Virus record (IMG/VR): IMGVR_UViG_3300010373_001378
Span: 1 to 33,451 of that record
Length of the DNA stretch: 33,451 nucleotides
From: a virus
Direction: 5' to 3' (one strand)
Position numbers and translations under genes: made by a program. Each line of letters starts with the position of its first letter. Within the stretch, counting starts at the first letter, position 1. The notes below the pieces were generated by a model that was not told the DNA's origin, made no database searches, and was given only the letters and a program-made list of their open reading frames with translations. Of the stretch, positions 1 to 33,451 are shown one piece after another.

Positions 1-177
1 TCATGCCGTGTAATACCCGATAAGGAAGAAGGCGCACAGCATGACCACGGCTCCTGCCATCCACAGCCACTCACGGCTACGTTTCGGAAAATAAACCTGC
101 CGACCAAATGCCTCGCGGCTCGTTCTCGGAAACCGCATCGTTAGCGGATCGTCCGGATTCCATTGTCTTAACATCAT
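1..177 (-). CDS. Small single-pass membrane protein
   Basis: A 58-residue protein starting at ATG 177, directly after the TAA stop of the upstream gene (178-180), so it is probably translationally coupled as the last visible gene of the left operon. The first 36 residues are polar and rich in Arg (MMLRQWNPDD..., RFPRTSREAF). Residues about 37-56 form one hydrophobic helix (WLWMAGAVVMLCAFFLIGYY), which suggests an inner-membrane protein with a basic cytoplasmic N terminus. I do not recognise the family. Its stop codon is the very first bases of the window, so the gene is complete, but what follows it is not visible. Confidence 0.6.
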   Translation of the reverse strand: MMLRQWNPDDPLTMRFPRTSREAFGRQVYFPKRSREWLWMAGAVVMLCAFFLIGYYTA

Positions 178-501
178 TTAATCTTCCTCTTTGTAAAATA
201 GTTGGACGACTCGGAAGGGAGCGCTCGCGCTGCGTATTTCAGTCGCCCACTGGACGAATCCTTGTGCCGCACTTTCCCTGGTGAAGAAATCGTGCGCTAG
301 CCTTGGCTCCCCATCCTTATCCACTACCCCCCAGCCGTAGGGCTTGAGATTGGGAGCATCGAGTTGTGACTTGGCCTCAGATTTTGCATAGTCGGCAAGT
401 TTGACTTGCTCTGCAATGTATTGTCGCGCCTCTTCTTGCTGCTTAGTCGTGCCACGAAGCCCCATGATTAGAGCTAGTTGATCATCTGTTGGACTGCTCA
501 T
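178..501 (-). CDS. Hypothetical early phage protein
   Basis: A 107-residue soluble, acidic protein. The ATG at 501 overlaps the stop of the upstream gene as ATGA and has an AGGGG ribosome site a few bases before it. The N-terminal part is helical and charged (residues 18-48). The C-terminal part (GWGVVDKDGEPRLAHDFFT, then a strand RVVQLFY) looks like a small alpha/beta fold. I recognise no family. Position in the accessory tail of the leftward operon suggests a non-essential early function, as for many lambdoid genes between the recombination genes and the arm end. Confidence 0.65.
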   Translation of the reverse strand: MSSPTDDQLALIMGLRGTTKQQEEARQYIAEQVKLADYAKSEAKSQLDAPNLKPYGWGVVDKDGEPRLAHDFFTRESAAQGFVQWATEIRSASAPFRVVQLFYKEED

Positions 502-1235
502 GATTTCCCCTTATCTAATGCGGCGCGGAGATTGTGCATCAACGTTATTGCGTGAATTGAGTCTCCTGGTTCCAGCCTGTCATACCACTGCACAAATTCC
601 TTCGCCGCCTTCCTCAGTTCGTCGTCTGCCGGGGGTGGAGATGCGTAGAATGGGATGGTTGCATCATCCAGTTCATCCGGCTTTGGAAACAATGCGGTCG
701 TCACAGTTTTTCCGTTTTTAAGAGCTTGGATTACATCGTCACGGATGAATCCAACCGGCTCAATCTCTGGCGGAGTAGCCTCGATGAATTCAAGCGCATT
801 TGTCCACGGGGAGTTGAGGCTGCTGTGCTCTCCAATTTCAACTCCAAACCTCTCGGCGATTGCATCAGCCAATTTATCCGCCCATTCGTGATATTGATCA
901 CGTTCATCAATAACCCTTAAGATTTCCTGCTCTGGCGGAGTAGGGGCGGCGGAGATCAGCATCCTCTCAACATCGCAAATTTCCAGCGTAACTTTTCCAG
1001 TGTGCAAACTCATTCCTTTAGGATCCTTTGCCGCGCCGAGTTCGCGTTGAACTCGTTGCCGTATAAATTCGGGTAAATCTGGATGAGTAGGGGCGGCGGA
1101 GAGTGCGGCTTCGTACATCGGTCGTAAGTGCAAGAAATTCTTGACGACCTCTTTATCACAGTTGTCGCGGTAAGCCTCTGCCATGGCCTCCGCCACCTCA
1201 TCAGTCCAATCGACAGGCATAAGCTTCCAGTTCAT
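498..1235 (-). CDS. Hypothetical phage protein (MNWKLMPV-type)
   Basis: A 245-residue protein. Three in-frame starts lie together (GTG 1241, ATG 1238, ATG 1235). I chose 1235 because AGGAG is then 7 bases upstream and because phage proteins that open with this kind of MNWKL.PV motif start there. The chain carries an early helix (DEVAEAMAEAYRDN), two similar short segments (ALSAAPTHPDLPEF near 47-60 and ISAAPTPPEQEI near 95-107) joined to helices, and a Pro-rich stretch before the C-terminal helix. Such modular, low-complexity composition is common in mosaic early phage proteins of unknown role. It overlaps the downstream gene by 4 bases. Confidence 0.65.
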   Translation of the reverse strand: MNWKLMPVDWTDEVAEAMAEAYRDNCDKEVVKNFLHLRPMYEAALSAAPTHPDLPEFIRQRVQRELGAAKDPKGMSLHTGKVTLEICDVERMLISAAPTPPEQEILRVIDERDQYHEWADKLADAIAERFGVEIGEHSSLNSPWTNALEFIEATPPEIEPVGFIRDDVIQALKNGKTVTTALFPKPDELDDATIPFYASPPPADDELRKAAKEFVQWYDRLEPGDSIHAITLMHNLRAALDKGKS

Positions 1236-1237
1236 CA

Positions 1238-1438
1238 TCACTCTCCTTTAGTGTCAGGTGCCTTATCCCGCGCAAGCTTACCTGCTGCCGCGAGAAATTC
1301 TTCAGACGAATGCGTCATCGCGCATGATCTGATAACCGATTCATCGCAGGGCCAGTGCGGGACTTGAGATAAATCATACATACCGGTTCCTAGAACATAG
1401 AAGTACCCGGATTCAAGCCTTTTCACCGTGATCTTCAC
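1238..1438 (-). CDS. Small hypothetical protein
   Basis: A 66-residue protein starting with GTG 1438, which overlaps the upstream TGA as GTGA, so translation is probably coupled. It begins with two likely strands (MKITVKRLESGYFYVLGT) followed by a short helical part (SEEFLAAAGKLARDK). I recognise no family. The tight packing with genes on both sides supports it being real. Confidence 0.55.
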   Translation of the reverse strand: MKITVKRLESGYFYVLGTGMYDLSQVPHWPCDESVIRSCAMTHSSEEFLAAAGKLARDKAPDTKGE

Positions 1439-1836
1439 GATGCGCTCTCAGTTTCAGGTGCGGTCACGGCTACCATAAGATTTTCGATTACAGTATCAAA
1501 ACACACGTCACGCCCATCAATGGCGGAGCCTATGGCAGCGATAGCTTCCGCCGCCACCTTCCGAAGCTTTTCGTTCTCGGCTTTGATAGCATCAATCTCA
1601 TTGCTCTGATCGCCGATGAGCTTCGAGTAATTCCGGTTTAAAGACTTTATGGCATCGATCTCGTTCTGCTGCTTATCCCAAATATATTCCGCTATCGCTT
1701 TTTCAATTAATGACGCTCTCGGGAAAGTATCATTCATGAACTTATTGAATTTCTCAAAGTTCTCCCGTTTTCTGGGCCGCTCACCCTCTTCTTTCCACTC
1801 AAGCGATCCCGGCGCCCTATTCTTGCATTCGTCCAT
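1435..1836 (-). CDS. Hypothetical coiled-coil protein
   Basis: A 133-residue protein. I chose ATG 1836 over longer upstream starts because it overlaps the TAA of the ASCH gene (TAATG) and has an AGGAG site 8 bases upstream, and because the longer forms would run deep into that gene. Residues 1-45 are charged. Residues 46-100 form a helix with a duplicated motif (NEIDAIKSLNRNYSKL and NEIDAIKAENEKLRKV), a likely coiled coil. The C terminus ends in a short helix and TAPETESAS. It resembles the Ea22-like accessory proteins of lambdoid left arms in layout only. I cannot assign a function. Confidence 0.6.
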   Translation of the reverse strand: MDECKNRAPGSLEWKEEGERPRKRENFEKFNKFMNDTFPRASLIEKAIAEYIWDKQQNEIDAIKSLNRNYSKLIGDQSNEIDAIKAENEKLRKVAAEAIAAIGSAIDGRDVCFDTVIENLMVAVTAPETESAS

Positions 1837-2921
1837 TATTTGATTCTCCTGAAAATTATTACCCAGCAAAACGGATTTAAATCCCATGAGCCGGGGCCGT
1901 TGATCTTTTCCCATAATTCTCGATATTGCCGAACTGCCGTACACTCACAGTCTCCAAGCGCAAAACACCCCTCGGCGATCGCATCCGCTTCGCTTATATC
2001 CTGCAAGCGCTCGACGCGAATTTCAGTAATTTCCAGATCAATACGGGATGCCCACCTGGGCATGAAGCGAGCATGTCGATAGCGGCCTACGGTCTTGTTA
2101 GCTGACCAATCTCCATCAGCTTCATAAAGGATAGTTTCTTCACCGCTCATTTCGGATGGAGAAAGATCATTGTAGTAATCAGACTCGGTACGCCATGCTT
2201 CCCTGACCCATAGCTTTGTACCTACTTCGAATTTGCTATAGCCCAGATGGATGATTGGCTCATCCCAAGGATTCTCGCCGCGTGATGTTGGCTGCAAAGC
2301 CCCACAGAAATTGCCCACTTCAGATGGGAACGTTCCTCGTCCGTCAGCTTTGCTGCATGATGCTTCTCCCCCTCTATTCCATGTCCGTGCGCCTTCCTGT
2401 CCTGCCAATTCTCGTGCTGCGTTCCCCACACAAGATTCTCCGGACGATTGTTTTGTGGATCTCCGTCCAAGTGGCGAACTTGCATAGACTCCTTTTCCGG
2501 CATTCCATGGAAAGCCATGCATATCAGCCGATGAACGTGTTTCGTCACCTTTTTGTTTTCGTGGCACAACGACACACTCAAATACCCCTTCACGTTTTTG
2601 TGACCAACTAATGAGTACCAATCCACGTAATCCTTGCGACCAAAGCCTTTGTATTTCGTCCGTGAGTACACATGCCCATCGCTTCCGGCCATGTAATCCG
2701 AATTGGGAGATACGGGAATTGGCAGTAATGCCACATTGTTCGGCAACTGAATCGAGTTCATCACAAGCCCCTTCGTTTGTATGGACAACCTGTATTATAT
2801 CATCAGTAAGACGGTATATAAGATTAGGTTGCGGCTTCACAATTCGCCGCGTATGAGTCTTGTCATCCGCCTGAATCGGTGCAATATTCATTCCGCTCAT
2901 GAGTATGCCGCGCTCTTTCAT
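1836..2921 (-). CDS. ASCH-domain protein gene, interrupted by a nested HNH gene
   Basis: The ends of this 361-codon frame match phage ASCH-domain proteins. The start (MKERGILMSG, then KTHTRRIVKPQP, residues 1-32) and the C-terminal part (LWVREAW near 239-245, RHARFMPRWASRI, then RVERLQDISEADAIAEG and NGPGSWDLNPF) are the family hallmarks. Between about residues 50 and 215 the translation has no such character and lies opposite an HNH endonuclease gene in another frame of the same strand. The frame stays open across the insert. Without it the protein would be about 190-195 residues, normal for the family. ASCH domains are PUA-like and are thought to bind RNA. The product may be an inflated fusion, non-functional, or made in two pieces. 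Start ATG 2921 has a GAGAGG site. Confidence 0.7.
   Translation of the reverse strand: MKERGILMSGMNIAPIQADDKTHTRRIVKPQPNLIYRLTDDIIQVVHTNEGACDELDSVAEQCGITANSRISQFGLHGRKRWACVLTDEIQRLWSQGLRGLVLISWSQKREGVFECVVVPRKQKGDETRSSADMHGFPWNAGKGVYASSPLGRRSTKQSSGESCVGNAARELAGQEGARTWNRGGEASCSKADGRGTFPSEVGNFCGALQPTSRGENPWDEPIIHLGYSKFEVGTKLWVREAWRTESDYYNDLSPSEMSGEETILYEADGDWSANKTVGRYRHARFMPRWASRIDLEITEIRVERLQDISEADAIAEGCFALGDCECTAVRQYRELWEKINGPGSWDLNPFCWVIIFRRIK
2222..2761 (-). CDS. HNH homing endonuclease (free-standing, nested)
   Basis: A 179-residue endonuclease. An N-terminal NUMOD4-like part (VALLPIPVSPNSDYMAGSDG, residues 10-29) is followed by an HNH_3 core with HVHRLICMAFHG (75-86), VRHLDGDPQNNRPENLVWG (95-113) and ENWQDR (117-122). 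Key residues are H97, D99, N105, N109 and N118. The C-terminal part (LTDEERSHLKWAI...CSQHHAARILGMSQSSIWAI) is a helix-turn-helix of the kind that gives such enzymes DNA specificity. ATG 2761 follows a GAAGGGG site; a TTG at 2788 is a less likely start. The gene fills almost the entire insert in the ASCH gene, leaving no room for a group I intron core. It presumably cuts an uninterrupted ASCH allele of a co-infecting phage and spreads by repair. Confidence 0.88.
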   Translation of the reverse strand: MNSIQLPNNVALLPIPVSPNSDYMAGSDGHVYSRTKYKGFGRKDYVDWYSLVGHKNVKGYLSVSLCHENKKVTKHVHRLICMAFHGMPEKESMQVRHLDGDPQNNRPENLVWGTQHENWQDRKAHGHGIEGEKHHAAKLTDEERSHLKWAISVGLCSQHHAARILGMSQSSIWAIANSK

Positions 2922-3012
2922 GGTGCCATCCCTCTCAAAAAGACCGGCATAACTGACTTGCCGGCCTGTTATTCACTTGGTTTTATGTTTACAATACTTC
3001 TAGGGGTAGTCC

Positions 3013-3453
3013 CTAGAACGGAATATCGTCAGAATCAAACACCTTCGCCGCACCTTCGCGCACTTGCTTTGCAGACACTTCCGGGCGGGGCTGCGATACT
3101 TGGCGCGTCGGAGCATTCTTCGACAACCCAAGCATCTTCATATCGCTGGCGATTATCTGCGTGGTGTATCGGTCCTTGCCTTCCTTGTCCGTCCATTTTT
3201 CAGTTTCGATACGGCCTTCGATATAGACTTGGCCGCCTTTCTTCAGATATTCCCCGGCGACCTCAGCGAGTTTCCCGAACATTTTTACGTTGTGCCATTC
3301 GGTTTTTTCTTGCTTGTTACCCTCCTTGTCTTTCCATGTTTCCGTGGTTGCCACTGAAAAACTGGTTACTGCATTGCCATTTGGCAGATACCGCATTTCC
3401 GGGTCTTTGCCCAGATTGCCGATGATCTGCACTTTATTTAGTGATGAAGACAT
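3013..3453 (-). CDS. ssb: Single-stranded DNA-binding protein
   Basis: A 146-residue SSB. Residues 1-105 are the OB fold: [21 protein letters not shown] at the start, then [20 protein letters not shown] and [18 protein letters not shown] short linker leads to the acidic tip DSDDIPF, which in this family recruits partner proteins. It coats single strands during replication and annealing-type recombination, in keeping with the RecT-like and exonuclease genes just upstream. ATG 3453 has an AGGAG site. A stem-loop ending in six T residues lies immediately before that site, so SSB may be made at a different level from the recombinase. Confidence 0.95.
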
Positions 3454-3471
3454 TGTTTTCTCCTGTTGGTT

Positions 3472-3533
3472 AAAAAACCCCTGCCCTCAACCGGGACTTG
3501 ACCAGTTCGGTAAATTCTTATCTCGGGCAGGGG
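3472..3533 (-). terminator. Stem-loop with T-tract between recT-like gene and ssb
   Basis: On the minus strand GGGCAGGGG (3486-3478) pairs exactly with CCCCTGCCC (3533-3525), and a run of six T residues follows at 3477-3472. The loop is about 38 bases and can form an inner ACCG/CGGT hairpin. It has the form of an intrinsic terminator or attenuator in the 182-base gap after the annealase gene. It sits directly upstream of the ssb ribosome site, so partial read-through would set the SSB level. Confidence 0.55.
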
Positions 3534-3635
3534 GTGAAACTCTGTGCCGCTCTCGCTCACCCTATTTTCCGACGCACCACGGTCATGGTGTTTTTCGGGG
3601 AAGTCAAATCTTGCGAGAACGGCTTGCTGCTCTTT

Positions 3636-4589
3636 TTACCCGGCTTTGGCCTCCGCCATTTCCCGCTCTTTGATTTTCTTTTCTTCTTCGGGTGTTGGCG
3701 TCCACAGATCGCCGCCTTCGATAATCTCTCCGGTTGATTCGTCTACCTGCGCTACGTCCTTTTTACGCAGACTCTCGGCAGTGACTTGATATGCGCCATC
3801 TTCCGATTTTTCGGCATCAAACACATCGCGCACTTCCTCGACGGATTGCAACCCCATCAGCAATTCAGGCGCGTACAGCTTCCCGAAGAAACTAGCGGTA
3901 CGGTAGCGCAGCATGACTTCTGGCATTGTCTGCCACTTACTACCAGACTTTCCGTACCACCCTTCCTTAACCGCCATTTCTATCGATACTGTAGGCGACT
4001 CGACAATCGGGACACCGTATGCCTTGCAGCAACCATATACGCCGCCGTTCTTCTTCAAATCGTCGAGACTGAATTGAGGAATGGAAACTCCGCTTTCTAC
4101 TGTCCAGGCCACGCATTCACGGTTTTGTATAACCGCCCTGTGCTTGGTCGTCGTCTTTTCACGATTAACCCATTTCGTTACCTCGTATTCCACTTCCTTT
4201 TCGCCCAAGTCCCGCAACTGAAAGCGGAGCGGAGAGAACCTTCCACATCCATTAATAGCCGCGATAATCCATTGCGACGACCAAGACGGGCGGCCCTCAA
4301 CAATGTACAAATTCTGCATAACCATCAGCGTGTCTGCACCCATGCGCTGAGACATATTCAAAGCAACCACGCAATTAGCCAGCGCGTTAGGGTTTTCACC
4401 CTTTTTTTCATCAAAGGCGCGATATGCTGTCGGAACGAGAGTAGATGTCATAAGCAACTTCGCGCAGCGTTGCATCAATTCAAAAGACTGAAGGCTTCCG
4501 AAACCCATAGTTATTTCAGGGAGGTTTGTTTCACGCGGGCGCTGAACTTGCGTGCGCATTTCATTAAGATTTGTGGTTACGGTGTTCAT
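3636..4589 (-). CDS. RecT/Bet-like single-strand annealing recombinase
   Basis: A 317-residue protein resembling the RecT-type annealases of betaproteobacterial phages. The core has FGSLQSFELMQRCAKLL (31-47), NCVVALNMSQRMGADTLMVMQNLYIVEGRPSW (72-103) and the conserved end AVKEGWYGKSGSKWQTMPEVMLRYRTASFF. The last 60 residues are charged and probably disordered. It would coat and anneal 3' single strands made by the neighbouring exonuclease, promoting circularisation, repair and exchange with other phages. ATG 4589 has an AAGGAA site and lies 12 bases after the exonuclease stop. The family call rests on motif recall and on the exo-annealase-SSB gene order. Confidence 0.75.
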   Translation of the reverse strand: MNTVTTNLNEMRTQVQRPRETNLPEITMGFGSLQSFELMQRCAKLLMTSTLVPTAYRAFDEKKGENPNALANCVVALNMSQRMGADTLMVMQNLYIVEGRPSWSSQWIIAAINGCGRFSPLRFQLRDLGEKEVEYEVTKWVNREKTTTKHRAVIQNRECVAWTVESGVSIPQFSLDDLKKNGGVYGCCKAYGVPIVESPTVSIEMAVKEGWYGKSGSKWQTMPEVMLRYRTASFFGKLYAPELLMGLQSVEEVRDVFDAEKSEDGAYQVTAESLRKKDVAQVDESTGEIIEGGDLWTPTPEEEKKIKEREMAEAKAG

Positions 4590-4600
4590 AGTTATTTTCC

Positions 4601-5404
4601 TTATTTTCTAAACTTGCATGTTGAGTGAATCGGACAGTACCGCGGATGACACATCATTGATTTTGGGTTGCCGTAGAACGCGCCGGAATGAATTAGGCGA
4701 GACGCCATTTCGAGGATGCCTGGAACGTCGCCGTCACCTAAAAGGACTTCCCTTGCACCCGATACCTCGCCAGAACCTATGCGTTGCGCTACGGAGGTCT
4801 TGGCCGTATTCATGCCGATAATTTGAGCCGGGCCGGTAATTGGAATTCCACTTGCCTGTTCTGCCAAGAGTTCATACACGCCCAACTGGTAGGAATGCCC
4901 TGAAGTCTTAACAATCCCATCCGAATCAACCGCAGCTTTCCCCGTTTTAAGATCACTGATACCAAAACCGGATTCTGTTTCGCGGATTCGATCTGTCGTA
5001 CCAGTTAAAGCAAGTCCAAGATCAGTTATTTCCAGCCGGTCACATTCAATTTCCACCGCCTTGTAATGCTGCTTGGGTGCTATCTCGTTGCAGTATTTCC
5101 CATGTAGGGAGAGCGCCACTTTCTCGGCATCCGCCGCATTGTCTTCGTCCCACGAAACATCCTCATTCGGACGGCGCAGAGCGTCTACGGCGGCTCCTGC
5201 TGACTCGTCTATGGTTATGCCTGTGCCATCTATAGTTGATTGGTCAAAAACCGCTGTGCTGGCATGCACAGCTTTACCAAGCATGGCTTTTCCATTCGAA
5301 GGCACACGCTTTCCATGAATCTGGGTTGCCTCAAACCTTGCCGGGCAATCAAACAAAGTCCCAAGACTTGATGCCCGGATAGTGACAATGGGGCTCTCAG
5401 ACAT
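4601..5404 (-). CDS. Cas4/RecB-like exonuclease with probable Fe-S cluster
   Basis: A 267-residue PD-(D/E)XK nuclease. H47 (GKAVHAS), D138 (TGTTDRI) and D151-x-K153 (SDLKTGK) match the metal-binding core, and Q173-x3-Y177 (YQLGVYELL) matches the RecB QxxxY motif. Four cysteines, C20 (FDCPARFE), C252, C257 and C263 (CHPRYCPIHSTC), are placed like the 4Fe-4S staple of Cas4 and AddB. It probably resects double-strand ends to give the single strands used by the annealase encoded next. ATG 5404 has an AAGGAAG site 6 bases away; the frame extends to 5494, but that part overlaps the upstream gene. It overlaps that gene by 8 bases. Confidence 0.8.
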   Translation of the reverse strand: MSESPIVTIRASSLGTLFDCPARFEATQIHGKRVPSNGKAMLGKAVHASTAVFDQSTIDGTGITIDESAGAAVDALRRPNEDVSWDEDNAADAEKVALSLHGKYCNEIAPKQHYKAVEIECDRLEITDLGLALTGTTDRIRETESGFGISDLKTGKAAVDSDGIVKTSGHSYQLGVYELLAEQASGIPITGPAQIIGMNTAKTSVAQRIGSGEVSGAREVLLGDGDVPGILEMASRLIHSGAFYGNPKSMMCHPRYCPIHSTCKFRK

Positions 5405-5591
5405 GGCTTCTTCCTTCAGAATAAATCCTTGAATTATTCGTCGAAAACGAAACGTACAATTCATGAGCGCTTTTCCGTAGCTTCTCCAAGGCATCCAACT
5501 TGCCCGGAGTGCCCGGAGGAACGCTTACCAGAATGTCCAGGTACGCCGTTTCCATTAAGTTGATTCTGCGTGTCACGCTGGCCCGGTTCAT
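5397..5591 (-). CDS. Small hypothetical protein, coupled to the exonuclease
   Basis: A 64-residue protein. I chose ATG 5591 because it overlaps the stop of the 32-residue membrane peptide gene as ATGA; the longer open frame upstream would overlap two other small genes. Residues 1-15 are basic (NRASVTRRIN), then a helix (METAYLDILVSV), a PPGTPGKLDALEKL turn-helix and a polar tail. No family recognised. It overlaps the start of the exonuclease gene by 8 bases, so it is part of the recombination operon and may be an accessory factor. Confidence 0.5.
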   Translation of the reverse strand: MNRASVTRRINLMETAYLDILVSVPPGTPGKLDALEKLRKSAHELYVSFSTNNSRIYSEGRSHV

Positions 5592-5686
5592 GGCAGCAAC
5601 CTGACCAGGAACGGGAAGACAGCGATGAACCAGAGTAGGGCGGCTAACAGCCATGTAAAGGCAGATATCAGAAGTAGCGGATTCAT
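5588..5686 (-). CDS. 32-residue membrane peptide
   Basis: A very short gene: ATG 5686 to TGA 5590-5588. The product, MNPLLLISAFTWLLAALLWF followed by IAVFPFLVRLLP, is hydrophobic over nearly its whole length and must span the membrane. It has the strongest ribosome site around (AAGGAG, 6 bases before the ATG). Its start overlaps the upstream stop, and its stop overlaps the downstream start, both as ATGA. That arrangement makes chance unlikely. The function is unknown. A membrane-depolarising, exclusion or envelope-modulating peptide are possible. Confidence 0.6.
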   Translation of the reverse strand: MNPLLLISAFTWLLAALLWFIAVFPFLVRLLP

Positions 5687-5868
5687 GCTGTTCTCCTTGC
5701 CAGTTGGGTTTCGTTGTAACGGATCTTTTCCTCATGTTCTTCAAGGGCCAAAATCGCATCACAACCTTGTTTAATCACTCTGCGAAGACGGTCTGCGGCA
5801 ACCATGTCATCTACGACGATATTCAATAGCCCGTGGCCATCGTAAATATTCAGCGTTATGAGATTCAT
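5683..5868 (-). CDS. Small hypothetical protein
   Basis: A 61-residue protein. ATG 5868 is preferred to ATG 5886 because a GGAAGGAGG site lies 7 bases before it and it overlaps the upstream stop as ATGA. Two strands (NLITLNIYDGHGLLNIVVDD) are followed by a helix (MVAADRLRRVIKQGCDAILALEEHEEKIRYNE), so a compact beta-beta-alpha fold is likely. No family recognised. Second gene of the leftward early operon. Confidence 0.6.
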   Translation of the reverse strand: MNLITLNIYDGHGLLNIVVDDMVAADRLRRVIKQGCDAILALEEHEEKIRYNETQLARRTA

Positions 5869-6107
5869 CGGTTTTCCTCCTTCCATTTCGCAGCTGCCAA
5901 GCAGATCGCACCACGCAGCGATGCGTCAAAAGTTTTGACACCAAAGCACTTCAGCGTAAACCCGCCGGGATAATTCGGGGTTGGCAACCTGTAACTCATC
6001 TCGTCACAGTATTCACTCATCCAATCCAGTATTTCCGAATCGGTGAGGTTGAGCGGTACCGGTCGATGCTCGGTCCAGAGTTCTTTCCATCTTGCCGCGT
6101 GTCCCAT
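5865..6107 (-). CDS. Hypothetical protein, first gene of the left operon
   Basis: An 80-residue protein. ATG 6107 is chosen over TTG 6113 because GGAGG is 9 bases upstream of the ATG and too close to the TTG. It contains an ILDWMSEYCDEMSYRLPTPNYPGGF segment and a C-terminal helix (SLRGAICLAAAKWKEENR). This layout resembles small phage proteins of unknown function encoded beside recombination genes. About 110 bases of leader separate it from the predicted pL start. The leader holds a perfect 12-base palindrome (AATAACGTTATT, 6125-6136). Confidence 0.6.
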   Translation of the reverse strand: MGHAARWKELWTEHRPVPLNLTDSEILDWMSEYCDEMSYRLPTPNYPGGFTLKCFGVKTFDASLRGAICLAAAKWKEENR

Positions 6108-6197
6108 TTTCAAATCCCTCCTGAAATAACGTTATTCGGTTCCGCCTCACCTGCGGCTAACGTCTTATGGTGGCTGGCTCCTGATTTGTTCGGTGAA

Positions 6198-6211
6198 ACA
6201 CATTAATGTGT
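6198..6211. promoter_or_regulatory. 14-base perfect palindrome near pL start
   Basis: ACACATTAATGTGT is a perfect inverted repeat just downstream of the predicted transcription start of pL. An ACAC...GTGT element of similar composition lies in the promoter at 13905-13932. It could be a repressor site, but nothing in the sequence names its protein. Confidence 0.35.
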
Positions 6212-6222
6212 CTACGGCATTA

Positions 6223-6251
6223 AGTGTGCGTGAACGCAACAAATAAGTCAA
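6223..6251 (-). promoter_or_regulatory. Candidate pL promoter of the left operon
   Basis: On the minus strand TTGACT (6251-6246) is followed after 17 bases by CACACT (6228-6223). The -35 is good and the -10 is weak, as expected for a controlled early promoter. Its position before the first leftward gene, and operator-like motifs shared with the pR region that overlap both boxes, support the call. Confidence 0.6.
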
Positions 6252-6298
6252 CCCATTTTTGGGTTATTTTTTGCGAAACATTAACCCGTTCATGGGTC
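6226..6298. promoter_or_regulatory. Operator-like sites at pL
   Basis: Two motif classes occur here and again at 7952-8036. Class 1 reads GTTGCGTTCACGCAC on the minus strand (6240-6226) and overlaps the -10 region. Class 2 is the palindrome AACCCATTTTTGGGTT (6250-6265) over the -35, with a weaker copy AACCCGTTCATGGGTC (6283-6298). At pR the counterparts are GTTGCGCGTTCGCAC (8022-8036) and GACCCATTTTTGGGTT (7998-8013). Shared motifs at both early promoters are what a lambda-type repressor would need. Confidence 0.6.
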
Positions 6299-6325
6299 GT
6301 ATCTTTTTAAGGGAAGGTTTGGAGC

Positions 6326-6552
6326 ATACCTGTCATGGGTGTCAGGTATCTGTAACACTGGTGGAACTGGGGTTTCTTAGAAATTAAATTTAAAGAAGTG
6401 CTCTCTCTTTAATATCTAAAAGAATCTAGTTAGTGTGACATGGGTGTCAGGTATTTGGCCTTTTTAGGTGCCATAGGTGTCCGGTATTCCGATTTTTAGG
6501 TGACACGCTTGTCATGTGTATAACCTCAATAGATGTCGTGGGTGTCAGGTAT
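6326..6552. repeat. Iteron array, candidate replication or partition site
   Basis: Copies of GTCATGGGTGTCAGGTAT occur at 6332-6349, 6437-6454 (GACATGGG...), 6470-6487 (GCCATAGG...), a degenerate copy from 6502, and 6535-6552 (GTCGTGGG...). The last four are spaced 33, 32 and 33 bases, i.e. on one face of the helix. The isolated first copy is part of a 24-base imperfect palindrome (6326-6349, arms ATACCTG/CAGGTAT). The AT-rich stretch 6378-6432 lies between the first copy and the array. The last copy includes the stop codon of the winged-helix gene. This fits an iteron-type origin, or a partition or operator site. Confidence 0.7.
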
Positions 6553-7153
6553 CGAACACTTTTCCCTTCTCGTTTTTCTTGATGGATTTCCGAAGTGATA
6601 GCAATCTTTCCCTTATTTCTGGATCCAATTTATCGAAATCTGCTGCATTAATATTTACCTGCGTTGCATTCTCTCCGGTGGCAACATTCAACACAAGATT
6701 TTCAATATGAATTATCCTTCCAGCTATCATTTCTCCCGTAATTACCGCATGTTTGAGTTCGGCCATCGCTGATTTAACGCTGTTCGGTATGTAATCCCAC
6801 GTAGCAACTGCCTGGGGTTTCCCGCTGGCATCGTTAATAACCACCTTCTCCCGTAAGGTATAGACGTTCTGCCGACCTGATTTCTCCTTTGTTATATATC
6901 CTGCTTTTTCAAGTTCCACAAAGCAGCGCATTACCTGTCGGTCAGACAATCCGGATTTTTTTGCGACCAGATCAATAGCCGGGAAAGCCCGGCCCGTTGC
7001 GAAGTTGGTATAGGATTTAACGACCAGATACACTTTAATGGCGCTGCCATCGAGCCTGGCCATGTCGCCATTCTCGATCATGTCTTTAAAGACATGGAAC
7101 CATGAGGTTTCGGCTTGGAAAAGCTCGGCCTGCAGTTTTTCTTGTTTCGTCAT
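6545..7153 (-). CDS. Winged-helix DNA-binding protein next to iterons
   Basis: A 202-residue protein with a winged helix at about 28-100 (LDGSAIKVYLVVKSYTNF, FPAIDLVAKKSGLSDRQVMR as the HTH, then CFVELEKAGYITKEKSG as the wing start). The C-terminal half is mixed and ends in a basic helix (RERLLSLRKSIKKNEKGK). The ATG overlaps the upstream stop as ATGA, so it is the third gene of the repressor operon and would be expressed in the lysogen. Its stop codon lies inside the last iteron. The domain type occurs in plasmid and phage initiators and in partition or copy-control regulators. Binding of the neighbouring repeats is an inference from position. Confidence 0.65.
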   Translation of the reverse strand: MTKQEKLQAELFQAETSWFHVFKDMIENGDMARLDGSAIKVYLVVKSYTNFATGRAFPAIDLVAKKSGLSDRQVMRCFVELEKAGYITKEKSGRQNVYTLREKVVINDASGKPQAVATWDYIPNSVKSAMAELKHAVITGEMIAGRIIHIENLVLNVATGENATQVNINAADFDKLDPEIRERLLSLRKSIKKNEKGKVFDT

Positions 7154-7470
7154 TCTTCTTGTTCTATCTGATCCATCACGCGCCTCTCTAAGCGCTTTAT
7201 GGGAAGCACGGCTGACTCCGGCTCTTCCAGGTAAGAGCCCTCCAAACCGAGCATATAACTGTTGCCGTAATCTGCGAACCCTCCCAGGCCTTTAAGAACG
7301 CCGCTTTTTGCTTCGCTTGCCAGTTTCTCTGTCAATTCTATTAAATAACCCCGGAGAATCCGGTTTTCTTTTGGCTTTGGGGTAACTACTATTTTAAAGG
7401 GGTTATCAGGGCGGGGTTTCTTGGCATCATTGATAACAGCATCAGGAGGTCCCTGTCTGCTTCGTCGCAT
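7150..7470 (-). CDS. Hypothetical protein in the repressor operon
   Basis: A 106-residue protein starting at ATG 7470 inside the end of the repressor gene (29-base overlap), so it is co-transcribed with it. The first 35 residues are basic and Pro-rich. The rest (LRGYLIELTEKLASEAKSG, GLGGFADYGNSYMLGLEGSYLEEP, then LPIKRLERRVMDQ) resembles small phage proteins of unknown function that I have seen near repressors. Expression from the prophage is likely, so a role in immunity, exclusion or maintenance is possible, but the sequence does not show which. Confidence 0.6.
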   Translation of the reverse strand: MRRSRQGPPDAVINDAKKPRPDNPFKIVVTPKPKENRILRGYLIELTEKLASEAKSGVLKGLGGFADYGNSYMLGLEGSYLEEPESAVLPIKRLERRVMDQIEQEE

Positions 7471-7942
7471 TGTCGGAAATATCCTTTATGCGGCTTTTTT
7501 TGGCGGGTGACTGATAGCGCTCTTTGCCAGCCCGAAGTGAATTTTTTGTGACATTTTTCGTATTAACTATCTCTAAACTGCTTATTTCACGCTTATCTGC
7601 AAGCATTGCCGACAGTTTATACATGATTAAGCGAGCTTCGCTACTCATTTTTTTAATGTTCGATACGTGCTTATATTCTTCCAAAGGAAGAATATCTTTC
7701 AATTCTTTTGGGCTCTCTTTGAACACCATTCCGTCTATCGGAACATCCCCGCGCAACTGGCTTTCGGTCACATTATAAAGTTTTGCCCATTTTTGAATCG
7801 TGCTGCTTCTCGGCTCATTATGGCCGCCGCTGATAAATCGCCATGTGGTAGTGCGCGGCACTCCTATCTTACGCTGCACATCATAAGGCGTATCACCCGC
7901 CTTATCCATAAGCAACTTTAATATTGTCCTTGTTCGCTCCAT
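7442..7942 (-). CDS. CI-like XRE repressor without a peptidase domain
   Basis: A 166-residue regulator. Residues 5-60 form the HTH (TILKLLMDKAGDTPYDVQRKIGVPRTTTWRFISGG...STIQKWAKLYNVT). The rest is helical and basic (IMYKLSAMLADKREI). There is no S24/LexA-like peptidase segment with the Ser/Lys pair, so RecA-stimulated self-cleavage is not expected. ATG 7942 has no ribosome site and lies about 7 bases after a predicted -10 box, so the message is probably leaderless, as for lambda cI from pRM. It is divergent from the Cro-like gene and heads a three-gene operon. Confidence 0.8.
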   Translation of the reverse strand: MERTRTILKLLMDKAGDTPYDVQRKIGVPRTTTWRFISGGHNEPRSSTIQKWAKLYNVTESQLRGDVPIDGMVFKESPKELKDILPLEEYKHVSNIKKMSSEARLIMYKLSAMLADKREISSLEIVNTKNVTKNSLRAGKERYQSPAKKSRIKDISDNATKQTGTS

Positions 7943-7948
7943 GATCAG

Positions 7949-7977
7949 AGTGTTACGTACGCGCAACACAAAGTCAA
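7949..7977 (-). promoter_or_regulatory. Repressor promoter (pRM-like), leaderless
   Basis: On the minus strand TTGACT (7977-7972), 17 bases, then AACACT (7954-7949). A start about 7 bases on falls at or next to the A of ATG 7942. A class 1 operator-like palindrome, GTTGCGCGTACGTAAC (7967-7952 on the minus strand), fills the spacer and touches the -10, so the repressor could control its own gene. Confidence 0.65.
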
Positions 7978-7997
7978 CCCCCCATTAGGACTATTTT

Positions 7998-8041
7998 GAC
8001 CCATTTTTGGGTTGACAGATGGTTGCGCGTTCGCACATAAT
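7998..8041 (+). promoter_or_regulatory. Early right promoter (pR-like) with operators
   Basis: TTGACA (8012-8017), 18 bases, CATAAT (8036-8041). GACCCATTTTTGGGTT (7998-8013) overlaps the -35 and GTTGCGCGTTCGCAC (8022-8036) fills the spacer. Both match motifs at pL. A start at 8048-8049 would coincide with ATG 8049, giving a leaderless cro-like message. Confidence 0.7.
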
Positions 8042-8048
8042 CTCACTC

Positions 8049-8255
8049 ATGATAATCCAATACAGACCAGCACAACAATATTTGACCGATTTACGAACCA
8101 TTGCCGGGCTTTCGGATGCCGCAATAGCCGGAAAGGTTGGGATTTGTCGAACCACCATTTTTAGGCTCCGCATCGGCAGGCACAAAAAAACCTCTGATGA
8201 GATCGGAACAAAGATAGCGAATCTTCATGCTGCGGTTCTTAGGGGAAAATCGTGA
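8049..8255 (+). CDS. Cro-like HTH regulator
   Basis: A 68-residue DNA-binding protein: a helix (YLTDLRTIAGLS), then DAAIAGKVGICRTTIFRLRIGR as the helix-turn-helix, then a short helix. This is the right size and place for Cro, the first gene of the right operon, divergent from the repressor. ATG 8049 is chosen over an alternative start at 8019 because 8019 lies inside the promoter. No ribosome site precedes 8049, so a leaderless message is likely. It overlaps the methylase start as GTGA. Confidence 0.75.
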   Translation: MIIQYRPAQQYLTDLRTIAGLSDAAIAGKVGICRTTIFRLRIGRHKKTSDEIGTKIANLHAAVLRGKS

Positions 8256-9097
8256 AAGCTCCTACCCCAGCGCTACGCTACCACGGCGCCAAGTTTCGCC
8301 TAGCACCCTGGATCATGAGCTTCTTCCCTCAGCATCAAACATACACCGAGGCGTTCGGCGGTGCGGCCGGCGTACTGATTCAAAAAGAACGATCTTATGC
8401 TGAGGTCTACAACGATCTCGATGGCGACATAGTTAATTTCTTTCGGGTGTTGCAAAACTCCAGCTCGAGGGAAGAATTAATTAAGCAAGTGATCCTTACC
8501 CCGTATGCCAGGGAGGAATTTGAGCTTGCCTACGAAGAAACAGATGATCCGATTGAACGCGCAAGGCGGTTGGCGATAAGGGCTCAATGTGGTTTCGGAA
8601 GCGCTGGTGCGACAAAGGGCATAACCGGTTTCAGGATTGACACCAAGCGGGAATACAGCACGGCCCAGCATTTGTGGGCGCAATATCCTGACGCGATTGC
8701 GGCAGCAGGAATGCGTTTCTCCGGCGTTTTGATAGAAAACCGCCCAGCAATTGAAGTTCTACGCCAGCACGATAGCCCCGAAACCCTCCATTTTGTAGAT
8801 CCTCCGTACGTCCTATCCACCCGCGCAATCGGGGGGAATCGTTTTTATCAACATGAAATGGATGATCAGGCGCATATGGAATTGCTGGATACCCTACTCG
8901 AGCTGGAAGGTTTCGTGGTTCTTTCCGGTTATCCGAATCCAATTTACGAATCGAAGTTAACGGAATGGGACCGTTACGAGACTTCTGCGCGAATTTCGGC
9001 TGCGCGTGGCACGGCAAACAGGATAGAAGTCGCATGGATAAATCCTAAATGCGCAGAGGCGCTTCGACGTACTGGTCAACAGAGGATGTTCGCATGA
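8252..9097 (+). CDS. D12-class DNA N6-adenine methyltransferase
   Basis: A 281-residue Dam-like enzyme. RYHGAKFRLAPWI (9-21) and EAFGGAAG (33-40) form the S-adenosylmethionine site. NDLDGDIVNFFR (54-65) and the catalytic DPPY (183-186) complete the D12 signature. It methylates adenine in a short target, which could protect phage DNA from host restriction, mimic host methylation or time replication and expression. The start is GTG 8252, overlapping the upstream TGA and preceded by AGGGG 6 bases away. An adenine methylase straight after cro is unusual compared with lambda, but such enzymes are common in temperate phages. Confidence 0.9.
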   Translation: MKAPTPALRYHGAKFRLAPWIMSFFPQHQTYTEAFGGAAGVLIQKERSYAEVYNDLDGDIVNFFRVLQNSSSREELIKQVILTPYAREEFELAYEETDDPIERARRLAIRAQCGFGSAGATKGITGFRIDTKREYSTAQHLWAQYPDAIAAAGMRFSGVLIENRPAIEVLRQHDSPETLHFVDPPYVLSTRAIGGNRFYQHEMDDQAHMELLDTLLELEGFVVLSGYPNPIYESKLTEWDRYETSARISAARGTANRIEVAWINPKCAEALRRTGQQRMFA

Positions 9098-9903
9098 GCG
9101 ACTCAACCTTTTTTTCATGGCGAAAGGCTATCTTAAAGTCCGCTTTACCTCCGACGACCCGCCATGTCCTGCTTACTATTGGCTGTCACATGAATGATGC
9201 GGGGGAGAGTTGTTTTCCTTCAATAAAACTTCTGTGTGAGGAAACTGGACTTAGCAATAGGGCGGTAATTACTCATATCCACAATGCGACTGAGCTTGGA
9301 TGGATAACGGTAGGAAGGCATGGATTTGCCGGCCAAAAATGGGCTGCTCATGAGTACCGTCCAGCATGGCCGCACAATCTCAGAAACGCGGCTGATTCAC
9401 TGGAAAAGGCAGTGAACGAGGTTCACGACCTTTCTAAAAAGGCGGTGAACGTCATTCCAAAGGCGGTGAACGTCATTCCAAAGGCGGTGAAGGAGGTTCA
9501 CTCTAGTACTCCAGAGAGTACTCCAGAGAGTACTTCATTAAATACTATTACCCCGCCCAAAAAATCCTCATCCGAAAATCTCCTTTCGGACATAGATCCA
9601 CAGATTGCATCGGATTACCTTGCAATCCGAAAAGCAAAGAACCTTCCTCTTACCAAAACAGCTTTAAACGCAATTCAACGCGAAGCGGCAAAGCTGGACT
9701 ATTCCCTAGAGCAAGCGTTGACTATTTGTTGTGAACACAGCTGGGGGGGATTCCAAGCCGCATGGGTTTTAAAGGAACAACTATCTGGAAAGTCGCCAAA
9801 TTCTTTACAACAAGAAAACAAGGAATCAACCATGCGGGCAAAAGCCCGCTTATTTGGCTCACCTACCGAAAAGGATGTGACAAATGAAACAACCAGACTT
9901 TGA
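9094..9903 (+). CDS. Lambda-O-like replication initiator with winged helix
   Basis: A 269-residue protein. The N terminus (SWRKAILKSALPPTTRHVLLTIG..., CFPSIKLLCEETGLSNRAVITHIHNATELGWI) is a winged helix of the HTH_36 type seen in phage initiators. A linker at about 110-165 contains repeated peptide KAVNVIPKAVNVIPKAV. That linker is the translation of DNA iterons, as in lambda O, where ori lies inside the gene. The C-terminal domain (ASDYLAIRKAKNLPLTKTA..., EQALTICCEHSWGGFQAAWV) resembles the DnaT/helicase-contact region of phage replication proteins. ATG 9094 overlaps the methylase stop. A DUF6475 gene in the loader position follows. Confidence 0.75.
   Translation: MSDSTFFSWRKAILKSALPPTTRHVLLTIGCHMNDAGESCFPSIKLLCEETGLSNRAVITHIHNATELGWITVGRHGFAGQKWAAHEYRPAWPHNLRNAADSLEKAVNEVHDLSKKAVNVIPKAVNVIPKAVKEVHSSTPESTPESTSLNTITPPKKSSSENLLSDIDPQIASDYLAIRKAKNLPLTKTALNAIQREAAKLDYSLEQALTICCEHSWGGFQAAWVLKEQLSGKSPNSLQQENKESTMRAKARLFGSPTEKDVTNETTRL
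9409..9501. repeat. Iterons inside the initiator gene, candidate phage ori
   Basis: GGCGGTGAACGTCATTCC-type repeats begin at 9441, 9462 and 9483 (exact 21-base spacing). A related unit, GGCAGTGAACGAGGTTCAC, lies at 9409-9427 and again as the end of the last unit (GGAGGTTCAC, 9492-9501). AGTACTCCAGAG follows as a 12-base tandem from 9506, and then AT-rich DNA at about 9535-9580. In-gene iterons followed by an AT-rich segment are the lambda ori layout. Confidence 0.65.
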
Positions 9904-10531
9904 ACCCTTCTGTGAAATGCTGGATTTGATTGCCGAACAGCATAGCAAGGTCCTATCTCCCGGCCTGAAAGCTCTCTACTGGCAAGGTCTAGCCAAGTTC
10001 GATTTTATTGCCGTGCAACAAGCCGCAATGCGGCATCTACAAAATCCCGATACTGGCAAATTCATGCCGAAGATCGCGGATTTCGTGCAGATGATCGACG
10101 GCACGACTCAGGATAGTGCGCTCATGGCTTGGGCAAAAGTTGATAAAGCTGTGCGCTCCATAGGCCCGTATCAAGACGTTGTTTTCGATGATGCAATTAT
10201 CCATCGCGTGATTCAGGACATGGGCGGGTGGATCGCCCTCGGCATGAAAGGAGATGCCGAATGGCCCTTTATCGCAAGGGAATTCGAGAATCGCTACCGG
10301 GCATTCAAATCGCGGGGGGAGATACCCGATTACCCACACAAGCTGATAGGAATCGCCACGGCATACAACGAACAGCACGGCCTCAAGATAGATCACCCAA
10401 TGCTTGTTGGTAACGCAACTCTGGCACAAAAAGTGTTGTCTGGTGGATCTGACAAGCCAGCCATTGGATTCAAAAAGCTGGATCTTGAATCAATTCAAAC
10501 TGAGCCGAAGCAGTTGAGGGCCGTGGGATGA
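9884..10531 (+). CDS. DUF6475-type protein, probable helicase loader
   Basis: A 215-residue protein overlapping the end of the initiator gene; ATG 9884 has an AAGGA site. It opens with helices (FEPFCEMLDLIAEQHSKVLS, KALYWQGLAKFDFIAVQQAAMRHLQN) and has GKFMPKIADFVQMIDG near 58-73 and FIAREFENRYRAFKSRGE near 130-147, a pattern I associate with DUF6475. These proteins follow the initiator gene in many phages, the place of lambda P or P22 gp12. Loading of the host DnaB helicase is inferred from that position. No ATPase or helicase motif is present, so it is a loader at most. Confidence 0.65.
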   Translation: MKQPDFEPFCEMLDLIAEQHSKVLSPGLKALYWQGLAKFDFIAVQQAAMRHLQNPDTGKFMPKIADFVQMIDGTTQDSALMAWAKVDKAVRSIGPYQDVVFDDAIIHRVIQDMGGWIALGMKGDAEWPFIAREFENRYRAFKSRGEIPDYPHKLIGIATAYNEQHGLKIDHPMLVGNATLAQKVLSGGSDKPAIGFKKLDLESIQTEPKQLRAVG

Positions 10532-11028
10532 TCCGCATTCTAGGCACCGCTGGCGCGGTATTTTCCGACTGTGAGCGCTATCGTTATCGGCTGTGGCGAG
10601 TATGGAATCCAGGAAAGCCGAAGGTTTGCTTTGTAATGCTCAATCCTTCTACTGCTACCCACGAAATCCTCGACCCTACCGTTACCCGTTGCCAGAAACG
10701 CGCACAAGCACTTGGCTATGGCGGCATGGAGGTTGTCAATATCTTTGCGCTTCGGTCTACTGATCCGAAGGCGCTGTATGAGGTAACTGATCCTGTTGGA
10801 CCGGAAAACTTACGGGAAATAGACGGCGCTGTGGGAAGGTGCGATATAGCAATTTGCGCATGGGGCTCCCATGGGAAGCTATCTGATATGGGAAATTTTA
10901 TCAGGTCAATATTAGGAAGAAGGCATCCAGACAAAGCCCATTATTTAAAACTCAACTCGGACGGAAGTCCAACTCATCCGCTTTATTTGCCGTACTCGCT
11001 GCAGCCTGTTTTGTGGGGGGAAGTGTGA
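10528..11028 (+). CDS. DUF1643 family protein
   Basis: A 166-residue protein. YRYRLWRVWNPGKPKVCFVMLNPSTA (18-43) is the DUF1643 hallmark, followed by DPTVTRC (49-55), GGMEVVNIFALRSTDPKAL (65-83), a central ICAWGSHG (109-116) and the end LKLNSDGSPTHPLYLPYS. The family is widespread in bacteria and phages, and its biochemistry is unknown to me. Its strand-rich core with conserved Asn, Asp and His residues suggests an enzyme or nucleotide-binding fold. ATGA overlap with the loader gene places it in the replication operon. Confidence 0.85.
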   Translation: MIRILGTAGAVFSDCERYRYRLWRVWNPGKPKVCFVMLNPSTATHEILDPTVTRCQKRAQALGYGGMEVVNIFALRSTDPKALYEVTDPVGPENLREIDGAVGRCDIAICAWGSHGKLSDMGNFIRSILGRRHPDKAHYLKLNSDGSPTHPLYLPYSLQPVLWGEV

Positions 11029-11213
11029 ACAATTCCGAAGAATTCCGCCGCGCTTGCGAAGCCCGCGAAGTCATGAAATGGCCGCGTGAAAAACGCACAG
11101 CCCACTACGAAGCAATCAAGTTGATACGCGGGCAGGAAGCTACCACGGCCCTGATTGACGAAGTGAAGAAACAGTACCGGATTCGTGAGAATGATATGGG
11201 AGCTACATTATGA
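11025..11213 (+). CDS. Small basic phage protein
   Basis: A 62-residue protein. GTG 11025 overlaps the upstream stop as GTGA and has a G-rich ribosome site (GGGGGGAA) just before it. GTG 11013 is a longer alternative. The chain is helical and charged (EEFRRACEAREVMKWPREKRTAHYEAIKLIRG), a type often found in betaproteobacterial phages between replication genes and annotated only as a domain of unknown function. A nucleic-acid or partner-binding role is plausible from charge alone. Confidence 0.65.
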   Translation: MNNSEEFRRACEAREVMKWPREKRTAHYEAIKLIRGQEATTALIDEVKKQYRIRENDMGATL

Positions 11214-12151
11214 AGATGTTACACGTCGTCAGCGTTTCCGGTGGAAAAGATAGTGCCGCAACGTTAGAGCTTGCAATATCGCACTGCCCACGAGAAAGCG
11301 TAATCCCTATATTTTGCGATACAGGCAATGAACATGAGGCCGTCTATGAATATCTGAATTATCTTGAAAGAATGTGTGCTATTCGCATCATTCGATTAAA
11401 AGCAGATTTCACCGAACAAATCAGCCGTAAACGCATGTTCATAGCGCGGGATCAGCGTACTAGGCGTGATAGCTCTGGCCGGAAAGTTCGGTGGACAAAC
11501 AAAGCTAAGCGCCGGGCATTGAGTGTATTGCATCCAAGTGGCAACCCCTTCCTCGATCTATGCATGTGGAAGGGCCGCTTCCCCAGCCGTAAGGCGCAAT
11601 TCTGTACTGAAGAGCTCAAGCGAAACATGGCTGTGGAATTTCAGCTCGACCTTATCGACAAGGGCTTCAGCGTGTTGAGTTGGCAGGGCGTGCGTCGCGA
11701 CGAATCGCATAACCGCCGTAACAGCAAGAAAATGGAACGTGTCGGGCCTGGTATGTGGATTTTTCGCCCCATCGTTGATTGGACGGCGCTCGATGTATTC
11801 GAATACTGCACGAAACGCGGACTGGATCACAACCCACTCTATAAACAAGGAATGAAGCGTGTCGGTTGCATGCCGTGTATCAATGTCAACAAAGAAGAGC
11901 TCAAGCAGATAGCCGCCCGCTTTCCTGAGCACATCACTCGCATATCCGAGTGGGAAAAATTGGTTTCGGCGGCGAGTAAGCGCCAAGTTTCCACGTTTTT
12001 TTCAGCATACAAAGATCCCACGGTAGAAATAGGGGATGTGCACAAGCTCGTTGAATGGGCACAAACCTCAAGGGGAGGCCGTCAATATGACCTGCTCGGC
12101 GGGTTGTCTGATACCTCGGCTTGTTCCTCCGCTTATGGATTGTGTGAGTAA
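11210..12151 (+). CDS. PAPS reductase/DndC-like ATP-pyrophosphatase
   Basis: A 313-residue PP-loop protein. SGGKDS (10-15) binds ATP pyrophosphate, and FCDTGNEHE (35-43) and SWQGVRRDES (157-166) are further family motifs. LCMWKGRFPSRKAQFCTEELK (117-137, with C118 and C132) and C220-x2-C223 are cysteines placed as in phage PAPS-reductase-like and DndC-like proteins, where they may hold an iron-sulfur cluster. True CysH reduces PAPS to sulfite, while DndC takes part in sulfur modification of DNA. The phage enzyme could do neither. ATG 11210 overlaps the upstream stop. Confidence 0.8.
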   Translation: MKMLHVVSVSGGKDSAATLELAISHCPRESVIPIFCDTGNEHEAVYEYLNYLERMCAIRIIRLKADFTEQISRKRMFIARDQRTRRDSSGRKVRWTNKAKRRALSVLHPSGNPFLDLCMWKGRFPSRKAQFCTEELKRNMAVEFQLDLIDKGFSVLSWQGVRRDESHNRRNSKKMERVGPGMWIFRPIVDWTALDVFEYCTKRGLDHNPLYKQGMKRVGCMPCINVNKEELKQIAARFPEHITRISEWEKLVSAASKRQVSTFFSAYKDPTVEIGDVHKLVEWAQTSRGGRQYDLLGGLSDTSACSSAYGLCE

Positions 12152-12528
12152 TGATTCGCCAATCCCAAGAATTCAACATGCAGTGTGCCTTGTTTACTTG
12201 GAGCCGATACGAAAGACGGAAGTATCCCGCGCTGGATTTGCTCGAAGGCTCAATGAACGGGGTAAGGCTGACCAAAGCGCAAGCCGGTAAGGCGAAAGCA
12301 GCGGGCATGCTGCAGGGATCGCATGATGTAAAGCTTCCGGTTAAGCGGGGCGGGTACATTGGCTTGAGCATTGAACTCAAGCACGGAAAAAATAAGCCTA
12401 CTACCGAACAACTCTGGTACGGCAACCGGCTCACAGAAGAAGGCTGGCACGTCTGTTACTTTTGGTCATGGACGGAAGCGGCGGACACGATAAAGGCGTA
12501 CTTGGAGGGGAAGATAATTAAACCATGA
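12151..12528 (+). CDS. VRR-NUC domain nuclease
   Basis: A 125-residue small nuclease of the PD-(D/E)XK superfamily. GSHDVKLPVKRGGYIGLSIELKHGKNKPTTEQLWY (56-90) shows the VRR-NUC pattern: D59, E75-x-K77 and Q87 are the expected metal and active-site residues. The C terminus (LTEEGWHVCYFWSWTEAADTI) matches the family ending. Stand-alone VRR-NUC proteins of phages are thought to act on branched DNA, as resolvases or in packaging. ATG 12151 overlaps the upstream stop as TAATG; the next ATG (12178) lacks a ribosome site. Confidence 0.88.
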   Translation: MIRQSQEFNMQCALFTWSRYERRKYPALDLLEGSMNGVRLTKAQAGKAKAAGMLQGSHDVKLPVKRGGYIGLSIELKHGKNKPTTEQLWYGNRLTEEGWHVCYFWSWTEAADTIKAYLEGKIIKP

Positions 12529-12938
12529 CAGCCATTGCAGGAACAAAGCGCACCGCCAAACAATTAGTTGACGGTACGATTGCCGTTACCGTACACATAG
12601 AACCAAGGGACGCGGCGGAGTTTTGGAGGATGTTTCCATCTGTAGACACGCCATGCGCCATTGCTCCACTCGTCAACGACTTTGAGCGCTTGCCACAGCC
12701 CAACAAACCCAAGGGCGGCCCACTCTGCACACTCGCGGCCAGGTGGTGCAAGGAGCCGATGTTCCAACAATGGATAGGCGTCGAAACCGAGCAGGGGGCG
12801 GCAGACTCCATACGAACAATTTGTGAAATCAAATCCAGATCAGAACTTGACCACAATCCAATGGCAGCAATCAATTTCAACGAGCATTTCCGCACCCCAT
12901 ACATGGACTTCCTAAAAACCCAACTTGAAAGGGAATAA
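12525..12938 (+). CDS. Hypothetical early phage protein
   Basis: A 137-residue protein. The first 45 residues are strand-rich (TIAVTVHIEPRDAAEFWRMFPSVD). The rest (GPLCTLAARWCKEPMFQQWIG, AADSIRTICEIKSRSELDHN, FRTPYMDFLKTQLE) is helical, and its IKSRSELDHNPMAA motif is common in small phage proteins encoded next to VRR-NUC genes. The pairing suggests a shared task with the nuclease, but no catalytic motif is visible. ATGA overlap with the nuclease gene; TAATG overlap with the next gene. Confidence 0.6.
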   Translation: MTAIAGTKRTAKQLVDGTIAVTVHIEPRDAAEFWRMFPSVDTPCAIAPLVNDFERLPQPNKPKGGPLCTLAARWCKEPMFQQWIGVETEQGAADSIRTICEIKSRSELDHNPMAAINFNEHFRTPYMDFLKTQLERE

Positions 12939-13483
12939 TGTTCAACAGTGCCGGGCACGCCCTGGAATGGGCATATAACACCTCTGCTAAACCAATCGTA
13001 AAAATGTCCGGAATTAATCACATGCGACAGTCCCCGACAAAAGGGGCTCCTAATGATCTTTTGATAAACTTCTCAGTCCACGACCGACATGCGCAAGCAG
13101 CTTTGATTATCGGATTGATTGAGGGGTTAGCAGATCAGGCAGAGCGCCAGTACATAAAAGCTTGGTTCGGCAGGGTAATAAGCGACGAGGCTATCTCCGC
13201 GTTAGTCTGTCAGGGTTGTGGCGCAGTGGGGTTTGGGCTGGCCGGTAGTAAATCAAAGGAAATTGTCTACAGGGTAATGCATGGTTACTTTACCGGGCGG
13301 GAGCTACCATATCGGGCAGTGCGGCAGCTACTGAACTGTCGGCATGATTACGCTCTGATGGTTAAGCGGTGTCTCTATGATTTGCTGGATCACTACCACG
13401 ACCGCGCTATGGCGGACATGGCAGAGATTTTCGAGCGGCAGGGGTTGATACGGTCAACCAATTCCTGTGCCAGCCATTTTTAG
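12938..13483 (+). CDS. Putative late regulator in the Q antiterminator position
   Basis: A 181-residue protein closing the right early operon. It has helices with HDRHAQAALIIGLIEGL (48-64), a CQGC pair (C91, C94) with only weak zinc-binding potential, and a C-terminal region (LPYRAVRQLLNCRHDYALMVKRCLYDLLDHYHDRAM) that could be a helix-turn-helix. Phage proteins like this sit where lambda Q would be, and a pR'-tR'-like element is present ahead of the late genes. That makes an antiterminator role likely, although I see no clear match to a known Q family. It overlaps the convergent gene by 30 bases. Confidence 0.5.
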   Translation: MFNSAGHALEWAYNTSAKPIVKMSGINHMRQSPTKGAPNDLLINFSVHDRHAQAALIIGLIEGLADQAERQYIKAWFGRVISDEAISALVCQGCGAVGFGLAGSKSKEIVYRVMHGYFTGRELPYRAVRQLLNCRHDYALMVKRCLYDLLDHYHDRAMADMAEIFERQGLIRSTNSCASHF

Positions 13484-13636
13484 AGCCCTCCGAATCCCCT
13501 CGCTTGCTTTGCCGTTGCCCAAATCCTTTGCTCTCTGCCAACTTTCCTCATCGATGTAAATATCCCGGCGCTTGCCGCCTTTCCCATCCCCTACGGATGG
13601 GGGGCGACCCTCTGGATTCCTGATTCGTTTATCCAT
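13454..13636 (-). CDS. Small ribbon-helix-helix-like protein
   Basis: A 60-residue basic protein. The C-terminal half, RRDIYIDEESWQRAKDLGNG followed by KASEGIRRALKMAG, has the strand-helix-turn-helix pattern of Arc/CopG-like DNA-binding proteins, with a Gly/Lys/Arg-rich arm before it. ATG 13636 overlaps the upstream stop by 8 bases; ATG 13648 is a longer alternative. It is the last gene of an inverted cassette and could regulate that cassette's promoters, or be an orphan antitoxin-like regulator. It overlaps the convergent Q-position gene at its 3' end. Confidence 0.55.
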   Translation of the reverse strand: MDKRIRNPEGRPPSVGDGKGGKRRDIYIDEESWQRAKDLGNGKASEGIRRALKMAGTGIG

Positions 13637-13874
13637 GTATAATGGCATCCGTTATTTTGCAGTCGCGCAGCACAATTTGCGCGATGTATTCGTTGCTTAC
13701 CGGGGAGCCGTCAGCTTCAACGACCGATTTATCGCCCGCGCAATCGACTATTCCGAATGTCTGGTTATCAAATGATTTTTCTGTACCACGATCAGTTCCG
13801 TTAAGCACAAACCAGTACGTTGTCGCCTCGTCTTGCCAGTTTTGATCTTTGCTGCTGAAAGTTGCTGTTGCCAT
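13629..13874 (-). CDS. Hypothetical protein behind a consensus promoter
   Basis: An 81-residue acidic protein (MATATFSSKDQNWQDEATTY, then WFVLNGTDRGTEKSFDN, FGIVDCAGDKSVVEADGSPV and IVLRDCKITDAIIHG) that is probably all-beta. ATG 13874 has AGGAG upstream and lies 31 bases after a fully consensus -10 box, so it should be strongly expressed in the prophage as well. No family recognised. As a constitutively expressed cassette gene it is a candidate lysogenic-conversion protein. Confidence 0.6.
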   Translation of the reverse strand: MATATFSSKDQNWQDEATTYWFVLNGTDRGTEKSFDNQTFGIVDCAGDKSVVEADGSPVSNEYIAQIVLRDCKITDAIIHG

Positions 13875-13904
13875 GATTTTCTCCTTTTCGTTGTTGATGT
13901 GACT

Positions 13905-13932
13905 ATTATATACACATATAATTAAGTGTCAA
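13905..13932 (-). promoter_or_regulatory. Strong consensus sigma-70 promoter
   Basis: On the minus strand TTGACA (13932-13927), 16 bases, TATAAT (13910-13905): both boxes are perfect. The spacer carries ACAC...GTGT arms, which could be a repressor site. It drives the two genes at 13454-13874. Confidence 0.8.
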
Positions 13933-13987
13933 GAGATTTATTACAAGAATGCAACAAGAATGGCTTGTTTCGAATAACTGAATTAAA

Positions 13988-14007
13988 AACGGGGATTTCT
14001 CCCCGTT
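13988..14007 (-). terminator. Intrinsic terminator of the cassette
   Basis: On the minus strand AACGGGGA and TCCCCGTT form an 8-bp stem around a GAAA tetraloop, followed by TTTTTAATT. It directly follows the stop at 14012-14010 and separates that operon from the promoter at 13905-13932. Read on the plus strand it lacks a comparable T-tract. Confidence 0.85.
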
Positions 14008-14009
14008 GG

Positions 14010-14318
14010 TTATCCGTGATACCCGCAAGCGTCTGGATCCCCCCCATCAAGGATTTCGAAATCTTCCTTGATTTCCTTGCCGACCTCGTCATAAGTCGTC
14101 GTGACTTTGGAAACGTAGTGAAAGGCCATGCTTTCAGCTAAAGCTTCTTCCTGCGTTGTGTCCGGTTCATCGCCTCTGTCAGTGGTGGCACAACTCTCAG
14201 CCATTTCTTTGTAATCCGCATAAGCGGCCTCATAGCTGGCAAACGGGTTGATATTTCCGTTGCTTAAATCCCCGCTCCAAAATTGGATAATTGTTCTATT
14301 GGCTAATTCTTTGTTCAT
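14010..14318 (-). CDS. Hypothetical acidic protein
   Basis: A 102-residue acidic protein. ATG 14318 is chosen over ATG 14324 because the AGGAG site is 7 bases before it and too close to the other. Residues 1-40 (NKELANRTIIQFWSGDLSNG, INPFASYEAAYADYKEMAE) are followed by an Asp/Glu-rich middle and FHYVSKVTTTYDEVGKEI. Acidic, small and ending at a strong terminator, it resembles accessory proteins such as DNA mimics only in composition. No function assigned. Confidence 0.55.
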   Translation of the reverse strand: MNKELANRTIIQFWSGDLSNGNINPFASYEAAYADYKEMAESCATTDRGDEPDTTQEEALAESMAFHYVSKVTTTYDEVGKEIKEDFEILDGGDPDACGYHG

Positions 14319-14365
14319 TTTCATTCTCCTTGGTGGAATTTTTTAGGGTTGTAATTCTGACTTTT

Positions 14366-14533
14366 CTATCGAATGTAGAGAAAAGTAACGAGGCTAATCC
14401 AGTAAACAAAAGAGAAGGCGAATCCAAGAACCGGGATACGTCCAAAGCGATCGTAATCCGGCAGTGTGGCAAAGGCGGCGATGGTTACGAAAAACATTAA
14501 AATAATTATCCATTTGCTAAACAAAATATCCAT
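14366..14533 (-). CDS. Small two-helix membrane protein
   Basis: A 55-residue protein from ATG 14533 to TAG 14368-14366. Residues 8-23 (WIIILMFFVTIAAFAT) and 35-54 (VLGFAFSFVYWISLVTFLYI) are membrane helices separated by a charged loop (LPDYDRFGR). The upstream AGAGAG sequence is a modest ribosome site. It is too small for most holins and lies far from the lysozyme gene. Inside a lysogen-expressed cassette, an envelope or superinfection-exclusion role is a reasonable guess. Confidence 0.55.
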   Translation of the reverse strand: MDILFSKWIIILMFFVTIAAFATLPDYDRFGRIPVLGFAFSFVYWISLVTFLYIR

Positions 14534-14543
14534 GATTTTCTCT

Positions 14544-14720
14544 CTATTTCTTTGTCTTCAGGTTAAAAAGTTCCCACTTTGTGGGGTGCATATTCCGCTG
14601 GCCAGATTCCCAATATTGCCAGGCACGAATATCGACATATACCAGGCCGGCGGCTTCGGGTTGAGTGAGACCTGCTGCAAGCCGGGCCGCTTTGATTTCT
14701 TCGGGGGTTGGAGAGTTCAT
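14544..14720 (-). CDS. Small XRE-type HTH protein
   Basis: A 58-residue DNA-binding protein. PTPEEIKAARLAAGLTQPEA is helix 1 and the start of the HTH, then AGLVYVDIRAWQYWESGQR is the recognition region, and MHPTKWELFNLK closes the fold. The pattern is like short phage regulators of the XRE family. ATG 14720 overlaps the upstream stop as ATGA; an earlier ATG at 14753 would overlap that gene more. It may regulate the inverted cassette. Confidence 0.7.
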   Translation of the reverse strand: MNSPTPEEIKAARLAAGLTQPEAAGLVYVDIRAWQYWESGQRNMHPTKWELFNLKTKK

Positions 14721-14944
14721 TTCGGCTTCCCGTCTTCTGGCTCTGTGTTCCACACCGCGCGGTACTCTGCGCTCAACCTGTCGTATTCTGCACCTAAAAA
14801 CTTTATCCTAGCGTTCCGTTCTTCCGTCCAGCTTGATGGAAAATTGCTGTGTTGTTTCCAAGACAGACCATCCATTTCCTTGTAGACAGCTCGTTGCCGG
14901 GATGCAGTCTCTTCACTTTTTGCTACTTTTTCTCCGAATTCCAT
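14717..14944 (-). CDS. Hypothetical helical protein
   Basis: A 75-residue charged protein of mostly helix (EFGEKVAKSEETASRQRAVY, SWTEERNARIKFLGAEYDR, LSAEYRAVWNTEP). The AAGGAG site before ATG 14944 is good. It is coupled to the small HTH gene, so it might be a partner of that regulator. No family recognised. Confidence 0.5.
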   Translation of the reverse strand: MEFGEKVAKSEETASRQRAVYKEMDGLSWKQHSNFPSSWTEERNARIKFLGAEYDRLSAEYRAVWNTEPEDGKPK

Positions 14945-14967
14945 TTTGTTTCTCCTTGTCTGTACGG

Positions 14968-15114
14968 TTACAACATCACTATTACATGCGTTGCCCTGCT
15001 CACGATCATGTAATATTTTCTGTCAATTTCGGCCATTACTTCCTTGAAATTCCATGCTGTAATGGTGAGGATTGTCCGGCCAGTGAATCTATTTTTAATT
15101 GCCCAAGTGTTCAT
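14968..15114 (-). CDS. 48-residue hypothetical protein
   Basis: From ATG 15114 to TAA 14970-14968, with AGGAG 9 bases before the start. The product (MNTWAIKNRFTGRTILTITA, then WNFKEVMAEIDRKYYMIVSR and ATHVIVML) looks like a small mixed alpha/beta protein. It starts 15 bases after the stop of the 58-residue gene upstream. No family recognised. The good ribosome site and gene packing support it. Confidence 0.45.
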   Translation of the reverse strand: MNTWAIKNRFTGRTILTITAWNFKEVMAEIDRKYYMIVSRATHVIVML

Positions 15115-15129
15115 GATGGTTTCTCCTGA

Positions 15130-15306
15130 TTAAGCAAAGTTGAGAATGCCGCGGGGAAGGCCGTCAACAGTGATGATTTTCAATTCGAATATGTCGGCTA
15201 TTTCTTCGGGTAGCGGAAGGTTTTCGAGGACGCACTTAACGAAAACGGAATCAAAATCTCTTATGTCGTATCCGGTATTGTTGGTAAAAATAATGCGGTT
15301 GTTCAT
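15130..15306 (-). CDS. 58-residue hypothetical protein
   Basis: From ATG 15306 to TAA 15132-15130, with AGGAG 8 bases before the start. The product (MNNRIIFTNNTGYDIRDFDS, then VFVKCVLENLPLPEEIADIF, then LKIITVDGLPRGIL) is acidic with several likely strands. No family recognised. It lies in the cassette's upper operon, below the LPD29-like gene. Confidence 0.5.
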   Translation of the reverse strand: MNNRIIFTNNTGYDIRDFDSVFVKCVLENLPLPEEIADIFELKIITVDGLPRGILNFA

Positions 15307-15371
15307 GGTGTCTCTCCTGTTGGTTATTTAATCCGTCCACTCATGCCCGGTGAAGGGCATGGATTGAGGGA

Positions 15372-15977
15372 CTAATCTATGAATTCTTTGTTTGCCGTTT
15401 TATTGATGCAGTCATATTGACGCGCAAACCTGTAAATTTGTACTTGAGCATCAGCATCGCCTGGGTACCCACCTTGCACCACCATGACGCAACGGGCGTT
15501 TCCTGATCTGTAGTCTTCAACTGTCACTTTTTCTGCAGCAGGGCTGAATTTCTTCCATACGTGATCAATTGCGATTTGCACCAATTCCGGGGAAAAGTCA
15601 CGATTTGAAAATATATATTTCGCGCTGCCGAACGCATCAACCCATGCATGATCTTGGCGATAGTTATAGCAGTCTGTCATTCCGTCGAAGCTGCCCGCGT
15701 CGTAGCGATTTATTATTTCATCTACTTGTGCGTTGGTCGGGCCGTCTGTCCACCCCACATTGATGGAGTTGCCACCTGAATAGCGGCTGGTCTTGACGGT
15801 AAACTTGATACCGGGGAATGCGGCTTTCAGTTCAATTCTCATATTCTTTGCTGCCGTTATTAGCGAGCTGCTGTCTTCTGAAGCGGCTACCAAGTGCGGA
15901 AATGCTTGTTTCAGTGCGTTAGCTGCAAACCTACGGGCGGCTTGTTTGGCTTCGTAGTCGGATGTATTGAAGTTCAT
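15372..15977 (-). CDS. LPD29-domain protein
   Basis: A 201-residue protein. AAFPGIKFTVKTSRYSGGNSINVGWTDGPT (52-81), with the following DEIINRYDAGSFDGMTDCYNYR (85-106), matches my memory of the large polyvalent protein-associated domain LPD29. In larger proteins this domain accompanies helicase, methylase or toxin-like modules. Here it stands alone with helices before it (DYEAKQAARRFAANALKQAF) and a C-terminal half of unknown type. ATG 15977 has an AAGGAG site and lies after a good promoter. It is the first gene of the inverted cassette. Confidence 0.65.
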   Translation of the reverse strand: MNFNTSDYEAKQAARRFAANALKQAFPHLVAASEDSSSLITAAKNMRIELKAAFPGIKFTVKTSRYSGGNSINVGWTDGPTNAQVDEIINRYDAGSFDGMTDCYNYRQDHAWVDAFGSAKYIFSNRDFSPELVQIAIDHVWKKFSPAAEKVTVEDYRSGNARCVMVVQGGYPGDADAQVQIYRFARQYDCINKTANKEFID

Positions 15978-16009
15978 TTTGTTTCTCCTTTTCGTTGGTT
16001 GATGGTGTA

Positions 16010-16038
16010 ACTATGCCGAACTTTGTTCAGGTTGTCAA
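16010..16038 (-). promoter_or_regulatory. Promoter of the inverted cassette
   Basis: On the minus strand TTGACA (16038-16033), 17 bases, CATAGT (16015-16010), 33 bases before ATG 15977. It points away from the late genes and probably drives the leftward genes from 15977 to the terminator at 13988. Confidence 0.75.
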
Positions 16039-16076
16039 GAGGGAAACGTAACAATACGTAATATATTTTCATAACC

Positions 16077-16105
16077 TATTGATTTTTACGGGGAGCATGT
16101 ATAGA
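16077..16105 (+). promoter_or_regulatory. Candidate late promoter (pR'-like)
   Basis: TATTGA (16077-16082), 17 bases, TATAGA (16100-16105). An alternative -35, TTGATT (16079-16084), would leave 15 bases. The predicted start near 16112 leads within about 40 bases into the terminator at 16149. AACGTAAC (16045-16052) and GTTACGTT (16106-16113) form an inverted pair around it. Confidence 0.45.
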
Positions 16106-16148
16106 GTTACGTTCACAAATTCGAGTTTTGCCCTCCAAACAATCTATC

Positions 16149-16172
16149 AACCCGCCAACAGCGGGTTTTTTT
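16149..16172 (+). terminator. Terminator immediately before the late genes (tR'-like)
   Basis: AACCCGC, a CAACA loop, GCGGGTT and a T-tract to 16172. The next base begins the ATG of the first late gene. Placed here it would stop the short leader from the late promoter unless transcription is antiterminated. Confidence 0.8.
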
Positions 16173-16574
16173 ATGCCCATTTTCGCCCTTATCGCCATCA
16201 TTCTTGGTTCTTTGGCTGTTGGTTTCGGCTCGGGCTGGGGTGTAAAGGGCTGGAAAGATGGCGCGACCGTGGCGCAAGTCAAATCACAAAAAGCGGCGGT
16301 TGAATCAAGAAATGCGGAGCTGCAAACAGCAAATACCGGCTGTGCTACCGATATTGAAGGAGTTAAAAAAGGTGTTGCTGTAGTCGTGGCTCACGTCGAG
16401 GAACGCGAGAAGGCGGCATCTGAGGCCATGAAAGCGGCGGATTTGACCATAACTCAACACAAGGTCAGGGCGGCGACTATCAAGAAACTCCCAACAATCG
16501 CAGAGAGCCCGGCTGCTCAATGTGCTGCGATTATTCGGGAGCAAATTGATTATGTTCGGGAGCGGAAACAGTGA
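16173..16574 (+). CDS. Rz-like inner-membrane spanin candidate
   Basis: A 133-residue protein with a membrane helix at 2-20 (PIFALIAIILGSLAVGFGSG), then a charged helical ectodomain (VAQVKSQKAAVESRNAELQ, AVVVAHVEEREKAASEAMKAADL) and cysteines at 53, 119 or nearby. This layout fits an i-spanin of the Rz type, which would reach an outer-membrane partner. ATG 16173 starts right after the terminator T-tract and has no clear ribosome site, since its leader is the terminator hairpin. It is coupled to the next gene as GTGA. The lipoprotein gene two genes on is the natural partner. Confidence 0.55.
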   Translation: MPIFALIAIILGSLAVGFGSGWGVKGWKDGATVAQVKSQKAAVESRNAELQTANTGCATDIEGVKKGVAVVVAHVEEREKAASEAMKAADLTITQHKVRAATIKKLPTIAESPAAQCAAIIREQIDYVRERKQ

Positions 16575-16741
16575 AAGAGTTCTTTATATTCATTGATGAC
16601 GACGCGACGGAAGATCAGATTAAATCCATAGCTGCTGAGATTTTTATTTTGTCTCCGCTCGTTGTTGGCGTCTATCGGCCCAAACAGGCGGAGCATATTG
16701 AGGACCGTATTACCCACGACGCGCCAGGTGCAACGCAATGA
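16571..16741 (+). CDS. Small protein between spanin-like genes
   Basis: A 56-residue protein from GTG 16571 (overlapping the upstream TGA) to TGA 16739-16741 (overlapping the next ATG). The product (MKEFFIFIDDDATEDQIKSI, AAEIFILSPLVVGVYRPKQA, EHIEDRITHDAPGATQ) is an acidic alpha/beta protein without a membrane helix. Coupling on both sides makes it very likely to be translated. No family recognised. Confidence 0.65.
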   Translation: MKEFFIFIDDDATEDQIKSIAAEIFILSPLVVGVYRPKQAEHIEDRITHDAPGATQ

Positions 16742-17025
16742 GTAACGTCCTGCTGTACTTGGTTATCATGCTGTTGATTGTGGCTAATATTTCCGGCTGC
16801 ACCACCAGGCCACCCATCATTGTTACAAAAACCATCGACAGACCTGTGCCTGTTTTCTGTGAGGTCAGGGCGCCTGCTGAATGCAAGGATGCTTACGCGG
16901 TTGATCGAGTGTCAACGACTGATGATCCGGTGACTATTAATCGAGCATTCAGGCAGGAAATTGAAGAGCGGTGGGCGTGCGAGATTAAATTACGGGCAGC
17001 TTTGAAAGGGTGCAATACAAAGTAA
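16738..17025 (+). CDS. Lipoprotein, o-spanin (Rz1-like) candidate
   Basis: A 95-residue protein with a signal peptide (residues 4-20, VLLYLVIMLLIVANISG) and a lipobox ending at C21 (NISGC). The mature part starts TTRPPIIVTKTIDRPVPVF and is Pro-rich, then helical with further cysteines (C41, C48, C80, C91). It is longer than classical Rz1 (about 60 residues), but signal type, proline stretch and position after an Rz-like gene fit an outer-membrane spanin subunit. ATGA overlap with the previous gene; TAATG overlap with the terminase small subunit. Confidence 0.55.
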   Translation: MSNVLLYLVIMLLIVANISGCTTRPPIIVTKTIDRPVPVFCEVRAPAECKDAYAVDRVSTTDDPVTINRAFRQEIEERWACEIKLRAALKGCNTK

Positions 17026-17471
17026 TGGCACGTCCAACAATCAAAACCAAGAAGCTGTGCGAAGCGATATGTGAAGGCATCGCGCTCGGCAAATCATCTC
17101 GTGCTGTTTGTGCTGGAGCAGGAATAAGCGATCGTGTTTTATGGAACTGGCTAGCGCAAGACGAGGAATTCATGCAGCAATACGCGCGCGCGAAAGAGAA
17201 GTGCGCCGATTACTACGCTGAAGAAATTGTTGAAATTGCTGATGATGGCGCCAACGACAAATACATTGATGAGTGGGGCAAAGAAGTTGTCGATAATGAA
17301 GCAATTCAACGCTCGCGACTCCGGGTTGACGCTCGCAAATGGTACGCATCGAAACTTGCCCCTAAAAAGTACGGCGACCGCATCACAAACGAACACGAAG
17401 GCGGAGATCCAAGTAAGCCAATCAGCCACAATATCCAAGTGTCATTTGTAGCCTCAAACCCTCAAAAATAG
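17025..17471 (+). CDS. terS: Terminase small subunit
   Basis: A 148-residue DNA-packaging protein. ARPTIKTKKLCEAICEGIAL, then GKSSRAVCAGAGISDRVLWN and WLAQDEEFMQQYARAKEKCADYYAEEI form the N-terminal helix-turn-helix that recognises pac or cos. The rest (RLRVDARKWYASKLAPKKYGD) is the oligomerisation and end region typical of this family. ATG 17025 overlaps the lipoprotein stop; the longer frame starts inside that gene. It would form the ring that brings phage DNA to the large subunit encoded next. Confidence 0.88.
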   Translation: MARPTIKTKKLCEAICEGIALGKSSRAVCAGAGISDRVLWNWLAQDEEFMQQYARAKEKCADYYAEEIVEIADDGANDKYIDEWGKEVVDNEAIQRSRLRVDARKWYASKLAPKKYGDRITNEHEGGDPSKPISHNIQVSFVASNPQK

Positions 17472-17542
17472 CGTAATTGCCTAATTATTATGCGATTAAA
17501 ACGCGATATAAGCGATTTAAAATTGGTGGTCAAGGGGTAAGT

Positions 17543-18814
17543 ATGGGTGCCCCTGAATTTATACAACGCACAGCGGAATTCCCCGAAAAACTGCAATTCT
17601 TGTTCGAGCCGCACCGATACAAGATTGCTTACGGTGGGCGGGGCGGTGCCAAGTCCTGGGGAGTTGCAAGAGCATTGTTGATCCAAGGTGCGGCTACTCC
17701 GCTGCGGATACTGTGCGCTCGTGAGTTCCAGAACTCTATTGCAGACTCAGTACACCATCTGTTGCAGTCTCAAATCACATCGATGGGCCTGGATCATTTC
17801 TACGAGATCGAGAAGGCCGCGATTTACGGCAGGAACGGGACACAGATTTTCTTCGCCGGCATCCGAAACAACATCTCGAAGATCAAATCATTCGAAGCCG
17901 TCGACCGGGTGTGGATCGAGGAAGCGCAAAACGTAAGTAAATCGAGCTGGGAAACACTGATCCCCACGATTCGTAAGGACGGCTCGGAAATCTGGGCGAC
18001 ATATAACCCTGAACTGGAAAGCGACGAAACGCATCAACGTTTCGTGATTAATACTCCTGACGACGCGGCGGTCGTCAAGGTCAACTGGAGCGATAACCCC
18101 TGGTTTCCCGAAGTCCTGGCGAAAGAACGGGATGCTCTAAAGGCACGTGATCCAGACGCATACCAGAATATTTGGGAAGGGAACTGCCGCACCAGCCTGG
18201 AAGGCGCAATCTACGCCAAGGAATTGAGGGCAGCACAGGAAGAAAAGCGTGTTCTGAACGTGCCATACGATGCCTTGAAGCCAGTCCATACGTTTTGGGA
18301 TCTCGGATGGGCGGACAATACCAGCATATGGTTTACGCAATCGGTCAACAACGAACTGAGGCTGATTGACTACTACAGCAACAGCCAGGAATCGATACAG
18401 CACTACATCGCAGTGCTGCAAAACAGGGGATACCTCTATGGCACGGACTGGCTGCCGCACGATGCAAAAGCCAAAACACTGGCCACGGGTCGCAGCATCG
18501 AGGAAATCATGCTGGGGCATGGCCGTAAAGTCCAGATCGTTCCCAACCTATCCGTTATCGACGGCATCAACGCAGCGCGAACTATTTTTAACCGATGCTA
18601 TTTCGATGAGCGCAAATGCAGTGAAGGTCTACAAAACTTGAGACACTATCGATATGAAGTGGACCCGGAAAGCAAACAATTCTCCGGCCGGCCATTGCAT
18701 GATCACCATAGCCATGCTGCGGACGCCTTCCGGTACTTCGCCGTGGCAGTCGAGGAAGACCGCCCGGCTGCCAGCGCACGCGGGATCAAAATGAGTGGAT
18801 GGCGCGCAGCATGA
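17543..18814 (+). CDS. terL: Terminase large subunit
   Basis: A 423-residue packaging motor and nuclease. GGRGGAKS (31-38) is Walker A, RVWIEEAQ (122-129) contains the Walker B/catalytic glutamates, and ATYNPE is the coupling motif. The nuclease half has WDLGWADNTS and ends with HDHHSHAADAFRYF, with the acidic and His residues of the RNase-H-like fold. ATG 17543 is chosen because AAGGGG lies 7 bases upstream; a TTG further up lacks one. It overlaps the portal start as ATGA. Confidence 0.95.
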   Translation: MGAPEFIQRTAEFPEKLQFLFEPHRYKIAYGGRGGAKSWGVARALLIQGAATPLRILCAREFQNSIADSVHHLLQSQITSMGLDHFYEIEKAAIYGRNGTQIFFAGIRNNISKIKSFEAVDRVWIEEAQNVSKSSWETLIPTIRKDGSEIWATYNPELESDETHQRFVINTPDDAAVVKVNWSDNPWFPEVLAKERDALKARDPDAYQNIWEGNCRTSLEGAIYAKELRAAQEEKRVLNVPYDALKPVHTFWDLGWADNTSIWFTQSVNNELRLIDYYSNSQESIQHYIAVLQNRGYLYGTDWLPHDAKAKTLATGRSIEEIMLGHGRKVQIVPNLSVIDGINAARTIFNRCYFDERKCSEGLQNLRHYRYEVDPESKQFSGRPLHDHHSHAADAFRYFAVAVEEDRPAASARGIKMSGWRAA

Positions 18815-20991
18815 TCGATACCCCCAACAGTCTGCAATCCGAGCCCATAACAAAGGACATAACCTTCGAGGCCTATCAAAAAATCTGCCGGGATATTCGC
18901 CACCAGCCAAAGTGGAGGCTTGAGAGCGATAAAGACGCGGATTACTATGATGGCGCGCAGATCAGCCACGAAGTCGCGGTACGACTCAAAGACGCCGGGA
19001 TCCCGGAACAGGACTCGAATCTGATCAAGCCGACCATCAATGCTGTGCTGGGAATCGAAGCGCGAAGCCGGACAGACTACAAAATCACGTCTGACGACGA
19101 GCAGCAGGACGAAATAGCCGAAGCTCTCTCCGCGATGATCAAGGAAATGGAGACCGAATCCAGGGCTGACCGGGCCATGAGCGATGCTTACTCATCAATG
19201 ATCCGTGCAGGCGTAGGATGGGTTGAGGTATCCAGGGCATATAACCCGCTGGATTATCCATACCGCGTGCGCGAGGTCCACCGGAATGAAATATTTTGGG
19301 ACTGGACCGCACGAGAGCCGGATTTATCCGATGCGCGCTACCTTCGCAGGGACAAATGGCTGGACCGGCAGAACGCAATCTCCATGTTTCCCCAGGAAAA
19401 GGCGCTGATCGAGAATGCTTGGTCCGGTTGGAATACGATTGATGTATACGACGGCAACGACACGCGCATGTGCCGCGCATTTGAGGATGATGAGCGCTGG
19501 TCTCAAATGGATGAGGATTATCTGAACCGCTCATCCGGCATGGTCAAATTGTCTGAGCTTTGGTACAGACATTGGGAATTCGCACCGGTGCTGATGCTAC
19601 CGAACGGTAGGGCGGTTGAGTATGACCAGGACAACGCATTGCACGTTATCGCCGTAGCGCGTGGCGTGGTACAGGTGCAAAAGTCACTGTTGCCTCGTGT
19701 TCGTGTCGCAATCTGGCTCGGACCCCATAAACTGATGGACGAGCCAACACCGCTACCGCACGGGAACTTCCCCTACGTTCCCTTCTGGTGTTTCCGGAAG
19801 GACCGTAGCCGGACACCTTACGGCCTGATACGGGATATGCGCGGCCCTCAGAATCAGATCATCGACTTGGACATACTGCTTTATGAAGTACTCAACAGCA
19901 AGCGAGTTGAAGTCGATAATGATGCGCTCGATCTTTCGCAGAATAGCTATCAGGAAGTCGCGCAGAACATCGCCTCGCCACGGTCGATGACCATCTTAAA
20001 CGCACAACGACGCAATGCTGATGGATTCCGGGTGACCATCGATAATGCCCTGGCGGCTCAAGTCTACCAACTGGTACAAGAGCGCCAGACTCGGATCGAA
20101 TCGGTAAGCGGCGTCTACCGGGCGATGCTTGGGAACAGCACAGATGGTAAATCAGGTGTGGCCATCAGCAATCTTGTCGAACAGGGATCCACGGTCCTGG
20201 CCGAGCCCAATGACAACTTCAGGTATGCGCGGCGCCTGGTGGGAGAGATGCTCACCAGTTTCGTCAAAAATGATTTGCTTGGCAAGCCGACACAAGTCTC
20301 GGTACAGCGCGGGACAAAGAAGCAGGTTATTTACATCAATCGCGAAGTAATGACACCGCAGGGCAAGGTGGTACAAAACGATATTGCCTCGGCGCAGGTC
20401 AAGGTTGTGCTTGAGGATATACCGGCTACACCGAGCTTCCGTGCCCAACAATTCCAAGCATTCAGCCAGGTAATGCAGTTTGCTCCGCCAGCGTATCAAG
20501 CTGTTCTGTACCCGGCGCTGGTAGATCTGTCCGATCTGCCAAACCGACATGCAATAGCCGAGCAGCTGCGGAAAGTGGGTAACGTGCCGGACCTTATCAC
20601 CACGCCGGAACAAGAGGCAGCCGAGCAGCAGCAGGCACAGATGCAGCAGCAATTGCAGCTTAAAACGATACAGCTCGAACTCGCACTGAAAGAGGCACAG
20701 GTAGCGAAACTTCAAGCCGAAGCGGCTAAAGTGGGCATGGACGCTCAGGCCGAGCAGCAAAATATCACGCTTCAGGCACAGATTGAAACGCTCAAGGCGC
20801 AAGTAGCGCACGCAGAACTGGCAATGAAGAGCAAGGCGCTGGATCTTCAGGCCGTCAAGATTCGTGCTGACGCGACGATAAACGCCGAGAAAGTTTCCAT
20901 CGCAGAGCGTGCGCAGGCACTTGATGAGAAAACGGCAGCGGCTGTGCTGGCTAATCCGGCTACTCAAGACACTAATCAAACGAGGTCGTAA
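18811..20991 (+). CDS. Portal protein, P22-like
   Basis: A 726-residue portal, the length of P22 gp1. The N-terminal part has YQKICRDIRHQPKWRLESDK and GIEARSRTDYKI. The clip and stem lie within the middle (RKDRSRTPYGLIRDMRGPQN, SGVYRAMLGN). From about 600 the protein is a Gln/Ala-rich coiled coil (EQEAAEQQQAQMQQQLQLKT and on to EKTAAAVLAN), which in P22 forms the internal barrel that helps DNA entry and ejection. ATG 18811 overlaps the terminase stop; ATG 18799 is a less likely start. Confidence 0.92.
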   Translation: MIDTPNSLQSEPITKDITFEAYQKICRDIRHQPKWRLESDKDADYYDGAQISHEVAVRLKDAGIPEQDSNLIKPTINAVLGIEARSRTDYKITSDDEQQDEIAEALSAMIKEMETESRADRAMSDAYSSMIRAGVGWVEVSRAYNPLDYPYRVREVHRNEIFWDWTAREPDLSDARYLRRDKWLDRQNAISMFPQEKALIENAWSGWNTIDVYDGNDTRMCRAFEDDERWSQMDEDYLNRSSGMVKLSELWYRHWEFAPVLMLPNGRAVEYDQDNALHVIAVARGVVQVQKSLLPRVRVAIWLGPHKLMDEPTPLPHGNFPYVPFWCFRKDRSRTPYGLIRDMRGPQNQIIDLDILLYEVLNSKRVEVDNDALDLSQNSYQEVAQNIASPRSMTILNAQRRNADGFRVTIDNALAAQVYQLVQERQTRIESVSGVYRAMLGNSTDGKSGVAISNLVEQGSTVLAEPNDNFRYARRLVGEMLTSFVKNDLLGKPTQVSVQRGTKKQVIYINREVMTPQGKVVQNDIASAQVKVVLEDIPATPSFRAQQFQAFSQVMQFAPPAYQAVLYPALVDLSDLPNRHAIAEQLRKVGNVPDLITTPEQEAAEQQQAQMQQQLQLKTIQLELALKEAQVAKLQAEAAKVGMDAQAEQQNITLQAQIETLKAQVAHAELAMKSKALDLQAVKIRADATINAEKVSIAERAQALDEKTAAAVLANPATQDTNQTRS

Positions 20992-21572
20992 TGATTAAAT
21001 TTTTGGTTGACACAACGGTAACCGGTGACAGATTCCCGGCTGGCTCAATTTCGAACTTCGCGACGGTAATCGAGCTGCAATTGATCGCCCAAGGAGTTGC
21101 CATCCTCTGTCCGCTGGCGGTGCTGATTGCGCAATCGTATGCTGGCTGGACCCGATCCTCGGTTAATGCTGCCGGGGATGCTACTACTGTAACGCTCGCA
21201 TCGGTCGTGGTGCCGGGGGGCACTATGGGGCCGAACAGTGTATTGCGTATTACGCTTGATTGGTCATACACCAATTCAGCAAGCACGAAGGCCTTAGCCA
21301 CGAATTGGGGCGGAATTAACATCTCTGCCCCTACAGCAACGACATCATCTGGATACAAAGGCCTGATTGAGATCGCGAATAAAAATAGCCTAAGCATCCA
21401 GACCATTCAGAACAACACTAATTACGGATCCGCTTCGCGTGTATCCCCTGACCCGACTATCGATACATCCAGTGATGTGTCTCTGGATTTTCGTGCAAAT
21501 TGGGGCGCGGCGGCGAGTGCCGAAACGATTACACTGATTGGCTATTCCGTCTGGCACTACCCAGGCTCATGA
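20991..21572 (+). CDS. Hypothetical virion-like protein before the glycosidase
   Basis: A 193-residue Thr/Ser/Ala-rich protein, mostly predicted strand. Residues 1-40 (MIKFLVDTTVTGDRFPAGSI, FATVIELQLIAQGVAIL) look like a small adaptor domain. The rest (ATTVTLASVVVPGGTMGPNS, LRITLDWSYTNSASTK, LDFRANWGAAASAETITLIG) resembles receptor-binding or jelly-roll heads. ATG overlaps the portal stop as TAATG, and its stop overlaps the glycosidase start. Being wedged between portal and glycosidase suggests the two work together on the virion surface. That is inference. Confidence 0.6.
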   Translation: MIKFLVDTTVTGDRFPAGSISNFATVIELQLIAQGVAILCPLAVLIAQSYAGWTRSSVNAAGDATTVTLASVVVPGGTMGPNSVLRITLDWSYTNSASTKALATNWGGINISAPTATTSSGYKGLIEIANKNSLSIQTIQNNTNYGSASRVSPDPTIDTSSDVSLDFRANWGAAASAETITLIGYSVWHYPGS

Positions 21573-22795
21573 GCGATTTTACCGTGACTGGTGGCGTAAG
21601 CAGCTACTACCCGAAGCCGGGAGAGGATTTCGGCGGCGTCATTGGGGCAAGCACAGCCACCTTTTGCTTACCAAAAGACCTGGTATCCGGCCTGGATGCA
21701 AACACGCTTGCCATACCGGGCCTGCCGATCACGGTTCTCAATAGTTCGCCTATTAGAATTCCCGAGACTTTCTTCGGAGTGAGCGTACAAAATCAGGCGA
21801 ATGATAATCTGGCTGGCGTAACCGCGAAAGTAACCCGGTCCCATGACAGGAAAAGCGGTACAGCGATGTGGAAATATATCGAAGTGGCCGACAACGTATG
21901 GAACTGGACGAATATTGATGTCTGGGTGAACGCGCATTATGCAGCGGGCCGAGATATGGTATTCACCCTCTACGGTACCCCGCTGTTCTGGTCAGCGAGA
22001 CCGACTGAGCAATGCGCCTATGGGCCAACCTACCTTGGAGTAGCGGCAGAGCCCAGCGACATGACGAAGTGGAGCCGCTTTTGTACTCAGGTTGCCACGC
22101 GCTACTTGGGCAAGATCAAATATTACGAGGTATGGAACGAGCCAAATTATCTAAACGATGGCACGAATCTTCCAGCTTCGCCGGGCAACTTCTATTTTTC
22201 CGGAACATTCGCCACACTGGCCGACATGATGCGCCTCGCCAGCGCGGCTATCAAAGCAGTGGACCCTACGGCACAGATTATCAGCCCGCCCATTACGGAC
22301 TGGTCAGCCACGGCCAGCCAAGCCGCTGAGACATGGTTTACCACTTTCATGAGTACGACAACGGGCGCAACGACACCAGCCGCGCTTACCGATATCGTAG
22401 GAGTACACCTGTATCTGCCATCATCCAATAAAGTGCAAGACCTGGCCGGAATCATTGATCGAATCAAGGCCGGGATAGTGACAGCTGGTATCTCTGGCAA
22501 GGAAATATGGGACACCGAAAGCGCGCCTATCGGGGGCGATGTAAGCACACTCGATAACCCCCATGCCAATTTGATCATTGCCCGCAGCATGATTACCAAG
22601 GCAGCAAAGGGCATAGCGCGCAGCATCTACTACCAATACGATCACGGCACAATGGGTTTTATCAACCGTCCACAGATCCAGGAATACCGGGAGCGGATTA
22701 TCAGCATTCTTCGCAGCGGCAGGATAACCAACGCGCACCGTTTCACCGATGGCAGGGTAGCCTACGCGACGGAATCGGGATTGACGATTATTTAG
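21569..22795 (+). CDS. Clan GH-A glycoside hydrolase (GH39/GH5-like)
   Basis: A 408-residue TIM-barrel glycosidase. YYEVWNEPN (185-193) gives the acid/base E191, and EIWDTESA (312-319) the nucleophile E317, the pair of clan GH-A retaining enzymes. Other clan features are FFGVSVQ (68-74), NWTNIDVWVNAHYAAGRDMV (112-131), and DIVGVHLY (275-282). About 60 residues precede the barrel. It is encoded directly after the small protein at 20991 and ends at a terminator. It has no signal peptide and is surrounded by head genes. It probably degrades a host exopolysaccharide or envelope glycan as part of the particle. Confidence 0.85.
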   Translation: MSDFTVTGGVSSYYPKPGEDFGGVIGASTATFCLPKDLVSGLDANTLAIPGLPITVLNSSPIRIPETFFGVSVQNQANDNLAGVTAKVTRSHDRKSGTAMWKYIEVADNVWNWTNIDVWVNAHYAAGRDMVFTLYGTPLFWSARPTEQCAYGPTYLGVAAEPSDMTKWSRFCTQVATRYLGKIKYYEVWNEPNYLNDGTNLPASPGNFYFSGTFATLADMMRLASAAIKAVDPTAQIISPPITDWSATASQAAETWFTTFMSTTTGATTPAALTDIVGVHLYLPSSNKVQDLAGIIDRIKAGIVTAGISGKEIWDTESAPIGGDVSTLDNPHANLIIARSMITKAAKGIARSIYYQYDHGTMGFINRPQIQEYRERIISILRSGRITNAHRFTDGRVAYATESGLTII

Positions 22796-22820
22796 CTTTA
22801 CTTTAAAGATCAAAACACTA

Positions 22821-22845
22821 AGCCGCCTTGAGCGGCTTTTTTTAT
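22821..22845 (+). terminator. Intrinsic terminator after the glycosidase gene
   Basis: AGCCGC, loop CTTGA, GCGGCT and seven T residues, 25 bases after the stop. The same 25-base sequence occurs at 33025-33049. Confidence 0.85.
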
Positions 22846-22857
22846 TGGGACAGAGGA

Positions 22858-23133
22858 ATGTTCATCAAGCCGTATGTCAGCGCCAGTGTGCTGTATCACC
22901 CCTTCGGACACATGGAGACACACATTGTCCAGGCAGCGATTATCTTCGATGTATGGAACGACTCCTTCGTAAACATCGTGACCTGGACCCGCGACGGCAT
23001 GCAGAACATGCACCGGGGCGTATCACTCATCCAGGGTGCAACCGAGTTGCCATCCGGCGAATATGTGTCATGGCCGAATACCCCGCCGACCGCGGGACCG
23101 TACCGCGATCAGTCGGCTGATGAACGGCTTTAA
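22858..23133 (+). CDS. Small hypothetical structural-region protein
   Basis: A 91-residue protein. ATG 22858 follows GAGG at short distance. Strands such as YVSASVLYHPFG and THIVQAAIIFDVWNDSFVNI are followed by a loop-rich C terminus (ELPSGEYVSWPNTPPTAGPY). Small proteins of this type, with a His-rich start and VW.D..VN motif, occur in many phage genomes as hypotheticals near head genes. I cannot give a role. It starts 13 bases after a terminator, so it may depend on read-through or an unseen promoter. Confidence 0.6.
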   Translation: MFIKPYVSASVLYHPFGHMETHIVQAAIIFDVWNDSFVNIVTWTRDGMQNMHRGVSLIQGATELPSGEYVSWPNTPPTAGPYRDQSADERL

Positions 23134-23254
23134 GGATTTCAGTTGTACGCACAAATCGTACGACTCAAAACGCGCTAACGGCGATACCGTAGATTCTTTT
23201 TAACCCCGCGCAAGCGGCGTGCTCACGACGATATGCAGTGGAGGATTAAGGAAA

Positions 23255-24283
23255 ATGGAAATAGATCAGCTTACGGATGAACAGATTGCAAACCTGACAC
23301 CGGAACAAATCGAAATGTTGGAGAACGATCCCGACAAACTCGCTGAAATTCTGGAAGGTCAAGCGGCTAAAGACGACACCAAGGAAGACTACACCGAGGA
23401 CAAACCCAAACCGGCAGTGAAGAAAGGCGTGGCTAACGACGCGGGGGAAACTACGGACGGTGACGACGATAAAGAGCCGGTCGTTCTGAATAAGAGCGGC
23501 AAGGGGACTATTCCTTATGAAAAACATAAGGAGCTTCGCGTGGAGAATTCTTCACTGCGTGACCAGCTTCAGGCAGCCAAGACGGAAAGCATCAAGGCTA
23601 CCGAGCAGTTGCAAGCGTTGCTGAAGGATAAAGACTCTGCCAAGGGGAGTACGGATGTTGCCGAAGCCGACGAGGCTTTGACAAAACACCTTGATTACAT
23701 TAAGGAAAACATGCCGGAACTCCACACTGTTCTCGCTTCGATTCTCGCTAAAAGCCAGTCTACAACGGGGCAAATCTCCGAAGAGACAAAAGAATTGAAG
23801 AAAACGCTTGAGGAACTGAAAAAGGAGCGCGAAGAAGCACAGCGCGCAACTCAACAGAGCATCGAGGAACAGGTAGCCGAAGCCAAGGAAAACAACCCCG
23901 ACTTAACCCATTGGGAAGCATCCGATCCGGAAGCATGGGACGAAGCGCTGAAGCAGGACGAGATCCTACGGACTAGCCGGAAATGGGCAGGAAAGCCCTA
24001 CGCGGAACGGTTCGAGGAAGTTGTCCGCCGCGTGCGCGCCATTAACCCGGAAGCCTCTGCACCAAAAAAGACACCTGACCCGAAGGAAACCAAAGCCAAG
24101 GCTGAAACCAAGGTCAAGGAAGCTTCGGCTAAGAAACCTACAACCCTTTCGGACTTCCAGGGCGGTGCAAATCCTGCATCTGAGGGCGACGAAATCAACA
24201 ATCTGAACCCGCATGAACTGGTGGCAAAGCTGATGAAAATGCCATCGCAGAAAGCTGCCGCAATGAGGGCCGATCTTGAATAG
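23255..24283 (+). CDS. Scaffolding protein
   Basis: A 342-residue acidic, helical protein with no enzyme motif. It starts EIDQLTDEQIANLTPEQIEM, has a Lys/Glu/Asp-rich linker, then long helices (SSLRDQLQAAKTESIKATEQ and KELKKTLEELKKEREEAQRA) typical of coiled coils. The C-terminal part ends in NNLNPHELVAKLMKMPSQKAAAMRADLE. Composition, length and place between portal and coat match P22 gp8-type scaffolds, which direct shell assembly and leave before packaging. ATG 23255 is preceded by GGAGG and AAGG. Confidence 0.82.
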   Translation: MEIDQLTDEQIANLTPEQIEMLENDPDKLAEILEGQAAKDDTKEDYTEDKPKPAVKKGVANDAGETTDGDDDKEPVVLNKSGKGTIPYEKHKELRVENSSLRDQLQAAKTESIKATEQLQALLKDKDSAKGSTDVAEADEALTKHLDYIKENMPELHTVLASILAKSQSTTGQISEETKELKKTLEELKKEREEAQRATQQSIEEQVAEAKENNPDLTHWEASDPEAWDEALKQDEILRTSRKWAGKPYAERFEEVVRRVRAINPEASAPKKTPDPKETKAKAETKVKEASAKKPTTLSDFQGGANPASEGDEINNLNPHELVAKLMKMPSQKAAAMRADLE

Positions 24284-24294
24284 AAGGAACTGCA

Positions 24295-25587
24295 ATGGCT
24301 GAAACTAATATCCCAAGCGGTGCGGCGGTAACGAGCCTATCCGGCAATCTGGCAATAAAACACTATAGCGCGGCACTCTTCGCGAATACGCTGAGGAATA
24401 CCACCGCTATGGATAACCTCATGGGGCCGGTCGAGCCGACTGCAGCAATGTCGAAAGTTGCTGGGCAGACTCAACCCGGAGTACCCATCGTCCGTATCGA
24501 TAACTTGATGAAGAGCCCTGGCGATGTTGTCTCGCTGGATCTAGTGGATACCATCGGCGGTTCTCCGCTCATGGGCGATATCAACCGGGAGGGCATGGGT
24601 AAAACACTCTCGTTTTCCTCGATGGAAATCAAGATTGATTTATCGAGCCAAGTAGTCGATGCGGGCGGCTCGATGAGTCAGCAGCGCACGAAGTACCAGT
24701 TGCGCGAGATTGCCCTGGCACAATTGTCCGGTTACTTCCCGCGGCTGAATGCGCAAACCTCACTGGTAATGCTGTCTGGCGCACGTGGGGCACAAGCTGG
24801 CACGGACTGGGTTATTCCCCTTCAATCCGCTTCCAACTTCGCCTCCGTCATGGTCAATTCCGTGCAGGCGCCCACGTTCAACCGGCATTACGTGGTGAAC
24901 GGTACGGCGCTGACACAAGGCGGCCAGCAGCTTGGGTCCATCGTTTCAACCGATATTTTCAAGCTGTCTCATGTTGATACACTCAGGAAGATGTTGGACA
25001 ACATGGACCAGCCGCTGCAATCGGTGCGGCTGGACGGCGATGGGGCGGCATCTACCTCGAAAATGTGGGTATTCCTGGCAACACCGAATCAATACTCGCA
25101 ACTGCTGACGGAAGGTTCCTTGCGTGCATTCCAGCAAAACGCCGTGAACCGTGCGGCGTACCTGGACCGCAAGCATCCTCTGTTTGCGGGCGAAGTCGGT
25201 ATGTGGAACGGTATCCTGGTGATCAAGAATGACCGCGCTATCCGTTTCATGCCAGGTGACAGCACGCAGATTATCACCTCCGGCAATGCCGCAACCGCAA
25301 CCGAGAGCGCTCAGACTGTCAACGGTTCCCTGACTGCCGGTTATGCGGTAGAACGCGGCCTGTTGCTGGGCGCGCAAGCCCTGGGCATTGCTTACGGCAA
25401 AACGAAGGTAAGCGGCATGCAGTTCGGGTGGAAGGAACACTACTATAACTTCGAGAGCAATCTGGAGGTGATGGGTGAGAAAGTGTGCGGACACAAAAAA
25501 GTACGCTTTGCTTCCGACGATGGCACCGGCACGAAGGTTCCAACCGACTTCGGCGTAATCGCCGTGGACTCCGCCGTTCCGCTGTAA
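24295..25587 (+). CDS. Major capsid protein, DUF4043/N4 gp56-like
   Basis: A 430-residue coat protein. IKHYSAALFANTLRNTTAMD (19-38), then LMGPVEPTAAM, PIVRIDNLMKSPGDVVSLDL and EIKIDLSSQVVDAGGSMSQQRTKYQLREIA are the hallmarks of this HK97-fold family as I recall them. DMDQPLQ-like and VMGEKVCGHKKVRFASDDGT segments close the chain. ATG 24295 has AAGGAA 5-6 bases upstream and follows the scaffold stop by 11 bases. It is expected to be the most abundant virion protein. Confidence 0.9.
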   Translation: MAETNIPSGAAVTSLSGNLAIKHYSAALFANTLRNTTAMDNLMGPVEPTAAMSKVAGQTQPGVPIVRIDNLMKSPGDVVSLDLVDTIGGSPLMGDINREGMGKTLSFSSMEIKIDLSSQVVDAGGSMSQQRTKYQLREIALAQLSGYFPRLNAQTSLVMLSGARGAQAGTDWVIPLQSASNFASVMVNSVQAPTFNRHYVVNGTALTQGGQQLGSIVSTDIFKLSHVDTLRKMLDNMDQPLQSVRLDGDGAASTSKMWVFLATPNQYSQLLTEGSLRAFQQNAVNRAAYLDRKHPLFAGEVGMWNGILVIKNDRAIRFMPGDSTQIITSGNAATATESAQTVNGSLTAGYAVERGLLLGAQALGIAYGKTKVSGMQFGWKEHYYNFESNLEVMGEKVCGHKKVRFASDDGTGTKVPTDFGVIAVDSAVPL

Positions 25588-25653
25588 TCAACCCCGACCG
25601 AGCGGGGGCTTGCATAGTCCCGCCGTTCTAACAAATTAGCAAGGAGATTCAAA

Positions 25654-26094
25654 ATGGCTAGCTACAAAGCAGTTGATTTAAACACAAAGTCTCGAATGAT
25701 GGGCGGCTATGGCAACGGTCTCGTAATTTGGGGATCGGTCTCGCCAACTGCCGGGGCATCCGGCGATGTGTACTATCCGACGCGCATTCCGGCAGGGATG
25801 GTGATTACCCAACTGGACATCGTTAATGATGATCTGGACACAGGCGGAACGGCAATGTCGGCATCCATCGGTTATGAGCCGGTCAATGCCACCGATGGAC
25901 CCACGGCTAATACCACCTATTTCTCCGCAACGGCGACATTCCTGACCGCTGCAGGGAGAAAATCCTGCGTGTTTCAGCCGATCAAGTTCGAGAAAGACGT
26001 ATATATCACCCTTACGCTGACGGTAGCTGCCACCACATTTGTAACGGGCGCGGTGACTGCCATCGCAACGGGGCAGGCCGAAGGCATTCATTAA
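25654..26094 (+). CDS. Head decoration or small head protein
   Basis: A 146-residue Ala/Thr-rich protein of predicted strands (GNGLVIWGSVSPTAGASGDV, GMVITQLDIVNDDL, DVYITLTLTVAATTF), with an excellent ribosome site (AAGGAG, 8 bases). Its place right after the coat gene is typical of decoration or cement proteins of N4 gp56-like heads. I recognise no closer family. A terminator follows it. Confidence 0.65.
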   Translation: MASYKAVDLNTKSRMMGGYGNGLVIWGSVSPTAGASGDVYYPTRIPAGMVITQLDIVNDDLDTGGTAMSASIGYEPVNATDGPTANTTYFSATATFLTAAGRKSCVFQPIKFEKDVYITLTLTVAATTFVTGAVTAIATGQAEGIH

Positions 26095-26117
26095 GTTTTT
26101 CTGCTGTTGGGCTTTAA

Positions 26118-26152
26118 AGGGCGGTTTCCCTCCCGAGACCGCCCTATTTTTT
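26118..26152 (+). terminator. Intrinsic terminator after coat and decoration genes
   Basis: AGGGCGGT (26118-26125) pairs with ACCGCCCT (26138-26145); six T residues follow (26147-26152). It may hold coat and decoration transcripts at a higher level than the connector genes downstream. Confidence 0.85.
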
Positions 26153-26162
26153 AGGAGTGAAT

Positions 26163-26540
26163 ATGCCTCAAGTGCAATATTTGGGTACATGCAGCAAGCA
26201 GGACAGCATTCGCGGGATTGGTTTGCATTGGGAGCCGGGGCAAACTCGGCATGTAACAGCCGGAGTTGCGGAACGGCTACTGCGATTTACCGACACCTGG
26301 AAATCGATTGAGCAAGAAACGGATAGCAATGATCCTATCGATCTGACCGAAGACGAGAAACCCTGTGAAGAACCGCTGCCGGTCGTGGACTTTCACGCGA
26401 TGAGCAAGGATGAAATGGTGGATTATGCCGCCAAGGAGTTCGGCGAGAAACTGGACAAGCGCCAAACCGTAGACACGTTGCGAATTAAGTTGGTCGGGCT
26501 TTTCGGCAAGTACAAATTGGACAATGAAGGCAAGAAATAA
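26163..26540 (+). CDS. Hypothetical head-region protein
   Basis: A 125-residue acidic protein. ATG 26163 has AGGAG 6 bases away. The N terminus (VQYLGTCSKQDSIRGIGLHW, then GQTRHVTAGVAERLLRFTDT) is a small beta domain often found in phage head-tail genes. An acidic linker leads to a helix-loop-helix (AMSKDEMVDYAAKEFGEKLD, RQTVDTLRIKLVGLF) like a HeH/LEM-type DNA or protein contact. TAATG overlap with the next gene places it with the connectors. Confidence 0.65.
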   Translation: MPQVQYLGTCSKQDSIRGIGLHWEPGQTRHVTAGVAERLLRFTDTWKSIEQETDSNDPIDLTEDEKPCEEPLPVVDFHAMSKDEMVDYAAKEFGEKLDKRQTVDTLRIKLVGLFGKYKLDNEGKK

Positions 26541-26872
26541 TGGCTTTCACGTATCAATCAGTCGTGGACGAGGCCCGCATTCCGCTGAATGACACGGATA
26601 AGACTCGATATTCAGACACTACCCTGCTTTCCTTTGCCAATCATGGAATGCTGGCGCTGGCGAAGCGTAGGCCCGATCTGTTTGTCGGGCAGTTTGCCAA
26701 CCTTCCGGACGGACAAAGAGCATTGACTGACGCCTTCCCTTTGCCCGCTGGCTACGTTCAAACCGTCGCGGACTACGTGACGGCCAGGGCCGAAATGACA
26801 GACGACGAGTTTGCCAACTCTGGCAGGGCTGCATTGTTTATGCAGATTGTTGCTACTGAGGCTCCCGCATGA
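26540..26872 (+). CDS. DUF6682-type adaptor protein
   Basis: A 110-residue protein. VVDEARIPLNDTDKTRYSDT followed by LLSFANHGMLALAKRRPDLF (to about residue 48) is the DUF6682 signature: a short N-terminal helix, a YSD motif and an NHGML helix. The C-terminal helix (GYVQTVADYVTARAEMTDDEF) closes an adaptor-like bundle. Such proteins sit under the portal and start the neck in podoviruses, as P22 gp4 does. It overlaps the next gene as ATGA. Confidence 0.8.
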   Translation: MAFTYQSVVDEARIPLNDTDKTRYSDTTLLSFANHGMLALAKRRPDLFVGQFANLPDGQRALTDAFPLPAGYVQTVADYVTARAEMTDDEFANSGRAALFMQIVATEAPA

Positions 26873-27507
26873 CAAAACTCTGGTCCGACTTCTACGATCT
26901 GGTGGTACCTGATCTGCCGGGTTGCCCGTTCGCCATGGTCGATAACGCGCTGCGTCAATCCGCGATCGCCTTCTGCGAACAATCCCTGGCATGGACATAT
27001 CAACATCCTGACGTTTCGGTAGTTGCAGCCACGGCGCTATATCCGTTTGTCCCGCCGACCGGGGCCGTGGTGCATGCCATTACCTATGCCGAATTCGCCG
27101 GAACGGCTATCGAATATAACGTTGGCGAATCGGGAATCATGATCTATGACTGGCGCAACCAGACCGGCACGCCTACTTATGTTCTCGGCGGCGCCACTGA
27201 ATTAACCCTTGTGCCGACACCTGACGTGGCCGGAACGCTCTCGATGACCGTAGCGCTCAAGCCTATCCCTGCCGCTACCGGCATCGACGATTCAATCTTC
27301 AACGAATACCGCGAAGGCATCATTTCGGGCGCGCTTGGGAGGATCATGCTATCGCCCAAGAAGCCTTACAGCAACCCGGCGCTCGCCACCTATCATCAAC
27401 AGCAATTCACGATTAAAGCAGGGCAAGCGGGAATGAGACAAGCGCGAAACTACACCCGCGCACCGCTTCAGACTGCGATTCTCAGCCGGGGGAGAACATG
27501 GGGTTAA
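26869..27507 (+). CDS. Head-tail connector or tail-tube adaptor
   Basis: A 212-residue protein beginning LWSDFYDLVVPDLPGCPFAM (4-23), with helices ALRQSAIAFCEQSLAWTY and then a beta-rich centre (TALYPFVPPTGAVVHAITYA, ATELTLVPTPDVAGTLSMTV). Its end, YREGIISGALGRIMLSPKKPY with a final helix of GQAGMRQARN, is seen in phage adaptor proteins encoded beside DUF6682. Neck position is inferred from order. It overlaps both neighbours. Confidence 0.65.
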   Translation: MTKLWSDFYDLVVPDLPGCPFAMVDNALRQSAIAFCEQSLAWTYQHPDVSVVAATALYPFVPPTGAVVHAITYAEFAGTAIEYNVGESGIMIYDWRNQTGTPTYVLGGATELTLVPTPDVAGTLSMTVALKPIPAATGIDDSIFNEYREGIISGALGRIMLSPKKPYSNPALATYHQQQFTIKAGQAGMRQARNYTRAPLQTAILSRGRTWG

Positions 27508-28514
27508 AGTTTAGCAACTTCGGAAAGGCCACAATCAGTTCAGCGCCCAGCGGCACAAGTGGCCTATCGTTCACTGTCGCGGCCGGAACAGGGTTGCTAT
27601 TCCCATCTCTCGGCGCGGGCGATTACTTCTACGGCATCTTCAAGGATGCTTCCGGTAACCGGGAAATCGTGAAGATCAGCGCGAGAAGTACCGACGCCAT
27701 GACTATCGCCACTGGTGGCCGTGGGCTGGACGGCACTACGGCGCGCACCTGGGCGGCGGGAGATTATTTTGTAGCGGGAATGCCCAACGTAGCGATCCAG
27801 GAATCGCTGGGTAATACAAATCTTCAGGCAATTGGTGCGCTAACTTCTGCTGCTGACCAATTGCCATACTTCACCGGCAGCGGCACGGCGGCGTTGACCG
27901 GGCTGAGTTCGTTTATCCGCACAATGCTGGATGATACCGACGCGGCAACGGCCAGATCAACGCTTGTCCTTGGAAGCATCGCAACCCAAGATGCCGGTGC
28001 GGTGGCGATTACTGGCGGCGCTATTGCCGGAATCACTGATCTTGCCATTGCAGATGGGGGAACCGGCGCGAGTACAGCGGCGGCGGCGTTTGCTAACTTA
28101 AAGCAGGCCGCGACCCAAGCGACAACAGGTGTGGCACGACTGGCCACCGGACTTGAGGCGCAAGCCGCCACTGACACACTCACGATAATATCGCCAGCAT
28201 CGCTTGCAGTTACTGTTTTAGGCATAGGCCAAACATACCAAAATGTTATAGGAAGTAGGGCGTTCTCAACTACATATACGAACTCAACCGGCAGACCCAT
28301 AGCCGTTTTTGTCTACACGGAGTCATCCTCTGGATCACCTGTGCAAGTTACCATAAAAGGGTATATAAACGGCTCAGTCACAAACATCCAACAACTGTAT
28401 GCTAACGGGCCGGGATACGGCAGCACTTGTGTTTTGATCGTACAGGCAGGAGCCACGTATTCAGTATCTCAAACAAATGCAGGGTCTAATACAATCTGGC
28501 TGGAGTTAAGGTAA
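27498..28514 (+). CDS. Tail fibre protein
   Basis: A 338-residue fibre. The N-terminal part (about 1-110, GLKFSNFGKATISSAPSGTS, MTIATGGRGLDGTTARTWAA) is a likely attachment domain. The stalk has the repeat-like phrase MLDDTDAATARSTLVLGS near 147-165 and IADGGTGASTAAAAFANLKQ, both characteristic of phage fibres. The C-terminal domain from about 245 is strand-rich and would be the receptor end. It is followed by a DUF4376 fibre-assembly gene 2 bases later, which supports the call. It would recognise the host cell surface. Confidence 0.85.
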   Translation: MGLKFSNFGKATISSAPSGTSGLSFTVAAGTGLLFPSLGAGDYFYGIFKDASGNREIVKISARSTDAMTIATGGRGLDGTTARTWAAGDYFVAGMPNVAIQESLGNTNLQAIGALTSAADQLPYFTGSGTAALTGLSSFIRTMLDDTDAATARSTLVLGSIATQDAGAVAITGGAIAGITDLAIADGGTGASTAAAAFANLKQAATQATTGVARLATGLEAQAATDTLTIISPASLAVTVLGIGQTYQNVIGSRAFSTTYTNSTGRPIAVFVYTESSSGSPVQVTIKGYINGSVTNIQQLYANGPGYGSTCVLIVQAGATYSVSQTNAGSNTIWLELR

Positions 28515-28516
28515 GT

Positions 28517-29002
28517 ATGAAATATTACAAAGACGCGAATAATCAGGTTTATGCATTCGAGGCAGACGGCTCTCAGGATGCGTTTATTCCCCAGGGATTG
28601 ACACCTATTTCCGAACAAGAGGCCGCGGCAATAATATCTCCGCCGCCGACCGCCGTAGAAATGATCGCCAGCGCACAAGATCGTATCAGCACTGCCTATC
28701 AAGCCGCCGTCGATGCCCTGACAGCCGGATACCCGCAGGATGAAATAGCAAGCTGGCCGAAGCAGGAAACCGAGGCGCGCGCATGGCTGGCCGACAATAC
28801 CGTTACTACCCCTTGGATTGATGCCGCGGCATCATCCAGAGGAATAGCCAAAGCGGATTTTGTTAATCTGGTTATCGGCAATGCTAATGCATTGGCCCCG
28901 CTGCATGGAGCTCTCACCGGCAAACGCCAGAAATTGCGGGATGAGATAACCTCGCTGGGCAGTAACCCGACGCAGGCACAGCTTGACGCTATCCAGTGGT
29001 AG
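28517..29002 (+). CDS. Tail fibre assembly protein (DUF4376-like)
   Basis: A 161-residue chaperone-like protein. It starts KYYKDANNQVYAFEADGSQD and has LTPISEQEAAAI, the typical N-terminal motif of fibre-assembly proteins. The C-terminal part (QETEARAWLADNTVTTPWID, FVNLVIGNANALAPLHGALTGKRQKL) is DUF4376-like. It probably helps the fibre encoded just before it to fold and trimerise. ATG 28517 is 2 bases after the fibre stop. A terminator follows. Confidence 0.88.
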   Translation: MKYYKDANNQVYAFEADGSQDAFIPQGLTPISEQEAAAIISPPPTAVEMIASAQDRISTAYQAAVDALTAGYPQDEIASWPKQETEARAWLADNTVTTPWIDAAASSRGIAKADFVNLVIGNANALAPLHGALTGKRQKLRDEITSLGSNPTQAQLDAIQW

Positions 29003-29047
29003 TCAAACCAATTTGTATATCGAATTGCCGAAAATATTAACAACAAG

Positions 29048-29068
29048 AGCCGCTTTTGCGGCTTTTTT
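29048..29068 (+). terminator. Intrinsic terminator between fibre and lysis genes
   Basis: AGCCGC, loop TTTT, GCGGCT and six T residues (from 29063). It has the same stem as the terminators at 22821 and 33025. Confidence 0.85.
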
Positions 29069-29086
29069 CATTTAAGGGGGCAGGTA

Positions 29087-29254
29087 ATGGACAAGCCGAC
29101 ACCAATCTGGAAGAACAAAGTCGAAGAAATCAACCTGAAGGCCGACGCTGAAGCAGACTCTATGCTGGACAAACTGAAGGCTTCAAAGTGGACAGCGGCA
29201 ATATTGCTCGGGGCCGCTGTCGTCGTAATCATAATCCTGGTGCGGATGCTCTGA
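29087..29254 (+). CDS. Small membrane protein, possible holin
   Basis: A 55-residue protein from ATG 29087 to TGA 29252-29254, preceded by AAGGGGGCAGG. The first 34 residues are charged and helical (PTPIWKNKVEEINLKADAEA, DSMLDKLKASK). Residues 35-54 (WTAAILLGAAVVVIIILVRM) are one membrane helix. Position as the first gene of the lysozyme cluster makes a pinholin or holin possible, though a single C-terminal anchor is unusual. It may instead be a tail-anchored accessory protein. Confidence 0.6.
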   Translation: MDKPTPIWKNKVEEINLKADAEADSMLDKLKASKWTAAILLGAAVVVIIILVRML

Positions 29255-29255
29255 A

Positions 29256-29561
29256 ATGCCACATACCGAGGATGCCGACGACGAACAACTCGAAGAAAGA
29301 CGCAGAGGACCGTCCAATTACGCCATTTCCCTTAGTGGAATCCTTGCGGTAGCCGGACTCGCGGCTTCTGGCGTGGCGACCTACAACTCCTTGCAGAACG
29401 ATATTGCAACCTTGAAGCGAGGCGAAACCTATCAGGAACAGACCAACCAGCGCTTGAGCGAGGAAATCAAGTCATCCAGGATAGAACAGCGCGAAACCAT
29501 GCGTGAATTCAACGACAAGCTTGACCGCATTATCGAGCAATGGCCGCGGGGACACAGATAA
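29256..29561 (+). CDS. Membrane protein with coiled coil, i-spanin-like
   Basis: A 101-residue protein. A polar N terminus of 23 residues precedes a membrane helix at about 24-44 (ISLSGILAVAGLAASGVATY). The rest is a coiled coil (LQNDIATLKRGETYQEQTNQ, RLSEEIKSSRIEQRETMREF, DKLDRIIEQW). Such a helix-plus-coil layout is typical of i-spanins, and the next gene encodes a Pro-rich lipoprotein. It starts 1 base after the previous stop and overlaps the lipoprotein start as TAATG. Confidence 0.65.
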   Translation: MPHTEDADDEQLEERRRGPSNYAISLSGILAVAGLAASGVATYNSLQNDIATLKRGETYQEQTNQRLSEEIKSSRIEQRETMREFNDKLDRIIEQWPRGHR

Positions 29562-29857
29562 TGCGTGCCTTGCTCGTGATGATAATCATCATTTCAGCTT
29601 GCACGGCTCCAAACAAAACAGAAAAGACGGAAATTCCCGTGGTTGTGGTGCCCGACTATCCACCAGTCATTGATACCAGAACACAAAAGAGAGAACCGGC
29701 TAAACCCAAGAAAGTTGCACCTAAACCCATTGAAAAACCGGCAGATCCCGAATCGGAACCCGCTAACCCAATGGCCGAGTGCACGAATATAAAAGGTATC
29801 AATCCGAAAGAGACCGCAAGACTGAAACTTGATTGCATCACTCATAGACTCGAATGA
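29561..29857 (+). CDS. Proline-rich lipoprotein, o-spanin-like
   Basis: A 98-residue protein. The signal peptide is MRALLVMIIIISA with the lipobox Cys at C14 (IISAC). The mature part is rich in Pro and Lys (PKKVAPKPIEKPADPESEPA), as in Rz1-like lipoproteins, with a C-terminal part carrying cysteines C74 and C91. It would be anchored in the outer membrane and pair with the coiled-coil membrane protein encoded before it. It overlaps the lysozyme start as ATGA. Confidence 0.7.
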   Translation: MRALLVMIIIISACTAPNKTEKTEIPVVVVPDYPPVIDTRTQKREPAKPKKVAPKPIEKPADPESEPANPMAECTNIKGINPKETARLKLDCITHRLE

Positions 29858-30375
29858 ACACGCCAACCCCTACTCAGGTTCGCACAACTGTCGCGACTAT
29901 GGTGCTGGCCGCATCAACCCTTGTCGGAATCGCGGTCCATGAGAACTACCGGGAAGTTGCGCACGTACCAGCCAAGGGCGACGTGCCCACTATCGGATTC
30001 GGCCACACGTCCGGTGTGAAATTAGGGGACAAAACAACGCCTGTCCGCTCGCTCATTCAATTAATGGATGAAGTCCAAGGGGTGTATGTGGACGGCCTGA
30101 AGAAATGCATCACAGCGCCTCTATTCGATTATGAATTTGCCGCATATATCAGCCTCGCCTACAACATCGGAGTGCCTGCATTCTGCCGGAAAGCTAAACC
30201 TGGACAGCCTCCCAACCTGATCGACCTCATAAATACCCAGCGATACGAGGAAGCCTGCCAGCGCATCGAAGCATACAAGTATGGGCCGGGGCGGAAAGTG
30301 CTGCCCGGTCTGGTAAAAAGGCGCGCTGACGAGCGGGCAACCTGCGAGGGTAAAAAACAGGATGGTCAACCATGA
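29854..30375 (+). CDS. SAR endolysin, GH24-type lysozyme
   Basis: A 173-residue muramidase. Residues about 11-29 (TTVATMVLAASTLVGIAVH) are a signal-anchor-release helix poor in charge and rich in Ala, Gly, Ser and Thr. E30 (HENYRE) is the predicted catalytic acid. GDVPTIGFGHTSGVK (42-56), with D43 and T46, is the family motif, although the usual Asp of T4 lysozyme is shifted. The C-terminal part (AAYISLAYNIGVPAFCRKA, GLVKRRADERATC) matches the fold. It would be exported by Sec, held in the membrane and released when the holin acts. The next gene starts within its end. Confidence 0.88.
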   Translation: MNTPTPTQVRTTVATMVLAASTLVGIAVHENYREVAHVPAKGDVPTIGFGHTSGVKLGDKTTPVRSLIQLMDEVQGVYVDGLKKCITAPLFDYEFAAYISLAYNIGVPAFCRKAKPGQPPNLIDLINTQRYEEACQRIEAYKYGPGRKVLPGLVKRRADERATCEGKKQDGQP

Positions 30376-30622
30376 AAGCTGGGGCAGGGAATTCAATCTC
30401 GATATCGTCTGGACAGCAACAACCGCATTCAGTACTTGCCGCGCTCTCGTCTGGACCCGGAACCCCGTGCGATTTGCGGCGACGATCTGTGTAGATGGAG
30501 ACCATCAGTATGCAATACACACTCAAGGGCTTCATGGGCTATCTCATGAACAGCGTGAAGACTTGGAAAAGCATCTGGAATCGAAAGGATATAGCAAGCG
30601 CGAACTCTATTCAGGTAAATGA
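30362..30622 (+). CDS. Small hypothetical protein after the lysozyme
   Basis: An 86-residue protein whose ATG lies in the end of the lysozyme gene (14-base overlap). Residues 1-30 (NHESWGREFNLDIVWTATTA) are followed by strands (TRNPVRFAATICVDGDHQYA) and a helix (LSHEQREDLEKHLESKGYSK), perhaps a small alpha/beta fold. No family recognised. Read in another frame, part of the region can also be translated, but that alternative lacks a ribosome site. Confidence 0.5.
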   Translation: MVNHESWGREFNLDIVWTATTAFSTCRALVWTRNPVRFAATICVDGDHQYAIHTQGLHGLSHEQREDLEKHLESKGYSKRELYSGK

Positions 30623-30677
30623 AGTTGTAAGCGAAGGGGGCAATCCTGCCCAAATTTTAAATATGGGAGTAGTAGAA

Positions 30678-30875
30678 ATGGCTGATGTTTATGGCGTTAA
30701 TGTGAAGGTGGAGTTTGTGAAAAATGGGGTAGTGGAATCGACGGCTGGCGGGGAATATCCCGCATGCGGCTATAAAGCCGTGACCGTGATTCAACGGGCC
30801 GTGGCAGAAAGCCTCTTGGCTTTGGGCGATGCAAAAGCCGCACAGATGGAAGCAGATACCGCTGCCGCCAGCTAA
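30678..30875 (+). CDS. Small hypothetical protein
   Basis: A 65-residue protein. ATG 30678 has a GGGAG site 9 bases before it; longer starts in this frame would overlap the gene at 30362-30622. It consists of a beta hairpin (ADVYGVNVKVEFVKNGVVES) with a helical end (VIQRAVAESLLALGDAKAAQ). No family recognised. It is followed after 38 bases, containing a GGGGC/GCCCC hairpin without a T-tract, by the gp10-like gene. Confidence 0.55.
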   Translation: MADVYGVNVKVEFVKNGVVESTAGGEYPACGYKAVTVIQRAVAESLLALGDAKAAQMEADTAAAS

Positions 30876-30913
30876 CGCGATAGGGGCGCTGCTGTAACAG
30901 TGCCCCATATTTC

Positions 30914-32974
30914 ATGACCGCATTCCGCATAGCCGGTTTCTCCGGCCTCGTCCCGCGACTCGCAAAGCAATTACTCGCCCCTAATCAGGCACAAATTGCG
31001 ACGAATTGCATTCTCACGTCCGGAGACCTGCGTCCGCGTAATGGTCCCTTGCTGGTTGCCACACCAGTTATTGCTGACGACATTATTTCTATGTTCCGAA
31101 TGGAAAAGGACGGAAACGAGAAGTGGCTAGCATGGGATAAGGATGTAGACGTAGCTCGATCCCCAATTGCCGGGAACACCGAGAGACGTTTCTACTACAC
31201 TGGCGACGGCGAACCGCGTGCATCCGACTATGACACCGCGACGGCGGGAACAGGCCCATACCCTTCGGGATGCTATGTGCTGGGCGTAACCCCGCCAGTC
31301 ACCAAACCTACCGTGACACCATCGGGCGGCACCGGGGCGACAATATCCCGTTCCTACGCCTATACCTTTGTCACGCCCTGGGGCGAAGAGTCCGCGCCTT
31401 CTCCTGTTTCTGCAGTCACAACCGGAAAGGTTGACGATACCTGGGCGCTATCGGCAATGGATGCCGCGCCGCCCAATAGCGGCACAATATCAGCCGCGGT
31501 TAAAGATGCACCCTCGACCGGTTACGTCCAAATAACACTTGATACCGTTTTCGGCCTCCGCGCTGGCGAAACAATCACGTTTGCCGCCGTTGTCGGCATG
31601 ACGGATATAAACGCCACGTTCACGCTTTACAGCGTGGATTCAGGGACCAACAAAGTAGTAATCATCCTGTCTACTACCCAAATCTATACCAGCGGCGGGA
31701 CTTGGGCAAGAGTAGCACCACACAACACAACCGGCATGACCAAGCGGATTTACCGCACGCTGACTTCCACAACTGATACCGAGTATCACTACTTGGTGAC
31801 TATCGCGGTAGCGACAACTACCTACAGCGACACCATACCCGACACCACGGCAGCGCTGGGCGAAGTCCTCCCGACGACCAATTGGCTCATGCCTCCCGCC
31901 AATATGCTCGGAATCATCATCATGGCAAACGGCATTGCATGCGGCTTTTTCGGAAACTCAGTTTGTTTCTCGGAACCGTTCAAGCCCTACGCTTGGCCCA
32001 TTGCTTACCAGCAATCCTATGACCAGGATATCGTAGCAATCGGGGTGAATGGCACAACGCTTGTCGGAATGACGATGGGCAATCCCTTCACCATTACCGG
32101 CGTTGACCCGGTAACGATGGGCGGGGGCATGAATAACCTCGGTGTGGCGTGGCCCTGCATGTCGAAACGCAGTGTGGCGAGCTTTGTTTTCGGAGTCGGA
32201 TATGCTGCACCGCAAGGGCTCGTTATCATCGCGGCGAATACATACATTATAAATGGCGCAACATCAGACGTTGATACCAAGGATTTATTTACTCAGGTTG
32301 AGTGGTCTGATCTTAATCCCGATACCTTTATCGCCACGTCGGCTAATAACCGGTATTACGCTGGCTATTCGGCCAATGGCAGCAGCCTGATGTTCGTTAT
32401 CGACAAGGCTGAACCGGCATCCTTTCTAAAGATTAATCAGAATATTACCGCTATATGGGCTGATCCGTGGACTGGACTGCTCTATGTGGCTACCGACAAG
32501 AAAATCTATCAATGGGAAGGCGATGTTGGAACGAAGCTTTCCTATGAATGGTGGAGCAAAAGATTTCTCGCGCCTTCGCCGATGAATTATGGTGCAGCCA
32601 AGATCGACGCGGACTTTTCCATGACGGAAGCGGAAAGCGCTGGATCACAAGCTGCATTCGACGCGGCAGTAGCGGCAAATCAGTCGCTCATCACTGGCGG
32701 ATTAATGAATGATGGCCTCGCGGATCCCGCGTTCGGTGAATACGAAGTGGGCGGCGATGAGATGCAGCCGCTCCCCGTCCTCTCAATCGATTCCCTACAG
32801 TTCCAGTTATGGGCGAATGACGAGTTGAAGCTATCCCGAAGCGTGACCAATACCCGTGCATTCAGGCTACCGACTGGTTACAAGGCCGATAACGTGGAAG
32901 TGGTGCTATCGGGCAATGTGAAGGTTACTGGCGTTGTACTGGCTGAGACTATGGACGGACTGAAGGAAGCTTGA
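30914..32974 (+). CDS. P22 gp10-like tail/head stabilisation protein
   Basis: A 686-residue beta-rich protein. The N-terminal motif (GFSGLVPRLAKQLLAPNQAQ, IATNCILTSGDLRPRNGP) is the opening of phage stabilisation proteins, which close the neck in P22-like tails. The middle shows fibronectin-like strands (SRSYAYTFVTPWGEESAPSP) and repeated propeller-like blades (GVNGTTLVGMTMGNPFTITG). The C terminus ends in strands of a domain (FRLPTGYKADNVEVVLSGNV). In P22, gp10 sits between gp4 and the needle gp26, which would lie further right, outside the window. Confidence 0.8.
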   Translation: MTAFRIAGFSGLVPRLAKQLLAPNQAQIATNCILTSGDLRPRNGPLLVATPVIADDIISMFRMEKDGNEKWLAWDKDVDVARSPIAGNTERRFYYTGDGEPRASDYDTATAGTGPYPSGCYVLGVTPPVTKPTVTPSGGTGATISRSYAYTFVTPWGEESAPSPVSAVTTGKVDDTWALSAMDAAPPNSGTISAAVKDAPSTGYVQITLDTVFGLRAGETITFAAVVGMTDINATFTLYSVDSGTNKVVIILSTTQIYTSGGTWARVAPHNTTGMTKRIYRTLTSTTDTEYHYLVTIAVATTTYSDTIPDTTAALGEVLPTTNWLMPPANMLGIIIMANGIACGFFGNSVCFSEPFKPYAWPIAYQQSYDQDIVAIGVNGTTLVGMTMGNPFTITGVDPVTMGGGMNNLGVAWPCMSKRSVASFVFGVGYAAPQGLVIIAANTYIINGATSDVDTKDLFTQVEWSDLNPDTFIATSANNRYYAGYSANGSSLMFVIDKAEPASFLKINQNITAIWADPWTGLLYVATDKKIYQWEGDVGTKLSYEWWSKRFLAPSPMNYGAAKIDADFSMTEAESAGSQAAFDAAVAANQSLITGGLMNDGLADPAFGEYEVGGDEMQPLPVLSIDSLQFQLWANDELKLSRSVTNTRAFRLPTGYKADNVEVVLSGNVKVTGVVLAETMDGLKEA

Positions 32975-33024
32975 CCGATTAAGCATTAATCATTCTCTTT
33001 TATATTTTCACTGCACTTGTAACC

Positions 33025-33049
33025 AGCCGCCTTGAGCGGCTTTTTTTAT
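33025..33049 (+). terminator. Intrinsic terminator after the gp10-like gene
   Basis: AGCCGC, CTTGA loop, GCGGCT and seven T residues. Identical over 25 bases to the terminator at 22821-22845. It is followed closely by a gene with a GGAG site, as at the first copy. Confidence 0.85.
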
Positions 33050-33061
33050 GGAGAAACAGAA

Positions 33062-33451
33062 ATGACTTTAGCCTATAGCAGCACAATCCGCAATGCGATG
33101 TTGAACGCCATCACCACGGCGGCGGGTGCCAGCGCATTACTCAGTATCTACAACGGCGCACGCCCGGCAACTGGCGGCACGGCAACGACCTTACTCGCGC
33201 AACTCACGTGTAACGCGACGTTTGCGCCAGCGGCATCGGGCGGTGTTTTGACACTTAATTCCATAACCAATAACAACGCGGCAGCTACCGGAACCGCATC
33301 ATGGTTTCGCATCACCAGTTCCGGCGCCACTTTCTGCCTGGATGGCGACGTGGGGACAAGCGGCTCAGACCTCAACTTGACCACCACCAGCATTGTTTCC
33401 GGGCAGCCTGTAGCCGTTTCAAGTTTCGCTATTACCGAAGGCAATCCATAA
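33062..33451 (+). CDS. Hypothetical Ala/Thr-rich virion-region protein
   Basis: A 129-residue protein that ends with the window's last base. It starts TLAYSSTIRNAMLNAITTAA (2-21) and is then rich in Ala, Thr, Ser and Gly with several likely strands (LLSIYNGARPATGGTATTLL, ASWFRITSSGATFCLDGDVG). Short proteins opening with this type of STIRNAMLNAI motif occur in tail regions of many phages and are of unknown function. ATG 33062 has GGAG about 9 bases upstream and lies just after a terminator. Confidence 0.65.
   Translation: MTLAYSSTIRNAMLNAITTAAGASALLSIYNGARPATGGTATTLLAQLTCNATFAPAASGGVLTLNSITNNNAAATGTASWFRITSSGATFCLDGDVGTSGSDLNLTTTSIVSGQPVAVSSFAITEGNP

Follow-up and report, generated by a model that had tools for sequence, protein, structure and literature searches.

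A homing-type HNH endonuclease gene nested out of frame in phage ASCH-like genes, with the host reading frame kept free of stop codons

An ASCH-like gene and the HNH gene nested in it

The window, by which we mean the whole 33,451-bp stretch analysed, is an IMG/VR virus record in which the feature described here is adjoined by SSB, RecT-like and exonuclease genes, with terminase, portal, major head and internal virion protein genes farther along; the material consists of metagenomic assemblies only. A DNA methyltransferase gene (PHROG 56) at 8252-9097 on the plus strand is oriented opposite to the early genes. Two overlapping genes on the minus strand make up the feature, an ORF at 2222-2788 lying in the +1 frame relative to a 361-aa ORF at 1836-2921, with the following parts:

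1836..2921, minus strand: host gene, a 361-codon ASCH-like frame that stays open through the insert (ORF list; PHROG 874 and 28019; Foldseek to YqfB and ASCH structures)
2762..2921, minus strand: N-terminal ASCH part, residues 1-53, with the K-T-x-T-R-R motif and the YRLTDDI segment (pLDDT mostly 78-95 over residues 1-50)
2844..2861, minus strand: KTHTRR, residues 21-26, probable motif counterpart of the YqfB catalytic Lys21/Thr24/Arg26
2796..2816, minus strand: YRLTDDI codons, upstream of the HNH start and conserved in most nested loci (alignment)
2794..2822, minus strand: weak candidate sigma-70 promoter CTTATA-17-TATAAT upstream of HNH (P=0.055)
2222..2761, minus strand: HNH homing-type endonuclease gene, 179 aa plus stop, in the +1 frame relative to ASCH (HNH_3, PHROG 59, I-HmuI profile and fold)
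2408..2542, minus strand: HNH_3 catalytic core (Pfam, residues 83-127 of the 188-aa ORF)
2222..2224, minus strand: HNH stop codon TAG, within the host codons for E-V-G just before LWVRE
1836..2221, minus strand: C-terminal ASCH part, LWVREAW ... MPRWASR ... NPFCWVIIF (PHROG match; pLDDT mostly 81-97)

The ends of the 361-codon frame encode an ASCH-like (PHROG 874, YqfB-fold) protein. Residues 216-361 match PHROG 874 (5e-50) and residues 1-37 match PHROG 28019, with no PHROG match in the middle of the frame. In the AlphaFold model both ASCH ends are confident and residues 118-225 fall below pLDDT 50; its top Foldseek matches are YqfB, EF3133 and an ASCH domain (probability 0.92-1.00, with E only ~0.01). 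The Pfam ASCH model PF04266 leaves the window frame unmatched and scores an uninterrupted relative (L058) at 16.2 bits, under the 21.2 cut-off, and because Pfam gave no ASCH call on the host frame the identification draws on PHROG 874, on homologues and on the fold. Over residues 50-215, similarity to other ASCH proteins occurs only in loci carrying the same HNH gene, and 46 uninterrupted ASCH genes lack the segment.

The phage family shares its fold and a K-T-x-T-x-R motif with YqfB and the ASCH-fold amidohydrolases; unlike them it is missed by the Pfam ASCH cut-off. In YqfB, Lys21, Thr24 and Arg26 are required, their mutants being inactive, and Glu74 aids greatly (PMC6972931). The K..T.R catalytic motif of YqfB is present in the window ASCH, and K21 and T24 of KTHTRR are near-invariant, with a Thr24-like residue absent from locus L004. 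By motif, counterparts of Lys21, Thr24 and Arg26 probably lie before the insert and a putative counterpart of Glu74 after it, so that a stop inside the insert would part the former from the latter.

Several annotations of uninterrupted or related ASCH genes appear to need revision. The uninterrupted gene OQ817832.1:24535-25848 (our L051 and L054) is annotated as 437 aa, of which the N-terminal extension is probably false and the true start near MKQRPIPF, and phage ASCH-like genes annotated as polynucleotide kinase/3'-phosphatase (ON470617.2:76531-77070) and as DNA primase (NC_050152.1:87034-87432) are probable misannotations. Downstream of the window ASCH, the GTG start listed at 1944 for the next ORF is probably not its real start; the ASCH stop and the start of that gene overlap as TAATG at 1834-1838, suggesting translational coupling.

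An earlier note on this DNA had read the middle of the ASCH-ended frame as a second reading of an HNH gene, and the analysis bears this out more strongly than it claimed. The nested ORF belongs to HNH_3 (PF13392, E 2.8e-15) and PHROG 59 (2e-35), matches I-HmuI by profile (E 2e-19), and is modelled at pLDDT 91 with I-HmuI (1u3e, E 1.8e-7) as the sole Foldseek match under 0.001. Its conserved start is the ATG at 2761, giving a product of 179 aa, and not 2788-2790 as the note had it. Alignment of the relatives described below shows the HNH protein to be under purifying selection, since the protein is conserved while its third codon positions are saturated. Only about half of the nested loci have a clear Shine-Dalgarno-like sequence, and TTGACA/C-like boxes at 16-17 spacing occur in L005, L011, L019, L030 and L033 (P <=0.02); a conserved HNH promoter is suggestive in 5-6 loci only. 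Elsewhere among the HNH matches, L121:1501-1848 (NZ_CP119570.1) is antisense to the annotated hypothetical protein WP_276122585.1, possibly a gene called on the wrong strand.

Related loci and spread of the insert

Viral and bacterial contigs were searched with the HNH sequence and duplicates removed, duplicate contigs being identical. This yielded 15 further distinct loci with HNH relatives in ASCH genes, one of them a remnant, or 16 with the window. The HNH phase relative to the host frame is identical in all 16, and both ASCH ends share one frame in 14: the window and L003, L004, L005, L007, L011, L013, L014, L015, L020, L023 (host 3' end masked or cut), L030 (WVRE stretch absent), L031 and L033. 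The remaining two are damaged. At L019 the N-terminal ASCH part sits in another frame, and at L148:1946-2617, the one locus that the last three viral scans added, ASCH is mostly deleted to a C-terminal remnant while the overlapping frame across HNH is still open.

The same HNH family shows two other arrangements in ASCH genes, making three forms in all. At L032:2253-3482, where the HNH is 55% identical to that of the window, ASCH is split. The N-part stops ahead of HNH, and the C-part begins at a separate start that overlaps the end of HNH; the host frame does not stay open, and ASCH-C sits on a very long branch (3.9 vs a median of 0.8). In Aeromonas phage ST4 the ASCH contains an in-frame fusion of an HNH relative (40% identical); this HNH-ASCH protein (L045:1246-2352, OR261032.1, Aeromonas phage ST4_051) is annotated as hypothetical, and its ASCH middle, the WVRE stretch, is missing. 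L032 had at first been grouped with L034-L043 as a free-standing control and was rejected as such when it proved to be a split ASCH. Ibantik, AL2, Silence and a Pararhizobium plasmid have HNH relatives with overlapping annotations, but these are not nested alike.

In the 46 uninterrupted ASCH genes a variable 40-76 residues separate the K-T-x-T-R-R motif from LWVRE, and most inserts fall in this stretch; the ends of the insert, whose exact mapping the earlier note proposed, are not fixed to the base. At L007 the insert can be placed shortly after the CPYG.xGD motif, because a stretch ending SRHRVGG..LWVRE is common to L007 and L074, the latter uninterrupted. The L019 and L030 inserts occupy another ASCH position, farther downstream, before RPSIxMP. 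YRLTDDRI occurs in 0 of the uninterrupted genes, whose corresponding stretch is hypervariable, and YRLTDDI/YRLTDDRI may be either native ASCH or part of the element. SWDEP, likewise suspected to be mobile-element sequence, is overlapped by HNH.

With the L003 flanks joined as a query, 134 phage records matched over at least 80% of its length. In a tree of the ASCH C-terminal part (branch support weak) the interrupted copies are scattered, requiring 14 changes vs 14.4 with shuffled labels. HNH identity (50-81%) exceeds ASCH identity (31-57%) in 91 of 91 pairs, and the two are uncorrelated (r=-0.17). These comparisons show, at the level of sequence relatedness, a spread of HNH independent of the host gene, as expected of homing, with matching positions occupied in ASCH genes that are only distantly related.

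Corresponding sites and a scattered distribution are also what a homing intron or intein would produce, and an unrecognised one might remove the insert at the RNA or protein level so that the fused protein never accumulates. We consider this very improbable. The earlier note had argued that there is no room for a self-splicing intron, and this holds: HNH takes up almost all of the insert, Rfam gave no match to a group I or II intron core in the window or the 15 loci, and a permissive search of 1836-2921, at E up to 5, gave just two snoRNA matches, both attributable to chance and both lying outside the insert. Nor would an intron spliced at the RNA level need an open host frame, whereas selection for openness is strong (next section). 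As for an intein, the endonuclease would be expected in the same frame as its host, whereas HNH lies in the +1 frame, and inspection of the 15 aligned host proteins revealed no conserved junction of a C-terminal His-Asn before a Cys/Ser/Thr nucleophile.

Stop codons in the host frame

When synonymous codons were shuffled within each HNH gene, ~102 host-frame stops were expected across the 16 distinct loci and 0 are seen. For the window HNH the shuffled genes carry a mean of 8.8 host-frame stops, and 0 of 20,000 shuffles are stop-free, so that the earlier estimate of roughly 3 in 10,000 had been too generous to chance. The per-locus chance of no stop ranges from <5e-5 (window) up to 0.019; in AT-rich nested loci the host frame is open too, while the third frame holds up to 15 stops.

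A host-frame stop arises where a T-ending HNH codon precedes AA, AG or GA, and the avoidance can therefore be examined codon by codon. Among codons with a T-ending synonym, T-ending codons occupy 0 of 560 stop-making positions vs 461 of 1662 positions elsewhere (Fisher 4e-67). The same test on 17 control HNH genes, comprising relatives that do not share the dual-frame arrangement, the ST4 gene with its in-frame fusion and ShiLan in its non-host frame, found no bias (269/716 vs 630/1657, P=0.85). These p-values take the loci as independent, which is nearly justified, since third positions at conserved four-fold codons are near-saturated, with 0.353 identity vs 0.305 under the null. For the same reason the open frame is not mere inheritance, because near-saturation would have lost an ancestor's openness without selection. 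The statistics thus show that selection on HNH third positions has kept the host frame stop-free, as judged from this set of sequences.

The earlier note had offered either such selection or a very recent invasion. Selection is upheld by the 16 open, near-saturated loci and by relatives that are not open, and recent invasion fails as a general explanation. That the frame simply happens to be open, with no time for decay, would be tolerable for the GC-rich L007, L014 and L020, where an open frame alone has P ~0.014-0.019; but HNH is mostly 50-70% identical between loci, the combined chance is <1e-50, and HNH relatives outside the arrangement have many stops in the corresponding frame, which leaves chance or recency a negligible candidate.

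What is demonstrably selected is openness and not peptide sequence. Host-frame amino-acid identity is 0.304 vs 0.275 under the null, and the unused third frame has the same excess (0.320 vs 0.289); no amino-acid conservation specific to the host-frame peptide was found. This bears on the idea that the host-frame reading is overprinted sequence with a function of its own, as a domain or a separate protein under sequence selection, and that either HNH rides on it or it rides on HNH. The frame is indeed open in 16 of 16 loci, including L148 and L019 with their damaged ASCH, residues 79-118 are modelled with moderate confidence as a helix and strands, and net charge, proline and serine content deviate slightly. 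Against these stand the identity excess, no larger than that of the third frame, the disorder modelled for residues 118-225 and the want of any family match for the segment, and we regard an overprinted function as improbable. Proline avoidance in the host frame reached z -4.6 under a first null (controls -0.5), dropped to -2.8 with codon usage from unconstrained sites, and is not claimed.

The strongest rival, though still an unlikely one, is translation continuity: genes downstream would be uncoupled or silenced by any stop in the insert, irrespective of whether the fused ASCH is functional. The ASCH stop overlaps the downstream ATG in the window, L002 and L004, and continuity would account for openness where ASCH is damaged. 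It sits poorly with ASCH itself, of which the active-site-type residues are kept on both sides of the insert in most nested loci and the C-part is as conserved in nested as in empty copies; at L003, moreover, the next gene begins 21 bases past the ASCH stop, without overlap.

A proposed persistence strategy and its known relatives

Homing endonuclease genes inside coding genes are usually explained by splicing or by tolerated splitting of the gene. The reading we favour, and think probable, is of an out-of-frame, non-spliced homing endonuclease element for which an open host frame substitutes for splicing. An I-HmuI-like HNH_3 gene would have entered ASCH genes in the +1 frame, leaving the downstream ASCH part in frame, and would be translated from its own ATG within the ASCH message. 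Its product would cut uninterrupted ASCH genes, repair of which would copy the element in. Ribosomes would also read straight through, making an ASCH protein whose halves are separated by ~180 mostly disordered residues, and the host would survive the insertion because this read-through yields a complete ASCH with a loop. Somewhat more tentatively, we think it likely that this represents a general third way to reside in a gene, as a dual-frame insert that is neither intron nor intein, in which synonymous codons keep the host readable and the host frame encodes an arbitrary loop.

This interpretation must be tempered by L019, L030 and L148, where ASCH looks damaged despite an open frame; there, the decay must therefore be recent or the openness have another cause. 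Damaged nested hosts fit the known decay phase of homing elements, and another cause of openness is also possible.

Since selection for an open host frame is now shown statistically with internal controls, the arrangement becomes a testable persistence strategy. Host-frame stop avoidance can serve as a screen for further such elements, and the case cautions that a long 'hypothetical' insert in a phage protein may be no more than the second reading of a gene hidden there.

The gene for I-HmuI lies within a group I intron. The window HNH has sequence profile and fold in common with I-HmuI and other HNH_3 homing endonucleases, and differs in having no intron and in overlapping its host's reading frame. 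In endonuclease-split genes, mobE in Aeh1 nrdA and mobA in T4 gene 60, an HNH endonuclease likewise interrupts a coding gene with no intron involved and the host tolerates it, but those hosts are split into two polypeptides whereas the window keeps one open frame (PMC2988022). L032 is the split version within the HNH family of the window.

The closest precedent is the ShiLan domain, a hidden out-of-frame HNH in the gp65 DNA methylase of mycobacteriophage ShiLan and also in Pacc40 gp60 (Arsenault, Gosselin, Gogarten 2025, PMC11855218), and the earlier note's suggestion of an unusual form of homing needs correcting to that extent: a case of the same kind was published in 2025. Both have an HNH in another frame on the same strand, a stop-free host frame, no detectable intron or intein, a scattered distribution and, as the proposed outcome, a tolerated loop (PMC11855218). 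An alignment of the two HNH proteins (hhalign 85%) has its similarity centred on the HNH core. They differ in host gene, a DNA methylase there and ASCH here, and in frame, +2 for ShiLan and +1 for the window. The ShiLan HNH belongs to a different subfamily and is flanked by zinc fingers, of which none are visible in the window HNH, and the ShiLan-domain hosts all infect Mycobacterium. ShiLan is GC-rich, and in our shuffle test its frame alone is open with P=0.021, so that the single case could not exclude chance; the accessible text of PMC11855218 contains no selection test, whereas stop avoidance is tested here. No publication of an ASCH-gene version was found in the open-access literature. 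The kind of arrangement is therefore already published; what is new is the variant seen here, set apart by its ASCH host, its HNH subfamily, its relative frame and the test of selection.
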